Assembly (NCBI GenBank): GCA_004362315.1
Contig: SNWL01000007.1
Coordinates: 409,313-473,312, forward strand
DNA length: 64,000 nucleotides
Direction: 5' to 3'
Source: Mycobacterium sp. BK086
GTDB taxonomy: Bacteria; Actinomycetota; Actinomycetes; Mycobacteriales; Mycobacteriaceae
In this document: positions 1 through 64,000 of the stretch, piece by piece
Position numbering within the stretch: the stretch's first letter is position 1
Layout: every line of letters starts with the position of its first letter
The notes under the pieces: model-generated
Databases searched by the model: none
What the model saw: only the letters and a program-made list of their open reading frames with translations
Told to the model about the DNA's origin: nothing
Translations under genes and position numbers: made by a program

Positions 1-291
1 CGGATCCTGCATCACCATCGGCGGGTTGTCTTGCAGCCCAATGAGTTCGAGCTCGTTGTAGTTTACGGTCAGGCCCTGGGCTGAGGAGAACGTCTCGTGG
101 TCGCGGGCGGCGGTGAAGATGTCGGCGTGCCGGGAGAGCACCCAGTAGTCGTGCTCGGGGTTCTCCGGAACGACATTGTGTACGGGATCGTGGTCCCGAA
201 GGGCCTGATACATCGGCCAGCGGTCGCCCCAGGTCTCGGCGGTGGCGAGTTCGAAACGGGCCTCCGCCTCGTGAGACACAACTGCGGTCAT
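1..291 (-). CDS. Cytochrome P450, N-terminal part (gene runs off the left edge)
   Basis: A heme-thiolate monooxygenase by family resemblance. Ninety-seven residues are visible, starting MTAVVSHEAEARFELA. They include an N-terminal segment typical of bacterial P450s (DRWPMYQALRDHDPVH, then DYWVLSRHADI) and the beta1/B-helix lead-in NPPMVMQDP, where P450s usually continue with an HTRLR-like motif. The I-helix and the heme-binding Cys lie outside the window, so the CYP family and substrate cannot be given. The ATG at 291 is the first start compatible with this N-terminus; no clear ribosome binding site precedes it. The gene is divergent from the adenylation gene at 427, with 135 bp between start codons, so it could be a tailoring enzyme of that cassette. 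That link is inference from position. Confidence 0.85.
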   Translation of the reverse strand, partial: MTAVVSHEAEARFELATAETWGDRWPMYQALRDHDPVHNVVPENPEHDYWVLSRHADIFTAARDHETFSSAQGLTVNYNELELIGLQDNPPMVMQDP

Positions 292-426
292 GTCTTATGG
301 ATACGACATGGCGACCATTCTGTCAATGGCTGTTGCAGGTTTTGCGGAGGACCTCCTGGTCAGCCCCAACCGCCTATCATCGCTCGCAAGCAGATCCAGT
401 GATCTCGCCCAGGGGAGGCGTCGTCG
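292..426. promoter_or_regulatory. Divergent control region between P450 and the adenylation cassette
   Basis: This 135-bp spacer carries the promoters of both divergent transcription units. It contains an 11-bp perfect inverted repeat, GGAGG-A-CCTCC, at 346-356. A second short palindrome, ATGG-CGA-CCAT, lies at 308-318. A strong Shine-Dalgarno stretch (GGGGAGG, about 411-417) precedes the ATG at 427. No canonical -35/-10 pair stands out. Operator function of the repeats is inference. Confidence 0.45.
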
Positions 427-2001
427 ATGACCGGCGTTGCATGGATGGACGGGCCGACAGCGAGTGTCGATCGCGATGGACCGGACCTGGACTTCACGCC
501 CGTCGACCTGGTGAACGACCCCGAGCGCGGCCTGCTGCCTCTCATCGCCGAGCGCCTGCGGCACGATCCCTCCGCCCTGGCGGTCGATGACGGCACGCGC
601 CGGTTGACGCGTGCGGATCTGCTCGGGGAGATCGCGGCTCTCGCTGCGGTGATCGCCGCATCGGTTCCGGCGGGCGCACCGGTCGGTGTGCGGCTGCCGG
701 ATTGTGCGAGCACCCCGGTCGCCTGGCTGGCGTGTCTGGCGGCGGGCTGTCCCGCGATCCTGCTCGATCCGGCGGATGCCCCGGAGCGGTTCGCCCGCAT
801 CGCGACGGCCAGCCGCCTGGCCGCAGTGATCTCAGACCAGCCCGCCGCGGGCCATGACGTCATCGCTCCGAACGGCCACCCGCCTGCGCCCTGGCAGCCG
901 AGGGCAATGGCGGTGGGTGCCCCGGCTTTCGTCGTGTGGACGTCCGGGAGCACCGGCGCGCCCAAGGGCATCGTCCAGAGCCAACGAAGCGTGACGTTCC
1001 GCAGCGGACTGCTGATCAACTCCGGCCACCTGTCGGCGGCGGATCGCTACCTGTCGCTGAATACCTCATCGAGCATGGGTGGGCTGCTCAACGCGATCGC
1101 TTCCTTCGTGTCCGGCGCCTGCCTGCACCGGGTGGATATCGCGGAGCAGGGTCTGACCGGTGTCCTCGATCGCATCGAGCAGTCCGAGATCACCGCGATG
1201 ATCGCCGTACCCGCGTTGTATCGTGCGCTGTCCCGCATCGACGGCGCCGCAAAGCAGTTGGCGTCCTTGCGCACGGTGTCGAGCAACGGCGAAGCTCTGC
1301 TGACTGCCGACCTCGAACTGTTGAGGGACGTCTTGCCCGACGGGTGTGCCATCCAAATGATCTACGGCGCAACGGAAACCCAGGCGGGGATGCGCTTCGT
1401 CCCGGCCGCGGAGGTACCGCAGGAGGCGCAGGTCCCCGCGGGCCGGCCGATCCCGGGCGTTGAATGGGTCATTGTCGGCGAGGATGGCACGCCGGCACCG
1501 GCCGGTCAGGTGGGCGAACTGTGGATTCGTAGCCGCTACACCGCGATTGGCGAATGGGAGGACGGGACCTGTGTCCCCGGTCGCCTTCATGCCGACGGAG
1601 TCGACGGTGCTCGCCGGTACGCAATGGGCGACCTTGTCCGGCTGCGGGAGGACGGCGTGTTCGTCGTCGTCGGGCGCATCGACCGGCAGATGAAACTCGA
1701 CGGCTACCGCGTCGAACCCGTCGAGGTCGAAGCAGTCCTGCGGGCCCAACCAGACGTGCTCGACGCGGCGGTCTTACCGATGAGCCACGGCGCCGTCACC
1801 CGTCTGATCGCCTTCGTGGCGGTCGGAGCCGCCTCGCCAGACGGTCTGACCGGGCGTCTGCGCAAGGCACTCGCCGCCGCGCTCCCGCCCGCGATGCGGC
1901 CACAGCGCATCCATGTGCTGAGCGAGCTTCCCCTGTTGCCGGGCAACAAGATCGACCCCGAGAAGCTGCGGCTCATCGACGCCGGAAGCCGACGTCGATG
2001 A
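427..2001 (+). CDS. Stand-alone adenylation enzyme (ANL superfamily, NRPS A-domain type)
   Basis: Predicted to activate a carboxylic or amino acid as an acyl-adenylate and load it onto a carrier protein, most simply the one encoded at 2981-3988. The 524 residues span a complete A domain. The phosphate loop is TSGSTGAPKG (about residues 172-181), A5 is YGATET (313-318), A7 is YAMGDLVRLREDG (from 398), A8 is GRIDRQMKLDGYRVEP, and the A10 catalytic Lys is K508 in LPGNKID. There is no condensation or carrier domain. The ATG at 427 follows a GGGGAGG Shine-Dalgarno stretch. The stop overlaps the next start as ATGA, so the three cassette genes are probably translationally coupled. Substrate specificity cannot be assigned by eye. 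A fatty acyl-CoA ligase is less likely because of the NRPS-like A7-A8 region and the adjacent carrier protein. Confidence 0.9.
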   Translation: MTGVAWMDGPTASVDRDGPDLDFTPVDLVNDPERGLLPLIAERLRHDPSALAVDDGTRRLTRADLLGEIAALAAVIAASVPAGAPVGVRLPDCASTPVAWLACLAAGCPAILLDPADAPERFARIATASRLAAVISDQPAAGHDVIAPNGHPPAPWQPRAMAVGAPAFVVWTSGSTGAPKGIVQSQRSVTFRSGLLINSGHLSAADRYLSLNTSSSMGGLLNAIASFVSGACLHRVDIAEQGLTGVLDRIEQSEITAMIAVPALYRALSRIDGAAKQLASLRTVSSNGEALLTADLELLRDVLPDGCAIQMIYGATETQAGMRFVPAAEVPQEAQVPAGRPIPGVEWVIVGEDGTPAPAGQVGELWIRSRYTAIGEWEDGTCVPGRLHADGVDGARRYAMGDLVRLREDGVFVVVGRIDRQMKLDGYRVEPVEVEAVLRAQPDVLDAAVLPMSHGAVTRLIAFVAVGAASPDGLTGRLRKALAAALPPAMRPQRIHVLSELPLLPGNKIDPEKLRLIDAGSRRR

Positions 2002-2984
2002 GCCTGCGCTACCGGGCCTTGCTGGAGCGCCGCTTGTCCGGCGAGCCGTCCCCGGCGACACCGGTGCTGTTCTGGAAGCACCACCCGGTCGCTGATCAGG
2101 ACGGCGCCGCGCTATGCCGCGCGACGCTCGACTTTCAGTCGGAGTTCGACTGCGACATCGTCAAGATCAGCCCTGCTGCGACATACCAGCTTCCCGACTA
2201 CGGCCTCGAGGACGACTGGCGCGGTGACCCGATCGGACGGCGCACGGTGACCAAGACGGTGATCCGCCATCCCGAGGATTGGCTACGGCTTGGCCGGGTG
2301 GATCCCCGTCGAGGATTCGTCGCGCGGTTCGGCGAATGCGTGCAGATGGTGCGTGACGCAACCGCGCCCGAGGTTCCCGTGATCATCACCGTCTTCGACC
2401 CGATGTTTCAGGCCCTCACCCTGGCAGGCCAGGAGGTGATACACGCCCACCTCAGTGCGGCACCGGACGCGGTGGATGAGGGGCTGGCCCGCATCACGGA
2501 GAATACGACGGAGCTCATCAGCCATCTGATCGGCCAAGGTGCAGAGGGGATCTTCCTGGCCAGTCAGCACGCCATTCGCAGCGTCTTCGCACGCGATGTG
2601 TTCGCCCGACACGGCATGCCGGGCGTGCGCGCGTGTCTGGATGCGATGGACGGGCTGATGCTCAACATGGTTCATGTGCACGGTGCGCAGGTGCACGACG
2701 ACCTGTTCGCGGAGCTCGCGGGGGCCACGATCCACTACGACATGTGGGCGGACAACCCAACACCCGAGCGCTTCCTGGATGCCGGCTGCGCGGTGGCAAC
2801 CGGGCCATCGCAAGCGCTCCTCGCCTCTGCGGCGCCGGATGACGACGTGCTCGCGGCGTGCGCGGAAGTGGTGAACCGCGGTGGGCGCACCATCTTGTCT
2901 CCCGGCTGCTCGACACCGCTCGCGGTCGGTGCCGAACGCCTGCGGCTGTTGACCGTTGCGGCTCGAATGCGGTGTGGCTCGTGA
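1998..2984 (+). CDS. URO-D-fold protein in an NRPS-like cassette; possible Zn-dependent methyl/alkyl transferase
   Basis: The 328-residue length and the overall pattern resemble the uroporphyrinogen decarboxylase/MtaA/CmuA TIM-barrel superfamily. Examples are a C-terminal barrel strand ending VHVHG, then IHYDMWADNP, and a closing SPGCSTPL. The N-terminal Arg-rich substrate block of true HemE enzymes (RQAGR-like) is absent; the equivalent region reads PVLFWKHHP. Zinc-dependent members use an H-x-C...C ligand set. Here the corresponding positions appear to be H226-V-H228 and C304, which would suit zinc binding rather than porphyrin decarboxylation. That assignment is by eye and is inference. 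The ATG overlaps the stop of the adenylation gene (ATGA), and the gene's own stop overlaps the GTG of the carrier-thioesterase gene, so it is part of the same operon. Its reaction is unknown. Confidence 0.75.
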   Translation: MSLRYRALLERRLSGEPSPATPVLFWKHHPVADQDGAALCRATLDFQSEFDCDIVKISPAATYQLPDYGLEDDWRGDPIGRRTVTKTVIRHPEDWLRLGRVDPRRGFVARFGECVQMVRDATAPEVPVIITVFDPMFQALTLAGQEVIHAHLSAAPDAVDEGLARITENTTELISHLIGQGAEGIFLASQHAIRSVFARDVFARHGMPGVRACLDAMDGLMLNMVHVHGAQVHDDLFAELAGATIHYDMWADNPTPERFLDAGCAVATGPSQALLASAAPDDDVLAACAEVVNRGGRTILSPGCSTPLAVGAERLRLLTVAARMRCGS

Positions 2985-3988
2985 CCGACGTCGCCACGAC
3001 GGTGTGCGACTTGATCGGCCACACCCTTGGCGTCGACGATGTCGCCGTCGACGAAGACTTCTTCGAGCTGGGCGGCACATCGCTGTTGGGGACTGCGTTG
3101 CTGGCACTCATCGAACGGCAGTTTGGGCAGCGGCTCAGACTGGCGGATCTCTACGAGGTCCCGACGGCTCGGGGACTGGCGCAGCGACTGATCCAGCCCC
3201 GCCCAGCGAGCGGCAGTGTCGCCGTGTTGCCACAGCCGCCGGAAACCGGTGACGTGCCACCGGTTTTCGTGGTCCACCAGCTCAGTTCCGACCTGATGCG
3301 ACAGATCGCATACCGCCGCCCCGTCGTCGGGTTGTCGTACGGAATGGCTACTGACCCGGCGGATGTCCAATGGCCGCTGCCGGTTGGTATCGAGGCGCTG
3401 GCGACGCATTATCTGGCGGAGTTGCGCCGAGTGCGCCCGGTGGGCCCGTATCACTTGGTGGGCTATTCCTTAGGGGGTGTGATCGCCTGGGAGATGGCGC
3501 GGCAATTGGGGGAGTCGGGTGACGACGTTGGCCTCCTGTGTCTGATCGATACGGCGCCACCGGGTTCGCGCCGTGCGCTGGGGCGGACGGCGACGATGCG
3601 ACGCGTGGTGTCGATACCACCGCATATCTTGGTACAGAGAGCTTTTCGCCGGATCGTGCGCAAACTCTCGAGGTTGTCTGTGGTGCAACGGGCGCGCTGG
3701 CGGCGATCCGATCAGGTGGCTCGGCTGCAGCTGATCGACCACCGCATGGATGCCTACCGAATGCAACCTGTTCCGGGGCGGCTGCTCCTCGTCGAGGCCA
3801 CCGAAGCCCTCCCGTGGTCCGATGTCCTGACCGAACAACCACTATCGTTGCCGCAGGCTTATGAGGCCGCGGGCCTTTCCTCCAACGGTGTTGTCGCCAT
3901 TCATCTTCCGGGTGATCACGGTTCCATCGTCTCCTCGCCGTTGGCCGGCCAGATCGCCGCCGCGATCGAGGAGACGATCGTCCGCTAA
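2981..3988 (+). CDS. Peptidyl carrier protein fused to thioesterase (PCP-TE)
   Basis: This 335-residue protein has two domains. Residues about 1-75 form a carrier protein with the phosphopantetheine site FFELGGTSLLG, attachment serine S34. Residues about 95-335 form an alpha/beta-hydrolase type I thioesterase with nucleophile elbow GYSLGG (S163) and a likely catalytic His in GDHGSIV (H313). It would tether the acyl group activated by the upstream enzyme and release it by hydrolysis, cyclisation or transfer. The GTG start at 2981 is chosen because it overlaps the preceding stop (GTGA) and begins the carrier helix directly. The end overlaps the opposing FAD-oxidase gene by 4 bp. There is no condensation domain, so the pathway is non-canonical. 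Confidence 0.9.
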   Translation: MTDVATTVCDLIGHTLGVDDVAVDEDFFELGGTSLLGTALLALIERQFGQRLRLADLYEVPTARGLAQRLIQPRPASGSVAVLPQPPETGDVPPVFVVHQLSSDLMRQIAYRRPVVGLSYGMATDPADVQWPLPVGIEALATHYLAELRRVRPVGPYHLVGYSLGGVIAWEMARQLGESGDDVGLLCLIDTAPPGSRRALGRTATMRRVVSIPPHILVQRAFRRIVRKLSRLSVVQRARWRRSDQVARLQLIDHRMDAYRMQPVPGRLLLVEATEALPWSDVLTEQPLSLPQAYEAAGLSSNGVVAIHLPGDHGSIVSSPLAGQIAAAIEETIVR

Positions 3989-5352
3989 ACCACCGCGCCC
4001 GGGTTCAGGATCCCGTCGGGGTCAAGCGCGGCCTTGATCCTGCGGTTGAGCTCCATGGCCTCTGGGCCCAACTGGCCCGCCAGCCAAGGCTTTTTCAGCC
4101 GACCGACGCCGTGCTCACCGGTGATCGTCCCACCCAGAGACACCGCCAGATCCATGATCTCGCCGAACGCCAGCTGAGCCCGCTCCGCCATCGCGGCATC
4201 GGCGGGGTCGAAGACGATCAGCGGGTGGGTGTTGCCGTCACCGGCGTGCGCGATCACCGAGATCGTCAGGTCGCGGTCGGCGGCGATCTTGGCCACCCCG
4301 CCGACCAGATCAGCCAGCGCGGGCAGTGGCACGCCGACGTCCTCGAGCAGCAGTGAGCCCTTGGCCTCCACCGCGGGGATGGCGAATCGCCGGGCCGCCA
4401 CGAACGCCTCACCCTCGTCGGGGTCGGACGTCGAAAAGCATTCGGTCGCACCTGCTTCGGTGAAGATCCGGGCCATGAATTCGGCGTCCTCGGCGCCCGT
4501 CGGCCCACGGTCGTCGGAGGCGGCCACCATCATCGCCGCCGCGTTGCGATCCAAGCCCATCCGCAGCTTGTCCTCGACGGCGTTGATCGCGACGGAGTCC
4601 ATGAACTCCAGCATCGAAGGCCGGATCTGACCGGTGATCTCGACGACAGCGCCCGCGGCCGCCTCCACCGAATCGAAGGTCGCCACCACCGTGCACGCCG
4701 AAGGCTGCGGCGGCAGCAGGCGCAGCGTCACCTCGGTGATCACGCCGAGGGTGCCCTCGCTGCCGACGAACAGCTTGGTCAGCGACAGTCCGGCCACGTC
4801 CTTCAGACGCGGCCCACCGAGGCGCACGGCGGTCCCGTCGGCCAGCACCACCTGCATACCGAGCACGTAATCGGTTGTCACGCCGTACTTTACGCAGCAC
4901 AGCCCGCCGGCATTGGTGGCGATGTTGCCGCCGATGCTGCAGATCTCGTACGACGACGGGTCGGGCGGGTACCACAGGCCGTGCTCGGCGACCGCCTTCT
5001 TCACCTCGGCGTTGAGCAGCCCCGGCTGTGCGACGGCGGTGCGGGTCACCGTGTCAACGGTGATGTCGCGCATCTTCTCCGTCGACAACACGATGCCGCC
5101 GTTGACGGCGGTCGCCCCGCCGGACAGACCCGTACCCGCCCCGCGCGGTACCACCGCGATCCGATTTTCGGTTGCCCACCGCAACACCGTCTGGACCTCT
5201 TCAGTGCGGGTGGGGCGCACCACCGCCAGCGGCGTGCCTGCGGCGGGATCGGCGGCGCGGTCCTGGCGGTAGGAGGCAACGATGTCGGGGTCGGTGACGA
5301 CGACCCCGTCGGGCAATTCAGCGGCCAGGCCGGCCACAGCGCTCACGGCCAT
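3985..5352 (-). CDS. FAD-linked oxidase, GlcD / D-lactate dehydrogenase type (Rv1257c-like)
   Basis: Flavoprotein of the VAO/PCMH family that oxidises a 2-hydroxy acid such as glycolate or D-lactate. The 455 residues match the length recalled for M. tuberculosis Rv1257c. The FAD-binding domain carries PRGAGTGLSGGATAVNGG (about 70-87), IGGNIATNAGG and FVGSEGTLGVITEV. The C-terminal FAD-oxidase_C domain ends with the GEHGVGRLKKPWL signature. The acceptor and exact substrate are not visible. It lies directly downstream of the tap-like gene on the same strand, with start and stop 9 bp apart. A TAGGAT hexamer formed partly by the tap stop codon sits 6 nt before its ATG, suggesting its own leaderless promoter. 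Confidence 0.9.
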   Translation of the reverse strand: MAVSAVAGLAAELPDGVVVTDPDIVASYRQDRAADPAAGTPLAVVRPTRTEEVQTVLRWATENRIAVVPRGAGTGLSGGATAVNGGIVLSTEKMRDITVDTVTRTAVAQPGLLNAEVKKAVAEHGLWYPPDPSSYEICSIGGNIATNAGGLCCVKYGVTTDYVLGMQVVLADGTAVRLGGPRLKDVAGLSLTKLFVGSEGTLGVITEVTLRLLPPQPSACTVVATFDSVEAAAGAVVEITGQIRPSMLEFMDSVAINAVEDKLRMGLDRNAAAMMVAASDDRGPTGAEDAEFMARIFTEAGATECFSTSDPDEGEAFVAARRFAIPAVEAKGSLLLEDVGVPLPALADLVGGVAKIAADRDLTISVIAHAGDGNTHPLIVFDPADAAMAERAQLAFGEIMDLAVSLGGTITGEHGVGRLKKPWLAGQLGPEAMELNRRIKAALDPDGILNPGAVV

Positions 5353-5358
5353 GGCGCC

Positions 5359-5364
5359 ATCCTA
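5359..5364 (-). promoter_or_regulatory. Leaderless-type -10 of the FAD-linked oxidase, overlapping the tap stop codon
   Basis: On the minus strand TAGGAT fits the mycobacterial TANNNT -10 consensus and lies exactly 6 nt before the ATG at 5352. Its first three bases are the TAG stop of the upstream efflux gene. The geometry predicts transcription starting on the A of the start codon. No -35 was assigned. Confidence 0.5.
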
Positions 5365-6603
5365 AGCGTGGGACTTGGCGGCATCGGGCTCGTCGTCGAG
5401 TTCGCGCAGCGCGGGCAGCCACGGGCAGAGCAGGCCGATCACCAGGATCGGCACCGCCAGCACCAGGAACGTCACCTTCAGGCCGAACGCGTCGACCAGC
5501 GGACCAGCCAGCGTGAAGCCGATCGGGCCTGCGGCATACGTCATCGACGTCATCACCCCCATCACGCGGCCACGCAGCTCCTCGGGGGTGCGGTTCTGCA
5601 TGATCGTGTTGTAGATCGGCCCGATCGGCCCATAGACCAGCCCGACGACCGCGGCGAAGGACAGGATCACCGGCAGCGGCGGCAGGAAACCGATGACGGC
5701 CACGGCGATGCCGAACGTCAGGACCGCGGTCAGCACCGTGCGACGCTTGCTGGAGAACTTCGACAGCACCGTCCAGCTCAACGCCCCGATCAGGCCGCCG
5801 ACCGACAGCGCCATCAGCACCCAACCGAGCTGGGCCGGCTCGTTGCGGTCGGTGAAGTACTTGGGGAACAGCACGCTTTCCATCGGCAGGTACAGCCCGG
5901 TGACGGCCAGGTCGATGAGCCCGAGTGTGCGCAGCACCCGGTTGCGCCAGACGAACTTCAACCCCTCGATGACGCCGGAAACCACACTCTCCGGGAGCTT
6001 TTCGCGCACCGGGCGCCCGGTGCCCTCGAGCCGCAGCACCGCCATCGTCAGGATTGCCAGCCCGAACAGGGCAGAGGTGACCCACATCGTGTTCACCCCG
6101 CCGAGCGTGGCGATCAGCAGACCACCGATACCGGGCCCGGTGATGTAAGCCAGGTTGAACACCGCCTCGTAGACGCTGTTGGTGTGGTCACGGGTCCAGC
6201 CCGCTTTGCCTGCCGCCTCGGGCAGCATCGATTGCCGCGCGGTCATGCCGGCCGGATCGAAGAAGGCGCCCAGAGCCGCCAGGCCGGCCAGCACCAGCGT
6301 GTTCAGCACATCGGTACCGAAGATGATGGCTAGTACCGGGATCGCCGCGACGGCGACGGCCGATAGCGCGTCGGAGAGCATCGCCACCCGGCGCCGGCCG
6401 ATGAAGTCGACGGCGGTACCGGCGATGAGCGTGGCGAACAGCAAGGGCAGCGTCGCCGCCCCCGCGACGATCGAGGCGTCGACCGCGTTTCCGGTGCGCT
6501 GCAGCACCAGCCATGGGAACGCGACCATGGAGATCCCGTTGGCGCCCGCGGCCAGAAAGGTCGAGGACAGGATCAGCAGCGCGGGGATGCGCGTGGTGGT
6601 CAC
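5362..6603 (-). CDS. tap: MFS multidrug efflux transporter, Tap family (Rv1258c-like)
   Basis: A 413-residue proton-coupled exporter of the inner membrane with about 12 hydrophobic segments. The N-terminus reads LILSSTFLAAGANGISM. The loop motif AVDFIGRRRVAMLSD is a variant of the MFS motif-A GxxxDRxGRR pattern, and ALGAFFDPAGMTARQSM follows. It corresponds in position and family to Tap, an efflux pump linked to tetracycline/aminoglycoside tolerance and controlled by WhiB7 in other mycobacteria. No WhiB7 leader peptide is evident because the start codon is only 22 nt from the divergent udgB start. The GTG at 6603 is chosen because a TAAGCT hexamer lies 6 nt upstream, a leaderless arrangement. 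Substrates are not predictable from sequence. Confidence 0.88.
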   Translation of the reverse strand: MTTTRIPALLILSSTFLAAGANGISMVAFPWLVLQRTGNAVDASIVAGAATLPLLFATLIAGTAVDFIGRRRVAMLSDALSAVAVAAIPVLAIIFGTDVLNTLVLAGLAALGAFFDPAGMTARQSMLPEAAGKAGWTRDHTNSVYEAVFNLAYITGPGIGGLLIATLGGVNTMWVTSALFGLAILTMAVLRLEGTGRPVREKLPESVVSGVIEGLKFVWRNRVLRTLGLIDLAVTGLYLPMESVLFPKYFTDRNEPAQLGWVLMALSVGGLIGALSWTVLSKFSSKRRTVLTAVLTFGIAVAVIGFLPPLPVILSFAAVVGLVYGPIGPIYNTIMQNRTPEELRGRVMGVMTSMTYAAGPIGFTLAGPLVDAFGLKVTFLVLAVPILVIGLLCPWLPALRELDDEPDAAKSHA

Positions 6604-6625
6604 CGGCAGAGCTTAATTTGGACTG
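6604..6625. promoter_or_regulatory. Overlapping divergent leaderless promoters of tap and udgB
   Basis: Only 22 nt separate the two GTG start codons. On the plus strand TAATTT (6614-6619) lies 6 nt before the udgB GTG. On the minus strand TAAGCT (6615-6610) lies 6 nt before the tap GTG. The two hexamers overlap by 2 bp, so both transcripts should begin at or next to their start codons and the two RNA polymerase footprints would compete. Confidence 0.6.
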
Positions 6626-7453
6626 GTGAACGTCCTTCCACACCCGCGCACCGGGGTGCTGTTCGAGTCGCCGGTGCTGCCCGGGACCGGCTGGCCGGGA
6701 GACCCCGCCGTCCCCGAAACCCCGGTGGCCACGACCGCAAGGAAGGTGGCCGGGCTGGCGGCGGCGGCAGGGGACCTGGCCGACCTCGACGCCATGGTCA
6801 GTGTGTGCCGGGCCTGCCCGAGGCTGGTCGCCTGGCGCGAGGAGGTGGCCGTCGCCAAACGGCGATCGTTCATCACCGAGCCGTACTGGGGCCGCCCGAT
6901 CACCGGCTGGGGCGCGGCGCGGCCGAAGATCCTGGTGCTAGGCCTTGCCCCGGCCGCGCACGGCGGCAACCGTACGGGCCGGGTGTTCACCGGTGACCGC
7001 TCGGGGGATCAGCTGTTCGCCGCGCTGTACCGCGCCGGGCTCGTCAACCAACCGACCAGTGTGGACGCCGCGGATGGCTTGGACACCAACGAGATTCGGG
7101 TCGCCGCTGCGGTGCGATGCGCCCCACCCGCCAACAAACCGGCGCCCGACGAGCGCTCGACGTGTGAGCCGTGGCTGACTGCTGAGTGGCAGATGATCGC
7201 GCCGTCCGTTCGGGTGATCGTCACCCTCGGTGCGTTCGGCTGGGAGGCGGCGCTGCGGCTGCTCGCCAACGACCTTCCCGGGCCGGGGAAGCCCAAATTC
7301 GGCCACGGGGTCGTTGTCGAACTGCCGTCGGGACGGCAACTGTTGGGCTGCTATCACCCCAGCCAGCAGAATATGTTCACCGGCCGGCTCACCCCGGCCA
7401 TGCTCGACGATGTCTTCACCGATGCGGCCAGGCGGGCCGGCCTGCGCGGCTAG
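6626..7453 (+). CDS. udgB: Family 5 uracil-DNA glycosylase UdgB (Rv1259-like)
   Basis: Removes uracil and other deaminated bases from DNA in base excision repair. The 275-residue protein carries the family 5 motif 1 [19 protein letters not shown] and the motif 3 HPSQQN. Iron-sulfur cysteines are visible as C-x2-C in VCRACPRL, with further Cys in AVRCAPP and ERSTCEP, consistent with the [4Fe-4S] cluster of this family. The GTG at 6626 is supported by a TAATTT -10 six bases upstream (leaderless transcript) and by the immediate opening [15 protein letters not shown]. It is divergent from tap. Synteny with Rv1258c-Rv1259 supports the assignment. Confidence 0.93.
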
Positions 7454-7491
7454 CGGGAAACAAGTGCGGCGGTCGTATCGTTGAGGCTGCT

Positions 7492-8523
7492 ATGCGGCTT
7501 TCTGTCCTCGACCTCGTTCCCGTGCGCACCGACCAGACCACTGGTGACGCGCTGGCGGCCACGGTGCGGCTGGCGCAGACCGCCGACCGGCTGGGGTTCA
7601 CCCGGTACTGGGTGGCCGAGCACCACAACATGCCTGCGGTCGCGGCCACCAGCCCGCCGGTGATCCTGGCCTACCTGGCCGCCCAGACCACGCAGCTGCG
7701 GCTGGGGTCGGGCGGGGTGATGCTGCCCAATCATGCGCCGCTGGCCGTTGCCGAACAGTTCGCACTGCTGGAGGCCGCCGCACCCGGGCGCATCGATCTG
7801 GGTATCGGCCGGGCGCCGGGCTCGGATCCGGTGACGTCGATCATGCTGCGGGGCACCCGCGACGATTCCGATATCGAGAACTTCCCGCAATACCTCGACG
7901 ACGTCGCGGCGTTGATGAGCGCGTACGGGGTCCGCATTCCGATCCGCAACCAGGACTACATCCTCAAGGCCACTCCCGCGGCGGTCGAGGAGCCGCGCCT
8001 GTGGCTGTTGGGCTCGTCGATGTATTCGGCGCATCTGGCCGCGGCCAAGGGTCTGCCGTACGTGTTCGCCCATCACTTCGCGGGGCAGGGCACCGTGGAA
8101 GCGCTGGCGACCTATCGCTCGGAGTTCCGGCCGAGTGACGTGGCGAGCGAGCCGGTGACGTTCATGACCGTCAACGCGGTGGTCGCACCGACGCGCGCTG
8201 AAGCCGAGGCGCTGCTGCTGCCGAACCTGCAGATGATGGCGCGGTTGCGCACCGGTCAGCCGCTGGGCCCGCTGGACCTCGTCGAGGACGCCGCGGCGCT
8301 GACGATGCACCCGCAGGCCGAGGCCATCATCGAGTCTGGCCGCGCCAAGGCGGTGATGGGTTCGCCTTCCGAGGCGGCTGAGCAGGTCCGGGCGGTGGCC
8401 GAGGAATTCGATGTCGACGAGGTGATGGTCAATCCGGTCGCGTCGGCGCATCGTGGCACCGATCCTCGTACTGCGCCGGCCCGCGAGGCCACGCTGGAGC
8501 TGCTCGCCAAAGAGCTGTTCTAG
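7492..8523 (+). CDS. Luciferase-like flavin monooxygenase (LLM class, MsnO8 type)
   Basis: A 343-residue TIM-barrel flavoenzyme, probably an FMNH2-dependent monooxygenase. The N-terminus MRLSVLDLVPVRTDQT and the motifs RYWVAEHHNMP, LRLGSGGVMLPNHAPL and RIDLGIGRAPGSDP are characteristic of the MsnO8-type LLM subgroup (alkanal monooxygenase-like). The C-terminal EVMVNPVASAHR is also typical. No dedicated flavin reductase is adjacent. The ATG at 7492 follows a TATCGT hexamer at 7476-7481, so the leader would be very short. In M. tuberculosis a different oxidoreductase (Rv1260) is recalled at this place. Substrate unknown. Confidence 0.88.
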   Translation: MRLSVLDLVPVRTDQTTGDALAATVRLAQTADRLGFTRYWVAEHHNMPAVAATSPPVILAYLAAQTTQLRLGSGGVMLPNHAPLAVAEQFALLEAAAPGRIDLGIGRAPGSDPVTSIMLRGTRDDSDIENFPQYLDDVAALMSAYGVRIPIRNQDYILKATPAAVEEPRLWLLGSSMYSAHLAAAKGLPYVFAHHFAGQGTVEALATYRSEFRPSDVASEPVTFMTVNAVVAPTRAEAEALLLPNLQMMARLRTGQPLGPLDLVEDAAALTMHPQAEAIIESGRAKAVMGSPSEAAEQVRAVAEEFDVDEVMVNPVASAHRGTDPRTAPAREATLELLAKELF

Positions 8524-8539
8524 CTCAACGCTTTTCGCC

Positions 8540-8977
8540 TCAGGGCGTCAGGCGCACGATCGGAATCGGCCGCGTGGTGCCCTGCTGATACGTGGAATAC
8601 CGGCCGCCGTTCGCTGAGTCGCAGAGCTGCCACAACCGGGCATAGTCTGGATCGTCCGGCAGCAGGATGTGTGCGGTGACCGCTAAACGCCTTCTGCCGA
8701 GGTTGATTTCGACACGGGGCTGGGCACGCAGGTTGTGATACCAGGCCGGGTTGCGGTCCGCGCCGCCGTTGGAGGCGACGATCAGGTAGTCGCCACCGTC
8801 GCGGTAGTAGGCGAGCAGAAGGGAGCGCGGCTGACCGGTCTTCGCCCCGACGGTGTGCAGCATCAACGACGGTGGCACACCAGGCATCCGGTGCCCGATC
8901 CAGCCGTTGGTCCGTCGATAGATCCAGTCGTGCACCTTGACGAACGCCAACAGACCTCTATTGCTCAACGACGTCAT
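8540..8977 (-). CDS. Deazaflavin (F420)-dependent nitroreductase-family protein (Rv1261c-like)
   Basis: A 145-residue split beta-barrel protein of the DDN/AclJ family. Features are MPGVPPSLMLHTVGAKTG (substrate/F420-phosphate region), PRSLLLAYYRDGGDYLIVAS and NPAWYHNLRAQPRVEI, the last being the usual PxWYxNLxAxP signature. Such proteins bind cofactor F420 and reduce quinones or nitro compounds at the membrane. An open frame extends further upstream, but the ATG at 8977 is chosen because the family signature and size (about 149 residues in Rv1261c) begin there and it avoids overlap with the HIT gene. It sits 10 bp downstream of that gene on the same strand, so they are likely co-transcribed. 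Confidence 0.9.
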   Translation of the reverse strand: MTSLSNRGLLAFVKVHDWIYRRTNGWIGHRMPGVPPSLMLHTVGAKTGQPRSLLLAYYRDGGDYLIVASNGGADRNPAWYHNLRAQPRVEINLGRRRLAVTAHILLPDDPDYARLWQLCDSANGGRYSTYQQGTTRPIPIVRLTP

Positions 8978-8987
8978 GGCACCACTC

Positions 8988-9419
8988 TCATCCGGTCGTA
9001 TCCAGTGCGGCCAGGGCGTCGCGCAGAATTCGCCCGGTGTTCTCGCGGTCGGGATCGCGGCGCAGCAGCATCCCCTTGGCGAACGAGATCTTGTCGCCAT
9101 CGCGGCGGGGCACCACGTGCAGGTGAATGTGGAACACCGTCTGAAACGCCGACTTGCCGTCGTTGATGGCGATGTTGTTCCCCGTCGCGCCCAGCCCGGA
9201 CGCGCGGGTGGCTTGGGCGATTCGCTGCCCGACGGCCATCATGCTCGCCAGCGTCTCAGCAGGCGTATCGGTCAGGTCGACGCTGTGCCGCTTCGGAATG
9301 ACCAGTGTGTGGCCGATGGTGAACGGCCGGATATCGAGGATGCCCAGGTAGTCGTCGTCTTCGTAGACGCGGATGGCCGGCGCCCTACCGGCGACGATCT
9401 CGCAGAACACGCATGCCAT
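8988..9419 (-). CDS. HIT-family protein (Rv1262c-like)
   Basis: A 143-residue histidine-triad nucleotide hydrolase/transferase. The catalytic triad motif HIHLHVVPR is complete, and CVFCEIVAGRAPA at the N-terminus contains the Cys pair common in this subgroup. HIT proteins hydrolyse nucleoside phosphoramidates or dinucleoside polyphosphates; the natural substrate is unknown. The ATG at 9419 is preceded by TACGGT with a 6-nt gap on the minus strand, a leaderless arrangement. The gene is divergent from the amidase at 9456 with 36 nt between starts. Confidence 0.93.
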   Translation of the reverse strand: MACVFCEIVAGRAPAIRVYEDDDYLGILDIRPFTIGHTLVIPKRHSVDLTDTPAETLASMMAVGQRIAQATRASGLGATGNNIAINDGKSAFQTVFHIHLHVVPRRDGDKISFAKGMLLRRDPDRENTGRILRDALAALDTTG

Positions 9420-9455
9420 CTCGCCACCGTAGCGGTCGGCGCTACGCTGCGGCAG
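9420..9455. promoter_or_regulatory. Divergent leaderless-type promoters of HIT gene and amidase
   Basis: TACGGT on the minus strand (9431-9426) lies 6 nt before the HIT ATG. TACGCT on the plus strand (9443-9448) lies 7 nt before the amidase ATG. Both fit TANNNT, and the 36-bp spacer leaves no room for conventional leaders. Confidence 0.5.
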
Positions 9456-10847
9456 ATGGACTCCACCGACATTGCGTTTGCCGGCGCCGCCGAGCAGGCG
9501 CGCATGCTCGTCAACGGCACGATCACCGCACCTGCGCTGTTGGAGCTCTATCTAGACCGGATCGCCCGCGTCGACCGGGAGTTGCGCTCCTACCGCGTGG
9601 TGTTCACCGACAACGCGCGTCGCGATGCCGCGGCTGCCCAGGAACTGCTCGACGCCGGCGAACGCAGGCCTCTGTTGGGGGTGCCGATCGCCATCAAGGA
9701 CGACGTCGATGTCGCCGGCGAGTTCACCTGTTACGGCAGCAGCGCCTACGGTTTGGCGCCGACCGCCGACGCCGATGTGGTGCGCCGGCTGCGTGAGGCG
9801 GGCGCGGTGATCCTGGGTAAGACCGCCGTTCCCGAGATGATGCTCTGGCCCTTCACCGAGACCATCGCATTCGGTGCCACGCACAACCCGTGGGACCTGG
9901 CTCGTGCCCCCGGCGGGAGCAGCGGCGGCAGCGGGGCGGCGGTGGCCGCGGGATTGGCACCGATGGCCCTGGGATCCGACGGCGCCGGATCCATCCGGAT
10001 TCCGTCCACCTGGTGCGGGCTCTTCGGACTCAAGCCGCAGCGTGACCGCGTGCCGATGGCCCCGCACGACGACGCCTGGTGCGGCCTGTCCGTCAACGGC
10101 CCGCTGGCCCGCACCGTCGAGGACGCCGCACTGTTCCTCGACGCGACGACCACACAACCCGGCCCGCCTGGCGGATTCGTGACCGCGGCCGGCCGCGAGC
10201 CCGGCCGGCTGCGAATTGCGTTGAGCACCAAGGTGCCGCCGACGGTGATCGCGCGCATCGGGTCAGCGCAACAGAAAGCACTGGACGAAGCAGAGACGCT
10301 GTTGCGTGACCTCGGCCACGACGTGCTCTGGCGCGATCCGGACTATCCGGCCTGGGCCGTGTACGGCCATCTGCTGCCGCGGATGTGGCGAGGCTGCTAC
10401 GAGGATGTCGCGGCGCTGCCGCATCGGGAGCGGCTCGAGCCGAGGACGAAGGGGATCGCCCGCCTCGGCCGGCTGATCTCCGACGCCCAGATCGCCCGGG
10501 TGCGGGCCGCCGAACCGGCACTGTGTGCTCGGGTGCAGTCGATCTTCGACGATGTCGACGTGGTGGTCACCCCCGGAACGGCGTTGGGGCCGTCCAGGAT
10601 TGGCCAGTATCAGCGCCGCGGCGGGGTGTCGACGCTGGCGCGGGTGGCCTCCCGGGTGCCGTTCCAGGGCATCTTCAACGCGACCGGCCAACCCGCCGCG
10701 GTCGTGCCGTGGGGGCTGGACCGTGACGGGGTCCCGGTGTCTGTGCAATTGGTCGGCAGGCCGTCGGACGAGGCGACGCTGTTGTCGCTGAGTCACCAGA
10801 TCGAAACCGCCCGCCCGTGGGCGCACCGTCGTCCCCCGGTGTCCTAG
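9456..10847 (+). CDS. amiB2: Amidase-signature enzyme (AmiB2-like, Rv1263)
   Basis: Hydrolyses a carboxamide; 463 residues, close to the length recalled for Rv1263. The amidase-signature catalytic triad is visible. The Lys is in VPIAIKDDVDV, the cis-Ser is in the glycine-rich APGGSSGGSGAAVAAG, and the nucleophile Ser is in GSDGAGSIRIPS. Specificity is unknown; relatives act on aliphatic or aryl amides. The start was set at MDSTDIAFAGAAEQAR because a TACGCT hexamer lies 7 nt upstream and the frame further upstream overlaps the divergent HIT gene. The 3' end overlaps the opposing cyclase gene by 4 bp. Confidence 0.92.
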   Translation: MDSTDIAFAGAAEQARMLVNGTITAPALLELYLDRIARVDRELRSYRVVFTDNARRDAAAAQELLDAGERRPLLGVPIAIKDDVDVAGEFTCYGSSAYGLAPTADADVVRRLREAGAVILGKTAVPEMMLWPFTETIAFGATHNPWDLARAPGGSSGGSGAAVAAGLAPMALGSDGAGSIRIPSTWCGLFGLKPQRDRVPMAPHDDAWCGLSVNGPLARTVEDAALFLDATTTQPGPPGGFVTAAGREPGRLRIALSTKVPPTVIARIGSAQQKALDEAETLLRDLGHDVLWRDPDYPAWAVYGHLLPRMWRGCYEDVAALPHRERLEPRTKGIARLGRLISDAQIARVRAAEPALCARVQSIFDDVDVVVTPGTALGPSRIGQYQRRGGVSTLARVASRVPFQGIFNATGQPAAVVPWGLDRDGVPVSVQLVGRPSDEATLLSLSHQIETARPWAHRRPPVS

Positions 10848-13800
10848 TCCATCGCCTCGGCAAGCGCCATATGTCCTTGGAAGTCAAGCGCATTGGCCAT
10901 CGCCCGGTAGCGATCGCGGAAATCGCGGTAGCGCGCGTCGTCACCATCGCTGCGCGCCAGCAGTGCGCGCAGCCGTAGCAGCGGCACATCGAACAAGACG
11001 AAGCCTGGATCGGTGGGCACCGCCGCCAACCGCTCGATATGCGTTCGTGCTTCCTGCACATCGTCGCCGGTTCCGCGCTGCAGTAACGCCTGCACCAGCA
11101 CTGAGGTAGCGGGGCCGCGCAGAATCATCTCGCCGGTGTCGGCGGTGCTGTCGACCAGTGTCCTGGCCATCCGTATCGCGCCGTCGACATTTCCGAATCT
11201 CGCGCGGTAGGACGCCAGTGCAACAGTGGCCGGAGTTGCTCGAAACCCGTTCTCTTCTCCCACGACCGAATCGAGAACTTCCTCGAGGACTTGGGCGCCG
11301 ATCGCCGGGTCGATATCGTCACGGGCGATCGACGCAGCGCCATAGGCGAACCCGGCCATGCCAAGGGTGAAGTCATCACCCGACTGTTCGGCGGTGCTGA
11401 AGGCATTTCGCACTGCTTCGAAGAAGGTGTCGTCGGGCACGAAAACGCCGTTCAGTAGCAGCATTCCGTAGGGATAGGAGACAACGATCACCCGGGTGAC
11501 AGCGTCCGAACCAGTCGCCAACGCAATGCCCTCGGCGAAGTCCGTGCGCCAGCCGGGTCGCCCCAATGTGCACCGGGCTACGCCACGCAGCATGGTCGCC
11601 TGGGCCAGCGGGGAACCGATGAGCAATTCGCCCATCGTGGCGTCGCCTCCGGCCGTATCGATGACGCGTTGCGCCGTTCGTGCCGCCGCCTCGGCCTGGC
11701 CGGCGTGCAGTCGTGCGGTGATCACACCGTGCAACAAGCCCACCGTCAGCAGGGGGTCGCCGATCGATTCGACGAGCTGCTCCTGCTCGCCGGCGATCAT
11801 CACGGCGTCATGGTGTTTGTTCAACAGTGTCATCGACACTGGCAAGCCTGCCATCGCGATAGCCAGGGACCGGCGATCGTCTGCCTGCTCGCAGAGTACG
11901 CGAAGCTCGTCGAATCCGGTATCGGCGACGCGCCCGCCGCCACGATATGCACTGGCACACAACAATGTTCGTGGCGCTATCCGTAGCGCGACGATATCGG
12001 GGGAGTTGTTGGGCAGTTCGTCAGCGACCTGTCTGGCCCGCTGCCAACTCGCGCGGGCCGCGGCGATGTCCCGATTGGTCAGCCACTGTCCGGCCCGCAT
12101 ATGCCAGTCGAACGCCGTCCGCAGGTCGCCGGCGGCCTCGAAATGCTCGGCGACGGCGGCGGCCCTGTCGTCGCCGCAGCTCTGGGTCTGGATGAGCGCG
12201 GCCAGCTGGCGGTGCAGCCCGGTGCGGTCGGACTTGAGCTGCGATTCGTAGGCCACGGTGCGGATCAGGGGATGCTTGAAGGCGTAGTCGTCGTGTGATG
12301 TGAACTGCACGCGTGTCACGAGTTCGGCGTCCAACAGCTCGCTGAAAGCCGGTGTCACACCCAGACCTTCGAGTAGCTCCGCGTTGAAGCGGGACCCGAT
12401 GACCGATGCCGCCGACAGCGTTCTCTTCGCGGCAGTGCCGAGCCGGTCGATACGCGCGGCGATCGCGGCCTGCAGTGTGGCAGGTACCCGAATATCTGCA
12501 ATATCGACCGTGCAGCTGTATCCGGCCTGAACTCCTTCCAGCACACCGCGTTCCGCGAGGTCGCGAACGATCTCCTCGGCGAAGAACGGATTGCCGGCCG
12601 CCCGTTCGGCGATGTGGTCGACAAGCTCTCGTACCGAGGAGTGCCGGCCCAGCAGCTCACTGGTCAGCGCCGAGGTCTGCGTATTGCTCAACGGCCGCAA
12701 CGTGATCGTCTGGGCGCCCGGCGCTTTGGCCAGCGCACCCCGGTATTCGGGCCGGAAGGTGATCAGCACGAGTGACGGAGTCTGCGGCGCCACCTCGAGA
12801 AAACTCGACAACAGGGCTTCGCTGGGTTCGTCGATCCAATGCGCGTCTTCGAGCACGAACATCGTTGGCCGCCGCCGGGCCATCAGGGCGGCGTCGAGCA
12901 GGCTCGTCAGCCTGCGTCGGCGCGCATCGGCTTCGATCGCCGGTGTCTGCGCGTCGCGATCGGCGATTCCCAGCAGATCGTCAACCAGCAGCAGATCATC
13001 GGCGCCGGTCTCGGGCACTCGTTCGCGAACCTGGGCTCTGGCCGCCGCCTTGTCCATTCCGGCGACGTCGAGGGCCGCGGCCAGCAGTGCTGAGGCGGCG
13101 TGGAAGGGCAGGTCGCTGGTGTGCGATTCGCAGGAGGCGGCGATCACGTCGACGTCGAGTTCGGCCGCGCGCGCGGTGACCTCCTGGACGATGCGACTTT
13201 TACCGATCCCCGGTGGGCCGACAAGGTTGACCACACCGCCCGCCCCGCCGATGGCCTCGTCGAGCATGCCGGCGATGCTGGCCAGCTCCCAGGTACGGCC
13301 GACGAGTGTGGTCTCGGCCGTCTGCCTGCGGCGCAGCCGGCTCGACACACCCAGCAGGCGTCGCGCCGTCATGGGTGCCTGCGCGCCCTTGACATGAACC
13401 TGCTCCGCGTCAGCCAACTCGACCGTGCCGTCGACCAGTTGAGCGGTGGATTCACTGAGCATCACCCCGCCGGGCGGTGCCACCGATTCCATCCGCTGCG
13501 CCAGCCCGACCTGTTCACCCACGGCGGTGTAACTCGTTGGGCTCGACGTGATGTCGCCGGTGATGACCTGCCCGGAGTTCAGGCCGACTCGCAGCTCGAA
13601 CTGCAGTCCGTCGACCTTCTCGATCTCGGCTGCCAGCTGGCGGGCCTCGTTCTGCAAGCCGAGGGCCGCCAGGCACGCGCGAAATGCGTGATCCTCGAGG
13701 GCGGCCGGTGCGCCGAAGATCGCCATGATGCCGTCACCGGTGAACTTGTCGACCGTGCCGCCGTAGCGGGTCACGACACCGGTGGCCCGTTCGACCAGAT

Positions 13801-14005
13801 TGGTCATGATTTCGCGCAGCCGTTCCGGGCCCAACGCGGCGGCGAGGTCCATCGACCGCACCACGTCGGCGAACAGGACCGTGACCTGTTTGTACTCCGC
13901 GGGCATCTCGGTGTCGGTGAGCGGCGAACCGCACGAGTCGCAGAACCGCGCGCCCGGGCGCGGCTGGGCGCCACATACTCGGCACGTCGCGCTATCGACC
14001 GCCAC
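10844..14005 (-). CDS. Zinc-ribbon / class III nucleotidyl cyclase / AAA ATPase multidomain protein
   Basis: A 1053-residue signalling protein. An N-terminal zinc ribbon (C8, C11, C22, C25) is followed by a class III cyclase homology domain (about 40-190), an AAA_16-type ATPase with Walker A GPPGIGKS (about 263-270) and Walker B-like MFVLEDAHW, and a long alpha-helical TPR-like C-terminus. No C-terminal LuxR helix-turn-helix is visible, unlike Rv0386-type relatives. In the cyclase domain the metal Asp residues (D47, D91) and K87 are present. The substrate-specifying Asp aligns with T160, and the transition-state Asn aligns with G167, R171 being kept. Activity on ATP is therefore doubtful, and the domain may be regulatory. 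The GTG at 14005 has TATTCT 7 nt upstream. It is not at this place in the Rv1263-Rv1264 order recalled for M. tuberculosis. Confidence 0.88.
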   Translation of the reverse strand: MAVDSATCRVCGAQPRPGARFCDSCGSPLTDTEMPAEYKQVTVLFADVVRSMDLAAALGPERLREIMTNLVERATGVVTRYGGTVDKFTGDGIMAIFGAPAALEDHAFRACLAALGLQNEARQLAAEIEKVDGLQFELRVGLNSGQVITGDITSSPTSYTAVGEQVGLAQRMESVAPPGGVMLSESTAQLVDGTVELADAEQVHVKGAQAPMTARRLLGVSSRLRRRQTAETTLVGRTWELASIAGMLDEAIGGAGGVVNLVGPPGIGKSRIVQEVTARAAELDVDVIAASCESHTSDLPFHAASALLAAALDVAGMDKAAARAQVRERVPETGADDLLLVDDLLGIADRDAQTPAIEADARRRRLTSLLDAALMARRRPTMFVLEDAHWIDEPSEALLSSFLEVAPQTPSLVLITFRPEYRGALAKAPGAQTITLRPLSNTQTSALTSELLGRHSSVRELVDHIAERAAGNPFFAEEIVRDLAERGVLEGVQAGYSCTVDIADIRVPATLQAAIAARIDRLGTAAKRTLSAASVIGSRFNAELLEGLGVTPAFSELLDAELVTRVQFTSHDDYAFKHPLIRTVAYESQLKSDRTGLHRQLAALIQTQSCGDDRAAAVAEHFEAAGDLRTAFDWHMRAGQWLTNRDIAAARASWQRARQVADELPNNSPDIVALRIAPRTLLCASAYRGGGRVADTGFDELRVLCEQADDRRSLAIAMAGLPVSMTLLNKHHDAVMIAGEQEQLVESIGDPLLTVGLLHGVITARLHAGQAEAAARTAQRVIDTAGGDATMGELLIGSPLAQATMLRGVARCTLGRPGWRTDFAEGIALATGSDAVTRVIVVSYPYGMLLLNGVFVPDDTFFEAVRNAFSTAEQSGDDFTLGMAGFAYGAASIARDDIDPAIGAQVLEEVLDSVVGEENGFRATPATVALASYRARFGNVDGAIRMARTLVDSTADTGEMILRGPATSVLVQALLQRGTGDDVQEARTHIERLAAVPTDPGFVLFDVPLLRLRALLARSDGDDARYRDFRDRYRAMANALDFQGHMALAEAMD

Positions 14006-14043
14006 CTGACCGAGAATAAGCGGCCATGGCCTGCGCCGAAGGG

Positions 14044-14547
14044 TTATCGAGCGCCCGTCAGCGCCGCACTCCAGGCGCCGAGTTTGTCGGCGTAGCGCAT
14101 GGTTTGCGCGGGACTGGTCGACGGCAGCCGCAGGGTGGTTGCTGGTAGCTCGAGATGGACGAGCCGGGTGAAGTTACGCTCGGCGGCAGCGCCGTTGAAC
14201 AGCACGAGATCGGCTTTGGTGTGCGTGGCAAAGAACCTGGCGAAGTCGTTGGGCACCATGCTGTCCGGTTCGATCGCGGAGTCCAGGCTGCCGATGCGCA
14301 GGCATCCCTTGAGCACATCCCAGACGGCGATCCCGTGACGGTCGAGCGTGGCGGTGCGTTGTTCGTACGGGGCATCGGCTTCACAGTCGAACAGCTCGCC
14401 GATGATGCGCCAGAACGCATTTCGCGGGTTGCCGTAGTACTGCCCGGACGCCAGCGACAGCACGCTGGGCATATTGCCGAGGATCACCAACCGCGCATCG
14501 GGGGAGCCGATCGGCGGCAGCCCCTCCAGGAGCGGGGATCGTGACAT
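14044..14547 (-). CDS. Family 6 DNA glycosylase (hypoxanthine-DNA glycosylase, HDG) of the UDG superfamily
   Basis: A 167-residue enzyme expected to excise hypoxanthine, and possibly uracil, from DNA. The motif 1 region [20 protein letters not shown], continuing into AFW, is distinctive for family 6, where an Asn in this block is the catalytic residue. The C-terminal LPSTSPA is motif 3. Its start codon is 26 nt from the divergent adenylyl cyclase GTG. A TACCGT hexamer on the minus strand lies 8 nt before the ATG, so the leader would be at most a few nucleotides. It is the second UDG-superfamily gene in this window after udgB. Confidence 0.88.
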
Positions 14548-14573
14548 CAGGAACGACGGTATACGTTGGGGCG
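14548..14573. promoter_or_regulatory. Divergent leaderless-type promoters of HDG and adenylyl cyclase
   Basis: TACGTT (14562-14567) precedes the cyclase GTG by exactly 6 nt. On the minus strand TACCGT (14561-14556) precedes the glycosylase ATG by 8 nt. The whole divergent spacer is 26 bp. Confidence 0.5.
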
Positions 14574-15695
14574 GTGACCGACACCGTCGACCCGGATGCT
14601 GCCGGGCTGCTCGACGGGTTGACGGGCGATGCCCGCGCCCAGCGGGCCGAACTGATCCCGTGGCTGCAGGAGCAGGGCATCACCGTCGAGGAGATTCAAG
14701 GATCGTTCGCGCCGATGCTGTTGCCCGGCCGCCGGAGTCTCGGCGATGACGGCACCCGGCTGTCGGTCCGGCAGATCAGCGAGCGGTCCGGTCTGGAGAT
14801 CGACCAGATCATGCGGTTCCTGCGGGCCAGCGGGCTGGGGTCGGTGGAGGATCCGGACGCGGCGGTGTACCTGAAACCCGACGCGGAGATCGTCGATCAC
14901 ATCAAGCGGTTCCTCGATCTCGGGTTGGACCCCGACCAGATGCTGACCGTGGTTCGGGTGTTGGCAGAAGGGCTTTCACGCGCGGCCGAGGCGATGCGCT
15001 ACACCGGTGTGGCGTCGACGATGCACGCGGGGACGACCGAGCTCGAGATGGCCAAGGGCGTACAGGCCTTGGTGAGTAACGCAGCGCCGCTACTGGGCCC
15101 GATGATCCAGGACATGCTGATGCTGCAGCTGCGGCACGCGATGGAGACCGAAGCGGTCAACGCCAATGAACGAGCGGCGGGTGCGCCGTTGCCCGGGGCT
15201 CGCCTGGTGGCGGTCGCGTTCGCCGACCTGGTGGGCTTCACCCGGCTGGGGGAGACGGTCCCGCCCGAGGAACTCGAGCAGCTCGCCAACCGGCTGGCCG
15301 ACGCGGCTCGCGATGTGGCCGTGCCGCCGGTGCGGTTCGTCAAGACGATCGGTGACGCGGTGATGCTGGTGTCGACGGACGCGGCAGCGCTGCTGGAGGC
15401 GATGCTGACCCTGGTGGAAGCCACCGAGGCCGATGAGGCGCTCCCGCAGTTGCGGGTGGGCGTGGCATTCGGACCGGCGGTGAGCCGGGTCGGCGATTGG
15501 TTCGGCAGCCCGGTCAACCTGGCCAGCCGGGTCACGTCGGCCGCTCGGCCCGGATCGGTTCTGGTTGAGCAGGCCGCCCGCGAGAAAATCGGCGACGATC
15601 GTTCCTTCGACTGGTCGTTCGCCAGGGCGCGGCGCCTCAAGGGTATTCAGGACGATGTCAAGCTCTTCCGCGCTCGTCGCGCCGAAAAGCCCTGA
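14574..15695 (+). CDS. Autoinhibited adenylyl cyclase, Rv1264 type
   Basis: Makes cAMP from ATP. In M. tuberculosis Rv1264 the N-terminal half senses pH and inhibits the cyclase. The 373-residue protein has a helical regulatory half (about 1-195) with [13 protein letters not shown] and [16 protein letters not shown], then a class III cyclase domain (about 205-373). All canonical residues are present: metal Asp in [10 protein letters not shown], Lys and Asp in VKTIGDAVM, Asp in GDWFGSPVN, and the Asn/Arg pair in VNLASRV. The GTG at 14574 is preferred over an upstream in-frame ATG at 14541 because TACGTT lies 6 nt upstream and the upstream start would overlap the divergent glycosylase gene. Confidence 0.93.
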
Positions 15696-15707
15696 GCGGA
15701 CGCGGGT

Positions 15708-15914
15708 TCAGCGCTTACGCACGACCGACCAGCCGCCGGCCAGCACGGCCACGATCAGCAGCACGATCGCCGCGCCTGGTCCGAGTAGCCACCACACCAA
15801 CGCGACGGCGGCGACGGTCGGTGCTCCCACCAACAACGCCAACATCGCCGGGTGCTGGCGCGCCACGTCGCGCGCGGCCCGGGCGCGGTCGGGATCGAGC
15901 TCTTTGCCTGCCAT
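15708..15914 (-). CDS. Small two-helix membrane protein
   Basis: A 68-residue protein with a charged N-terminus (MAGKELDPDRARAARD) followed by two hydrophobic segments, PAMLALLVGAPTVAAVALVW and AAIVLLIVAVLAGGW, ending VRKR. It is probably a small inner-membrane protein; function unknown. The ATG at 15914 is favoured over an ATG 9 nt upstream because a GATAAT-like hexamer lies 7 nt before it. It converges on the adenylyl cyclase gene with 12 bp between stops. Confidence 0.7.
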   Translation of the reverse strand: MAGKELDPDRARAARDVARQHPAMLALLVGAPTVAAVALVWWLLGPGAAIVLLIVAVLAGGWSVVRKR

Positions 15915-15983
15915 GCGGCCCATTATCCGTGTCCGAAGCGGGTTTGTGCCCGTTCGCCCTCAGAGAATGCCTGGTGCTCATCT

Positions 15984-16004
15984 TGTAACGGTGTAATCAT
16001 GTAA
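15984..16004 (+). repeat. Three TGTAA direct repeats with 8-bp period ahead of the 16008 gene
   Basis: TGTAA occurs at 15984-15988, 15992-15996 and 16000-16004, each separated by 3 bp, ending 3 bp before the ATG at 16008. The spacing suggests a binding site for a cooperatively binding repressor or response regulator; no known box was matched. Confidence 0.55.
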
Positions 16005-16007
16005 TTC

Positions 16008-16577
16008 ATGAAACATCAGCACATGCATCGTCGGCCCGGCCGCCCCGGCGGCTGGCAGCAGGCCGATCAACCCGACGCGACCGATGCCGGCGAGTGGTTC
16101 GCCGGCCGGCTCCCTGAAGAATGGTTCGCCGGCGACCCCACGGTGATCGTCGACCGCGAGGAAATCACCGTCATCGGACGACTACGGGATTCCGCCGACA
16201 AGCCCGACAGCGAAGCGCGTGCTTCCGGGCGGGCGTCACGCTTCCGTGAGGACACCCGTTCCGAGCGCATCCGGATTGCCGAGGAGGCTCAGGACAAGTA
16301 CGGCCGCAAGGTGTCGTGGGGGGTCGAGCTGGGGACGCCGGAGGCGCCCGAGCGAATTCTGTTCACGCACATCGCCGTTCCGGTGATGACCCGCCTCAAG
16401 CAACCTGAACGCCAGGTGCTCGACACCCTGGTCGACGCGGGCGTGGCCCGGTCCCGGTCTGACGCGCTCGCCTGGAGTGTGCGGCTCGTCGGTGAGCATG
16501 CCGAGGAATGGCTGGCCAAGCTGCGTTCGGCGATGGCCGAGGTGGATGACCTCCGCGCCGAGGGTCCTGGGCTCTAA
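16008..16577 (+). CDS. Conserved hypothetical protein with helical C-terminus
   Basis: A 189-residue protein. The N-terminus is His/Gly/Arg-rich and likely disordered (MKHQHMHRRPGRPGGWQQ). The middle is charged (RFREDTRSERIRIAEEAQDK). The C-terminus contains ERQVLDTLVDAGVARSRSDA followed by LAWSVRLVGEHAEEWL, which resembles a ribbon-helix-helix-like segment seen in actinobacterial hypothetical proteins. I do not recognise a function. The ATG at 16008 immediately follows the TGTAA repeat array, which may regulate it. Rv1265-Rv1271c, which follow Rv1264 in M. tuberculosis, are not found here. Confidence 0.72.
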   Translation: MKHQHMHRRPGRPGGWQQADQPDATDAGEWFAGRLPEEWFAGDPTVIVDREEITVIGRLRDSADKPDSEARASGRASRFREDTRSERIRIAEEAQDKYGRKVSWGVELGTPEAPERILFTHIAVPVMTRLKQPERQVLDTLVDAGVARSRSDALAWSVRLVGEHAEEWLAKLRSAMAEVDDLRAEGPGL

Positions 16578-16598
16578 CGCCGAGTGTGCCCGCTTCTG

Positions 16599-17771
16599 TC
16601 AGTCCCTTGCCGGGCGGTTGGACTTGGCGACCCCCTTGCCGTTGGGGCTGGCGCCGGCGGGCGCGTCGGCTTTGTTGTCGCTCACCGACTTTCGTGACGC
16701 GGCTTTCGACGCGGCTTCCGGCTTGACCGCGCTCACCGTTGCCGCGGTCGATGTCTTGCGCAGCGCGCTGACCGACGGGATCGCGGGCGCGGACGGGATG
16801 GGGATCGTGATGTCGATCGGGCTGATCCCGCCGACCTTGGTGTTCGCGATCGTCACCGTCGCGCCGATCTTTCCCGTCACCGTCAGGGCGGTGGACTTCA
16901 GCTCGACCTTCAGACCGTCGGGCAGGGCGAGGTCGTAGGCGAAGACTTCGGTATTGCCCACCTTCAAGACGGTGGCGCCGAGAGCAACCGTCATCGAGGC
17001 CTCAGCGATCACACCTCCGCACGAGGCTGCGGCGGACCCCAGGCACAACTTGGTGTCGAACGCGAACTTCCCGCTGGGCAACGTGGTGCCGATCTTCGTC
17101 GTTCCCAATTCGATGTTCGCGCCGCCGCCGCCGAAATACGGCGAGAAGCTGAGAGCGGCCTTCAGTCCGCCGGTAGGCAGCACCGAGAGCTGGGTTTCGT
17201 ACTGACCGATCGTGACGGCGCCGCCGAGCATCGACGTGGGCTTCGTTGAGCCGCCCTGCAGGCCGAGCTGCACAAGCGACCCTTTCATGCCGAAGCCGTA
17301 TCCCTCAGTACCGCCCCGGTATTCGATCAGGTGAATCTCCGACGAGATGTCGGGAGCGAGGTCGATCGTCGGGCCTGTCGCGCCGATCGGCTGGAACAGC
17401 GATGCGCTCTTCCATTCCGGTTTGAAGCCGAGGTCCACCATCGCGGCGGTGGACGTCCGGCTGATCGGCAGTTCGAAGCTGTTGCCCACCGTGACGGTGG
17501 GCCCGATCGCGGGGTTCCACGCGGTGCCCGCTTCGCCCTTCAGATTCAGCACGTTCGGCGCGACATTCTGTTCGAGGGTGAGAGTTCGCAAGATGCTCAG
17601 CGGGCCGAGCGTCCCGTAGAAGTCGATGATCGGGATCGTGGTGCCGGTCAATTCGACGCCCGGCAGTGCGGGGGTGCTGGCCTCTTGTGTCACCTCAGAA
17701 TTTGCGGTGACCATGCCTGCCGCCAGCACACTTGTGGCCAGCCCAGCCAGGAAGGCATGCGTAATTGCCAT
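16599..17771 (-). CDS. Exported beta-rich protein of unknown function with basic Ala/Lys/Ser tail
   Basis: A 390-residue protein with a signal peptide (MAITHAFLAGLATSVLAAGM, cleavage near VTANS). The body has repeated alternating hydrophobic/polar stretches and glycines (YGFGMKGSLVQLGLQGG, TIGQYETQLSVLPTGGLK, TVALGATVLKVGNTEVFAYD). These look like amphipathic beta-strands and could suit an outer-membrane or cell-wall protein. LCLGSAAASCGG may form a disulfide. The last 50 residues are a disordered tail with SKAASRKSVSDNKADAPAG. A GAAAGG ribosome binding site precedes the ATG at 17771, and a hairpin lies in the leader. I do not recognise the family. Confidence 0.75.
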   Translation of the reverse strand: MAITHAFLAGLATSVLAAGMVTANSEVTQEASTPALPGVELTGTTIPIIDFYGTLGPLSILRTLTLEQNVAPNVLNLKGEAGTAWNPAIGPTVTVGNSFELPISRTSTAAMVDLGFKPEWKSASLFQPIGATGPTIDLAPDISSEIHLIEYRGGTEGYGFGMKGSLVQLGLQGGSTKPTSMLGGAVTIGQYETQLSVLPTGGLKAALSFSPYFGGGGANIELGTTKIGTTLPSGKFAFDTKLCLGSAAASCGGVIAEASMTVALGATVLKVGNTEVFAYDLALPDGLKVELKSTALTVTGKIGATVTIANTKVGGISPIDITIPIPSAPAIPSVSALRKTSTAATVSAVKPEAASKAASRKSVSDNKADAPAGASPNGKGVAKSNRPARD

Positions 17772-17797
17772 ACTGAAACGCCTTTCGCGTCATAGGT

Positions 17798-17821
17798 GCT
17801 GTTCGCGCTATCGCGAGCAGC
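17798..17821 (-). promoter_or_regulatory. Hairpin in the 5' leader of the exported protein gene
   Basis: Arms GCTGTTCGCG (17798-17807) and CGCGAGCAGC (17812-17821) pair with one mismatch around a CTAT loop, 27 nt upstream of the start codon. It could be an operator or an mRNA stem; function is inference. Confidence 0.4.
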
Positions 17822-17884
17822 GGGACGACAGCGTATAACAAGTTTGCTGGAATTGCTGGTTTACGGAAAATTTGGCTGTGGCGG

Positions 17885-19792
17885 CTAAGCCTGCGTCATC
17901 GCGTAGTACGACCCGCGGCGGGCCAGTAGCTCGGCATGGTTGCCCGCTTCGACGATCCGCCCGGCCTCGATCACCAGGATGCTGTCGGCATCGCGGATGG
18001 TCGAGAGCCGGTGGGCGATGATGAAACTCGTTCGTTCCCTGCGTAATTCGGTCATCGCGTGCTGGATCAGCAGTTCGGTGCGGGTGTCCACCGAACTCGT
18101 GGCCTCATCGAGGATCAGCAATTGTGGGCGGGCCAGGAACGCCCGGGCGATGGTGATCAACTGCTTCTCGCCGGCGCTGATGTTTCCGCCGCCGTCGTTG
18201 ATGCGGGTTTCGTAGCCGGCAGGCAGTGTGTGCACGAACCGGTCCACGTACGCGGCGCGCGCCGCGTCCACCACCTCGTCCTCGGTCGCGCCGGGCTTGC
18301 CGTAGGCGATGTTCTCGGCGATGGTGCCGCCGAACAGCCAGGTGTCCTGCAGCACCATGCCGATCCGCGAGCGCAACGATTCCCGGCTCACGCGCGTGAT
18401 GTCAGTACCGTCGAGCAGGATCCGTCCGGCGTCGACGTCGTAGAACCGCATCAAGAGATTGACCAGTGTGGTCTTGCCCGCGCCGGTCGGTCCGACGATC
18501 GCCACCGTGGAGCCGGGTTCGGCGACCAGTGACAGATCCTCGATCACCGGGGTTCCCGGCACATAGCTGAACGACACGCCTCGGAACTCGACTCGCCCAA
18601 TGGCATTGCTCGGCAATGCCGTTGGTGCATCCGGTGATTCCTCGGGCTCGTCGAGAAAGTCGAAAACCCGCTCGGCGCTGGCCACCCCGGACTGCAGCGT
18701 GTTGTACATCCCGGCGACCTGGGTCAGGGGCTGGTTGAACTGGCGGACGTACTGGATGAAGGCCTGGATGCTGCCCAGCGTGATCTGGCCGGTCGCCACC
18801 TGATAGCCACCGACCACCGCCACGGCGACGTAACTGAGGTTGCCGATGAACGTCGTCGCCGGTGACACCAGACCCGAGAAGAACTGCGCGCCGAAGCTCG
18901 CGTGGTAGACATCGGAGTTGAACTCGCGGAACTTCTCCTGGGCGGCGGCCCGGTGCCCGAAGGTCTTGACGACGGTGAAGCCGCTGTAGGTCTCCTCGAT
19001 ATGTGCGTTGAGCCGGCCGGTGTTGGTCCATTGGGCGATGAACATCCGCTGCGAACGGCGCGCGATCACCCGGGTCACCCACAGCGACAACGGAACTGTG
19101 GCGACGGTGATCAATGCCAAGAGCGGCGAGATGCTCAGCATCATCGCCAGGACCGCGACGACGGTCAGAACCGAGGTGAGTAGCTGGCTGATCGTCAACG
19201 ACACCGACGATTGGATGTTGTCCACATCGTTGGTGACCCGGCTCAACAGCTCGCCACGCTGCCGAGAGTCGAAGTAGGACAGCGGTAGCCGGTGGATTTT
19301 GTCCTCCACGTCGGAGCGCAGCGCGGTGATCGTGCGTTGCACGATTACGTTGAGCAGCCGGGCTTGCGCCCAGACCAGCAGCGCGGCAACGACATACAGT
19401 CCCAGCGCGAGCAACAGAGTGTGGGCCACCGCGGTGAAGTCGACGCCACGGCCGGGCACCACGTTGGTTCCCGACAGCAAGTCGGCGAAGGTGTTGTCAC
19501 CGCGCGCCCGGGCCGCCGCGACGGCCTGGTCCTTGGTGATACCGGCAGGCAGTTGCCGGCCGAGGACGCCGTTGAACAACAGGTCCGTGGCGTGCCCGAG
19601 GATGCGTGGTCCGATGACGCCGAGCGCGATTCCGAGGATGGACAGCGTGATCACCGCAAGCGTCGGCCACCGCTGCGGGGTCAGTCGCCGCAGCAGCCGC
19701 AGCGCCGAGCCGGTGAAGTCCCGTGAGCGGGCCTGCCGGGGATCCTGGGTCAGCGTGCGCATCCCGCCGCCGCGGAAGCCCGGCCCGGTCAC
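17885..19792 (-). CDS. ABC exporter half-transporter, permease-ATPase fusion (Rv1272c-like)
   Basis: A 635-residue type IV ABC half-transporter. The membrane domain spans about residues 30-350, with an unusually long first periplasmic loop ([20 protein letters not shown]). The nucleotide-binding domain has Walker [10 protein letters not shown], signature ISAGEKQ, Walker [13 protein letters not shown] and switch His in IIAHRLST. The signature reads NISAGEK rather than LSGGQ, a degenerate form common in one half of heterodimeric exporters. The GTG at 19792 overlaps the stop of the partner gene (GTGA), so the two are coupled and probably form a heterodimer. Relatives export lipids or drugs, and Rv1272c-Rv1273c have been linked to fatty acid transport; the substrate here is inference. 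Confidence 0.93.
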
Positions 19793-21534
19793 TGTGCGCC
19801 CCCGACCCCGGCGCCGACCGACTGGGAGTCGGCGAACTCCGCATAGGTCGCGCATTCGGCCAGCAGCGTGTCGTGGGTGCCGGAGCCGACGACGCGTCCG
19901 CCGTCGACCACGATGATGTTATCGGCCTGGGCGACGGTCGAAATACGTTGGGAGACAATGATCACTGTGGCACCCGCGGACTCTTCGCGAAGTGCGGCGC
20001 GGACCTTGGCGTCGGTGTGGACGTCCAGAGCCGAGAACGCGTCGTCGAACAGATAGATGGCGGGGCGCCGGATGACCGCCCGCGCGATCGCCAGCCGCTG
20101 ACGCTGCCCGCCGGAGAAGTTGATGCCGCCCTGGGCAACTCGCATGTTCAGGCCGTCGGGATGGGCGCGCACGAAATCCTCGGCGGCGGCCACCCGCAGC
20201 GCCGACCACATGTCGTCCTCGGTCGCGTCGGCCTTTCCGTACCGCAGGTTGTCGGCGACGGTGCCGGAGAACAGATAGCCGCGCTGCGGTATCAAACCCA
20301 GCGTCGACCAGAGGGTTTCGGTGTCGTAGTCGCGCACGTCGATGCCGTCGACGCGCACGGCGCCGTCGGTGACGTCGTAGAGGCGGCAGATCAGCGCGAT
20401 CAGCGTCGACTTACCCGAGCCGGTGCTGCCGACGATCGCCGTCGTCGTTCCCGGCCGCGCGGTGAGCGAAACATCTTCCAGGACAGGGCGTTCCGCGCCC
20501 GGGTAGCGGAACGTCGCGTTCTCGAGGGTGACCGCACCGCGGATACCCCCGTCGGGGTGTAGCGGCGAGGCCGGGCTGCTGACCGCGGGCTGGGTGCCCA
20601 GCACCTCGGTGATCCGTTCGGCACACACCGCGGCGCGGGGCAGCATCACCAGGATCAGCGTGGCCATCATGACGGCCATCAGAATCTGCATGAAGTAGGA
20701 CAGAAACGCGATCAGCGAGCCGACCTGCATGTGTCCGGTATCGATGCGCAGCCCGCCGAACCAGATCAGCGCAACGCTGGAGACGTTGATGGTCAGCGTG
20801 GTGACCGGCAGCATCAGGGCCTGCCAGCGGCCGGCGGCCAGCGCCGTGTCGGACACCGCCGCGTTGGCGACGGCGAACCGGTCCTGCTCGAAGGATTCCC
20901 GGGCGAACGCCCGGATCACCCGGATACCGGAGAGTTGTTCGCGCATCACCCGATTGATGCCGTCGATGAGCCGTTGCATGCTGCGGAAGATCGGCAGCAT
21001 GCGCGTGACGATCCAGTAGTTGGACAGCGCCAGCACCGGAACACTGACCACCAGCAGCCAGGACAGTCCGGCATCCTGATGGATCGCCATGATGATGCCG
21101 CCGACGCACATGATCGGCGCGGTCACCAGGACGGTGGTCGTCATCTGGATCAGCACCTGGATCTGCTGGACGTCGTTGGTGGTCCTGGTCAGCAGTGACG
21201 GCGCCCCGAACCGCGCGGTCTCCTGCTCGGAGAATGTCGTGACGTGGTGGAACATCGCCGAGCGCAGGTCACGTCCGAAACCCATGCCGGTGCGGGAACC
21301 GAAAAAGACCGCCCCGACCGCGCACACCACCTGAAGGCCCGTCACCGCCAGCATCACCAGGCCGAGCTCGGCGATCAGCCCGGTGTCACCCTGGGCCACC
21401 CCGTCGTCGATGATCGCCGCGTTGACGGTCGGGAGATACAAGGAGGCCAGCGTGCTGATGGTCTGCAGCACCATGACCGCGGCGACCAGCCACCGGTACG
21501 GCCGGACATACTGTCTCAGCAGCGCCAGGAGCAT
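19789..21534 (-). CDS. ABC exporter half-transporter, partner subunit (Rv1273c-like)
   Basis: A 581-residue permease-ATPase fusion. The N-terminus [19 protein letters not shown] matches the Rv1273c family, and further helices follow. The nucleotide-binding domain has Walker [11 protein letters not shown], a canonical signature NFSGGQRQR, and Walker [14 protein letters not shown]. In this Walker B the catalytic Glu after Asp is replaced (FDDAF), a feature of degenerate sites in heterodimeric exporters. Together with the other subunit's altered signature, this suggests asymmetric ATP sites. The ATG at 21534 is chosen over an open extension upstream because conserved sequence begins there. First gene of the two-gene operon. 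Confidence 0.93.
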
Positions 21535-21699
21535 TTCGCTACTGTCGCACACCCCTGCACCCGGGCTCCCGGGGTCGTGTTGGGTCCTGTCAACTCCCAC
21601 TGTGTGAAATCTCAGCAAAGTGGCAGGTCAAGCGGCATGTCGGTGGTTGTGATAAAGGGTGGCCGCTACAGTGCATGCTGTGACACGCAGCAGGCGCGC

Positions 21700-22257
21700 A
21701 TGACAGCGACGCGCAAACTCGCGGTGGCTGCGGGGGCCGTAGCCATCGTCGCCACCATCGGCGCATGCTCGGATTCGGGCAGTGGCCCCAGTCCAACCCC
21801 GGGTTCTCAGGGCCCCGCGCCGCAGTCGGCCAACGCCAAACACGGTCCGATGTTTCCCGAGTGCGGAGGCATCAGCGACCAGACGATGGCCGAGCAGACC
21901 CGGGTGACGGGCCTGGTGACCACCGCCAAGAACTCCATCGGCTGCCAGTGGCTGGCCGGCGGCGGCATCCTGGGACCGCACTTCTCCTTCACCTGGTACC
22001 GGGGTAGCCCGATCGGGCGCGAACGCAAGACCGAGGAACTGTCGCGCACCAGCGTCGAGGACATCAATATCGAGGGCCACAGCGGATTCATCGCGATCGG
22101 CACCGATCCGACTCTGGGAGACAACCTGTGCGAGGTCGGAATCCAGTTCAACGACGACTTCATCGAATGGTCGGTCAGCTTCGCCGAGAAGCCGTTCCCG
22201 CCGGCGTGCGATGTGGCCAAGGAATTGACCCGCCAATCGATCGTGAATTCCAAATGA
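21700..22257 (+). CDS. lprB: Lipoprotein LprB
   Basis: A 185-residue cell-envelope lipoprotein with a signal peptide and lipobox (VATIGACSD, acylated Cys23). DUF3558-type body: FPECGGISDQTMAEQT, SIGCQWLAGGG, FSFTWYRGSPIGRE, with Cys residues probably forming disulfides. The length equals that recalled for Rv1274 LprB, and the neighbour is LprC, so the symbol rests on synteny and family. The role is unknown. The ATG at 21700 begins the signal peptide. The stop overlaps the lprC start as ATGA. Confidence 0.9.
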   Translation: MTATRKLAVAAGAVAIVATIGACSDSGSGPSPTPGSQGPAPQSANAKHGPMFPECGGISDQTMAEQTRVTGLVTTAKNSIGCQWLAGGGILGPHFSFTWYRGSPIGRERKTEELSRTSVEDINIEGHSGFIAIGTDPTLGDNLCEVGIQFNDDFIEWSVSFAEKPFPPACDVAKELTRQSIVNSK

Positions 22258-22802
22258 GCCCGCGCCGGTTGGTCGCTGTCGTGGTCGCGGTGCTGTCCGC
22301 GCTCGTGCTGGTCAGTGGCTGCGCCAAGACCGTGGCAGGCACCGCGGCGAAGTCCGGTTCAGGCGTGACGCCGCGCAATGACAACTCCGCTCAGCAGTAC
22401 CCCAACCTGCTCAAGGAGTGCGACGTCCTCACGACCGACATCCTGGCCAAGACCGTCGGAGCCGATCCGCTGGACATCCAGAGCACGTTCGTCGGTGCGG
22501 TGTGCCGGTGGCAGGCCGCCAACCCCGCAGGTCTGGTGGACATCACTCGGTTCTGGTACGAGCAGGGCAGCCTGGACAACGAGCGGTCGGTCGCCCAGTT
22601 CCTCAAGTACCAGATCGAAAACCGTTCGATCGCCGGTGTGCCGTCGATCGTGTTGCGGACCAGCGATCCGAACGGGGCATGCGGAGTGGCCAGCGATGCC
22701 GGCGGTGTCGTCGGCTGGTGGGTGAACCCCCAAGCGCCCGGGATTGACGCGTGCGGTCAGGCCATCAAGCTGATGGAACTGACGCTGGCCACGAACTCCT
22801 AG
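22254..22802 (+). CDS. lprC: Lipoprotein LprC
   Basis: A 182-residue DUF3558-type lipoprotein, paralogous to LprB. The signal peptide ends with lipobox VLVSGCAK. The body includes NLLKECDVLTTDILAKTVG, AVCRWQAANPAG, ITRFWYEQGSLDNER and GWWVNPQAPGIDACGQA. Four Cys residues in the mature part may form two disulfides. It is translated coupled to lprB through ATGA. The 3' end overlaps the opposing SixA-type gene by 4 bp. Function unknown; cell-wall or membrane location is expected. Confidence 0.9.
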   Translation: MSPRRLVAVVVAVLSALVLVSGCAKTVAGTAAKSGSGVTPRNDNSAQQYPNLLKECDVLTTDILAKTVGADPLDIQSTFVGAVCRWQAANPAGLVDITRFWYEQGSLDNERSVAQFLKYQIENRSIAGVPSIVLRTSDPNGACGVASDAGGVVGWWVNPQAPGIDACGQAIKLMELTLATNS

Positions 22803-23293
22803 CGGGGCACGTGGAATGAGGTCAGTTCCGCGCCGCTGAGCTGCAGGCCGGGCCAGCCGCTCGGCACCGACAACACCGCGATGGCCGACGTCGGGTACTT
22901 CATCGAGATGCGTTCGGCGGCGTCCGCGTCCGAGCTGTCGGGGTCGGCCAGGCCGAGCGCGACGTGGCTCATCGTGGGTTCGTGGCCGACGACCAGCAGT
23001 GTGGCGACATGCTTGGCGACCCGGTTGATCTCGTCGATCATCGCGCCCGCGTTGGCGTGGTAGAGCCTCTCGGAGTAGGTCACCGGCGCACTGATCTCGG
23101 TGCGGTCCAGGGTCTGGCGGGTTCTGGTGGCCGACGAGCACAGCACCAAGTCGATCGCGGGCACGTTGGCCCGCAACCAGTCACCTGCCAGCCCGGCTTC
23201 CCGGATGCCGCGAGCGGCCAGCGGCCGATCGTGGTCGGCCACCCCGTTGGGGTAATCCGATTTGGCGTGGCGCATCAGGATCAGGGTGTGCAC
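22799..23293 (-). CDS. SixA-type histidine phosphatase (Rv1276c-like)
   Basis: A 164-residue phosphohistidine phosphatase of the histidine phosphatase superfamily. The catalytic RHG motif appears as LILMRHAKSDYP (RHA variant typical of SixA), with the second catalytic His in LLVVGHEPTMS and Arg in SSATRTRQTL. It probably removes phosphate from a phosphohistidine or small phosphoester. An open frame continues upstream across the divergent sbcD-like gene, but the GTG at 23293 starts the domain and has TAGCCT 7 nt before it. It is divergent from the sbcD-like gene. Confidence 0.9.
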   Translation of the reverse strand: MHTLILMRHAKSDYPNGVADHDRPLAARGIREAGLAGDWLRANVPAIDLVLCSSATRTRQTLDRTEISAPVTYSERLYHANAGAMIDEINRVAKHVATLLVVGHEPTMSHVALGLADPDSSDADAAERISMKYPTSAIAVLSVPSGWPGLQLSGAELTSFHVPR

Positions 23294-23407
23294 GCCAGTC
23301 AGGCTAGACGGTCGCGCGCAATGCCGGTCGAGGTCCGCGGACTTGTCGGCGCGCAGCCATACACTCGCCCCAACACTCGCCGACGAGACAGGGAAGGCCC
23401 CAGCGAC

Positions 23408-24556
23408 ATGCGCTTCGTGCACACCGCCGACTGGCAGCTCGGCATGACGCGGCACTTCCTGGAAGGTGAAGCCCAGCCCCGTTACTCGGGCGCGCGCCGC
23501 GATGCGGTCGCGGGCCTCGGTGCGCTGGCCGAGCAGGCCGGCGCGGAGTTCGTCGTGGTGGCCGGCGACGTCTTCGAGCACAACCAGCTCGCCCCGAAGG
23601 TGATCAGTCAATCGCTGGAAGCCATGCGCGCCATCGGCGTTCCGGTGTATCTGCTGCCGGGTAACCATGACCCGCTGGACGCATCGTCGGTGTACACCAG
23701 CGCACTGTTCAAGGCCGAATGCCCGGACAACGTGATCGTGCTGGATCGCGACGGACTGTGGGACGTGCGCCCCGGCGTGCAACTCGTCGTCGCCCCGTGG
23801 CGCACCAAGGCGCCGACCACCGACCTGGCCGGCGCGGTGTTGGCCGATCTTCCCGCCGACGGCACCATCCGCATCCTGGTGGCGCACGGCGGGGTCGACG
23901 TCCTCGATCCGGATCCGGGTAAGCCGTCGCTGATCCGGCTGGCCGCCCTGTCCGACGCGCTCGCGCGCGGTGCGGTCCACTATGTGGCCCTGGGGGACAA
24001 GCACTCTCGAACCTGTGTCGGTGACAGTGGACGGGTCTGGTACTCGGGTTCGCCCGAGGTGACCAACTTCGACGATGTCGAGGCCGACCCGGGCCACGTC
24101 CTGGTAGTCGATGTCGACGAAACCCGACCGGCGCATCCGGTGACCGTCGAGTCCCACCACGTCGGGCGGTGGCGGTTCGTCACGCTGCACCGCCAAGTCG
24201 ACGACAGCCGTGACATCACCGATCTGGACCTCAATCTCGACCTGCTGCCCGACAAGGAGCGCACCGTCGTCCGGCTCGGGCTGACCGGTTCGCTCACCGT
24301 CACCGATCGGGCCGCGCTGGATGCCTGCCTGGACAAGTACGTCCGGCTGTTCGCCTGGTTGGGAACCTGGGAGCGGCACACCAACATCGCCGTCATGCCC
24401 GCCGACGGCGAGTTCGACGATCTCGGAATCGGTGGGTTCGCCGCCGCCGCGATCGACGAGCTGGTGAGCACCGCCCGCTCCGGGGGCGACGCCGCCCACG
24501 ATGCGCAGAGTGCGCTGGGACTGTTGCTGCGGCTGGCCGGCGGTAGTGCGGCATGA
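23408..24556 (+). CDS. SbcD/Mre11-like metallophosphoesterase (Rv1277-like)
   Basis: A 382-residue nuclease-type subunit, expected to pair with the SbcC-like ATPase next to it in DNA end processing. Phosphoesterase motifs are HTADWQLGMTR (residues 5-15), VVAGDVFEHNQ, LPGNHDPLD, VAHGGVDV and ALGDKHSR. In typical Mre11/SbcD the first motif is D-x-H and the last GHxH. Here they are D8-x-Q10 and GDKH, so metal coordination differs. The ATG at 23408 begins directly with the first motif. The stop overlaps the next gene's ATG (ATGA). Matches the Rv1277 position. Confidence 0.9.
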   Translation: MRFVHTADWQLGMTRHFLEGEAQPRYSGARRDAVAGLGALAEQAGAEFVVVAGDVFEHNQLAPKVISQSLEAMRAIGVPVYLLPGNHDPLDASSVYTSALFKAECPDNVIVLDRDGLWDVRPGVQLVVAPWRTKAPTTDLAGAVLADLPADGTIRILVAHGGVDVLDPDPGKPSLIRLAALSDALARGAVHYVALGDKHSRTCVGDSGRVWYSGSPEVTNFDDVEADPGHVLVVDVDETRPAHPVTVESHHVGRWRFVTLHRQVDDSRDITDLDLNLDLLPDKERTVVRLGLTGSLTVTDRAALDACLDKYVRLFAWLGTWERHTNIAVMPADGEFDDLGIGGFAAAAIDELVSTARSGGDAAHDAQSALGLLLRLAGGSAA

Positions 24557-27174
24557 AACTGCACCGCATGACACTGACCAACTACCGCGGAATCGCGCAC
24601 CGCGACATCGAGTTTCCCGACCACGGTGTGGTCGTGGTCTGCGGGGCCAACGAGATCGGCAAGACGTCGATGATCGAGGCGCTCGATCTGCTGTTGGAGT
24701 CCAAGGACCGCTCGACGAAGAAAGAAGTCAAGCAGGTCAAGCCGACGCACGCCGACGTCGGGTCCGAGGTGACCGCCGAGATCAGCACGGGCCCATACCG
24801 TTTCGTCTATCGCAAGCGGTTCCACAAGAAGTGCGAGACCGAGCTGACCATCATGGCGCCGCGCCGCGAGCAGCTGACCGGCGACGAGGCTCACGACCGG
24901 GTGCTGGCCATGCTCGGTGAGACCGTCGACACCGGGCTGTGGCATGCGCAGCGGGTACTGCAGAACGGCTCGACATCAGCGGTGGATCTGTCCGAATGCG
25001 ATGCGCTGTCCCGGGCGCTGGATCTGGCCGCGGGTGACGATGCGGCGATGTCGGGCACCGAACCCCTGCTGATCGAACGGATCGACGCCGAGTACGGCCG
25101 GTATTTCACCGCGACGGGCCGGCCGACGGGCGAGTGGTCGGTGGCGATCGCCGCACTGCGCGCCGCGGACGAGGAGGTGGCCCGCTGTACTGCCGCGGTC
25201 GCCGAGGTCGACGAACGGGTACGCCGGCATGCCGACCTGGCGCAGCAGCAGGCCGGCCTGGCGGATCGGCGCCACGGCATCACCGAGCGCGTGGCCGCCG
25301 CCGAGGCGGCGGCCGGCGCGCTCGCTGAGCTCGCCGACCAGCTGCGGCAGGCCGAGCTCGTCGCGACCGCGGCGCAGGGCACCTGCGCCGCGTCGAGCGC
25401 CGCGCAAGCCGAACGTGTGCGACTGCGGGAGGAACTGGCCGTCCGCACCGTGGCCGTCGCCGAGGTGCAGACCCAGCTGGCCGCCGCCATCGAGGCCGAA
25501 CACACCGCCCGTGAAGTCGTCGAAATGGCTTGTGCGGCAGCAGCGGAATCGGCCACCACGCTCAACGTCGCCCAGGAAGCGGTGGACCAGGCCCGCCGAG
25601 TGGTCGATGCGCTGGCCGACAGTGAGCAGGCGCAGCGCCTTACCGCGCGGGTGGAGCGCGTCGAGGCGGCCGAGCGCCAGCTGGCCGAGCTGAACCGTGA
25701 GCTCTCCGGAATCACGCTGACCGCCGACGTGATGGCCGATATCGAGTCGGCGGCGGCCCTGGTCGACCGTATCGAGGCGCAGCTCGCATTGACCGCCACC
25801 ACGGTGGAGTTCACTGCGGCGGCCGATCTCGAGCTGACGGTGGGGGAGCAGACCATCCGGCTGTCGGCGGGTCAGCGCTGGACGCCGTCGAGCTCGGCGC
25901 CGAGCACCGTCGAGGTGCCCGGGCTGCTGAGTGTGCGGATCGATCCGGCCACCACCACGTCGAATGCGCAGGCGAAACTCGATGCCGCGCAACGCGTTAT
26001 GGCCGAAGCGTTGTCGCAAGGCGGTGCGGCCGATATCGAGCGCGCCCGGGCGATCGACGCGCGTCGCCGCGAACTCACCGGCGATCGTGACCAGCTGTCG
26101 GCGACACTGGCCGGGTTGTGCGAGGACGAAGGGCTTGCCCAGATGCGCGTGCGGCTGGCAGCCCTGCGCGCGGAGATCTCACCGGTGCTCCTGGTTGCCG
26201 GTGTCGACGCCGGTGCCGCGCGTGCGGCCTTCGTCGGGGCCATCGAGGCACGCGAAAATGCGAAGTCCCAGGCGGATCTGCACCAGCGGGCGATCGCGGC
26301 CGCCAATGTGAAGCTGACCGAAAAGAGCACAGCAGCAACGGTTCTGCGCTCAAAACTGGCCGACGCCATCACTGAACTGGACGGGGCAACGATGCGGCTC
26401 GCGACACTGCGGGCGGTCAGTTCCGACGAGCAGGTGGCTGAGCTGGCGGCCGCAGATGTCGAGGTGCATCGGCAGGCGGCCACCGGTGTTGCCGAACTGA
26501 CGCAGCGCTACGCGGCAGCGGATCCGGCCGCGGTGCAAGGGGAATTGGCTGCTGCCAAGGCGGCGGCCGAAGACCTGGACCGCGAGCATGCAGGCGTCGG
26601 GCAGGCACTCAACGACATCGCCGTCGAGCTGGGCGTGATGGGCAACGAGGGCCGCAAGGGCAGCCTCGATGCCGCTGAGATCGTGCGTGAGCACGCCTTC
26701 GCCGAGCATTCGCGGGTGGCCCGCCGCGCCAGGGCGGCCGAGCTGTTGCGGTCGGTCATGGCGCGCCACCGCGACAACACCAGGGCGCGCTACGTCGCGC
26801 CGTTCCGAACCGAAATCGAGCGGCTGGGCCGCCCGGTGTTCGGGCCGACCTTCGAAGTCGAGGTCGACAGCGACTTGCGAATCTCCAACCGCACGTTGGA
26901 CGGTCGCACCGTTCCCTATGACTCCCTGTCGGGCGGGGCGAAGGAACAGCTAGGCATTCTGGCCCGGCTGGCCGGCGCGGCGCTGGTGGCCCCGGAAGAC
27001 ACCGTGCCGGTGGTCATCGACGATGCGCTGGGGTTCACCGATCCCGAACGCCTGACCAAGATGGGTGCCGTCTTCGACACCGTGGGCGACCACGGTCAGG
27101 TCATCGTGCTCACCTGCACCCCGACCCGTTACCTGGGTGTGCAGGACGCCCATGTCATCGAGCTGACCGCCTGA
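24553..27174 (+). CDS. SbcC/Rad50-like ATPase without a zinc-hook motif (Rv1278-like)
   Basis: An 873-residue SMC-like ATPase. The N-terminal half-domain carries Walker A GANEIGKTS (about residues 33-41). The C-terminal half has signature SLSGGAKEQLGILARL and Walker B VPVVIDDALGF. Between them lie about 500 residues of Ala/Glu/Arg-rich coiled coil. No C-x-x-C zinc hook is seen at the apex; only isolated Cys such as LAGLCEDEG occur. This differs from classical SbcC/Rad50 and agrees with the shorter Rv1278-type proteins. It is coupled to the sbcD-like gene by ATGA, so the two probably form a complex at DNA ends; the biological role is unproven. Confidence 0.9.
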   Translation: MKLHRMTLTNYRGIAHRDIEFPDHGVVVVCGANEIGKTSMIEALDLLLESKDRSTKKEVKQVKPTHADVGSEVTAEISTGPYRFVYRKRFHKKCETELTIMAPRREQLTGDEAHDRVLAMLGETVDTGLWHAQRVLQNGSTSAVDLSECDALSRALDLAAGDDAAMSGTEPLLIERIDAEYGRYFTATGRPTGEWSVAIAALRAADEEVARCTAAVAEVDERVRRHADLAQQQAGLADRRHGITERVAAAEAAAGALAELADQLRQAELVATAAQGTCAASSAAQAERVRLREELAVRTVAVAEVQTQLAAAIEAEHTAREVVEMACAAAAESATTLNVAQEAVDQARRVVDALADSEQAQRLTARVERVEAAERQLAELNRELSGITLTADVMADIESAAALVDRIEAQLALTATTVEFTAAADLELTVGEQTIRLSAGQRWTPSSSAPSTVEVPGLLSVRIDPATTTSNAQAKLDAAQRVMAEALSQGGAADIERARAIDARRRELTGDRDQLSATLAGLCEDEGLAQMRVRLAALRAEISPVLLVAGVDAGAARAAFVGAIEARENAKSQADLHQRAIAAANVKLTEKSTAATVLRSKLADAITELDGATMRLATLRAVSSDEQVAELAAADVEVHRQAATGVAELTQRYAAADPAAVQGELAAAKAAAEDLDREHAGVGQALNDIAVELGVMGNEGRKGSLDAAEIVREHAFAEHSRVARRARAAELLRSVMARHRDNTRARYVAPFRTEIERLGRPVFGPTFEVEVDSDLRISNRTLDGRTVPYDSLSGGAKEQLGILARLAGAALVAPEDTVPVVIDDALGFTDPERLTKMGAVFDTVGDHGQVIVLTCTPTRYLGVQDAHVIELTA

Positions 27175-27175
27175 G

Positions 27176-28540
27176 CTAATCCGCTAACGCCAATACTTCG
27201 TCAAAACTCTCTATCAGGCAGTCGTAGAACTCCTCGAAGTCGGGGATCGCACCCGTGTCGACGTCGATACCCAACGCGCAGTTGTCCATGTAGGTCACGA
27301 GCGTGACGTTGACTGCCGAGCCGATCGTCGGGCCAAACGCGTACTGCCCGAGCACTTTGGCGTGACCGAGGTAAACCTGCACCGGAATTCCGGGCACGTC
27401 GCTGCACAAAAAGTCGACGTGACGCAGGATCGAACCGATGTACCAGCGGGGCATCAGGTTCAGTGCACCCGCGATCAATTGTGTATAGGGCAGCGACTTT
27501 TCGTGGCGAACCCGGGATGTGAGTTCGCGGATGCTGCTGATCCGCCGCGCCGGATCGGCCATTCCGGCTGGGACGTCGAAGCGCATCAAAGTTATTCGGT
27601 TCCCGCCCATCGCGTCGCCGTCGGCACGCAGGCTGATCGGCATCGTCAGATGAAGGTCGTAGACACCGACGCCGTGCCTGTCGTGGTACCGGCGTAAGGC
27701 GCCGGCCACCCCCGCGACGAAGGCGTCGTTGAGTGCGCCACCGCTTCGGTGGGCTGCTTCGCGAAGGCGCGGCATCGGAATATCGAGCACGCCGAGTCGG
27801 CGGACCAGCGAGCGACGCTTCATCAGCGGTGAACCGGTCGTGTTGACCGGGCGAACGGTGCGGTAGATCGACGCGGCGAGTTCGCTCGCCGACTCGGCGG
27901 TCTGTATCGGTCGGCGAATCATGTTCAGTAGCAACCTGGGACCGAGCTTGGCTGACTCGGTCACCACCTTGCCGAGAAGGTTCACGTCGTAGCGCAAGGT
28001 GTCCCGATACGCAGCAAGTTGCGTGCGCGAGGATACGGCTGGGGCCTGCCCCGCGTCGCCGATGGCAGGTGGCTCGTCGGTCAGATCGAACAATGCCATC
28101 GCAATCTGCACACCACCGATGCCGTCGGTGAGCGCATGGTGGAACTTGCACAGCACCGCTGCCTGACCGTTCTCGAGGCCCTCGATGAGAGTGCATTCCC
28201 ACATCGGGCGAGCCCGGTCGAAGTCCGCCATCGCGGCCAGTCGGGCCATCTCGAACACGCCGTCGAGGTTGCCAGGCTCAGCGGCCGAGACCCGGCGCAT
28301 GTGGTAGTCGAGATCGAAATCGGTGACATGTTGCCAGCGTGGCGGCGCGGGAGGCAGTGAATCGACCACCCGCTGACGGAATATCGGCAGCTCTCGACTG
28401 ATCATCTCGAAGCGCTCCCGCACCAGGTCCCAATCCGGAGACCGGTCGAGAAGGACCACCGTCACCACCGTCGATCTCAGCCGTGGATCGGCCTCCATCG
28501 ACCAGGTGAACGCGTCTGAGTTGCGCATGAATTCGGTCAT
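27176..28540 (-). CDS. WS/DGAT acyltransferase (wax ester synthase / diacylglycerol acyltransferase)
   Basis: Transfers an acyl group from acyl-CoA to a fatty alcohol or diacylglycerol, making storage lipids. The 454 residues carry the catalytic HHxxxDG motif (KFHHALTDGIGG, about residue 134), PLMKRRSLVRR, GALNDAFVAGVAGALRRY, and the C-terminal DUF1298 region with SDVPGIPVQVYLGHA. The ATG at 28540 (MTEFMRNSDAFTW) follows a GAGGGAG Shine-Dalgarno stretch and matches the usual WS/DGAT start. It lies tail to tail with the sbcC-like gene, with stops 1 bp apart. It opens a segment not recalled between Rv1278 and opp in M. tuberculosis. Confidence 0.93.
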   Translation of the reverse strand: MTEFMRNSDAFTWSMEADPRLRSTVVTVVLLDRSPDWDLVRERFEMISRELPIFRQRVVDSLPPAPPRWQHVTDFDLDYHMRRVSAAEPGNLDGVFEMARLAAMADFDRARPMWECTLIEGLENGQAAVLCKFHHALTDGIGGVQIAMALFDLTDEPPAIGDAGQAPAVSSRTQLAAYRDTLRYDVNLLGKVVTESAKLGPRLLLNMIRRPIQTAESASELAASIYRTVRPVNTTGSPLMKRRSLVRRLGVLDIPMPRLREAAHRSGGALNDAFVAGVAGALRRYHDRHGVGVYDLHLTMPISLRADGDAMGGNRITLMRFDVPAGMADPARRISSIRELTSRVRHEKSLPYTQLIAGALNLMPRWYIGSILRHVDFLCSDVPGIPVQVYLGHAKVLGQYAFGPTIGSAVNVTLVTYMDNCALGIDVDTGAIPDFEEFYDCLIESFDEVLALAD

Positions 28541-28629
28541 GATGTTCTCCCTCGCCAACGTACGACGGCGGGGCGCCGGGGAGAACATCGCCCGATCACT
28601 TGAGGACTTTGGCCCCTAAGACTGAGGTC

Positions 28630-30615
28630 CTATCCCGGGTGCAGGCTGACCGGGATGCCGGAGTACCGCACCATGCCGGTCACCGTGTCGATGTCGCCGG
28701 AGTTGGTCAGGCGATTGACGTTGGCGGTGTGGTGGCCGTGCGGGATGGACACCACGCCGCGCCGAATCGAGTCGTCAACCCTTGCGACACCGGTCAATTC
28801 GCCGCTGACACTGCGCACGGTGACCGATTGGCCGTCGACGATGCCGGCCGCGCTACCGTCAGCCGGGTTGATGATGATCTCGGCGGTTTCGCCGAGAAAG
28901 TCCAGTTGGCCGTTGAGCTTCTTGCGCTGGCGGCGCGGCACCATCACCAAGGGGGCAGGAGGTTGCAGCGCCGCCAGTTGATCGACCAACAATGGTGGGG
29001 CCAGCCGCCAGCCACCCATCCGGCCGATGTGATCCTCGACCCACGGCGCGGGCAGATCCTGCGGGGCTTCGGCCCAGCCCTTCGCCACCACATCGTCGAA
29101 CGAGCACCGCCCGCCGGCCAGCAGGACCGCCAGCACGTCGTCGTCGCTGCTGCTGGCGGGATCACCGAGGCCGCCCATGTCGTAACCCAGCCGCCTGCCC
29201 AGTTCGGCGAACACCCACCACATCGATCGCCGTTCACCGACCGGTGCGACGACAGCGGGGGTGTGCTGCACCGACACTCGTGAACTGAGGATGTCGTGGA
29301 TGGTGATGTCGGCGCGTTCCAGCGGATCCTTGGTCGGCAGAACGTGTGTGGCCAGCTGGGTGGTCTCGTTGTCGATGATCTCGGTGCTGGCGAACACTTC
29401 GAGATTTTGTAGGGCGGGGATCAGCTTGCCGGTCTCCGGAAACGATGTGACCAGGCTGCCGCCCACGTTGATCAGCGCGCGGATGTTGCCCGCGGCGATC
29501 TCGTCAGGCAATACGGCACAAGGCCATTCGTTGATGAAGGCCTGCGCTTCGGGACGGCTTCGCGGTCCTGGGCCGAACGATCCCTCGACCGGCGTGATCG
29601 GCAGGAACTCGCCGAACGCCTCCAGCTGGTAGGCGAACCCCGGATGGAACCACGTCCCGCCCGGGCGGTTCATCGCGCCGGTGAGAATCATCAACACCCA
29701 GGCCAGCCACTGGGTGACGTTGCCCCGCTCGGCGGTCATCGTCACCCCGGTACCGGTTTCGATGGCGACACAACGTGCTTCGCGGACCGCCGTCGCCAGT
29801 CGCGCCAACTCGTGTCCGGGGACATCGGCGAGCGATGAGGTGTGCTCCAGCGTGAACGGCTCGACCGCAGCGGTCAGCTCGTCCAAGCCCTGCACGGGCA
29901 CATCGGTCTTCGCGCCATCGATCAAGATCTCGCGGATCAGATAGGCCAGCACCGCGTGGTCGGTGCTGGGTCGGGGAGCAAGATGCCCGGTGGCCAGCCG
30001 GGCGGTCTCGGTCCGCCGCGGGTCGATCACCCACACCTGTCCGCGGCTGGCGATATCGCGCACAGTGCCGGTCGGGTTGGGCATGGAGATCGCATGCCCA
30101 TGTGAGACAACAGGATTGACGCCCACGAGCATCAGGAAATCGCAGTTGTCGAGGTCGGTACGACCCGACAACCCCATGAATCCGCCGACCAGATCGGAGA
30201 CCAGTGGCTTGGCGGTGCCGTCGATGGTGAGCGGGCTGAACTTGGCCGGGGTGCCGATCGCGGCGTGCAGGGCTTCGGCCATCCGGAAGCCGGCGCTCTC
30301 CATGGTGCTGAAGTAGAAGGCGACCGATTGGGGCCCGTGCTCGTGGATGATCGCCTTCAGCCGGGTGGCCAGGTCGTCCAGGCAGGTATCCCATGAGGCG
30401 TCCCGCAGTCGGCCGTCCACCCGCATCTGCGGCCTCTCCAGACGCGCCGGATGGTGGTGCAGCAGTGGCAGCGCCCGGCCCTTCGCGCAGGTGTAGCCCT
30501 TGGAGAACGGGTGGTCCTGATCGCCGCGGACGCGAAGCACCTCATCGCCGTCGACGTCGACCAGGATGCCGCAGACCGACGTGCACACCCGGCAGAAACT
30601 GCGCACCGTTTGCAT
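28630..30615 (-). CDS. Molybdopterin oxidoreductase with N-terminal [4Fe-4S] motif (DMSO reductase superfamily)
   Basis: A 661-residue cytoplasmic-type enzyme with no Tat signal. The N-terminal cluster motif is C8-x2-C11-x3-C15 plus a distal Cys in KGYTCAKGRALP. The domains following are typical bis-MGD binding regions: DFLMLVGVNPVVSHGH, WVIDPRRTETARLA, IETGTGVTM, LTGAMNRPGGTW and a C-terminal molydop_binding barrel (PADGSAAGIVDGQSVTV, IPHGHHTANVN). The substrate is unknown. The Mo-ligand residue could not be fixed with confidence in the FSTMESAGFRM region. The ATG at 30615 has TAGCTT exactly 6 nt upstream, a leaderless promoter. Confidence 0.9.
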   Translation of the reverse strand: MQTVRSFCRVCTSVCGILVDVDGDEVLRVRGDQDHPFSKGYTCAKGRALPLLHHHPARLERPQMRVDGRLRDASWDTCLDDLATRLKAIIHEHGPQSVAFYFSTMESAGFRMAEALHAAIGTPAKFSPLTIDGTAKPLVSDLVGGFMGLSGRTDLDNCDFLMLVGVNPVVSHGHAISMPNPTGTVRDIASRGQVWVIDPRRTETARLATGHLAPRPSTDHAVLAYLIREILIDGAKTDVPVQGLDELTAAVEPFTLEHTSSLADVPGHELARLATAVREARCVAIETGTGVTMTAERGNVTQWLAWVLMILTGAMNRPGGTWFHPGFAYQLEAFGEFLPITPVEGSFGPGPRSRPEAQAFINEWPCAVLPDEIAAGNIRALINVGGSLVTSFPETGKLIPALQNLEVFASTEIIDNETTQLATHVLPTKDPLERADITIHDILSSRVSVQHTPAVVAPVGERRSMWWVFAELGRRLGYDMGGLGDPASSSDDDVLAVLLAGGRCSFDDVVAKGWAEAPQDLPAPWVEDHIGRMGGWRLAPPLLVDQLAALQPPAPLVMVPRRQRKKLNGQLDFLGETAEIIINPADGSAAGIVDGQSVTVRSVSGELTGVARVDDSIRRGVVSIPHGHHTANVNRLTNSGDIDTVTGMVRYSGIPVSLHPG

Positions 30616-30621
30616 AGCCGC

Positions 30622-30651
30622 AAGCTACTCGCCGAGCGTGGCAAGTACTTG
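30622..30651 (-). promoter_or_regulatory. Leaderless -10 and palindrome upstream of the molybdopterin oxidoreductase
   Basis: TAGCTT on the minus strand (30627-30622) is 6 nt before the ATG at 30615. A perfect 10-bp palindrome, CAAGTACTTG, occupies 30642-30651, about where the -35 would lie, and so is a candidate operator. Confidence 0.45.
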
Positions 30652-30665
30652 ATATTGAGGGAAAT

Positions 30666-30683
30666 GCTGAGCGAATGCTCAGC
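30666..30683 (-). terminator. Short stem-loop at the 3' end of the DszA-like gene
   Basis: GCTGAGC (30666-30672) and GCTCAGC (30677-30683) form a perfect 7-bp stem with a 4-nt loop that includes the TGA stop (30681-30679). No T-run follows, so this would be an I-shaped or Rho-assisted terminator at best. Confidence 0.35.
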
Positions 30684-32046
30684 CGGCGGCGGGCAGCCGC
30701 TCGTCTCGCGCCCCGACGTTCGAGTCGGCGACGTTGCCCAGCCCGAGGTGATCGCGAAGCGTGGTTCCGGTGTACTCGGTGCGGAACAGTCCGCGCCGTT
30801 GCAGCTCCGGGACCACCGAGTCGACGAAATCGTTGAATGTCCCCGGTGTCGTCGCCGACGACACCATGAAGCCGTCGGCCTCACCTGAGGTGAACGATTC
30901 CTCGATCTGATCGGCCACCTGTGTTGCTGTCCCGACGAACTGGGGCAACAGCACGCCCTGGGCGTACCAGGCGCCGACGTCGCGCAAGGTGAGGTTGTCC
31001 CGGTTGGCGACGCGGCGCACCGCGTCGAAAAGCCCTTGGGTGCCACTGACTTGGACGTCTTCGACCGGGGCGTCCAGGTCGTAGCCGGAGAAATCGTGGT
31101 CGGTGTGCACGCTCAAGGTGATCAGTCCGGAGATCGGGTCGGCGAGCTCGTTGTGATACGCCTGCTTCTCGCGGGCGATCGACTCGGTCTCGCCGATGAA
31201 CGGGATGAACGCCGGGAAGATGAGCACCGTGTCGGGGTTGCGGCCGAAGTTCACCGCCCTGGACTTGATGTCGTCGTAGTAGGCGCGTCGGCCCTCAGGA
31301 GTGGGGTCGATCTCGAAAATGGCCTCGGCCCAGCGGGCGGCGAAGTCCTTGCCGGTGTTCGACGACCCGGCCTGGATCAGCACCGGCCGGCTCTGTGGGG
31401 AGTGCGGCACATTGAGCGGCCCGCGGGAGCGGAAGTAGCGGCCGTCATGGTCGACGTGGCGGATGCGGTCGGGGTCGGCGAACACCCCTGACTCCTTGTC
31501 GAGGACGAGGGCATCGGGATCCCAGCTCGACCACAGTTCGAGCGTGGTGCGGACGAACTCGTCGGCGCGTTCGTAGCGGAACTCGTGGCCGAGGTGGTCG
31601 TCGTGACCGAAGTTCTGCGCCTCGCCCTGGGTGAGCGAGGTGACGATGTTCCAGGCCGCCCGGCCGCGGGTGATGTGATCGAGGCTGGCGAAGATGCGGG
31701 CCAGCTCGTAGGGGTGAAAATAGGTGGCCGACTTGGTGATTGCCAGTCCCAGGCGAGAGGTGACGGCGGCGATGCTGGCGGCCACGATGGACGGATCAAG
31801 GGTGGCGGTCGCCTGCGTCCCGCGTCGCAGCGGCTCGGCGATCCCGTCACCGAACCGGACCGGCGCGGCGAGCAGATCGGCGAAGAACAGGAAGTCGAAC
31901 TTGCCGCGTTCCAGGATCCGCCCGATGCGGTGGTAGTACTCGGGCGTGAGGAACCCGGTGTCGCTGGCCGGGTGCCGCCAGGCGGCGTGGGAGTGGGTGA
32001 CCTGGGAGGCGATCTGAAAGCCGCCCAGGTGGAGCTGTCGGGTCAT
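30679..32046 (-). CDS. FMNH2-dependent monooxygenase, NtaA/SnaA/DszA family
   Basis: A 455-residue LLM-class flavin monooxygenase of the DszA/SnaA/NtaA type, enzymes that attack sulfones, aminopolycarboxylates or related compounds using FMNH2 from a separate reductase. Motifs are KFDFLFFADLLAAP, TYFHPYELARIFASLDHITR, GRAAWNIVTSLTQGEAQNFG, RPVLIQAGSSNTGKDFAARW and a late QFVGTATQVADQIEESF. It is followed downstream by the Mo oxidoreductase and preceded by a DszC-like gene, on the same strand. No flavin reductase gene is nearby. The substrate is not predictable; sulfur scavenging is inference from family and neighbours. Confidence 0.9.
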   Translation of the reverse strand: MTRQLHLGGFQIASQVTHSHAAWRHPASDTGFLTPEYYHRIGRILERGKFDFLFFADLLAAPVRFGDGIAEPLRRGTQATATLDPSIVAASIAAVTSRLGLAITKSATYFHPYELARIFASLDHITRGRAAWNIVTSLTQGEAQNFGHDDHLGHEFRYERADEFVRTTLELWSSWDPDALVLDKESGVFADPDRIRHVDHDGRYFRSRGPLNVPHSPQSRPVLIQAGSSNTGKDFAARWAEAIFEIDPTPEGRRAYYDDIKSRAVNFGRNPDTVLIFPAFIPFIGETESIAREKQAYHNELADPISGLITLSVHTDHDFSGYDLDAPVEDVQVSGTQGLFDAVRRVANRDNLTLRDVGAWYAQGVLLPQFVGTATQVADQIEESFTSGEADGFMVSSATTPGTFNDFVDSVVPELQRRGLFRTEYTGTTLRDHLGLGNVADSNVGARDERLPAAG

Positions 32047-32060
32047 GGTGGTCTCTTTCT

Positions 32061-32113
32061 GCGATTTCGGCGCGGAAACCGTCGCTCAGCGGCGATTTTC
32101 GCGCCGAAATCGC
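32061..32113. promoter_or_regulatory. 14-bp perfect inverted repeat between DszC-like and DszA-like genes
   Basis: GCGATTTCGGCGCG (32061-32074) is exactly mirrored by CGCGCCGAAATCGC (32100-32113), with a 25-bp spacer; after one mismatch the arms extend 3 bp further. It fills most of the 74-bp gap between two co-directional genes and ends 14 nt before the DszA-like ATG. It may be an mRNA stem tuning expression of the second gene, or an operator. Confidence 0.55.
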
Positions 32114-32120
32114 TGGGATG

Positions 32121-33332
32121 TCAGAAGTAGGCGTTGGCGGGGATTGGGCTGCCGTGCAACAGGTTCTGGCCGACGACCCGTGCCTTATAGGCCACCGGGT
32201 TGTGCAGCGTGATGGTGCGGATATTGCGCCAGTGCCGGTCCAGGTTGCGCTGGCGGCTGGCCGCACTCGCGCCGCCGAGCTCGAGCAGCCGGGTGGCCGC
32301 CTCCGGTGCGACGTCGTCGAGGTGGACCTTCACCTTGGCGACCTTGAGCTGGGCCTCGGACGACAGGTCGGCGTCGGGCACCCCATCGCGCACCGAGTCC
32401 GTCGCCGCCTCGATGGCCGCCGCCGCGTCGAGCACCGCGGCACGTGCGATGTAGGCGGTGCTGGCCAGCTCACCGAGCTGACGCTGGTAGAGCGGATCGT
32501 CGACGGGGTTGTCCGTCAGCGCGTGGCTGAAACTACGTGTGCGCGAGCGCAGCAGCTCGACGCCGTCGTCCACGATCGTCTGCAGGACCCCGGCGACCAC
32601 GGCATGGATGTACAGCTGCAGCGACGCGTACTGCACCGTGGGGACCGGGTCGGCGTCGTAGGAGGCGTCGGTCAACACCTCGTCGGGAGCGACGTCGACG
32701 CTGGTGAACGTCGTGGTCCCGGTGCCTGTGCGGCGCTGGCCGAAGCCGTCCCAGTCGTCCACCAGCCGCACGCCGTCGCGGTCGGCGGGCACGATCACCG
32801 TCGCCACGGAGTCGTGGTCGGTGGTCGCCGTGACGGTCAGGTAATCGGCGAACAGGGTCCCGGTGCTGTAGTACTTCTCGCCGGTGAGGCGGAAGCCGCC
32901 GGGAACGGGCAGGAGCCGGGTGTTGAACACCAGGCTGCCGACGGCGTTCGAGCCCTTTTCGCTGAACGCGTTGCCCACGATGTTGCCGTCTGCGACTTTT
33001 GTCAGCCACTGCCGCGATCGCGGGTCCGACAGAGTGCGCAGACGTTCCTCGACGAACCAGAAGTGGGTCCGGAAGATGTGCGCCACAATCGGATCCGCTG
33101 CCGCGACATCGACGATCGTCGAAAACAATTGACGGACAGTGAAACCCGGACCATCGAGTTCGGCGGGCAGGCGAAGCGTGCCGAAACCGGCCCGCTTGAG
33201 CGCATCGACTTGGTCAAAGGGGTTCTCGTCGTTGAGGTCTCGGTCTTTGGCGCCGGCCCTGATGTTCGCGAGCAGTGCGGTGAATTCGGGTGTGCCGGGA
33301 AGGATGCGGTTGACAGGTTCCACTGTGGTCAT
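32121..33332 (-). CDS. Acyl-CoA dehydrogenase-fold flavin monooxygenase, DszC/SfnC family
   Basis: A 403-residue flavoprotein of the DszC-like monooxygenase branch of the acyl-CoA dehydrogenase fold. Features are AGFGTLRLPAELDGPGFTVR, HIFRTHFWFVEERL, NAFSEKGSNAVGSL, RLTGEKYYSTGTLFADYLTV, DDWDGFGQRRTGTGTTTF and the C-terminal ELGGASAASRQRNLDRHWRN, then TITLHNP. DszC-type enzymes use reduced flavin and oxygen to oxidise sulfur compounds. Adjacent to the DszA-like gene, it suggests a two-monooxygenase route for an organosulfur compound. Exact substrates are unknown. Confidence 0.9.
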   Translation of the reverse strand: MTTVEPVNRILPGTPEFTALLANIRAGAKDRDLNDENPFDQVDALKRAGFGTLRLPAELDGPGFTVRQLFSTIVDVAAADPIVAHIFRTHFWFVEERLRTLSDPRSRQWLTKVADGNIVGNAFSEKGSNAVGSLVFNTRLLPVPGGFRLTGEKYYSTGTLFADYLTVTATTDHDSVATVIVPADRDGVRLVDDWDGFGQRRTGTGTTTFTSVDVAPDEVLTDASYDADPVPTVQYASLQLYIHAVVAGVLQTIVDDGVELLRSRTRSFSHALTDNPVDDPLYQRQLGELASTAYIARAAVLDAAAAIEAATDSVRDGVPDADLSSEAQLKVAKVKVHLDDVAPEAATRLLELGGASAASRQRNLDRHWRNIRTITLHNPVAYKARVVGQNLLHGSPIPANAYF

Positions 33333-33348
33333 GGCCCCGTTCTACGCG

Positions 33349-33422
33349 AGGTTCGATACCACGGGCACTGCTTTGGCTCACCCCGAACCTAAGAGGCAGG
33401 GGGCGGATTCCATTCCCGCCCC
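33349..33422. promoter_or_regulatory. Inverted repeats in the divergent DszC-like / hydrolase spacer
   Basis: Two inverted repeats lie in the 127-bp divergent spacer: AGGTTCG (33349-33355) with CGAACCT (33384-33390), and GGGGCGG (33400-33406) with CCGCCCC (33416-33422). These are candidate operators for either gene; no regulator is encoded next to them. Confidence 0.35.
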
Positions 33423-33459
33423 GGGCGAGGCAGAATCAAGCCATGGTGGGCCGGCGGCG

Positions 33460-34728
33460 ATGACGTTGAACGAGAAGAGGCGCCGCGCCCACGAAAAACT
33501 CGCGGCCCTGCCGGGCGTGCGTCCGGTTCGGCGTCCGGTCACCCCGGGCGGGCCCGAAGAATTCGATCTCTACTACGTGCGCACCGGCCGCAAGACCAAG
33601 CATCCGCTGGTCATCATCCCCGGTGGGCCAGGCGCCGCGTCGATCGCGCTCTACCGGGGCCTGCGCAGGCATGCCGCCTCCGAGGGCCTCGACGTGATCA
33701 TGATCGAACATCGGGGCATCGGGATGTCGCGGCACGACGACGCCGGAGCCGACCTGCCACCCGAGGCGTTGACCATCGAACAGGTCGTCGACGATGTCGC
33801 CGCCGTGCTCGATGACGCTCAGGTCGACAAGGCGATCATCTACGGCACGTCCTACGGCACCTACATCGCCGCCGGCGTCGGCGTTCGGCATCCGACCCGG
33901 GTGCACGCGATGATCCTGGATTCTCCGTTGCTGGCCGGTGATGACATCGAGGTGGTGCGGCGCAACATCCGCAGCGTGCTCTGGCACGGTCAGCGCGACA
34001 CCGAGGAGGTGGCCGACAAGGTCCGCCGGTTGGTCGACGAGGGGGTGATGAATCCGGCCGCCGCTCAGCTCGCCGCGACGGTGTACGGGTTCGGGGGAGC
34101 CCGGCTGCTGGATCGCCAACTGGACCTCTTGCTCCACGGTCGCCCACTGGTGTGGACCGCGATGGGCCGGTTCGGCGAGTTGATGGTGGGCCGAAAAGCG
34201 CCGTACCGCAACGAAACCGACCTGGTGGAGCGGATCGCGTTCCGCGAACTGAACTATGCGGCGGACCCGGACGGACTGCCGCTCGACCCGGCGGTCGCCA
34301 TGCGAAGTCTCGCGACGGGGGAGGCTGACAAATTCGAGGCCGAGCCGTTCGACCTGGTCACCGAGATGCCGAAGTTCAGCTGGCCCACCGTGGTGATCTC
34401 CGGCGGGCGGGACCTGATCACGCCGCCCGCGGTCGCCGAAAGGGTCGCCGAGCTCATTCCCGGATCGGTGCTGGTGCGGCTACCCTCCACCGGTCACAGC
34501 GTGCTCGACACCAAGGAGCGGACGGCGTTGCGGATCGCCGAGGCGGTCGCCATCGGCCGAACCGACACGCTGCGATCGCAGGAGTCGGCGCTCGACGCGA
34601 TGCCGAGTGTTCCCGCCGTGCGGCTGATGGTGTCGGCGTTGGCGGTGGCCGCCCGCGTCGAGGCGGTGCTGCCGGCAGTGCTTCCGCGCGCGGTGGCTCG
34701 AACCATTCCGAAGCCGATTACTTCATGA
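33460..34728 (+). CDS. Alpha/beta hydrolase, proline iminopeptidase-like
   Basis: A 422-residue alpha/beta-hydrolase. The oxyanion region is LVIIPGGPGAAS and the base motif is IEHRGIGMSRHDD. The nucleophile elbow is YGTSYGTY (Ser), the acid lies in ISGGRDLITPP, and the catalytic His lies in STGHSVLDT. This pattern fits the prolyl aminopeptidase/tripeptidyl hydrolase branch. The ATG at 33460 (MTLNEKRRRAHEKL) is chosen over an open upstream extension that would overlap the divergent DszC-like gene. Its stop overlaps the opposing oppA stop by 11 bp. The link to the neighbouring peptide permease is inference. Confidence 0.85.
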   Translation: MTLNEKRRRAHEKLAALPGVRPVRRPVTPGGPEEFDLYYVRTGRKTKHPLVIIPGGPGAASIALYRGLRRHAASEGLDVIMIEHRGIGMSRHDDAGADLPPEALTIEQVVDDVAAVLDDAQVDKAIIYGTSYGTYIAAGVGVRHPTRVHAMILDSPLLAGDDIEVVRRNIRSVLWHGQRDTEEVADKVRRLVDEGVMNPAAAQLAATVYGFGGARLLDRQLDLLLHGRPLVWTAMGRFGELMVGRKAPYRNETDLVERIAFRELNYAADPDGLPLDPAVAMRSLATGEADKFEAEPFDLVTEMPKFSWPTVVISGGRDLITPPAVAERVAELIPGSVLVRLPSTGHSVLDTKERTALRIAEAVAIGRTDTLRSQESALDAMPSVPAVRLMVSALAVAARVEAVLPAVLPRAVARTIPKPITS

Positions 34729-36403
34729 ATCCTATTGCGGTGTAATTCAAGTCGCCCAGCCCCGCCGGACCGTAGTTGGCCAGATTGCTGCGCACCGCGA
34801 CGTTGCCTGCCGACTGGAACAACGGCAGGCTGAACACCTCGCCGAAGATCAGCTTGTCCACGTCGTTGGCCAGTCCGCGGGCCTTGTCGGGGTCGAGTTC
34901 GTTGAGCACCTGCTCGACTTTGGCGTCGATATCGGGGTTGCTGATCTTACCGAAGTTGCTCTCGGCGCCCGTCGTGTAGATCTGGTTCAGGCAGCACAAC
35001 GCGAAAGCATCAGCCACCCAAGAGAATTGAGCGACGTCGAAATCGCCTGGAATGATGTAGTTGGTGAAGAAGCCATTACCGGGCTTGGCGTCGATCTGCA
35101 GGTTCACCCCGATCTGGGCCAGGCTGTTCTGTGCGACGAGCGCGACCTGCCGCGTGGTCTGCGCGTCGTACAGCACATCGCGGATGACCAGTTGCTTGCC
35201 GTCCTTCTCCCGGAACTGCCCGTTGAGTTTCCAGCCTAAGGCGTCGAGTTCCTGCTTGGCCTTCTCGGGGTCGTAGGCCACCACCTCGCTGTTGTCCTGA
35301 TAGCCCTTCTGGCCCGCCACGTAGACGTGGTTGTTCAGCGGGACGGGTTTGTCGACCAAACCACGTTGTGACACATCGGCAATCGCCTGCCGGTCGATGC
35401 CCTTGGCCACGGCGAGCCGTAGCGCCTTATCGGACAGGATCGAACCGGGCGCGCCGTTGAACGTGAGGTGGTACCAGCTCAGCCCCGGCGTGCGCCGGAT
35501 CGAGATACCTTGTGTGCGCCGGGCGATCGTCAGTTCGTCCAGTGAGCCCAGTCCGGTGGCGTCGATCGTGTTGTTCTGCAGCGCAGGGATTCTCGCCGCG
35601 TCGTCGAGAACGAGGAAGGTGAACGAGTCCAGCAGCGGCGGGGTGCCCCACCACTTGGGGTTGCGGCTCAGCACGATGCGCTGGGCGGTGCGGTCCAGGG
35701 CCGAGACCAAGAAGGGTCCCGCGGACGGGCCGGGGCCGTTGAGCTGACCCTTGTTGAACACGTCGGGGTTGGCGGTCATGCTCTTGGGCAACAGCATTGT
35801 GTTGCCGGCGAACATGCCCCGCCACTCGGCGTAATGCTTGGCGAAGGTGATGACGGCCTGGCGGTCGTCGACCCCCTTGGTGACCGACGCGACGCGGTCG
35901 CTGCCGTTGGGCGAGGCGATGGCGAAAGCCTTGTCCTTGCCGCTCGTCGCATTGATCTGGGAGGCGATGTCCTCCCAGGTGATCGGGGTGCCGTCGGACC
36001 ACACGGCTTTGGGGTTGATCGTGTAGGTGACGACCTGTGGGTCGGTGCTGGTCAGTTCGACGCTGGTGAAGTAGTCGGTGTTGACCTTCATCGAACCGTC
36101 GGCGGCGATGGCGAATGCACGCGGCATCGTGGGCCGCAGCATCGCGCCGGTATCGGCTTCGTTGCCGTCGATGTTGAGGGTGTTCCAGTTCGAGGGAAAC
36201 GCCGTGAGCGCCAACCGCAGGTTCCCGCCGGTGCGCAGGGTCGCCGGGTCTTGGGGGTTGATGTCGCTGGTCGATCCGACTTCGGCGTTGCCGCCGGCGG
36301 ATGGGACTTCTCGCTTACTGCTCGAACAGCCGGCCACCACCAGACTTGCCACGACTGCCAACACTGCGATTCGGCCGGCGTGCCGGCGGATCAATCGGGT
36401 CAC
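34718..36403 (-). CDS. oppA: Oligopeptide ABC transporter, solute-binding lipoprotein OppA
   Basis: A 561-residue SBP_bac_5 lipoprotein that captures peptides outside the membrane. The GTG at 36403 starts the signal peptide with lipobox SLVVAGCSSS. Domain features are RTGGNLRLALTAFPSNWNTL, YTINPKAVWSDGTPITWEDI, RNPKWWGTPPLLDSF and EVFSLPLFQS. The Cys pair FALCCLNQ is unusual. It is the last gene of oppBCDA, as in Rv1280c. A TAGCAT hexamer formed partly by the oppD stop lies 7 nt before its GTG, so it may also be transcribed independently at a higher level. M. tuberculosis Opp imports glutathione and other peptides; substrates here are by analogy. Confidence 0.92.
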   Translation of the reverse strand: MTRLIRRHAGRIAVLAVVASLVVAGCSSSKREVPSAGGNAEVGSTSDINPQDPATLRTGGNLRLALTAFPSNWNTLNIDGNEADTGAMLRPTMPRAFAIAADGSMKVNTDYFTSVELTSTDPQVVTYTINPKAVWSDGTPITWEDIASQINATSGKDKAFAIASPNGSDRVASVTKGVDDRQAVITFAKHYAEWRGMFAGNTMLLPKSMTANPDVFNKGQLNGPGPSAGPFLVSALDRTAQRIVLSRNPKWWGTPPLLDSFTFLVLDDAARIPALQNNTIDATGLGSLDELTIARRTQGISIRRTPGLSWYHLTFNGAPGSILSDKALRLAVAKGIDRQAIADVSQRGLVDKPVPLNNHVYVAGQKGYQDNSEVVAYDPEKAKQELDALGWKLNGQFREKDGKQLVIRDVLYDAQTTRQVALVAQNSLAQIGVNLQIDAKPGNGFFTNYIIPGDFDVAQFSWVADAFALCCLNQIYTTGAESNFGKISNPDIDAKVEQVLNELDPDKARGLANDVDKLIFGEVFSLPLFQSAGNVAVRSNLANYGPAGLGDLNYTAIGFMK

Positions 36404-36410
36404 GCCACTG

Positions 36411-36416
36411 ATGCTA
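36411..36416 (-). promoter_or_regulatory. Leaderless-type -10 of oppA overlapping the oppD stop codon
   Basis: Minus-strand TAGCAT fits TANNNT and lies 7 nt before the oppA GTG. Its first three bases are the oppD TAG stop. Confidence 0.45.
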
Positions 36417-38255
36417 ACGGCGAGTGGGATCCGGTTGCGGGATAGCGCCCAGCAACTTCTTGGTGTACTCATGCTGCGGATTGGCGAATATGTCGTCCGC
36501 GTCTCCGTATTCGACCATCGCGCCCCGGTACATCACCACGACGCGGTGCGCGAGGTGCTTGACCACCGACAGGTCGTGCGAGACGAACAGATAGGACAGG
36601 TCGAATTCGCGCTGCAGGTCCAGCAGCAGGTTGATGATGCCCGCCTGGATGGACACGTCGAGCGCCGACACCGGTTCGTCGAGCGCCAGGATCTTGGGTT
36701 GCAGTGCCAGCGCCCGGGCGATACCGATCCGCTGCTTCTGGCCGCCGGAGAACTCGCCGGGGTAGCGGCTGGCGTCGGCCCGCCGCAGCCCGACGATCTC
36801 CAGTAGTTCGGCGACCCGCGCGTCGACGCTTGTCTTGTCGAAGCCGTTGGCGGTCAACGGTTCAGCCAGCAAGTCGAAGACAGGTAGCCGGGGGTCCAGA
36901 GAGGCCACCGGATCCTGGAACACCACCTGCAGGTCCCGGCGCAGTTCGCGTCGGCGCGCCGTGGTGAGCGTGGCGACGTCATTGCCGAGTACCTCGATGC
37001 TGCCGGACTGCGGCGCGGTCAGCTCGAGGATCTCGTGCAGGGTCGTCGATTTCCCCGATCCGGATTCGCCGACGATGCCCAGCGTCTCGCCGCGGGGGAG
37101 CTCGAAGGACAGGCCGTCGACGGCGCGAACCTCGCCGGTCTTGCGGCGAAACACCACGCCCTTGGTCAGCGAGTAGGTCTTCACCAGCTCGGCCACCCTG
37201 ATCGCCACGCCGGGCTCGGCGGTGTCCTCGAGCGGCACCGGCTGGGTGGACACCCCGTATATCTCCGCCGCGCTGTGTCCCTTCACCTCGTCGGTGCGGA
37301 TGCAGGCCGCCGAATGACCGGGTCCGACATTCAGTAGTGCCGGCTCCGCGGTTCGGCAGTCGTCGACGACCAGCGGGCAGCGCGGGGCGAACGGGCAGCC
37401 CGGCGGAAGGTTGACCAGTGCCGGTGGCGCGCCCGGGATAGGAACCAGCCGGGTGCCCTGGGGTGAGTCCAGTCGGGGTACGGAGCCCAACAAGCCCGCG
37501 GTATAAGGCATTTGGCGGTCACGGTAGAGGTCGCCGACCTCGGCGACTTCTACCGCCCGCCCGGCATACATCACCAGCGCACGGTCGGCGAATTCGGCCA
37601 CCACGCCCAGGTCGTGGGTGATGATGAGGACCCCGGCCCCGGTGACGTCGCGTGCGGTCTTGAGTACCTGGAGGATCTGGGCCTGCACGGTCACGTCGAG
37701 CGCGGTCGTCGGTTCATCGCAGATCAACAGATCGGGGTCGTTGGCGATCGCGATCGCGATGACCACGCGCTGACGTTCGCCGCCGGACAGTTCATGGGGA
37801 AAGGCGCGGGCCCGCTGCTCGGGCTGGGCGATACCGACGAGCTCGAGCAGCTCGACGGCCCGCTTGCGCGCCGCTTGTTTGCCGATCTCCCGATTGTGCA
37901 CGGTGATCGCCTCGGCGATCTGGTCGCCGACGGTGTAGACCGGCGTCAGCGCGGACATCGGATCCTGAAACACCGTGCCGATGCGCAGACCCCGGATCTT
38001 CGACATGTCGGCGTCGGAGAGGCCGAGCAGCTCCTGCCCGTCGAGCCGCACCGAACCGGACACCGCGGCGTACTCGGGCAGCAGGCCGATCACCGCCATG
38101 GCCGCCGCCGACTTACCCGACCCGGATTCGCCGACCATCGCGACCACTTCGCGCGGCCGGATCTGGTAGCTCAGCCCGCGGACCGCGGTGAGATCGTCGG
38201 TGGTGGTCGGGAAGCTGACGGAGAGGTCGGTGACTTCCAGCAAGGTGTCGCTCAT
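36414..38255 (-). CDS. oppD: Oligopeptide ABC transporter, fused double ATPase OppD
   Basis: A 613-residue protein with two nucleotide-binding domains in one chain. The first has Walker [11 protein letters not shown], signature ELSGGERQR and Walker [13 protein letters not shown]. The second has Walker [11 protein letters not shown], signature EFSGGQKQR and Walker [13 protein letters not shown]. After the first domain, the Cys-rich oligo_HPY segment ([29 protein letters not shown]) has four cysteines able to bind an iron-sulfur cluster, as described for the M. tuberculosis OppD structure. It energises peptide uptake with OppB/OppC. The ATG overlaps the oppC stop (ATGA). Confidence 0.95.
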
Positions 38256-39169
38256 GACTTCGTTTTCTTCCTGCGGCGCAGGGTGGCACTGCCGGGGTCG
38301 AGCGCGTCACGGAGTCCGTCACCGGTGAGGTTGGCGCACACCAGGATCAGCACCAGCACACCGGCCGGGAACAGGAACACCCACGGGAACGTCGTCGCCG
38401 ACTTGGTGCCGTCGGCGATCAGGGTGCCCAGCGACACGTCGGGCGGCTGAATGCCGAAACCGAGAAAGCTCAAGCCGGTTTCGGCCAGGATCGCGACGGC
38501 GACGTTCAGCGCGGCGTCGATGATCAGGATCGAGGCGACGTTGGGAATGATGTGCCGAATGATGATCCGCGAGCTGGACACGCCCATATACCGTGCGGCC
38601 CGGACGAATTCACGCTCGCGCAGGCTCATCGTGAGGCCGCGGACCATCCGCGAGCTGACCATCCAGCTGAACCCGGCGAGCAGCACGATGAGCAGCGCGA
38701 CGTTGGCCGAGCCTTTGGTGATCGGCGTGAGGATCGCGATCAGGATGAAGCTCGGTACCACCAGGAGCAGATCCACCACCCACATCAGCGTGCGGTCGCG
38801 CCAGCCGCCGAAGTACCCGGCGATCGAGCCGACGGTGGCCGCGATGGCCGTCGAGATGACCGCTACGCACACGCCGATGAGCATCGACTTCTGCATGCCG
38901 CGCAGAATCTGGGCGAAGAGGTCCTGGCCGATTGCGTTGGTGCCGAACCAATGATCGGTGCTGGGCGGGTCCTGCAGTGCGTAGAAGTCGAGATCGGTGT
39001 ACGACCAGGGCAGCAGCGGCGGCAGCGCGTAGCAGCCGATGAAGAGCAGCGCCAGCACCACCAGCGAGACCATCGCCGCACGGTTGCGGGCGAACCGGCG
39101 CAGCACCAACGTGCGCCGGGAGGCGAACTCCTCGGGCTTGACCGCCGCGCGCGCAGATGTTTCCGTCAT
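38252..39169 (-). CDS. oppC: Oligopeptide ABC transporter permease OppC
   Basis: A 305-residue inner-membrane permease. An N-terminal OppC_N helix ([20 protein letters not shown]) and a [17 protein letters not shown] segment precede the BPD_transp_1 domain. The EAA-type loop is [20 protein letters not shown], and the last helices include [14 protein letters not shown]. The ATG at 39169 overlaps the oppB stop (ATGA); a longer open frame upstream is not used. The C-terminus is basic ([10 protein letters not shown]). Confidence 0.94.
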
Positions 39170-40143
39170 GTCACCCTCACCCGGGGATCGAGGATCGCGT
39201 AGATGACGTCGGACAGCAGCCCGGCCAGCAGCACGACGGCACCGGAGAACACTGTGATCGCCGCGACGATATTGGTGTCCTGGGTGGCGATGCCCTGGAC
39301 CACCCATTCACCCATGCCGTGCCAGCCGAAGATCTTCTCCACGAACACCGCACCGGTGACCAAACCCGCGACACCGTAGGCGAACAGCGTCGCCATCGGG
39401 ATCAGGGCGGTGCGCAGCCCGTGTTTGAACAGGGCCTGTCGCCGGGTGAGCCCTTTGGCCCTGGCTGTGCGGATGAAGTCCTGGCCGAGGACGTCGAGCA
39501 TCGCATTGCGTTGGTAGCGGCTGTATCCCGCGATCGCGCCGAGTGCCAGGGTGACGCTGGGCAGGATCAGATGCTGAAGACGGTCGATGAATTGGTTCCA
39601 CGGGCCCCCGATCGCGTCCGGCGATGTCTCGCCGGTGTATTCGAAGATCTGCAGTCCCAGAACGGAATTGACCTTCAGTGCGGCCAGGATCGCCAGGTTC
39701 GCGATCACGAAGGTCGGCGTGCTGATCACCAGCAGCGACAGCAGGGTGATCACCCGGTCGGATAATCGGTACTGCCGGATCGCGCCCCAGGCGCCGATCA
39801 CCACGCCGATCACGGTGCCCAGCACCGAGCCGATGACCAGCAGCCGCAGGCTCACCCCGATCCGTCGCCACAGCTCGTCGGAGACGGGCTGACCGGTGAC
39901 CGTCGTGCCGAAATCACCGCGCACCGCGCCGCCCACCCAGTGCGCGTAGCGCAGCGGTATGGGCTTGTCGAGGTCGAGCTCGGCGGCCTTGGCGTCGATC
40001 ACGGCCTGGGGCGGTCGCGGATTGCGTTGCAGCAGGCTGTTCAACGGGGTGAACGTCAGCGACGTCAGCGTGAAGGTGAGGAAGGACGCCAAAGCGAGCA
40101 GCACCAGGTAGTTGAGCAGCCGACGGGCCAGGAACCGCGTCAT
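39166..40143 (-). CDS. oppB: Oligopeptide ABC transporter permease OppB
   Basis: A 325-residue permease, the length recalled for Rv1283c. The N-terminal helix is LLNYLVLLALASFLTF. The region DLDKPIPLRYAHWVGGAVRG is followed by DFGTT, and the EAA loop is DFIRTARAKGLTRRQALFKHG. The last segment is FGWHGMGEWVVQGI. It is the first gene of the opp operon. The ATG at 40143 is preferred over one 33 nt upstream because MTRFLARRLLNYLV is the conserved beginning. Confidence 0.94.
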   Translation of the reverse strand: MTRFLARRLLNYLVLLALASFLTFTLTSLTFTPLNSLLQRNPRPPQAVIDAKAAELDLDKPIPLRYAHWVGGAVRGDFGTTVTGQPVSDELWRRIGVSLRLLVIGSVLGTVIGVVIGAWGAIRQYRLSDRVITLLSLLVISTPTFVIANLAILAALKVNSVLGLQIFEYTGETSPDAIGGPWNQFIDRLQHLILPSVTLALGAIAGYSRYQRNAMLDVLGQDFIRTARAKGLTRRQALFKHGLRTALIPMATLFAYGVAGLVTGAVFVEKIFGWHGMGEWVVQGIATQDTNIVAAITVFSGAVVLLAGLLSDVIYAILDPRVRVT

Positions 40144-40253
40144 CGGTCGCCGTCCGCCGCAGGGTGCATGCAGCACAGGGTAGGAGATGACAGTGGGAAA
40201 CGAGGGGAAGACCCGGGCGTTTACCGGCGTGGCCCCGGGGTACGCGGCCTGAC

Positions 40254-40454
40254 GTGAATGGCATCACACTGCGGCGTTCGGTCGTCGCCTCGGTATTGGC
40301 GTTTGTTGCCCTGACGGCGTGCACCGACAAGGGCACCACGGTCGACCCCACGACGACGAGCCCCAGCCCGACCACGGTGCAGACCTCGAAGCCGATGCTG
40401 CCCTCCTCTTCGGTCGCGTCGGCGAGCCCCGAGCCTGGTAACGGGCCCAGTTAG
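40254..40454 (+). CDS. Small lipoprotein, Thr/Ser/Pro-rich
   Basis: A 66-residue predicted lipoprotein. The signal peptide MNGITLRRSVVASVLAF leads to lipobox VALTACTDK. The mature 43 residues are low-complexity (TTTSPSPTTVQTSKP), like a cell-wall-spanning or flexible tether. It starts at a GTG at 40254. Divergent from oppB. Function unknown; reality of the gene rests on the clean lipobox. Confidence 0.6.
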   Translation: MNGITLRRSVVASVLAFVALTACTDKGTTVDPTTTSPSPTTVQTSKPMLPSSSVASASPEPGNGPS

Positions 40455-40559
40455 CCGGCCTTCGTTTGGGCTCCACAGGTCACGGTTAACCAATTGCCAG
40501 CGGATTGGCAGGGGAGCCGGTCTGCGGATCACCCACCGAAACCGATTGGAAGTGTCGAG

Positions 40560-40805
40560 ATGCGCAACATCAAAACGCTGTCCGCCGTGGTCGGCGGTAG
40601 CGCGATCGTGGCCATGGGGGCGCTGGCCATGGGAGCAACTGAGCCGGGCGGCAGCATGATCATGTCCGACCCGGGTACGTTCACCTCGCCGGTACCTGTG
40701 GAGATGACGACAGGGGAGACGACGAAGTCGGAGGTGGGCGAGCCCACCGTGACTGCCGTGAGTTATGCGCCGCCGGTGACCGCCGAACCGCCTGAGGCCC
40801 CTTAA
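40560..40805 (+). CDS. Small exported protein
   Basis: An 81-residue protein with a signal peptide or single hydrophobic segment (IKTLSAVVGGSAIVAMGALA) and a short acidic, Thr/Pro/Val-rich mature part (SPVPVEMTTGETTKSEVGEP). It is probably secreted or surface-associated. Similar small exported proteins occur in mycobacteria, but I cannot assign a function. The spacer before it contains GGTTAACC (40484-40491) and a TGCCA-N6-TGGCA inverted repeat (about 40495-40510). Confidence 0.68.
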   Translation: MRNIKTLSAVVGGSAIVAMGALAMGATEPGGSMIMSDPGTFTSPVPVEMTTGETTKSEVGEPTVTAVSYAPPVTAEPPEAP

Positions 40806-40859
40806 CCCGGAGTTGCGATCAGGCTGATCGTTCTTGGTGGCAGTGGCAGCGGACGGAGT

Positions 40860-40865
40860 TAGCAT
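40860..40865 (+). promoter_or_regulatory. Leaderless-type -10 of the carbonic anhydrase gene
   Basis: TAGCAT fits TANNNT and lies exactly 6 nt before the ATG at 40872, predicting a transcript that starts at the start codon. Confidence 0.5.
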
Positions 40866-40871
40866 CGCGCA

Positions 40872-41363
40872 ATGAGCGTTACCGACGAATACCTGGCCAA
40901 CAATGTCGAATACGCGAAGAGTTTCAGCGGGCCGCTGCCGCTGCCACCGAGCAGGCACGTCGCCGTCGTGGCGTGCATGGACGCCCGGCTGGACGTCTAC
41001 CGGATCCTGGGCCTCAAAGATGGTGAGGCACATGTTATTCGGAATGCGGGCGGTGTGATCACCGACGACGAGATCCGCTCGCTGGCGATCAGTCAGCGGC
41101 TGCTGGGCACCAAAGAGATCATCCTGATCCACCACACCGACTGCGGCATGCTGACTTTCACCGATGACGCATTCAAAGCCGACATCCAAGACGAGACCGG
41201 TATCAAGCCACAGTGGGCGGCCGAGGCGTTCGGCGACCTCGACGACGACGTGCGCCAGTCGCTGCGGCGTATCGAGAACAGTCCGTTCGTCACCAAGCAC
41301 GAGTCGCTGCGCGGCTTTGTCTTCGATGTCGCGACCGGAAAGCTCAACGAAGTCGTGCTCTGA
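40872..41363 (+). CDS. Beta-class carbonic anhydrase (Rv1284-like)
   Basis: A 163-residue zinc enzyme, the same length as recalled for Rv1284, interconverting CO2 and bicarbonate. Zinc ligands and the Asp/Arg dyad are visible: Cys-x-Asp-x-Arg in VVACMDARLD, His in ILIHHTDCGM and Cys in the same motif. HVIRNAGGVITDDEIRSL is a typical active-site strand. It sits between opp and the cys operon, as in M. tuberculosis. Cytoplasmic. Confidence 0.94.
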   Translation: MSVTDEYLANNVEYAKSFSGPLPLPPSRHVAVVACMDARLDVYRILGLKDGEAHVIRNAGGVITDDEIRSLAISQRLLGTKEIILIHHTDCGMLTFTDDAFKADIQDETGIKPQWAAEAFGDLDDDVRQSLRRIENSPFVTKHESLRGFVFDVATGKLNEVVL

Positions 41364-41411
41364 GCCCACAAATGGGCCGTGGCCTGCGGCTCTCGCTTCT
41401 GCGCCTAACCC

Positions 41412-41440
41412 TTGACTTAGCCCGTCGTGCTCGCTAAATT
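41412..41440 (+). promoter_or_regulatory. Promoter of the cysD-cysNC operon
   Basis: TTGACT (41412-41417) and TAAATT (41435-41440) are separated by 17 bp, a near-consensus sigma-A promoter. Transcription would start near 41447, giving a leader of about 45 nt that ends with an ACGAGGA ribosome binding site. Confidence 0.65.
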
Positions 41441-41491
41441 CCAGGTTAGCTTTGTAATTCTGGTCAATCCTACCAACTTTACGAGGAAACC

Positions 41492-42421
41492 ATGGCAAGT
41501 CCGGTGGTCGAACGCCCCCTACCGGGGCAGTACGAGCTGAGCCACCTTCGGTCCCTTGAGGCCGAGGCAATCCACATCATCCGCGAGGTCGCCGCCGAGT
41601 TCGAGCGGCCGGTGCTGTTGTTCTCGGGCGGTAAGGACTCGATCGTCATGCTGCACCTGGCGATCAAGGCCTTCGCTCCCGGGCGGCTGCCGTTCCCGGT
41701 GATGCACGTCGACACCGGGCACAACTTCGACGAGGTGATCTCCACCCGCGATGCGCTCGTCGAGAAATACGGGCTGCGACTGGTGGTCGCCAGCGTGGAA
41801 GAGGACATCGCAGCCGGCCGGGTGGTCGACAACGGCCCCTCGCGCAACCCGCTGCAGACCGTGACCCTTCTGCGCGGCATCCGCGAGAACAAGTTCGACG
41901 CCGCCTTCGGCGGTGCCCGCCGTGACGAGGAGAAGGCCCGCGCCAAAGAGCGCGTGTTCAGCTTCCGCGACGAGTTCGGTCAGTGGGACCCCAAGGCCCA
42001 GCGGCCCGAGCTGTGGAACCTCTACAACGGACGTCACCGCAAGGGCGAGCACATCCGCGTGTTCCCGCTGTCGAACTGGACCGAATACGACATCTGGGCC
42101 TACATCGGCGCCGAGGAGATCACCCTGCCGGCGATCTACTACTCGCACACCCGCCCGGTGTTCCAGCGGGACGGAATGCTGCTGGCCGTCCACGAATTCA
42201 TGCAACCCGCCGCCGACGAGAAGGTGTTCGAGACCGCGGTGCGGTTCCGCACCGTCGGCGACGTGACCTGCACCGGCTGTGTGGAGTCCACAGCCTCGAC
42301 CGTCGACGAGGTGATCGCCGAGACTGCCGTGTCGCGGCTGACCGAACGCGGCGCCACTCGCGCCGATGACCGAATCTCCGAAGCCGGCATGGAAGACCGC
42401 AAGCGAGAGGGCTACTTCTGA
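41492..42421 (+). CDS. cysD: Sulfate adenylyltransferase subunit 2 CysD
   Basis: Catalytic subunit of ATP sulfurylase, which makes adenosine 5'-phosphosulfate (APS) from sulfate and ATP. The 309 residues contain the PP-loop VLLFSGGKDSIVMLH (about residues 40-54), MHVDTGHNFDEV, GGARRDEEKARAKERVFSFR and CTGCVESTAS. It is the first gene of the operon, with a consensus promoter and a GAGGA ribosome binding site. The stop and the cysNC start overlap as TGATG. Matches Rv1285. Confidence 0.97.
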   Translation: MASPVVERPLPGQYELSHLRSLEAEAIHIIREVAAEFERPVLLFSGGKDSIVMLHLAIKAFAPGRLPFPVMHVDTGHNFDEVISTRDALVEKYGLRLVVASVEEDIAAGRVVDNGPSRNPLQTVTLLRGIRENKFDAAFGGARRDEEKARAKERVFSFRDEFGQWDPKAQRPELWNLYNGRHRKGEHIRVFPLSNWTEYDIWAYIGAEEITLPAIYYSHTRPVFQRDGMLLAVHEFMQPAADEKVFETAVRFRTVGDVTCTGCVESTASTVDEVIAETAVSRLTERGATRADDRISEAGMEDRKREGYF

Positions 42422-44271
42422 TGAGCACCCTGTTGAGGATCGCCACCGCGGGTTCGGTAGACGACGGTAAGTCGACCCTGATCGGCCGGCTGCTCTACGA
42501 CTCCAAAGCGGTGATGGAAGACCAGCTGGAGGCCGTCGAGCGGACGTCACGCGAACGCGGCAACGACTACACCGACCTTGCGCTGGTGACCGACGGGCTG
42601 CGCTCCGAGCGCGAACAGGGCATCACGATCGACGTCGCGTACCGCTATTTCGCCACGGCCAAGCGGAAATTCATCATCGCCGACACCCCGGGGCACATTC
42701 AGTACACCCGCAACATGGTGACCGGCACGTCGACCGCGCAACTGGTGATCGTGCTCGTCGACGCGCGCCACGGGCTGCTCGAGCAGTCTCGCCGGCACGC
42801 GTTCCTGGCCTCGCTGCTGGGTGTGCAGCACATCGTGCTGGCGGTCAACAAGATGGACCTGATCGATTGGAACCGTGAGCGTTTCGAGTGGATCCGCGAG
42901 GAATTCCACGCGTTCGCGGCTCGTCTCGACATCCATGACGTCACCACCATCCCGATGTCGGCGCTCGACGGCGACAACGTGGTGACCAAGTCGGAGAAGG
43001 CGCCCTGGTATGACGGTCCGCCGCTGCTGAGCCACCTCGAGGACGTCTACATCGCCGGTGACCGCAACTTGGTGGACGTCCGCTTCCCGGTGCAGTATGT
43101 GATTCGGCCGCAGACGGTCGAGCATGCCGACCACCGCAGCTACGCGGGCACCATCGCCAGTGGTGTGATGCGTCCCGGTGACGAGGTCGTGGTGCTGCCC
43201 AGCGGAAAGTCCAGTCGCATCACCACGATCGACGGTCCGAATGGCCCGGTCTCCGAGGCATTCCCGCCGATGGCCGTGTCGATCAGCCTCGCCGACGATA
43301 TCGACATCTCCCGCGGTGACCTGTTGGCTCGGCCGCAGAACCAGCCAACGCCCACACAGGAATTCGATGCCACGGTGTGCTGGATGGCCGACGATTCCTC
43401 GCTGGAACCCGGCCGTGACTACATCATCAAGCACACCACCCGCACGACGCGGGCCCGCGTCGGTGCTCTGGACTATCGGCTGGACGTCAATACCCTGCAC
43501 CGGGACAAGAGCGCAACGGCGTTGAAGCTCAACGAACTCGGCCGCGTGACACTGCGCACCCAGGTGCCGCTGCTGCTCGACGAGTACTCCCGCAACGCAG
43601 CCACGGGTTCGTTCATCCTGATCGACCCCGACACCAACGTGACCGTGGCCGCGGGCATGGTCCGCGATACGGCGCCGTCGGCGGCTCGCACCGCGTCGCC
43701 GAATACGGTGCGGCACCAGTCGCTGGTGACCGCAGGCGACCGGCTGAGCAAGGGCCGCACGCTGTGGTTCACCGGTCTGTCCGGCTCCGGCAAGTCGTCG
43801 GTGGCGGTCCTGGTGGAGCAGAAGCTGCTCGAACATGGTTGCCCTGCCTACATTCTCGACGGTGACAACCTGCGTCACGGACTCAACGCCGACCTGGGCT
43901 TCTCGATGGCTGATCGTGCCGAGAACCTGCGCCGGCTGGCCCACATCGCCACGCTGATGGCCGATGCGGGACTGACGGTTCTGGTCCCGGTGATCAGCCC
44001 GTTGGAGGAGCACCGGGAACTGGCCCGCAAGGTGCACGCCGATCAGGACGTCGATTTCTTCGAGATCTTCGTCGACACCCCGCTGGAGGATTGCGAGCGA
44101 CGAGATCCCAAGGGGCTCTACGCCAAGGCCCGCGCGGGGGAGATCACCCACTTCACCGGGATCGACAGCCCCTATCAGCGGCCGAAGAATCCCGATCTGC
44201 GATTGACTCCGGATCGCGAGTGCGACGAGCTGGCCCAGCAGGTCGTGGACTTGTTGGAGGGTCAGCGGTGA
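42421..44271 (+). CDS. cysNC: Bifunctional sulfate adenylyltransferase subunit 1 / APS kinase CysNC
   Basis: A 616-residue fusion. Residues 1 to about 430 form the regulatory GTPase subunit CysN: G1 GSVDDGKSTL, G3 ADTPGHIQYTRNM and G4 AVNKMD, with EF-Tu-like beta barrels after it. Residues about 440-616 form the APS kinase CysC, with P-loop TGLSGSGKSSVAV, DGDNLRHGLNADLGFS and a DTPLEDCERRDPKGLYAKAR segment. Together with CysD it converts sulfate to PAPS. It corresponds to Rv1286. The TGA overlaps the GTG of the next gene (GTGA). Confidence 0.97.
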   Translation: MSTLLRIATAGSVDDGKSTLIGRLLYDSKAVMEDQLEAVERTSRERGNDYTDLALVTDGLRSEREQGITIDVAYRYFATAKRKFIIADTPGHIQYTRNMVTGTSTAQLVIVLVDARHGLLEQSRRHAFLASLLGVQHIVLAVNKMDLIDWNRERFEWIREEFHAFAARLDIHDVTTIPMSALDGDNVVTKSEKAPWYDGPPLLSHLEDVYIAGDRNLVDVRFPVQYVIRPQTVEHADHRSYAGTIASGVMRPGDEVVVLPSGKSSRITTIDGPNGPVSEAFPPMAVSISLADDIDISRGDLLARPQNQPTPTQEFDATVCWMADDSSLEPGRDYIIKHTTRTTRARVGALDYRLDVNTLHRDKSATALKLNELGRVTLRTQVPLLLDEYSRNAATGSFILIDPDTNVTVAAGMVRDTAPSAARTASPNTVRHQSLVTAGDRLSKGRTLWFTGLSGSGKSSVAVLVEQKLLEHGCPAYILDGDNLRHGLNADLGFSMADRAENLRRLAHIATLMADAGLTVLVPVISPLEEHRELARKVHADQDVDFFEIFVDTPLEDCERRDPKGLYAKARAGEITHFTGIDSPYQRPKNPDLRLTPDRECDELAQQVVDLLEGQR

Positions 44272-44996
44272 GCGATCACGAACTGGCCGCTGACCTGGCG
44301 ACCCAGGCGGGCAAGCTGCTCCTCGACGTCCGTGCCGAGCTGGCCGACGCGACCGGGGCAGAGCGAAAGGCCGCCGGCGACAAGCGCTCTCACGATTATC
44401 TGATGGAAGCGTTGGCGCAGGCGCGCCCCGCCGACGCGGTGCTCTCCGAGGAGGGCGCAGACGATCCGGTCCGGCTGCGCAGCTCCCGGGTGTGGATCGT
44501 GGATCCGCTCGACGGCACCCGCGAGTTCTCTGAGCTCGATCGTGAGGATTGGGCCGTGCACGTCGCGTTGTGGGAGGACGGCGAACTGATCGCCGGTGCC
44601 GTCGCGCTTCCGGCGCAGGGCGTCACCCTGGCCACACCGTCGGTCCCGGCACCGCCGCCCGCGCCGGCTGCTCCGCGCATCGTGGTGTCACGGACCCGGC
44701 CCCCTGCGGTCGCGCTGGCTGTTCGTGACGCGCTGAACGGCGTGCTGGTTGAAATGGGCTCTGCCGGGGCGAAAGTCGCGGCGGTGGTGCAAGGCCTCGC
44801 CGACGTCTACGTCCACGCCGGCGGGCAGTACGAGTGGGACTCGGCCGCCCCGGTCGCCGTCGCTCGCGCCGCCGGGTTGCACACGTCGCGTATCGACGGA
44901 TCGCCGCTGCAGTACAACCGGCCCGACCCGCTGCTTCCCGATGTCGTGGTGTGCCGGCCCGAATACGCACAGGCGGTGCTTGCCGTCACGCAGTAG
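44268..44996 (+). CDS. cysQ: 3'(2'),5'-bisphosphate nucleotidase CysQ-like (inositol monophosphatase family)
   Basis: A 242-residue Mg-dependent phosphatase that would hydrolyse PAP or PAPS and so control the sulfate-activation intermediates made by CysD/CysNC. Metal-binding motifs are LSEEGADDP (first Glu site) and VWIVDPLDGTREF (D-P-L-D-G-T), with a late YEWDSAAPVAVARAAG motif typical of the family. The GTG start overlaps the cysNC stop, so it is translationally coupled. It is shorter than M. tuberculosis CysQ (Rv2131c), which lies elsewhere, so this could be a paralogue; the symbol is by function. Confidence 0.85.
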   Translation: MSDHELAADLATQAGKLLLDVRAELADATGAERKAAGDKRSHDYLMEALAQARPADAVLSEEGADDPVRLRSSRVWIVDPLDGTREFSELDREDWAVHVALWEDGELIAGAVALPAQGVTLATPSVPAPPPAPAAPRIVVSRTRPPAVALAVRDALNGVLVEMGSAGAKVAAVVQGLADVYVHAGGQYEWDSAAPVAVARAAGLHTSRIDGSPLQYNRPDPLLPDVVVCRPEYAQAVLAVTQ

Positions 44997-44999
44997 CGT
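44994..44999 (+). promoter_or_regulatory. Leaderless-type -10 of the isochorismatase gene overlapping the cysQ stop codon
   Basis: TAGCGT fits TANNNT and lies 7 nt before the GTG at 45007. Its first three bases are the cysQ TAG stop. Confidence 0.45.
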
Positions 45000-45006
45000 T
45001 GCTCCC

Positions 45007-45606
45007 GTGACCGAACCCACCACCCTGCGCGCGTTGGCGGGACTCCCGCTGCAGCCGCCCAGCCTGGCCGCCTCGACCCTCATCCTGGTCGACTGCCAGA
45101 ACACGTACACGTACGGCGTGATGGAGCTCGATGGCGTGCAGGCCGCACTGGACGAAGCCGCTGTGCTGCTGGACCGGGCCCGGTCCGCCGGCGTCCCGGT
45201 CGTCCATATCCAGCACGACGACGGTCCCGGCTCGCTCTACGACATCACCGGCGAGAGCGGCGCGATCGTGTCCCGGGTCGCGCCACGCGATGGTGAACCG
45301 GTGGTGGTCAAGAACTACCCGAACTCGTTCGTACAGACGTCACTGGACGAACACCTGAAAGCGGTCGGGGCCTCGAATCTGATCATCGCCGGGTTCATGA
45401 CGCATATGTGCATCAACTCGACCGCCAGGGGAGCGTTCAATCTCGGGTACGCGCCGACGGTGGTTGCCAGCGCGACGGCTACGCGATCACTACCGGGTGT
45501 CGACGGCGACGCTGTCCCCGCCTCAGCACTGCAGGTGGCGAGCCTCGCCGCGCTGACCGACCTGTTCGCGGTCGTGGTGCCTGAAGCGACCGCCCTCCCA
45601 GACTGA
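45007..45606 (+). CDS. Isochorismatase-family cysteine hydrolase
   Basis: A 199-residue hydrolase of the isochorismatase/nicotinamidase superfamily. The catalytic triad is visible: Asp in LILVDCQNTYTYG, Lys in VVKNYPNSFVQT, and Cys in FMTHMCINSTARG. The loop GESGAIVSRVAPRDGEPVVV is typical. The substrate is an amide or enol ether of unknown identity. It follows cysQ by 10 bp and may share its transcript or use a leaderless promoter overlapping the cysQ stop. Confidence 0.88.
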   Translation: MTEPTTLRALAGLPLQPPSLAASTLILVDCQNTYTYGVMELDGVQAALDEAAVLLDRARSAGVPVVHIQHDDGPGSLYDITGESGAIVSRVAPRDGEPVVVKNYPNSFVQTSLDEHLKAVGASNLIIAGFMTHMCINSTARGAFNLGYAPTVVASATATRSLPGVDGDAVPASALQVASLAALTDLFAVVVPEATALPD

Positions 45607-45781
45607 TGCCCCAACTTGGGCCTTAGCTGAGAAAGACGGCCTAGAAACCTGAGAAAGCCGGTCGCGGCTGCGGGTCGGCAACGACACAGAATCGCCAGAA
45701 ATATTGTCGATGGCGAACAATCAAGAATTTGCTGCTGCGTGGCATCCCCTGCGGTTGTTGCACGTCAGTGCTGATGCGCAA

Positions 45782-45799
45782 GTTCACCAGATGTTCACC
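45782..45799 (+). promoter_or_regulatory. PHO-box-like direct repeat (RegX3/PhoP type)
   Basis: Two perfect GTTCACC heptamers with a 4-bp spacer (11-bp period), the arrangement described for actinobacterial PHO boxes bound by phosphate-responsive OmpR-family regulators. It lies about 90 bp upstream of the predicted transcription start of the 45926 gene. Confidence 0.55.
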
Positions 45800-45861
45800 T
45801 GAGGGAATTTTGACCAGGTCGAAAAAAGGAATTTCGAGCAAAAACGTCAATTACCGTTTTC

Positions 45862-45885
45862 TCTCAGGTTCGTCTCAGGTATCTT
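45862..45885 (+). promoter_or_regulatory. Direct-repeat activator box abutting the -10 of the 45926 gene
   Basis: TCTCAGG (45862-45868), TTCG spacer, TCTCAGG (45873-45879), immediately followed by TATCTT (45880-45885). The 11-bp period fits an OmpR-family response regulator replacing a -35 element. The same layout occurs before the 47275 gene. Confidence 0.55.
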
Positions 45886-45925
45886 CAGCTTTGTCAGTGT
45901 TGACCCCAGCCCGGGAGGGATTGAA

Positions 45926-47104
45926 ATGCAAATCTCCATACGCTCACAGCTCATTGCGGGAACTGCCGCCGTGGTTGGCGCCAGCGCCATTGCAATGACG
46001 CCCGTAACGCAGGCCAATCTCGCCCTGCCCGATGTCCAACTGCCGTCCGCCGTTCAGGTCGGTTTGGCCGGCTTCGACAGCCCGCTGTCCGAACTCATCG
46101 GCACATTCAGCTCCTTCAATCAGTGGATGTTCAGCTCGGATAACACGACTGCTGGCTACACCGATCTCGGCGGGCTGGCCGACGCCACTGGCGTCGCGAT
46201 CGCGAAGATGGGCTTCAATTTCAGCTCGGTCGGTCTGCTGCCCCAGGTGATCAACGATCACATGCCGATCCTCAGCCAGGTCGGGCTGAACGGGGCCGAG
46301 TCCCTGGGGAGCACGATGAACTCCCTGGCGACCATGGGGTTGATCGCCAGCGAAGCGGTGTGGAACCTGCCCGGGGCCTTCGTCACGGCCACCCAACAGG
46401 CGCTGTCCGGTGACATCCCCGGTGCCATTGCCACGTTGCAGGCCGCGATCGTGACCCCGTTCGTCGACGCCGGACAGGTCGCTCTCGCGAATGGCAACTT
46501 CCTGCTCGACAACGCGGTCGCCCGGGGCACGGCCCTGCTCTCCGCTGTTCCGACACTGGTCAACCTGGTTGTTCAGAGCTCTGTTGGACAAGCGACCGTG
46601 CTTGCCGGCGCGTTCAGCACCGTCGTGCAGAACGTGATCACCGGTATCACGAACGGCAACGCCGAAGAGGCCTGGAACGCCGCGGTCGACGGATTCCTCG
46701 GGCCGAACGGGATCCCGGGCACGTTCCTGAACCTGACCGTCGGTGCCGGTGTGCAAACGGGGGCGGCCACGGTGGTGCCGAGCATCCGCGGTGAGATCCA
46801 GGCCGCCGTGCACGGTATCGCCGATGCGTTGTCGCAGACCGGATCGGCCCCGCCGGTCCCGCCGCCCGCCGCTGCGGCGAGCCCGTCGGCTTCGGCGCTG
46901 CGCACGGCGGCCGCGGTGGAGTCGTCGCCCGCTGACGAAGGCGGAGCCACCGCCAGCAACGAAAACTCCGGCGGCGGCAACGGCGCCTCCGCCGGTGAGA
47001 AGTCCGGCGGCAGCCACTCCAAGGCCGGCTCGGCCAAGTCCGGCGCCAAGCACGGTGTCGCCGGGTCCAAGCGGGCCGCGAAGGCGTCGTCCGGCAGCGA
47101 GTAA
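45926..47104 (+). CDS. Exported helical protein with Gly/Ser/Lys/Ala-rich tail
   Basis: A 392-residue protein with a signal peptide (QISIRSQLIAGTAAVVGASA, cleavage near TQANLA). The body, about 30-300, is amphipathic and rich in Ala/Val/Gly, with FSSFNQWMFSSDNTTAGYTD, ALSGDIPGAIATLQAAIVTP and NAEEAWNAAVDGFLGPNGI. The last 90 residues are low-complexity: Pro/Ala-rich (PPVPPPAAAASPSASAL), then Gly/Ser/Lys-rich (SHSKAGSAKSGAKHG, KRAAKASSGSE). A basic tail like this can bind anionic polymers or cell wall. The family is mycobacterial but its function is not known to me. A complex promoter precedes it and a strong intrinsic terminator follows. Confidence 0.75.
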   Translation: MQISIRSQLIAGTAAVVGASAIAMTPVTQANLALPDVQLPSAVQVGLAGFDSPLSELIGTFSSFNQWMFSSDNTTAGYTDLGGLADATGVAIAKMGFNFSSVGLLPQVINDHMPILSQVGLNGAESLGSTMNSLATMGLIASEAVWNLPGAFVTATQQALSGDIPGAIATLQAAIVTPFVDAGQVALANGNFLLDNAVARGTALLSAVPTLVNLVVQSSVGQATVLAGAFSTVVQNVITGITNGNAEEAWNAAVDGFLGPNGIPGTFLNLTVGAGVQTGAATVVPSIRGEIQAAVHGIADALSQTGSAPPVPPPAAAASPSASALRTAAAVESSPADEGGATASNENSGGGNGASAGEKSGGSHSKAGSAKSGAKHGVAGSKRAAKASSGSE

Positions 47105-47118
47105 TCCATTCCGCTGAC

Positions 47119-47160
47119 GAGGTGCCCCTCCTTTGCGAAAAGGAGGGGCATCTTGCTTTT
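47119..47160 (+). terminator. Intrinsic terminator after the 45926 gene
   Basis: A perfect 12-bp stem, TGCCCCTCCTTT (47123-47134) with AAAGGAGGGGCA (47139-47150), closes on a GCGA tetraloop and extends at the base. It is followed by a T-rich run (TCTTGCTTTT). This is the clearest factor-independent terminator in the window. Confidence 0.88.
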
Positions 47161-47208
47161 CGTTTGCGTCAAATTAGATAAACAAATTTCCCGAAATTGG
47201 GGCTCCTC

Positions 47209-47232
47209 TCTTAGCTTCTTCTCAGGTATTCT
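47209..47232 (+). promoter_or_regulatory. Direct-repeat activator box abutting the -10 of the 47275 gene
   Basis: TCTTAGC (47209-47215), TTCT spacer, TCTCAGG (47220-47226), then TATTCT (47227-47232). The spacing, the second heptamer and the -10 contact match the box ahead of 45926. Confidence 0.55.
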
Positions 47233-47274
47233 TAAGCCGGCAATTGGCCTGGAGCGCCAGGAGGTGAGCACACC

Positions 47275-48345
47275 ATGCGGCGGGGAGTTGGCGCGATTTT
47301 CACCACGGGGGTGGCGCTCGTCGGCGCGACCGTGGTGGTTGCCAACCCGGTTTCAGCACCTCCGTCGGATGTCCGCGTCGCCCCGGTGAAGCTTTCTTCG
47401 GACAGCACTGCGTCGAACGCCGCCCTCGATCAGGCCTTGCTCGACGCGCTGGCGAAAGATCCCGCCGAGACGAGCCCCGTCGCGCTGTTCAAGAAGTCGG
47501 TCGCGGGGGTCGTCACCAACGTCACCTTCCTCAGCGGTCGAGCGCTGCGGGTCCAGCCCGTCGTCGACGGGACGCCGGCACCGGTACCGCCCGCGCCGCC
47601 GCCGTCGGCGGCCGTCGTCGATCTGCTCGGCGGGAAGCCGGCGAATATCGTGGCGACCGAGGCGCCTCCCGCGGCGATGGGTAATCCCGCGCTCCAACAC
47701 GCCGTGTCCTCGGTCGCCGATTACGTCGGATACGTGAGCGTGCAGGCCGTCGAAGCCACCGACGCGGCAGGAGCGATCACCGGAGCGGCACCCAAGCACA
47801 TCGCGGACACGCTCGCCCAACTGACCCACGGCGACGTCAACTCCGCGATCACCACCGCCCTCCGAACCGCAGCGGCGCCCGTCGGTCCGCCGTCGGCGGT
47901 CGTCACCGCGATCCGCACCGAAGTCCGTAAGCGGCTCAGCGAGCTGGCCGATCGCCTCAGTCGGGCCTTGCCGCCCCCGCCGAGGATCGGCAAGGTCACC
48001 CGGCCATCCACCGTCGAGCGCTCGACATCGCTTCGGGCCACGCTGGGGCACCGGCGCGGGGCCACCCTCACGACCAAGACCGCCGCCGATCAGGCCGACC
48101 AGACCGATCAGACCGAGCCGGACCAGAAGAAGCCGACGGCGGTCAACGGCGCCACCGATCTGACCGACGGCAACAAGGCGGTCCCGAACAAGAAGGCGCC
48201 GCACACCCAATTGCGGCAGCGCGCCGAGGCATCGCTGAACCAGGCGCGCACGTCGCTGGAGCGCCTCGGCGATGCGTTACGCAAGGCGGTGCCTGCGCCG
48301 AAGCTGCCCAAGCTTCCTCGACCGCACCGGGCCCACCGGCCCTAG
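47275..48345 (+). CDS. Exported Pro/Ala-rich protein with basic C-terminus
   Basis: A 356-residue protein with a signal peptide (RRGVGAIFTTGVALVGATVV, cleavage near VSAPPS). The middle is Ala/Val-rich with PVPPAPPPSAAVVDLLGG, AVSSVADYVGYVSVQAVEAT and AIRTEVRKRLSELADRLSRA. The tail is strongly charged, with DQADQTDQTEPDQKKPT and RLGDALRKAVPAPKLPKLPR ending PHRAHRP. It has a near-perfect AGGAGGTGA ribosome binding site. It resembles its upstream neighbour in layout rather than in obvious sequence identity and shares its promoter box. Function unknown; probably cell-wall associated. Confidence 0.72.
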   Translation: MRRGVGAIFTTGVALVGATVVVANPVSAPPSDVRVAPVKLSSDSTASNAALDQALLDALAKDPAETSPVALFKKSVAGVVTNVTFLSGRALRVQPVVDGTPAPVPPAPPPSAAVVDLLGGKPANIVATEAPPAAMGNPALQHAVSSVADYVGYVSVQAVEATDAAGAITGAAPKHIADTLAQLTHGDVNSAITTALRTAAAPVGPPSAVVTAIRTEVRKRLSELADRLSRALPPPPRIGKVTRPSTVERSTSLRATLGHRRGATLTTKTAADQADQTDQTEPDQKKPTAVNGATDLTDGNKAVPNKKAPHTQLRQRAEASLNQARTSLERLGDALRKAVPAPKLPKLPRPHRAHRP

Positions 48346-48385
48346 ATAAGCCGCCTGCCGCAGCCGCAATGGCAGAATTCGCGGC

Positions 48386-48859
48386 ATGCGGATGTCAGCG
48401 AAGGCGGAGTACGCCGTTCGCGCCATGACCCAGCTCGCATCCGTGGACGCCGGCACGCTGGTCAAGACCGACGATCTGGCCAAGGCCCAAGGCATCCCCG
48501 CGCAATTCCTGGTCGACATCCTCTCCGACCTGCGTACCGACCGGCTGGTGCGCAGCCACCGCGGCCGTGACGGCGGCTATGAGCTGGGCCGCCCGGCGGC
48601 CGACATCAGCGTCGCCGACGTCCTGCGCTGCATCGACGGGCCGTTGGCGAGCGTTCGGGACATCGGTCTGGGGGACCTGCCCTACAGCGGGCCGACGGCG
48701 GCGTTGACCGATGTCTGGCGGGCGCTGCGTGCCAGCATGCGTTCGGTGCTCGAGGAAACGAGCTTGGCCGATGTGGCCAGCGGGCAGCTGCCCGAGCATG
48801 TCGCCCACCTTGCCAGCGATTACCTCAGCCAGGAGGACACCCGCGGCCACAGCGGGTGA
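48386..48859 (+). CDS. Rrf2-family transcriptional regulator (Rv1287-like)
   Basis: A 157-residue winged-helix regulator. The N-terminal [13 protein letters not shown], the recognition region [20 protein letters not shown] and the wing [13 protein letters not shown] are typical Rrf2. The three Cys residues that ligate the cluster in IscR/NsrR are missing: the only Cys in the region is in VLRCIDGP, so it probably senses something other than an iron-sulfur cluster, or uses other residues. In M. tuberculosis Rv1287 follows the cys genes; here two exported-protein genes intervene. Confidence 0.9.
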
Positions 48860-48865
48860 GCGGCC

Positions 48866-49252
48866 TCAGCCGGATCCATACGGTCGGGTGATGATCTCCA
48901 GGAAGTGGCCGGCCGGGTCTCGGAAGTAGACGCCCCGGCCGCCGTCGTTGTGGTTGATCTGCCCGGGCCGGGCCGCCCGAGGGTCAGCCCAGTGCGGCAG
49001 ATCCCGCTCGGCGATCTTTCCGTAGATCGCGTCGAAGTCACTCTCGGAGACCAGGAATGCGTAGTGCTGCGGGCGAATCGGCTCATCGGCCGGGACATCC
49101 GCGTAGTCGAGCGACAGTCCATGCTCGAGAGTGACTGCCAGGAAATGGCCCATGGGTACGGCATCCGGCAGCCCGAACAGCTCGGTCAAGAACCGGGCCG
49201 ACTCGTGCTTGTCGCGCGCCGCGACGATGGTGTGATTCAACGCGATTGCCAT
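48866..49252 (-). CDS. VOC-family metalloprotein (glyoxalase/dioxygenase fold)
   Basis: A 128-residue vicinal-oxygen-chelate protein. Two beta-alpha-beta-beta-beta modules are visible. Candidate metal ligands are His in LNHTIVAARDK, His in RPQHYAFLVSE and Glu in DPAGHFLEIITRPYG. Such proteins act as lyases, dioxygenases or resistance proteins; the substrate is unknown. It converges on the Rrf2 gene (6 bp between stops) and is divergent from the TDT transporter gene. Confidence 0.85.
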   Translation of the reverse strand: MAIALNHTIVAARDKHESARFLTELFGLPDAVPMGHFLAVTLEHGLSLDYADVPADEPIRPQHYAFLVSESDFDAIYGKIAERDLPHWADPRAARPGQINHNDGGRGVYFRDPAGHFLEIITRPYGSG

Positions 49253-49344
49253 TACCGTTATCAGTCAAGCACTTTCGGCTACCCCGTGCAATGAACGGCT
49301 GCCTGGCCGGTCAGCAGGCCCGCATGCCGTACCGTCTCTGGCTT

Positions 49345-50469
49345 ATGGCAGCACCGCAAAGCCGGGTCGAGGTACTCGGCAATATCGGACCCAACTGGTT
49401 CGCCTCGGTCATGGGCACCGGGATCGTGGCGAACGCGGGTGCCACACTTCCCATTCACCTGTGGGGGCTGCGCGGCTTCGCCGAGGTGGTCTGGGTGATC
49501 GCCGCGGTGCTGCTTGTCGTGTTGAGCGCGCTGGTCGGCGTGCACTGGCTGCGGCATCCCACGGTCGCGCGGCAGCATGCCCGCAATCCGCAGATGGCGC
49601 ACTTCTACGGGGCGCCTGCGATGGCCCTGCTGACCGTCGGCGGCGGTGCGACGCTGGTCGGTCGCGATCTCATCGGCGCGCGCTTGGCCGTCGACCTGGA
49701 CTGGGTGCTGTGGAGCGCGGGCACCGCCGCGGGCCTGTTCACCGCGGTGAGCATTCCCTTCCTGATGTTCACCCAGCACAACGTCGAACCCGACGCCGCG
49801 TTCGGCGGTTGGCTGATGCCGGTGGTGCCGCCCATGGTGTCGGCGGCGACGGGTGCGCTGCTCATCCCGCACATGGCGCCGGGCACCGGGCGCACCACGA
49901 TGCTCTACGGCTGCTACGCCATGTTCGGGCTGTCGCTGGTGGCGGCGTTCATCATCATCACATTGATCTGGAGCAGGCTCGCACTCTACGGAACCTCCGG
50001 CACCGCGCGGGTTCCCACCCTGTGGATCGTTCTCGGCCCGGTCGGCCAATCCATCACTGCCGCAGGCCTTCTCGGTTCTGTCGCGGCGCTCGCCGTCGAG
50101 CCCGAGCTCGCCGAGGACCTGAACGCGTTCGCCGTCATCTTCGGGGTGCCGGTCTGGGGCTTCGCGGTGCTGTGGATCGCGTTGGCCATGTCGTTGACGA
50201 TTCGCACCTTGCGCCGCGGTATGCCGTTTGCGCTGACCTGGTGGAGCCTGACCTTCCCGGTCGGCACCTTCGTCACGGGCACCACCCAGCTGGCCGTGCA
50301 CACCCAGCTGCCGGCGTTCAAGGCCGCCGCCGTGATCGCCTACATCGGGTTGTTGAGCACCTGGCTGCTGGTCGCGGTGCGCACCGCGCGGGGCAGCGTG
50401 CGGGGAAATTTACTGAACCCGCCGCCCGCCGCCGGGCCGATCAAGGCGCACAAGGATCCGGCGAAGTAG
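49345..50469 (+). CDS. TDT/SLAC1-family membrane transporter (TehA-like)
   Basis: A 374-residue protein with about ten transmembrane segments, of the tellurite-resistance/dicarboxylate transporter family, which includes anion channels and sulfite exporters. The N-terminal family motif NIGPNWFASVMGTGIVANA is followed by helices such as WVIAAVLLVVLSALVGV and LVAAFIIITLIW. Charged loops contain TQHNVEPDAAFGGWLMPVVP and FPVGTFVTGTTQLA. The ATG at 49345 is chosen because conserved sequence begins shortly after and TACCGT lies 9 nt upstream; an ATG at 49324 is also possible. The transported ion is unknown. Confidence 0.85.
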   Translation: MAAPQSRVEVLGNIGPNWFASVMGTGIVANAGATLPIHLWGLRGFAEVVWVIAAVLLVVLSALVGVHWLRHPTVARQHARNPQMAHFYGAPAMALLTVGGGATLVGRDLIGARLAVDLDWVLWSAGTAAGLFTAVSIPFLMFTQHNVEPDAAFGGWLMPVVPPMVSAATGALLIPHMAPGTGRTTMLYGCYAMFGLSLVAAFIIITLIWSRLALYGTSGTARVPTLWIVLGPVGQSITAAGLLGSVAALAVEPELAEDLNAFAVIFGVPVWGFAVLWIALAMSLTIRTLRRGMPFALTWWSLTFPVGTFVTGTTQLAVHTQLPAFKAAAVIAYIGLLSTWLLVAVRTARGSVRGNLLNPPPAAGPIKAHKDPAK

Positions 50470-50609
50470 CGCCCCACCGCCGTCGCCCAACCGGCATTTC
50501 GCCGCGAAAGTTCGAGTGGAACGCGCCAAAACGTCGGTCTCGGCGTCGGTCGGTCAGTAGGTGAGATCGGCGCGGACTCTTTACCGCCCGCCGTGCCAGA
50601 ATCGCGATC

Positions 50610-51512
50610 GTGCAGATTGGGATGACCCTGCCGGTCATGGAGCCGGACGTCGACGCGAAGATCCTCAAGCAGTGGGCCAAGACAATCGACGAGGGTCCGT
50701 TCTCGTCGCTGTGCTGGGGTGAGCGGATCGCCTTCGGTAACCCGGATTCGCTGACCCTGCTGGGTGCGTTGTCCGGCTGGACCGAGCGGGTACCGCTGGT
50801 CGCCACCGTGATCGTTCCCCAGCTGCACAATCCGGTGATGCTGGCCAAGGCGCTGGCCACCGGTGACCTGCTCAGCGGCGGCCGGCTGACCGTCGGGATC
50901 GGCGTTGGCGGACGGCACGAGGACTACCGGGCCGCGGGCGCGGACCCGAAGACCCAGACCATGCGGGAGATGGCCGAGCGGGTAGCCGTGATGAAGCAGG
51001 TCTGGACGGGGGAGAAGGTCACCGAATCGGTGTTGCCGGTGGGTCCCCTGCCCGCCCGCGAAGGCGGACCGCGGCTGCTGGTGGGCACCACCGGGCCCAA
51101 GACCCTGCGCAGCGCGGCGCAGTGGGCCGACGGCATCACCGGGATCTCACTGGACCTCGACCTGGACAAGCAGAACGAGCTCTTCGACGTCGCGCGCGAC
51201 GCGTGGGCCGCCGCAGACAAGCCGAAACCCCATCTCGCGACGTCGTTTTGGTTCGCCCTCGGCGAGGGGGATGCGCCACGCGCGCAAGTCGCCAAGCACC
51301 TGTTGCACTACATGAACTGGATCCCGCGAGAGTACGTCGAGGCGATGGCACCGACGACCGGCTGGGCGGGCACGGATGACGAACTCGTCGCGATGCTGCG
51401 CGGCTTCGCCGAGATCGGCACCAGCGAGCTGCACCTGATCCCGACCAGTACGGACATCGGCCAGCTGCGCCGGGTCGCCGATCTCGTCGGTGAAGTCTCC
51501 GCCCAAGTGTGA
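50610..51512 (+). CDS. F420-dependent LLM-class oxidoreductase
   Basis: A 300-residue TIM-barrel enzyme of the luciferase-like superfamily. The short N-terminus (QIGMTLPVMEPDVD) and the motifs PLVATVIVPQLHNPVMLAKA, GRLTVGIGVGGRHEDYRAAG and GPRLLVGTTGPKTLRSAAQW fit the F420-dependent branch, which is abundant in mycobacteria. The substrate is unknown. The GTG at 50610 is preferred because it begins the first beta-strand; a CAGAAT hexamer lies 7 nt upstream. It is followed after 21 bp by the lactate monooxygenase gene in the same direction. Confidence 0.87.
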   Translation: MQIGMTLPVMEPDVDAKILKQWAKTIDEGPFSSLCWGERIAFGNPDSLTLLGALSGWTERVPLVATVIVPQLHNPVMLAKALATGDLLSGGRLTVGIGVGGRHEDYRAAGADPKTQTMREMAERVAVMKQVWTGEKVTESVLPVGPLPAREGGPRLLVGTTGPKTLRSAAQWADGITGISLDLDLDKQNELFDVARDAWAAADKPKPHLATSFWFALGEGDAPRAQVAKHLLHYMNWIPREYVEAMAPTTGWAGTDDELVAMLRGFAEIGTSELHLIPTSTDIGQLRRVADLVGEVSAQV

Positions 51513-51533
51513 GTTTGGGCGTAAGAATGAGGC

Positions 51534-52703
51534 ATGACCCAGCCGTACGGTAACTACCAGCTCGAGATCTACTTCCAGGGCCTCACCGGCGTGCTGCCCA
51601 GCCTGCCGATGTCGTTCGCCGAGCTGGAAGCGCGTGCTGCCCAAACTCTTTCGCCGTCGATATGGTCGTATGTGGCGGGCGGTGCCGGGGATGAGCGCAC
51701 GCAGCGCGCCAACGTGACCGCATTCGAGGGGTGGGGCTTGATCCCGCGCATGCTGGTCGGTGCCACCGAGCGGGACCTGTCCGTCGAACTATGGGGACGA
51801 CGTTGGGCCGCTCCGGTGTTCATGGCGCCGATCGGGGTGATCGGGTTGTGCACACAAGACCAGCACGGCGATCTGGCGGCCGCGCGCGCCGCGGCGGCCA
51901 CCGGCGTTCCAATGTGCGTCTCGACGCTGACGATGGACAGGATGGAGGACGTGGCCGCTCAATTCGGCGATACGCCAGGTCTTTTCCAGCTGTACACCCC
52001 GGTCGATCGGGAGATGGCCGAAAGCTTCGTGCACCGTGCCGAGGCGGCAGGGTACGCCGGCATCGTGGTGACCCTGGACACCTGGGTGCCCGGCTGGCGA
52101 CCGCGCGACCTCGCGACCTCCAACTTCCCTCAGCTGCGCGGGAAGTGCCTGTCCAACTACATCAGCGACCCGGTGTTTCGCGCCAAGGTCGACGGCGATA
52201 TCGATGCCGATCCGCGCAATGCGGTGATGGCCTGGGTGAGCAACTTCGGAAACTCCTTGACCTGGAACGACTTACCGTGGTTGCGGTCGCTGACGTCGTT
52301 GCCGTTGATCCTCAAGGGCATCTGTCATCCCGACGACGCGCGTCGCGCGATCGATGCCGGGTTCGACGGCATCTACTGCTCCAACCACGGTGGGCGCCAA
52401 GCCAACGGCGGCCTTCCGGCGTTGGACTGCCTGCCCGATGTGATCGCCGCGGCCGGGGACGTACCGGTCCTGTTCGACTCCGGAGTCCGCTCCGGTGCCG
52501 ACATCGTGAAGGCGCTGGCGATGGGCGCCAAGGCCGTCGGCATCGGTAGGCCCTACGCGTACGGGGCCGCTTTGGCCGGGACCGACGGAATCGTGCACGT
52601 GCTGCGCTCGATGCTGGCCGAGGCCGACCTCATCATGGCCATCGACGGCTACCCGACGCTGGGAGATCTGACCCCCGCTTCGCTGCGGTCCGTGCGACAG
52701 TAA
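51534..52703 (+). CDS. FMN-dependent lactate 2-monooxygenase (alpha-hydroxy-acid oxidase family)
   Basis: A 389-residue FMN flavoprotein. The M. smegmatis lactate 2-monooxygenase is of near-equal length and similar N-terminus ([15 protein letters not shown]). It oxidatively decarboxylates L-lactate to acetate, CO2 and water. Family features are [60 protein letters not shown] and the catalytic His region [32 protein letters not shown] binds the FMN phosphate. Cytoplasmic. Confidence 0.92.
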
Positions 52704-52707
52704 TCGC

Positions 52708-53385
52708 ATGCCGCAACCATCCACGACGGTCAGCCGACTGCCGGAGAAGCAGAACACCTCCCGCGCCCGGCTCGACGAGCTGCTCGACGCGACACCGCTG
52801 GCGACCATCGCGCTGATCCGCGACCGACACCCGGTGATCTTTCCGATCGGGTTCGCCAGGATCGACGACGAACTGGTGATCCACGGCTCGACGGGATCGC
52901 CGTGGATGCGTCAGCTCGCCGGTGGTGCGGACGCCGCGGTTTCGGTCACTGCGCTCGACGGAGTCCTGGTGGCCCGCAGTGGATTCGAGTCCTCATTCCA
53001 GTTCCGTAGTGCGGTGCTGTTCGGGACGTTCGAACTCATTCCGGACGCCGACAAGGTCGGCTATCTCGAGAAGCTGACCGACACGTTCATCCCCGGCCGG
53101 GTGGCTGAACTGCGGGCCAGCTCGCGCAAGGAACTCGCCGCCACCATGGCGCTGCGAATGCCGATCGGTTCCGACAACTGGTCGCTCAAGATCGGCGACG
53201 GCTGGCCCGAGGACGACGACGATGACGTGGCGGCCGGGGCATGGGCCGGCATCGTCCCGCTGACGACGGTGTACGGCGAGCCGAGGCGTGCGCCGGACTG
53301 CGATCCGGCCACACCGGTGCCGCCCTCGGTCAATGCGATGGTTGGTGAGCTGTCGAACCGCCGTGGGCGACAGCGTCCTTCGTGA
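52708..53385 (+). CDS. Pyridoxamine 5'-phosphate oxidase-family flavoprotein (split beta-barrel)
   Basis: A 225-residue FMN-binding split-barrel protein of the PNPOx-like superfamily. The N-terminal half has RLDELLDATPLATIALIRD, VIFPIGFARIDDELVIHGST and FRSAVLFGTFELIPDADK. A C-terminal region with GDGWPEDDDDDVAAGAW, then AGIVPL, is typical of a mycobacterial subgroup that also resembles NimA-type proteins. Substrate unknown. It starts 4 bp after the lactate monooxygenase stop, so the two are probably an operon. Its last 56 nt overlap the opposing MFS gene. Confidence 0.86.
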   Translation: MPQPSTTVSRLPEKQNTSRARLDELLDATPLATIALIRDRHPVIFPIGFARIDDELVIHGSTGSPWMRQLAGGADAAVSVTALDGVLVARSGFESSFQFRSAVLFGTFELIPDADKVGYLEKLTDTFIPGRVAELRASSRKELAATMALRMPIGSDNWSLKIGDGWPEDDDDDVAAGAWAGIVPLTTVYGEPRRAPDCDPATPVPPSVNAMVGELSNRRGRQRPS

Positions 53386-54757
53386 GCGGTTTGGGCCGAA
53401 GGATGTAACTGAACACCAGTGCGATGACGCCGATGGTGACGCACGTCCAAAACGCGTGCTGGAACGTGGAATCCGTACCGGACCCGACGATGGGCCCGGC
53501 CCAGGCGAATCCCAACGAGAAGCCGATGCCATAGCTCGCATTGGCCAGGCCCGGCAGGGCACCGGGTTCTTCATCGGACGCCTGGAGCACACCCAGCGAC
53601 ATCAGCGGCGTGTGAATCACTGCGGAGCAGGTGATTCCGTAGACCACCATGAGTGCCACGATCGCCCACTTGTTGTCGGCGAAGACGGCCATCAGCGCGA
53701 TGACCACGATCGTGGAGACGATCCCGGCGCGCAGCACTGTGACGAAACCGATGCGGACGGCGAGCCGGCCGACGAAGGGCGACGCGAACACCTGCACGAC
53801 CGCGGCAGGGGTCAAGAACAACAACGCGGTCATCGTGGCGTTGAGTCCGAAGCCGGAATCCGGATCTTCGGCCATGCTGGGAATGACGAACGCCTGGATC
53901 ACCATGAACGACCCCACGATCAGGATCGTGACGACGATCAGCGGCCAGGCCTCCCTGCTGCGCATGTGCTTGAGCCCGATGACAGGATGCTCGACGCGGT
54001 TAGTCGAAATGATCAGTGCCACGAACGTCACGCCGGTGACGGCCAGCCAGACCAGCGTGGGCGTCGAGGTCCATCCGCCGTGGCCGCCTTCGGACATGAA
54101 CATCGACAGGCCACCCACGGCCGACGCGATGAAGACCGCACCAATCCAGTCCATCCGGCCCTCGGAGCGAGAGCCCGCTTCGTCTGTGGGAACCCACTTC
54201 CACGCGAACACCACGGCGATCAGACCCACGACCGTGGTGAGGACGAAGATCGATCGGTAGCCCCAAACGTCGGTCATGATGCCGGCGAGAAAGGCGTCCC
54301 CGCCTGCGATTCCGCCGTTGATCGACGCCATCAACCCGCAGCACACGCCGAACGTCGCCCCGCTGACCCGGGCCCGCAGAATCATGAAGCCCAGGCCGTA
54401 GGTGATGTTCGATGCGCCCTGCAGGAAGCGGCCGACGACGACGAGCGGCAGCGAGCTGCTCAGGCACAGCACTGTGCCGAGAACGCAGATGACGAGGATG
54501 CCGATCAGGACGCGCTTGCGCCCGATGTAGTCGCTCCACCGGATCAGGACGACGTTGGCGAGCGCTCCGGCCAGATAGAACGGTGCCGACATGGCGACGA
54601 ACGCACCGGGCCCGAGGGTTTCGTTGATATCGCGCACGGCCGGCGACAACATGGTGGCGTTCAGTGAGAACGACATCACCGAGAAGATCAGCGCCGTCAC
54701 CAGAAGAACGATCTGCCTGCGGGACAACGTGTCGATCTCGGTGGACGGCTGACTCAC
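53330..54757 (-). CDS. MFS drug/small-molecule transporter
   Basis: A 475-residue major facilitator with about 12-14 hydrophobic segments. Features are VLLVTALIFSVMSFSLNATM, motif A IRWSDYIGRKRVLIGILVI, motif C-like FMILRARVSGATFGVCCG and long helices afterwards. Its general pattern is of the DHA2 drug:H+ antiporter group, but substrates are unknown. Two starts are possible: the GTG at 54757 is used because TACGAT lies 7 nt upstream (leaderless), and an ATG lies 9 nt further upstream. The 3' end overlaps the opposing PNPOx-like gene by 56 bp. Confidence 0.88.
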   Translation of the reverse strand: MSQPSTEIDTLSRRQIVLLVTALIFSVMSFSLNATMLSPAVRDINETLGPGAFVAMSAPFYLAGALANVVLIRWSDYIGRKRVLIGILVICVLGTVLCLSSSLPLVVVGRFLQGASNITYGLGFMILRARVSGATFGVCCGLMASINGGIAGGDAFLAGIMTDVWGYRSIFVLTTVVGLIAVVFAWKWVPTDEAGSRSEGRMDWIGAVFIASAVGGLSMFMSEGGHGGWTSTPTLVWLAVTGVTFVALIISTNRVEHPVIGLKHMRSREAWPLIVVTILIVGSFMVIQAFVIPSMAEDPDSGFGLNATMTALLFLTPAAVVQVFASPFVGRLAVRIGFVTVLRAGIVSTIVVIALMAVFADNKWAIVALMVVYGITCSAVIHTPLMSLGVLQASDEEPGALPGLANASYGIGFSLGFAWAGPIVGSGTDSTFQHAFWTCVTIGVIALVFSYILRPKPLTKDAVAHGGSTAHQPSH

Positions 54758-54794
54758 GGGATGCATCGTATGTGACCAGCGCTGTTGGCGGGCG

Positions 54795-54944
54795 TTAGTG
54801 ACGCCGCCATCCGCCCAGCAGGGTGCGCCAGAATTTTCGGTATTCCTCGGAGAACACGGTGTCCTCCGTGGTGCGCGGCGGCGCCGGCTTTTTCGCCGGC
54901 TCGTCGGGACGGTCCTGGTCGGGGGAGCCGTCGCGTTCGGACAC
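54795..54944 (-). CDS. Micro-protein (49 aa) coupled to the GPG-tailed exported protein
   Basis: A short frame with GC-rich third positions. It begins at a GTG 2 nt after the stop of the 97-residue exported protein and ends before the MFS gene. The product has a charged, Pro-rich first half (DGSPDQDRPDEPAKKPAPP) and a C-terminus EEYRKFWRTLLGGWRRH that looks like a short amphipathic basic/aromatic helix. No signal peptide. Translational coupling to the exported protein is likely from spacing. I do not recognise a family; coding status is inferred from codon usage and position. Confidence 0.5.
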   Translation of the reverse strand: MSERDGSPDQDRPDEPAKKPAPPRTTEDTVFSEEYRKFWRTLLGGWRRH

Positions 54945-54946
54945 GG

Positions 54947-55240
54947 TCAGCGCCGGCCCGGTCCGATCGGACCGGGCCCGAGCGGACCAGGCCCGACAGG
55001 TCCGGGGCCGACGGGGCCCGGACCCAGCGGGCCCACCCCGGCCGGGCCGACATAGCAGCACGGGTTGATGTAGACGTTGACGTCGTCGTAGTACTCGCAC
55101 TGGTTGGTCTCCCAGTTGAAGTACATCCCGGCGCCACAGCCGTCATCCGCTGAACTCGTTGATGCCCAGGGTATTCCGGCTACCGGTATGGAGGCGATCA
55201 CCACGGCGTAGGCGGCGACGCGTCCGATCCGATTCCGCAT
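54947..55240 (-). CDS. Small exported protein with Gly-Pro repeat tail
   Basis: A 97-residue protein. The signal peptide RVAAYAVVIASIPVAGIPWA (cleavage near STSSA) leads to a Cys-containing mature part (DDGCGAGMYFNWETNQCEYY, then NPCCYVG) and a tail of GPGP-hydrophobic repeats (PLGPGPVGPGPVGPGPLGP) ending GPGRR. The four Cys could form two disulfides. The tail resembles short collagen-like or polyproline segments. A near-perfect AAGGAGGG ribosome binding site precedes the ATG at 55240. Families with this layout are seen in mycobacteria; function unknown. Confidence 0.75.
   Translation of the reverse strand: MRNRIGRVAAYAVVIASIPVAGIPWASTSSADDGCGAGMYFNWETNQCEYYDDVNVYINPCCYVGPAGVGPLGPGPVGPGPVGPGPLGPGPIGPGRR
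54950..55048 (-). repeat. GC-rich degenerate tandem repeat encoding the Gly-Pro tail
   Basis: Short degenerate repeats of a GGNCCNGGNCCN-type unit encode the 33-residue GP-rich tail of the exported protein. They make other frames look open, which are shadows. Confidence 0.6.
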
Positions 55241-55292
55241 GTGCCCTCCTTGGCCGACCGGTGTCTCACCGTATCGGACTACGAGGGTGCCG

Positions 55293-55496
55293 TCAGGAAA
55301 ACCTGGACAGCCATTCGGCGCTGACCGCCAGATCGTCGAGCTGACGATCGACCGCGTCGACGCGAGCGGACACCTCACGCAACTGCCTGGACAAGTCGGC
55401 ACGCTGCATGACCAGTTTGGTCCGCATCCGTTCGAGCATCGTCAGGAGCTCTTGGGCTTCCGAACGCGTCGGTTTGTCGGCGGCGGTTGCCGTCAT
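55293..55496 (-). CDS. Small coiled-coil protein (67 aa)
   Basis: A 67-residue protein that is almost entirely helical and charged: RSEAQELLTMLERMRTKLVM, then LSRQLREVSARVDAVDRQLD. The heptad-like spacing suggests a coiled coil. An AGGAGA ribosome binding site lies 7 nt before the ATG. No signal peptide or known domain. It stands between the amine oxidase and the Gly-Pro exported protein on the same strand. Function unknown. Confidence 0.65.
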   Translation of the reverse strand: MTATAADKPTRSEAQELLTMLERMRTKLVMQRADLSRQLREVSARVDAVDRQLDDLAVSAEWLSRFS

Positions 55497-55616
55497 CGGC
55501 GTCTCCTCGGGGAGGATAGGAGATATCGCTATACCCCCAGAGTGCGCCCGGTAGACGTGGAAGTTCCAGCTGTTTGGGACACCGCCAGGCGGTTGCCAGC
55601 GCGTGCCGAGAAACGG

Positions 55617-56939
55617 CTAACCGAGGATGCGGTCGGCTTCGCGCTGGCCGCTCAGGTACGCGCCGTGGACGGTGCCGAACCACTCGGGGTTGGTGGCCTC
55701 GCCGGCGAACAGGAGTCGCTCGCCGACGGGTTCGCCGAGCGCGTGCATATCGTCGGGGCTCGAACCGACGGCGATGAAGCTATACGAGCCCAACGCGTAT
55801 TTGTCTGTGCCCCAACGTGTCACGATCGACCCGGTGGGTTTCGGCGCGTCGATGGCGGTGATCAGCTCATTCACTGCGTCCTGGTCTGACATGGATTCGC
55901 GTGCCCATGCCGCCTGCCCGCCGCGCAACCCGACGAGCAGCGGCTTGTCGGCGAAGACCAGTCCGTTGACCAGATCGGTGACGGGTTGGTTCTTGCCGAC
56001 CAGTCCGATCATCGGGGTGGACTCCGGCCAGAACGGCTTGTCGAAGGCGACGACCACCTTGTTGAGCAGTCCGAATCCGAGGCGTTCGATCGCCTTGCTT
56101 TTCGCCTCCGGGAGGGGCGGGTCGAACGTGATGGCACCCGCCTTGAGCACGCCGAGCGGGACGGTGACGATGACCCGGTCGGCGGTGATGGCGCCCTGCG
56201 AGGTGTCGAGGCGCACCTGCGAGCCGCCGTGCGAAATCCGGGTCACCTCGGTGCCCTGCCTGATGTCGAGCCCCTTGGCGAGGTGCTGCGAGAGCTGCGT
56301 GTACCCGCCGGGCAGGATGACGTCGGGCCCCTTGAACTGTTCCTCGCTGCCCAGCCAGCGCAGCGACATCTGGTCGGGGTCGGCCGCGTACTCCCCGGCG
56401 ATCCGGGAGGTCACATTCCACGCGACGAGGGGATCGTTCATATCCGCGACACCGACCAAACCGTCTGCCACGGTTTCGGTCGAAGGCGCGTCGCCGCTGA
56501 GCTCGTCGAGCTTCTCGATGATCCGGTGCCACTCGTCGACCGACGCCGCGGCTGCCTTGGGGTCAACGGTTCCGTTGTGGTCGACGAGAATGAAGTCCTC
56601 GAAATCGGTTGGCACAGTTTTGGCCCCGACATCTTGGGCCAGTTTGGTGAGCGGGTTGTTCTCGGTGCCGTGAATCCACGAAGCGCCGATATCGATCGGT
56701 ACCCCCAACGATGTGTCGGTCCTGGTTCGTCCGCCGATCCGGTCCCGGGCCTCGAGCACGGTCACCCGCACACCCGCATCGGCCAGCCGCCGGGCCGCCG
56801 CCAATCCCGAGAAGCCGGCCCCCACGACGACGACATGGTCGCCGACCTTGTCGTCCGCGCCGCCGCACCCCGGCAGAAGAGGCGCCGCCGCGAGCGCGCC
56901 GAAACCCAGCATGAACCCGCGCCGCCCGACCGAACGCAT
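55617..56939 (-). CDS. Flavin monoamine oxidase-family protein, exported (Tat/lipoprotein signal)
   Basis: A 440-residue FAD amine oxidase. The N-terminus has a twin-arginine motif (GRRGFMLGFGALAAAPL) followed by a lipobox-like LLPGCGG, so it is probably Tat-exported and lipid-anchored. The FAD Rossmann motif is VVVGAGFSGLAAARRL with the DG box LEARDRIGGRT. SWIHGTENNPLTKLA and RVIVTVPLGVLKAGAITFDP follow, then the C-terminal FAD motif RLLFAGEATNPEWFGTVHGA. It oxidises an amine, releasing aldehyde, ammonia and H2O2; the substrate is unknown. TAGCTT lies 7 nt before the ATG. Confidence 0.92.
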   Translation of the reverse strand: MRSVGRRGFMLGFGALAAAPLLPGCGGADDKVGDHVVVVGAGFSGLAAARRLADAGVRVTVLEARDRIGGRTRTDTSLGVPIDIGASWIHGTENNPLTKLAQDVGAKTVPTDFEDFILVDHNGTVDPKAAAASVDEWHRIIEKLDELSGDAPSTETVADGLVGVADMNDPLVAWNVTSRIAGEYAADPDQMSLRWLGSEEQFKGPDVILPGGYTQLSQHLAKGLDIRQGTEVTRISHGGSQVRLDTSQGAITADRVIVTVPLGVLKAGAITFDPPLPEAKSKAIERLGFGLLNKVVVAFDKPFWPESTPMIGLVGKNQPVTDLVNGLVFADKPLLVGLRGGQAAWARESMSDQDAVNELITAIDAPKPTGSIVTRWGTDKYALGSYSFIAVGSSPDDMHALGEPVGERLLFAGEATNPEWFGTVHGAYLSGQREADRILG

Positions 56940-57043
56940 GGCGGTAAAGCTATCCCGCCGCGGCGTCGATCTGGTTGAAATCGCACGATGTCACCGCGGC
57001 CGTTCACCACGTGGAATTCGCCGACCTTTGCTATGCACTTACC

Positions 57044-57937
57044 GTGCAATCCACGCCAACCGGCGCGGTGGCCGAGCCGCCGACGCCCACCCCCGTGCCT
57101 GCGGTCGTCGAGCGCTCCCGGCGGCTGATCGCCAATCCGATCTTCGAGACGGCGATCGTCGTCGTCATTGTGATCAACGCCACAATGCTCGGTCTGGAGA
57201 CCTTCGACTCCGTCGCCGCCGGGTACCACGGCGCCTTCGATGTGCTCTACAACGTGATCCTCGCGGTCTATGTCATCGAGTTGCTGATCCGGTTCACCGC
57301 CGTTGGATGGAATGCCCGTGAGTTCGCCAAGAGCCACTGGAATGTCTTCGACTTCGTCGTGATCGCCGCGTCCTTCCTGCCGGGCCTGCGCTCGACCGCC
57401 ATGCTGTTGCGCCTCGTGCGGCTCGCGCGCATCGTGCGCATCATCCGGTTCCTGCCGGACCTGCGCGTGGTCATCGGTGCGATCGCCCGCAGCATCCCCG
57501 GGGTGGCATCGCTGGCTGCGGCGACGGCACTGCTCATCTACATCTACGGGATGCTCGGCTGGGTCCTGTTCTCCAACCACGATCCCGACCACTACGGGAA
57601 CATCGGCCGCGCGATGCTGACGATGTACATCATGCTGACGTTGGAGAACCTGCCCGACAACGTCGAGATGGGGCTGCAGATCTCGCCCTGGACGGTGCTG
57701 TTCTTCATCAGCTACACGGTCATCCTGAGCTTCCTGGTCTTCAACCTGTTCATCGGCATCGTGCTGAATTCGATGGAGGAAGCCCGCGCGGTCGATCGGG
57801 CCAGGCACGAAACCGACGACCTGCTGCACCGGCTGCGAGCGGCGCGCGAAGCGCTCGAGGACGCCGAGCGGGAGCTGCAACGCTCACACCGCGACGATCA
57901 GGGGTCAGCTACAGGCGGCAGGGCCGACTCCGGGTAG
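57044..57937 (+). CDS. Voltage-gated-type cation channel (bacterial ion transport protein)
   Basis: A 297-residue six-helix channel subunit that should act as a tetramer. S1 is FETAIVVVIVINATMLGLET. S4 is LLRLVRLARIVRIIRFLPDL, with Arg at every third position, the voltage-sensor pattern. S5 is VASLAAATALLIYIYGMLGW, and the pore loop is MYIMLTLENLPDNVEMGLQ. S6 (ILSFLVFNLFIGIVLNSMEE) runs into a C-terminal coiled coil. The selectivity segment is T199-L-E-N-L-P-D, not the TLESW of NaChBac, so ion selectivity may differ. The start is uncertain: a TTG at 56975 and a GTG at 57011 are also in frame. Nothing else is coupled to it. Confidence 0.88.
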   Translation: MQSTPTGAVAEPPTPTPVPAVVERSRRLIANPIFETAIVVVIVINATMLGLETFDSVAAGYHGAFDVLYNVILAVYVIELLIRFTAVGWNAREFAKSHWNVFDFVVIAASFLPGLRSTAMLLRLVRLARIVRIIRFLPDLRVVIGAIARSIPGVASLAAATALLIYIYGMLGWVLFSNHDPDHYGNIGRAMLTMYIMLTLENLPDNVEMGLQISPWTVLFFISYTVILSFLVFNLFIGIVLNSMEEARAVDRARHETDDLLHRLRAAREALEDAERELQRSHRDDQGSATGGRADSG

Positions 57938-57976
57938 CAGGGTGTCCGGTCACGGTTCCGCCATGAGTGCCGACAC

Positions 57977-57983
57977 TTAGGTT
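57977..57983 (+). promoter_or_regulatory. IdeR-like half-site upstream of the hemophore-like gene
   Basis: TTAGGTT matches one half of the IdeR iron-box consensus (TTAGGTTAGGCTAACCTAA). The second half does not match, so binding is uncertain. Confidence 0.2.
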
Positions 57984-58160
57984 GGCCCGGGTATGTCCTC
58001 AGATTGGCGACGGCAACCGCACAGGTGAGCGTCGATCAGTGCGGCGAACCTGAGCATTACATATATAAGGAAGCGTTTCGAACACCGTGTGAAGGCGGCG
58101 TGGTTAACTAGCCGACGCGACGGCTACATGCAGTTCTGGCAAACGAAAGGGCACCCGTTC

Positions 58161-58520
58161 ATGAAATCAGCACGGTGCTTACGAACTGTTGTCGTGATCG
58201 GTGGCTTGTCGGCGGTGCTGCCGCTGGCGACGGTCGGTCTCGCGTCGGCCGACCCGGTCACGGAGGCGCTGGCTAACACGACCTGTAGCTACACACAGGT
58301 GACGGCAGCCCTCAACGCGGAGGCTCCGGCCCTGGCCCAACAGCTCAGTCGCCGACCCGATATGCAGGCCAATATTCAGCAGTTCCTGGCGATGCCGATC
58401 GACCAGCGTCAACAGCAGCTGGCACAGCAGCAAGCGATGAACCCACAGTTGCAAGCGATGATCTATGCGCAGATCGGACCGCAGATAACGCAGGTCGCGA
58501 ACACCTGCATGAATTACTGA
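58161..58520 (+). CDS. Hemophore-related exported protein (Rv0203-like family)
   Basis: A 119-residue secreted protein. The signal peptide is KSARCLRTVVVIGGLSAVLP, with cleavage near GLASA/DP. The mature part is short and helical: TEALANTTCSYTQVTAALNA, then Gln-rich QQFLAMPIDQRQQQLAQQQA, ending ITQVANTCMNY. Two conserved Cys and the T-T-C-S-Y-x-Q-V-x-A-A-L-N motif are those of the mycobacterial hemophore-related family, whose member Rv0203 carries heme. A GAAAGGG ribosome binding site precedes the ATG at 58161. Heme binding is not proven here. Confidence 0.85.
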   Translation: MKSARCLRTVVVIGGLSAVLPLATVGLASADPVTEALANTTCSYTQVTAALNAEAPALAQQLSRRPDMQANIQQFLAMPIDQRQQQLAQQQAMNPQLQAMIYAQIGPQITQVANTCMNY

Positions 58521-58858
58521 CCCTGCGTTTGGCTGGATCTGGGCCTTCCCGATCCAGCCCCGTCGCCCACGGTAACCACACACCGTAAAAGCGGTTATGG
58601 TCTTTGTTCCGACCTTTGAAGCTTCTTCCGCGTGCTCGCAGCGCGGCGCTGTATGGCCCGCCGAGAAATTTGCTGCAGCGTCAACTAGGGCCTGGACAGA
58701 AGTGACCGAAAAACGACCCCTCGTGTGTCATTTCGGCAACGCCCTCGACAGCTGTCAACGTAAGATCCTCACAGAGTTACCCGCGGGTAGGCCGCTGGCT
58801 GCATGAACGTGTTCTAAAACCAGGATTTGTCGCGCGCGTAAAGCTAGAGTCGCTCCTC
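58521..58858 (+). promoter_or_regulatory. Spacer between the hemophore-like gene and pfaD
   Basis: This 338-bp gap starts with a stem-loop terminator candidate (58531-58559). It also holds a perfect 10-bp palindrome, GACAGCTGTC (58747-58756), and a TAGAGT hexamer (58845-58850) 8 nt before the pfaD ATG. A 69-codon open frame in it (58597-58806) lacks a ribosome binding site and recognisable features and is not called. Confidence 0.55.
58531..58559 (+). terminator. Stem-loop after the hemophore-like gene
   Basis: GGCTGGATC (58531-58539) pairs with GATCCAGCC (58551-58559). Inside, GGG and CCC extend the stem past a one-base bulge. No T-run follows, so this is an I-shaped terminator candidate 11 nt after the stop codon. 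Confidence 0.6.
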
Positions 58859-60469
58859 ATGCAGGCCACCTTGGCTAACTCTCATCCGACGAATGGCGCC
58901 TCTGTAGCGCTGCTTGATCGACCCGACGTCGGCGAGGCACTGACGGCAATCCGGCAACCGGTTGCCGTCGTGAATTCGGTGCACGGGCCGCGCGCGGTGC
59001 TTCTCGACAACACCGGGCAACTAACGTCGGAGATCTTGCGTCAAGATGTGCTCGCCGTCCTGCCGCCGATCTATCCCGAGTGGCTCGGCGACCGTAGCTT
59101 CACCGCGACGCACGGTGTGCGATTCCCTTACGTCGTAGGCGAGATGGCCCGCGGGATCGCGACGCCACAGATGACTGTCGAGGCGGTACGCGCCGGCGTC
59201 ATGGGTTTCTACGGCAGTGCCGGGCTGGATCTGGCCACCGTCGAAGCCGGCGTGCTGGAGATTCAGGCCTCGCTCGGCCGGGACTCCAGCGGCTGGGGCG
59301 CCAATCTGATTCACAACATTCAGAGCGATGGCATCGAACTGGCGACCGTCGATCTGTTCCATCGCCTCGGTGTGCGTTATGTGTCCGCCTCGGCGTTCAT
59401 GCGACTGACCCCCGCGGTTGTCCTCTATGCCGCAAAGGGTCTGCGCCGCGACGCGAGCGGACATGTCGTGCGGGCCGGGCACATTTTCGCCAAGGTCTCT
59501 CGCGACGAGGTCGCGCGGCAGTTCCTGTCGCCCGCTCCGGAAGCGATGTTGAGCGCGTTGGTCGCCGAAGGGCGGCTCACCGCGGAGGAAGCCGCGCTCG
59601 CCAGCGGAATCCCGATCGCCGAAGACATCACGGCTGAAGCGGATTCGGGCGGCCACACCGATAACCGTGCGCTGACCGTTCTGCTGCCGCGGCTGATCAG
59701 CCTGCGCGACGAGATCGCGGCCACCTATGGCTATTCGGTCCTGCCTCGGGTCGGTGCGGCCGGCGGACTGGGTACCCCCGCCGCCGTCGCGGCCGCGTTC
59801 GCCGCAGGCGCGGCATATGTGTTGACGGGTTCGGTCAACCAGTCGGCGGTCGAAAGCGGTTTGTCGCCGGACGCCCGAACCCTGCTGGGGCTGGCCGAGT
59901 CCACCGACGTCGCGATGGCGCCGGCGGCCGACATGTTCGAAATGGGCGTGACCGTCCAGGTTCTCAAGCGCGGAACCATGTTCGCGCAGCGCGGGCACCG
60001 CCTCGCCGACTTCTATCGCCGCTACTCCTCGCTGGAAGAGGCGCCGGCCGAGGAGCTCGCCAATCTCGAAAAGACGGTCCTGGGCCGCAGTGTCGCCGAC
60101 ATCTGGGCGGACACCGAGGCCTTCTTCGCCAAGAGCGATCCGCATCAGGTGGAACGCGCGGCGGCGGACCCCAGACATCGCATGGCCCTGGTATTCCGCT
60201 GGTACCTGTTCACAGGTTCGCAGTGGGCACGCGACGGCAACACGGAGCGCCGCGCTGACTACCAGATCTGGTGTGGCCCGGCGATGGGGGCCTTCAACCA
60301 ATGGGTGCGAGGAAGTTTCCTCGAGCCGGTGGAGGCACGCACGGTTCGGCAGATCGCGCTCAATCTCCTTGAGGGCGCTGCAACTGTGACTCGAGCCGGG
60401 CAGCTTCGCGCTTCGGGCGTCGCGATGCCGCCTTCCGCCTTTGATTTCCGTCCACGTCCCCTCGGATAA
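58859..60469 (+). CDS. pfaD: PfaD-family trans-acting enoylreductase / nitronate monooxygenase-like protein
   Basis: A 536-residue FMN TIM-barrel protein of the PfaD family, which supplies enoyl reduction in trans to polyunsaturated-fatty-acid-type and other polyketide synthases. Characteristic segments are PVVAVVNS-type N-terminus (RQPVAVVNSVHGPRAVLL), VGEMARGIATPQMTVEA, GVMGFYGSAGLDLATVEAGV, ADSGGHTDNRALTVLLP, GAAGGLGTPAAVAAAFAAGA, then YVLTGSVNQ, and the C-terminal LVFRWYLFTGSQWARDG. The ATG at 58859 lacks a strong ribosome binding site but has TAGAGT 8 nt upstream. The PfaA-like gene begins 8 nt after its stop, a clear operon. The product of the pair is unknown. Confidence 0.92.
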   Translation: MQATLANSHPTNGASVALLDRPDVGEALTAIRQPVAVVNSVHGPRAVLLDNTGQLTSEILRQDVLAVLPPIYPEWLGDRSFTATHGVRFPYVVGEMARGIATPQMTVEAVRAGVMGFYGSAGLDLATVEAGVLEIQASLGRDSSGWGANLIHNIQSDGIELATVDLFHRLGVRYVSASAFMRLTPAVVLYAAKGLRRDASGHVVRAGHIFAKVSRDEVARQFLSPAPEAMLSALVAEGRLTAEEAALASGIPIAEDITAEADSGGHTDNRALTVLLPRLISLRDEIAATYGYSVLPRVGAAGGLGTPAAVAAAFAAGAAYVLTGSVNQSAVESGLSPDARTLLGLAESTDVAMAPAADMFEMGVTVQVLKRGTMFAQRGHRLADFYRRYSSLEEAPAEELANLEKTVLGRSVADIWADTEAFFAKSDPHQVERAAADPRHRMALVFRWYLFTGSQWARDGNTERRADYQIWCGPAMGAFNQWVRGSFLEPVEARTVRQIALNLLEGAATVTRAGQLRASGVAMPPSAFDFRPRPLG

Positions 60470-60477
60470 GGGTTACC

Positions 60478-63400
60478 TTGACTGACAACACGCACCAGCC
60501 CATTGCCACTCCGATCGCGGTGGTCGCCATGTCGGCGATCTACCCGGGCGAGTCGGGGTTGACCGGCTTCTGGCGCACAATCACCGCTGGCCGCGACGCC
60601 ATCAGCGAGGTACCCCCCTCGCACTGGCTGATCGAGGACTACTTCGACGCCGACCCCAAGGCTCCGGACAAGACCTACTGTAAGCGGGGCGGCTTCATCG
60701 ACCCGGTGAACTTCGACCCGGTGCAATTCGGGTTGCCGCCCAACGCATTACCGTCGACGGACACCGGACAGATTCTCGCTTTGATCGCGGCCCGGCAGCT
60801 GCTTGATCAGGTTCAGCACGAAGGCGCCGAGGTCGACCTGGACCGTGTCGATGTGGTTCTCGGTGTTGCCTCGACGACCGAACTGGTCGTGCAGATGGGT
60901 TCGCGCATGCAGCGGCCGATCTGGCGTAAAGCCCTGCTGGAGAACGGTTTGGCAGAGGACGAGGCCGACGAGATCTGCCAGGACATCGCGGATCACTATG
61001 TGCCGTGGCAGGAAAGCACGTTCCCGGGTCTGCTCGGCAATGTCATCGCCGGCCGGGTCGCCAACCGCCTCAATCTCGGCGGCGCCAACTTCGTCACCGA
61101 CGCCGCTTGCGCCAGTTCGCTTTCGGCGCTGCAGTCGGCGTTGCACCGGCTGTACCTGCACGAGTCGGATGTGGTGCTGACCGGCGGCGTCGATGCGCTC
61201 AACGACGTGATGATGTACATGTGCTTCTCCAAGACACCGGCGTTTTCGGCGACCGGTGACTGCCGGCCCTTCTCCGCAGGGGCCGACGGCACGATCATCG
61301 GCGAGGGCGTGGGCATGGTCGCCCTCAAGCGGCTCGCCGACGCCGAGCGTGACGGCGACCAGATCCATGCGGTCATCCGTGGACTGGGCTCCTCTTCCGA
61401 CGGAAAGGCTTCCAGCGTCTACGCGCCGCGTTCCGAAGGACAGGCCAAGGCCCTGCGCCGCGCATACGAGCGCGCCGGCTACGACCCGTCGACGGTCGAA
61501 CTTGTCGAAGCCCACGGCACCGCGACCAAAGCCGGTGACGTTGCCGAATTCGCCGGACTGAAGTCGGTGTTCACCGACCCTTCCGCGCGCATCGCGATCG
61601 GATCGGTGAAGTCCCAGATCGGCCACACCAAGGCTGCGGCAGGCGCGGCCGGTCTGATCAAAGCAGTTCTCGCACTGCAGCATTCGACACTGCCCGGCAC
61701 GCTGAAGGTGGATCGGCCCAACCCTGCGATGGGGATCGAGGAATCGCCCTTCTATGTCAATTCGCAGACCCGGCCCTGGGTGCGCAAGAGCGACCAGCCG
61801 CGGCGTGCGTCGGTCAGCTCATTCGGCTTCGGCGGCAGCAACTTCCACGTGACGCTGGAGGAATACCAGGGCGAGCACCGCGCCAAGCGGCTACGGACAT
61901 TGCCCAGTGAGCTCGTGGTACTCAGCGCGCAGTCTGAGGCGGATCTACAGAAGCGGGCCGCTGACATCGTCGCGGCCGCGCGTTCCGGCGAGAGTCTCGC
62001 CCGGATCGCGTTCGAGGCCGCCGAAGAATTCGATGCCTCGCTGCACGCGCGCGCGGGTCTGGTCGCCACCGACGCCGAATCGCTGGCCGCACTGGCTGAT
62101 CGGCTGCGTACGGCGCTGGCCGACGGCAAGGCCGCTGAGCTCAAGGATGCCAACATCGCGGTCGGTTTCGGGCCGGCACGCGAGGGCAAGACCGCCTTCC
62201 TGTTCCCCGGACAGGGCAGTCAGTACGTCGGGATGGGCGGTGACTTGGCGCTCACCTTCCCCGAGGCTCTCGCCGTCTGGGACGGGCTCGAGGGAGATCT
62301 GACGGATCTGCCCGGCGTGGTGTTCCCGGAGCCGGTCTTCGACGCGTCCGCGGTGGATGCGCAGAAGAAGGAACTCACCGCGATGGCCAACGCTCAGCCG
62401 GCCATCGCCGCGACCAGCCTGGCTCAGCTTGCGCTGCTCGACGTCCTCGGCGTGAGCGCGACCGCGGCCGCCGGCCACAGCTTCGGCGAGGTCACCGCGC
62501 TGGCGGCGGCGGGTGTGCTGCCCACCGAGAGTCTGGTGGAGACGGCCCGCACCCGCGGCACCCTGATGAACGAAGCGGGCAAAGGCAAAGACGGTGCGAT
62601 GCTGGCGGTGACGGCGACCGTCGATGACGTGCGGGCACTGCTTGCCACCCAGCCGGCGTCGGGTTCGTTGGTCGTGGCCAACGACAATGCGCCCACCCAG
62701 GTGGTCCTCGCCGGGTACGAGACCGATATCGCATGGGCACAGACCGAGGCAAAGGCCAAGGGCTGGACGGCTGTTCGCCTGCCGGTAGCCTCCGCGTTCC
62801 ACTCGGAGATCGTGGCCGCGAGCTCCGCACCGCTGACCACCTACCTGAAGACGCTGAAGATCGGGCAGCCGAACTTCCCGGTCTACGCCAACGCCACCGC
62901 GCAGGTCTACAGCGAGGACGTCGCGGTGCAACTCGGCGATCAGGTTCAGCAGGTGGTGCGGTTCCGCGAGATGATCGAGGCGATGGCCCGCGACGGCGTC
63001 ACGCGCTTCATCGAGGTCGGCCCGAGTCGGGTCCTGACCGGGCTGGTCACCAAGATCCTTGGCGACGCGGCGCACTTCGCGGTGGCTCTCGACGACCCGA
63101 AGGCCGACGGTCTGCGTGGCTGGCATCGCGGCCTGGCCGCGCTGGCGGCCGACGGTGTCGCACTGGATCTGGTTGCGCTCTTCGATCATTACGCGGAGCC
63201 GGTGAAATTCGTTCCGGCGCCCAAGCATGCCGTCAAGGTCGGTGGAGCGAACCTCGGCAAGCCGTATCCGCCGGTGGACGGCAAGGTCTCGATCAAGGCC
63301 AAGCGCACTCGGGCGAGCGTGCAGAGCGCACCGCCGGCAGTGGTCCCGGCCCCCGCGCCCGCCCCGGCGGTTCAGCGGATGGACGCACCCGTCGCTGCGG

Positions 63401-64000
63401 CACCCGCTCCGGTGGTGCAGGCACAGGCGCCGGTCGTCCAGCAGGCGCCGGTCGTCCAGCAGGTCGAGATCCAGCAGGTCGAAATCCAGGCTGAGGTGAT
63501 CGAGGCCCCGCTGTCCAGTGATGTCTGGAGCATCATCGACAGCATCCAGAAGGAGACTGCCGAGCAGCATCAGCGCTACATGGATGTGGTCACGAACAGC
63601 CACCAGGCGTTCCTGGACATGTCCACCCAGATGATGGCTCAGATCGTGGGTGGGTCCACCACCGTCGCGCAGGCCCCGAGTGTGCTGACAAGTGTTGCAC
63701 CACAGCAGGTTATGGCGCCGGTGATCGCGGCGCCGGTGATCGCGGCGCCGGTAGTCGCGCCGCCGGTCACCGTGGCCCCGGTCGCGCCCGCGCCGGTGGC
63801 TGAGCCGGTTGCGCCCGCACCGGTCGCCGCTCCTGCACCTGCGCCTGCGCCTGCCGTTGCCGCTGCGCCTGCCGCGCCGTCGGTGTCAGCCGGTGATGTT
63901 GTGCTGTCGATTGTTTCGGAGAAGACGGGTTATCCGGTTGACATGCTCGGGTTGGGCATGGAGATGGAGGCTGAGCTCGGGATCGATTCGATCAAGCAGG
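60478..64000 (+). CDS. PfaA-like iterative polyketide/PUFA-type synthase, N-terminal part (runs off the right edge)
   Basis: At least 1174 residues of a type I synthase. The ketosynthase (about 1-450) has active-site Cys211 in TDAACASSLSAL and His residues in VEAHGTATKAGD (H346) and SQIGHTKAAAG (H383). The acyltransferase (about 560-880) has LFPGQGSQYVGMGGD and nucleophile S668 in AGHSFGEVTALAAAG. A Pro/Ala/Gln-rich linker (about 940-1135) contains internal repeats. The first acyl carrier domain starts near 1140, with LGLGMEMEAELGIDSIKQ and pantetheine Ser S1171, the form seen in PUFA synthases. The TTG start at 60478, with AAGGG ahead, is the only one giving a full KS N-terminus. Later domains (more ACPs, KR, DH) are outside the window. 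Confidence 0.93.
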   Translation, partial: MTDNTHQPIATPIAVVAMSAIYPGESGLTGFWRTITAGRDAISEVPPSHWLIEDYFDADPKAPDKTYCKRGGFIDPVNFDPVQFGLPPNALPSTDTGQILALIAARQLLDQVQHEGAEVDLDRVDVVLGVASTTELVVQMGSRMQRPIWRKALLENGLAEDEADEICQDIADHYVPWQESTFPGLLGNVIAGRVANRLNLGGANFVTDAACASSLSALQSALHRLYLHESDVVLTGGVDALNDVMMYMCFSKTPAFSATGDCRPFSAGADGTIIGEGVGMVALKRLADAERDGDQIHAVIRGLGSSSDGKASSVYAPRSEGQAKALRRAYERAGYDPSTVELVEAHGTATKAGDVAEFAGLKSVFTDPSARIAIGSVKSQIGHTKAAAGAAGLIKAVLALQHSTLPGTLKVDRPNPAMGIEESPFYVNSQTRPWVRKSDQPRRASVSSFGFGGSNFHVTLEEYQGEHRAKRLRTLPSELVVLSAQSEADLQKRAADIVAAARSGESLARIAFEAAEEFDASLHARAGLVATDAESLAALADRLRTALADGKAAELKDANIAVGFGPAREGKTAFLFPGQGSQYVGMGGDLALTFPEALAVWDGLEGDLTDLPGVVFPEPVFDASAVDAQKKELTAMANAQPAIAATSLAQLALLDVLGVSATAAAGHSFGEVTALAAAGVLPTESLVETARTRGTLMNEAGKGKDGAMLAVTATVDDVRALLATQPASGSLVVANDNAPTQVVLAGYETDIAWAQTEAKAKGWTAVRLPVASAFHSEIVAASSAPLTTYLKTLKIGQPNFPVYANATAQVYSEDVAVQLGDQVQQVVRFREMIEAMARDGVTRFIEVGPSRVLTGLVTKILGDAAHFAVALDDPKADGLRGWHRGLAALAADGVALDLVALFDHYAEPVKFVPAPKHAVKVGGANLGKPYPPVDGKVSIKAKRTRASVQSAPPAVVPAPAPAPAVQRMDAPVAAAPAPVVQAQAPVVQQAPVVQQVEIQQVEIQAEVIEAPLSSDVWSIIDSIQKETAEQHQRYMDVVTNSHQAFLDMSTQMMAQIVGGSTTVAQAPSVLTSVAPQQVMAPVIAAPVIAAPVVAPPVTVAPVAPAPVAEPVAPAPVAAPAPAPAPAVAAAPAAPSVSAGDVVLSIVSEKTGYPVDMLGLGMEMEAELGIDSIKQ
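63415..63490 (+). repeat. Tandem repeats in the synthase linker (Q-A-P-V-V type)
   Basis: An 18-bp unit (CAGGCGCCGGTCGTCCAG) is repeated, then a 15-bp unit (CAGCAGGTCGARATC) is repeated, encoding QAPVVQ and QQVEI blocks. This is repeat expansion within the flexible linker. Confidence 0.6.
63714..63860 (+). repeat. Ala/Pro/Val-rich repeats in the pre-ACP linker
   Basis: GCGCCGGTGATCGCG-type units recur (63717-63760), followed by related GCGCCGGTNG and GCNCCTGCG units, encoding APVIA, APVVA and PAPAP blocks before the first carrier domain. Confidence 0.55.

Follow-up and report, generated by a model that had tools for sequence, protein, structure and literature searches.

Synthetases that combine adenylation (A), carrier (T) and thioesterase (TE) domains without a condensation (C) domain have been described (PMC10316625), among them the polyporic acid and atromentin synthetases of fungi and the bacterial RalA and EchA named in that paper. 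According to the same paper, the A-T-TE enzymes that use alpha-keto acids carry Val in place of Asp at the first position of the specificity code. URO-D-fold enzymes are known from heme synthesis and from thiol or methyl transfer. In the S-methyltransferases of the UroD superfamily, zinc is bound by a His-Cys-Cys site, as stated in PMC10418091. For a URO-D-fold protein encoded together with A, PCP and TE genes, we found no description in the open-licence papers searched. Here, we analyze a 64,000-nucleotide stretch of Mycobacterium sp. BK086 (the window), in which a URO-D-fold protein is linked to adenylation and carrier components. This link is firm for two actinobacterial genomes and probable for a Bacteroidota plasmid.

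Layout, second copy and flanks of the cassette

Three genes on the forward strand make up the cassette. The first (P0005, 427..2001) encodes a free-standing A enzyme of 524 aa with the Pfam domains AMP-binding (E 8.4e-50) and AMP-binding_C (1e-08). Its stop codon overlaps the start of the second gene (P0001, 1998..2984; 328 aa) by four bases, ATGA at 1998-2001. The product of the second gene is a URO-D-fold protein (Pfam URO-D, E 6.4e-15), and its stop codon in turn overlaps the GTG start of a carrier-thioesterase gene (PCP-TE; P0006, 2981..3988) as GTGA at 2981-2984. The PCP-TE protein matches PP-binding (5.1e-15) and Thioesterase (2.5e-17). The mechanical ORF list opens its frame at 2858, giving 376 aa. 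We prefer the GTG at 2981 as the most likely start, giving about 335 aa, because the ortholog in a second genome of the genus (L005) has 331 aa. The phosphopantetheine-site Ser of the carrier domain is placed at 3080..3082 (+ strand) in a GGTSL motif, and the presumed nucleophile Ser of the thioesterase at 3467..3469 (+) in a GYSLG motif. A C domain had no Pfam match in any of the three proteins. Order, strand, overlaps and domains thus agree with what the sequence-only reading had described, namely three overlapping genes without a condensation domain. A simple scan found no promoters or terminators.

L005 carries the three genes in the same order and with the same overlaps at a different chromosomal site. 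Its proteins are 69, 69 and 48% identical to the A enzyme (ortholog P0003), the URO-D-fold protein and the PCP-TE of the window, respectively. Between the two copies, dN/dS is about 0.25, 0.19 and 0.25, indicating purifying selection on all three genes. As order and overlaps recur and all three genes are under purifying selection, the arrangement goes beyond chance, and the three genes are a self-contained unit. The URO-D gene is rare (2/396 genomes of the genus), which could speak for chance neighbours or a decayed remnant with no pathway behind them. Such an origin is extremely improbable, being already contradicted by the conservation of the unit at two sites, by the purifying selection and by a second association in another phylum (see below).

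In most relatives examined, the genes flanking either site directly adjoin each other, and the cassette is absent. Flank homology in 10 relatives delimits a segment without counterpart at approximately 309..3992 of the window. On the P450 side, homology stops at 308-333 in 9/10 relatives and at 234 in the tenth; on the oxidase side, it restarts at 3984-3998 in nine, the tenth being unmatched there. The divergent P450 gene itself (1..291, reverse strand, starting at 291) is 79-93% identical in 11 relatives besides G000 (12/21 genomes including G000), and it stands beside the FAD oxidase gene without the cassette in 8 of the 10 relatives fetched. The P450 had been counted as part of the cassette from the sequence alone; since the flanking genes adjoin without the cassette in most relatives, it is a conserved neighbour and not a member. 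P450 and TetR were both considered as pathway members and rejected, the P450 being kept in relatives that have no cassette.

Base composition gives no clear transfer signal when compared with the 14 other ORFs of the window. The GC content of the three genes is 0.65-0.69, against 0.63-0.72 for these ORFs. Their GC3 of 0.76-0.81 is on the low side but still inside the range of 0.68-0.91, and the PCP-TE gene is lower than 13 of the 14. A search for edge repeats that would mark a transposon gave only weak matches at the segment ends.

Adenylation pocket and predicted metal site

Where an amino-binding Asp235 (GrsA numbering) would stand, the A enzyme has Met217 (codon 1075..1077, + strand), and the first six residues of the specificity code are MGLISN. 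The last four, I-A-G-K, were read by motif, with a gap or misalignment in the stretch 322-331 of the MAFFT alignment. As the amino-binding Asp is absent, the A enzyme probably uses a substrate other than an ordinary alpha-amino acid.

The URO-D-fold protein has the URO-D/MetE-type barrel fold, and its predicted structure is of low confidence (pLDDT 57.8). It is 18.6% identical to the HemE that is encoded separately in the same genome. An alignment with this HemE showed that none of its catalytic motifs is kept, i.e., RQAGR, FSDI, the Tyr164 region and GHG, in which we take the catalytic residues to be Asp86 (FSDI), Tyr164 and His339 (GHG). A true uroporphyrinogen decarboxylase of the heme pathway was rejected as an assignment, given the lost decarboxylase motifs and the separate HemE. 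From comparison with MtaA, the presumed metal ligands are His226 and His228 in a His-Val-His motif (2673..2681, + strand), in which H-x-H replaces H-x-C, and Cys304 (2907..2909, +) as the third. The predicted site is thus a modified methyltransferase-type site with His-His-Cys ligands. Whether the protein uses a metal is uncertain because some URO-D-fold methyltransferases are zinc-free, such as CdmB, which is described in PMC13222342 as working without zinc.

The best NCBIfam matches of the protein are methylcobamide:CoM methyltransferases (1.2e-11; 44 bits, with the cut-off at 244), and its best PDB sequence match is MtaA (4ay7, E 0.023). Both would be expected of an MtaA-like, corrinoid-dependent enzyme that transfers a methyl group to a thiol, be it free or bound to the carrier. 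The cassette holds no corrinoid-protein gene. In a PF02607 search of two genomes, the single B12-binding_2 match of G210, which carries the cassette, lies in a 1294-aa frame, the size of MetH, and the extra match of G000 falls on another contig, in a 332-aa ORF that follows a phosphatase-like ORF. Together with the replacement of the His-Cys-Cys site given for S-methyltransferases in PMC10418091 by His-His-Cys, this makes corrinoid-dependent methylation very improbable.

Relatives outside the genus and the proposed pathway

The sequence-only reading held that homologues which are never co-located would speak against it. The genes are co-located in L005 and, less certainly and in another order, on plasmid pEMTOL02 of Emticicia oligotrophica (Bacteroidota). 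A URO-D-fold gene of this plasmid falls into the clade of the window protein (UFBoot 97) and lies 31 bp before an AMP-binding gene, which probably encodes an A-PCP-TE fusion. In the tail of this fusion, PP-binding scores E 0.014, which is under the cut-off, and Thioesterase has no Pfam match. Blastp within a six-sequence set gave a short match to a Mesorhizobium tail (3.6e-05), and the window PCP-TE scored no better than 0.29. The TE-like motif carries Cys. Among eight A domains, that of Emticicia clusters with those of Nostoc and apart from that of the window, and its pocket reads SGRHYA as opposed to MGLISN. The Emticicia pair therefore resembles the cassette in its URO-D clade and in an A domain with a probable carrier and TE-like tail, and it differs in the fusion, the leading URO-D gene, the weak Cys-bearing tail and the A pocket. 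Hence the products of the two systems may differ, and the fusion is only probable. We regard the pair as independent but looser support for the association.

Other HxH relatives occur without such genes. In stretches of 16.7-17.0 kb from Gemmobacter, Polaromonas, Thermomicrobium and Microvirga, neither an A nor a carrier gene was found, so the URO-D-fold protein has no general need for a carrier. One unannotated phage record also contains an HxH relative, which was entered in the tree only; a scan of viral contigs found no relatives.

The cassette resembles a compact pathway more than it does a conventional peptide module. In the reading that we tentatively prefer, without granting it even chances, it is a horizontally moving three-gene pathway. 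The A enzyme would adenylate a carboxylic acid, probably other than an ordinary alpha-amino acid, and the acyl group would be loaded in trans onto the carrier domain of PCP-TE. The URO-D-fold metalloenzyme, with its predicted His-His-Cys site as in methyl/alkyl transferases of the MtaA type, would then change the carrier-bound acyl group or, alternatively, join it with a metal-activated heteroatom (a thiol or similar). Finally, the thioesterase would free the product. A functional three-gene unit with acid activation and a thioesterase for release, as first suggested from the sequence alone, is supported. Modification of the carrier-bound group by the URO-D-fold protein and a small amino or aryl acid as product, also suggested there, are possibilities, and the A pocket speaks against an ordinary alpha-amino acid.

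The URO-D-fold enzyme may instead act on a free small molecule, either making the substrate of the A enzyme or altering the released product, while the role of the carrier system would be limited to activation and transfer of the acyl group, e.g., by the TE to an alcohol or amine. This is a plausible but somewhat doubtful alternative. The carrier-less HxH relatives of Gemmobacter and Microvirga adjoin transporters and amino-acid enzymes, which suggests free substrates there, and in Emticicia the URO-D gene stands ahead of the fusion. In both actinobacterial copies, however, A and PCP-TE enclose the URO-D gene, which overlaps each of them; this is a weak hint of coupled synthesis. That the cassette stands for a new carrier-linked pathway, with a corrinoid-free His-His-Cys URO-D-fold metalloenzyme performing the central step, in which a bond is made or broken, on an acyl-carrier thioester and compact cargo spread between phyla, we consider unlikely. 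If the URO-D-fold enzyme does act on a carrier-bound acid, it would add tailoring chemistry to synthetase systems. With no more than three small genes, the cassette lends itself to reconstitution and assay in vitro.

Comparison with known systems

Canonical NRPS modules contain a C domain and Asp235 in the A domain; the cassette has neither. That it fits no known NRPS module was nevertheless too strong a statement, as C-less A-T-TE synthetases are described in PMC10316625. The cassette shares with these quinone and furanone synthetases the A, carrier and TE domains, here spread over two proteins, and the lack of a C domain and of Asp at code position 1. A further trait of that class is that arylpyruvates are activated and dimerised. 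The cassette could accordingly be read as a split synthetase of this kind, in which alpha-keto acids are dimerised to quinones or furanones and the URO-D protein does the tailoring. This is improbable, as the first code residue is Met217 and not the Val that marks the alpha-keto-acid enzymes in that paper, and the A enzyme is a separate protein.

Fused A-T-TE proteins on rhizobial plasmids (Mesorhizobium japonicum, Mesorhizobium sp. AR07 and Bradyrhizobium elkanii), assigned by Pfam for A and TE and by a GGDSL motif for the carrier, resemble the cassette in their C-less layout and missing Asp235. Their A domains are the best among the plasmid matches listed (35-36% identity, 241-247 bits). The other 56 of the 60 listed matches reach at most 137 bits; these 60 are the best of 2606 by coverage and identity, and others may score higher. 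The rhizobial proteins differ from the cassette in being fused and in their pocket, IARYRG. The stretches examined around them contain no URO-D gene; neighbours include genes for an aldo/keto reductase, an FkbM methyltransferase, BKACE or NAD/asparagine synthase.

The URO-D-fold protein is set apart from HemE by the absence of RQAGR, FSDI and GHG. It differs from the soluble coenzyme M methyltransferases MtaA and MtbA in that H-x-H replaces H-x-C, so that His226, His228 and Cys304 stand in place of His-Cys-Cys, and no corrinoid partner gene was seen. From the A-T-TE synthetases, the cassette is distinguished by an A enzyme on its own chain and a URO-D-fold protein within the unit.

Gene organization and insertion sites

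The sequence-only reading described three overlapping genes for a free-standing adenylation enzyme (A; 427-2001), a URO-D-fold protein (1998-2984) and a carrier-thioesterase (PCP-TE; best start GTG at 2981, stop at 3988). These genes were borne out: both junctions are 4-base overlaps, and AMP-binding, AMP-binding_C, URO-D, PP-binding and Thioesterase score above the Pfam cut-off in the encoded proteins.

A scan of genome contigs gave one relative of the window URO-D protein, at L005, a locus of another genome of the same genus (G210). Here the homologues co-locate as the reading had suggested checking, with gene order and overlap type identical to those of the window. Identities are 69% (A), 69% (URO-D) and 48% (PCP-TE), and simple NG86 counts of dN and dS gave dN/dS values of ~0.25, ~0.19 and ~0.25, respectively. 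Judged from the sequences, the three genes form a unit. In the window, a very stable hairpin (1955-2025; -40.1 kcal/mol, z -5.46; inverted repeat I6) spans the A stop and the URO-D start and may couple URO-D translation to that of A; the L005 junction has no such hairpin (z -0.06).

The URO-D gene is rare. In draws from larger groups, it was present in 2/396 genomes of the genus (2/297 in an overlapping draw) and in 1/397 of the order. The phylum draw gave 20 matches in 396 genomes, all but the window genome with E 1.8e-26 or weaker, and a broader profile matched 46/394 in the class draw, two of them below 1e-19. Many of the weaker class matches look like HemE, judged from the stretch covered and not one by one.

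The two cassettes have different neighbours. In the window these are P450 and FAD oxidase; at L005 they are sirA and hemW (the latter two names assigned by us from sequence). The window site was compared with 10 fetched relatives by blastn. Homology on the P450 side stops at window 308-333 in nine of them and at 234 in one, and restarts on the oxidase side at 3984-3998 in nine. In eight relatives the cassette is absent and the flanks lie 40 to 827 bases apart (<300 in seven); the tenth relative, G009, matches the P450 side only, within the stretch taken. G004 holds a different insert of ~5.4 kb between these flanks, which suggests that the content of this site varies. By eye, the ORFs of that insert (L111, about 1931-7387) resemble an epoxide hydrolase, an amidohydrolase and a TetR regulator. 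At the L005-type site, sirA adjoins hemW in 10 of the 18 non-self HemW loci; no sirA was found in the short HemW flank available at the other eight. Judged by these comparisons, the cassette is an insertion at both places. The P450, previously counted as a member of the gene combination, is a resident neighbour instead, since in eight of the ten relatives it lies near the FAD oxidase without the cassette.

A-domain pocket and nearest relatives

The A code was aligned to a Nostoc module with the code DFWNIGMVHK, which we take to specify threonine. The first six code residues are MGLISN in both the window and L005 enzymes, with Met at the position of Asp235, the amino-binding residue (GrsA numbering); Asp235 is missing from all seven non-reference A domains aligned. 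Since the pocket lacks Asp235, the window enzyme is unlikely to use a plain alpha-amino acid. Better candidates are alpha-keto, hydroxy and simple carboxylic acids; the Met-Gly of the code resembles the Val-Gly of some keto-acid A domains.

Among the best 60 of 2606 plasmid records, sorted by coverage and identity so that records beyond them may score higher, the best matches to the window A domain are rhizobial A-T-TE fusions (35-36%, 241-247 bits), and the other 56 rows reach at most 137 bits. The A domain of Emticicia oligotrophica, not among the 60, scored 208 bits in a small comparison, against 281 and 275 for two Mesorhizobium A domains. No URO-D gene was found within the rhizobial A-T-TE stretches examined. 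These C-less fusions adjoin an aldo/keto reductase in two genera (L042, 6820-12776; L077, 10472-16433). The first A domain of a Nostoc plasmid NRPS (L044, 7752-14902) likewise lacks Asp235; the ORF preceding this NRPS (6836-7783) is heme-oxygenase-like by eye.

Relatives of the URO-D-fold protein

A plasmid search with the window URO-D protein returned six records. In pEMTOL02 of E. oligotrophica, an 839-aa protein with AMP-binding above the Pfam cut-off starts 31 bp downstream of the URO-D gene. Its diverged tail has a carrier-like motif, GGNSL, but PP-binding stays below the Pfam cut-off (E 0.014); GNCSG resembles a TE motif, although Pfam Thioesterase does not match. Within a set of six sequences, the tail aligns to the carrier-TE part of a Mesorhizobium protein (3.6e-05); the match to the window PCP-TE is not significant (0.29). 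The protein is probably an A-PCP-TE fusion, to judge by these motifs and matches. The Emticicia URO-D protein clusters with those of the window and L005 (FastTree 0.971; UFBoot 97), and all three share the stretches FWKHHP..DQ.G and D..GRR. Counting against a simple shared story, the Emticicia A domain clusters with Nostoc A domains, apart from that of the window, and the pockets differ. Flanks and tblastn revealed no A or carrier gene near the URO-D relative in four other records of the search.

URO-D relatives with the HxH residues, presumed metal ligands, occur in Gemmobacter (L008, 8004-14674) and Microvirga (L045, 50-16337), beside LysR, tripartite tricarboxylate transporter and octopine-dehydrogenase-family genes, with a cysteine dioxygenase near the Microvirga gene. 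They possibly represent a catabolic branch of the subfamily.

Proposed reaction order and known systems

In the most likely order, the A enzyme would adenylate an acid and pass it in trans to the carrier of PCP-TE; the URO-D-fold protein, a predicted metalloenzyme, would then assist in processing the acid, and the TE would release the product. Almost as likely, the URO-D-fold protein would work on a free small molecule instead. For methyl transfer of the type of MtaA, the methylcobamide:CoM methyltransferase, a PF02607 search in G210 and G000 (a genome counted apart from the relatives) found no dedicated corrinoid partner gene, and the extra match of G000 falls in an ORF of 332 aa that follows one resembling a phosphatase (by eye). 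MtaA-type transfer is therefore unlikely.

C-less A-T-TE synthetases are a known kind: PMC10316625 describes quinone synthetases of fungi and gives RalA and EchA as their bacterial counterparts. The carrier and TE parts of the cassette are likewise of known kinds. Among the open-licence papers searched, none links an A/PCP/TE set with a URO-D-fold enzyme that carries the H-x-H...C residues.
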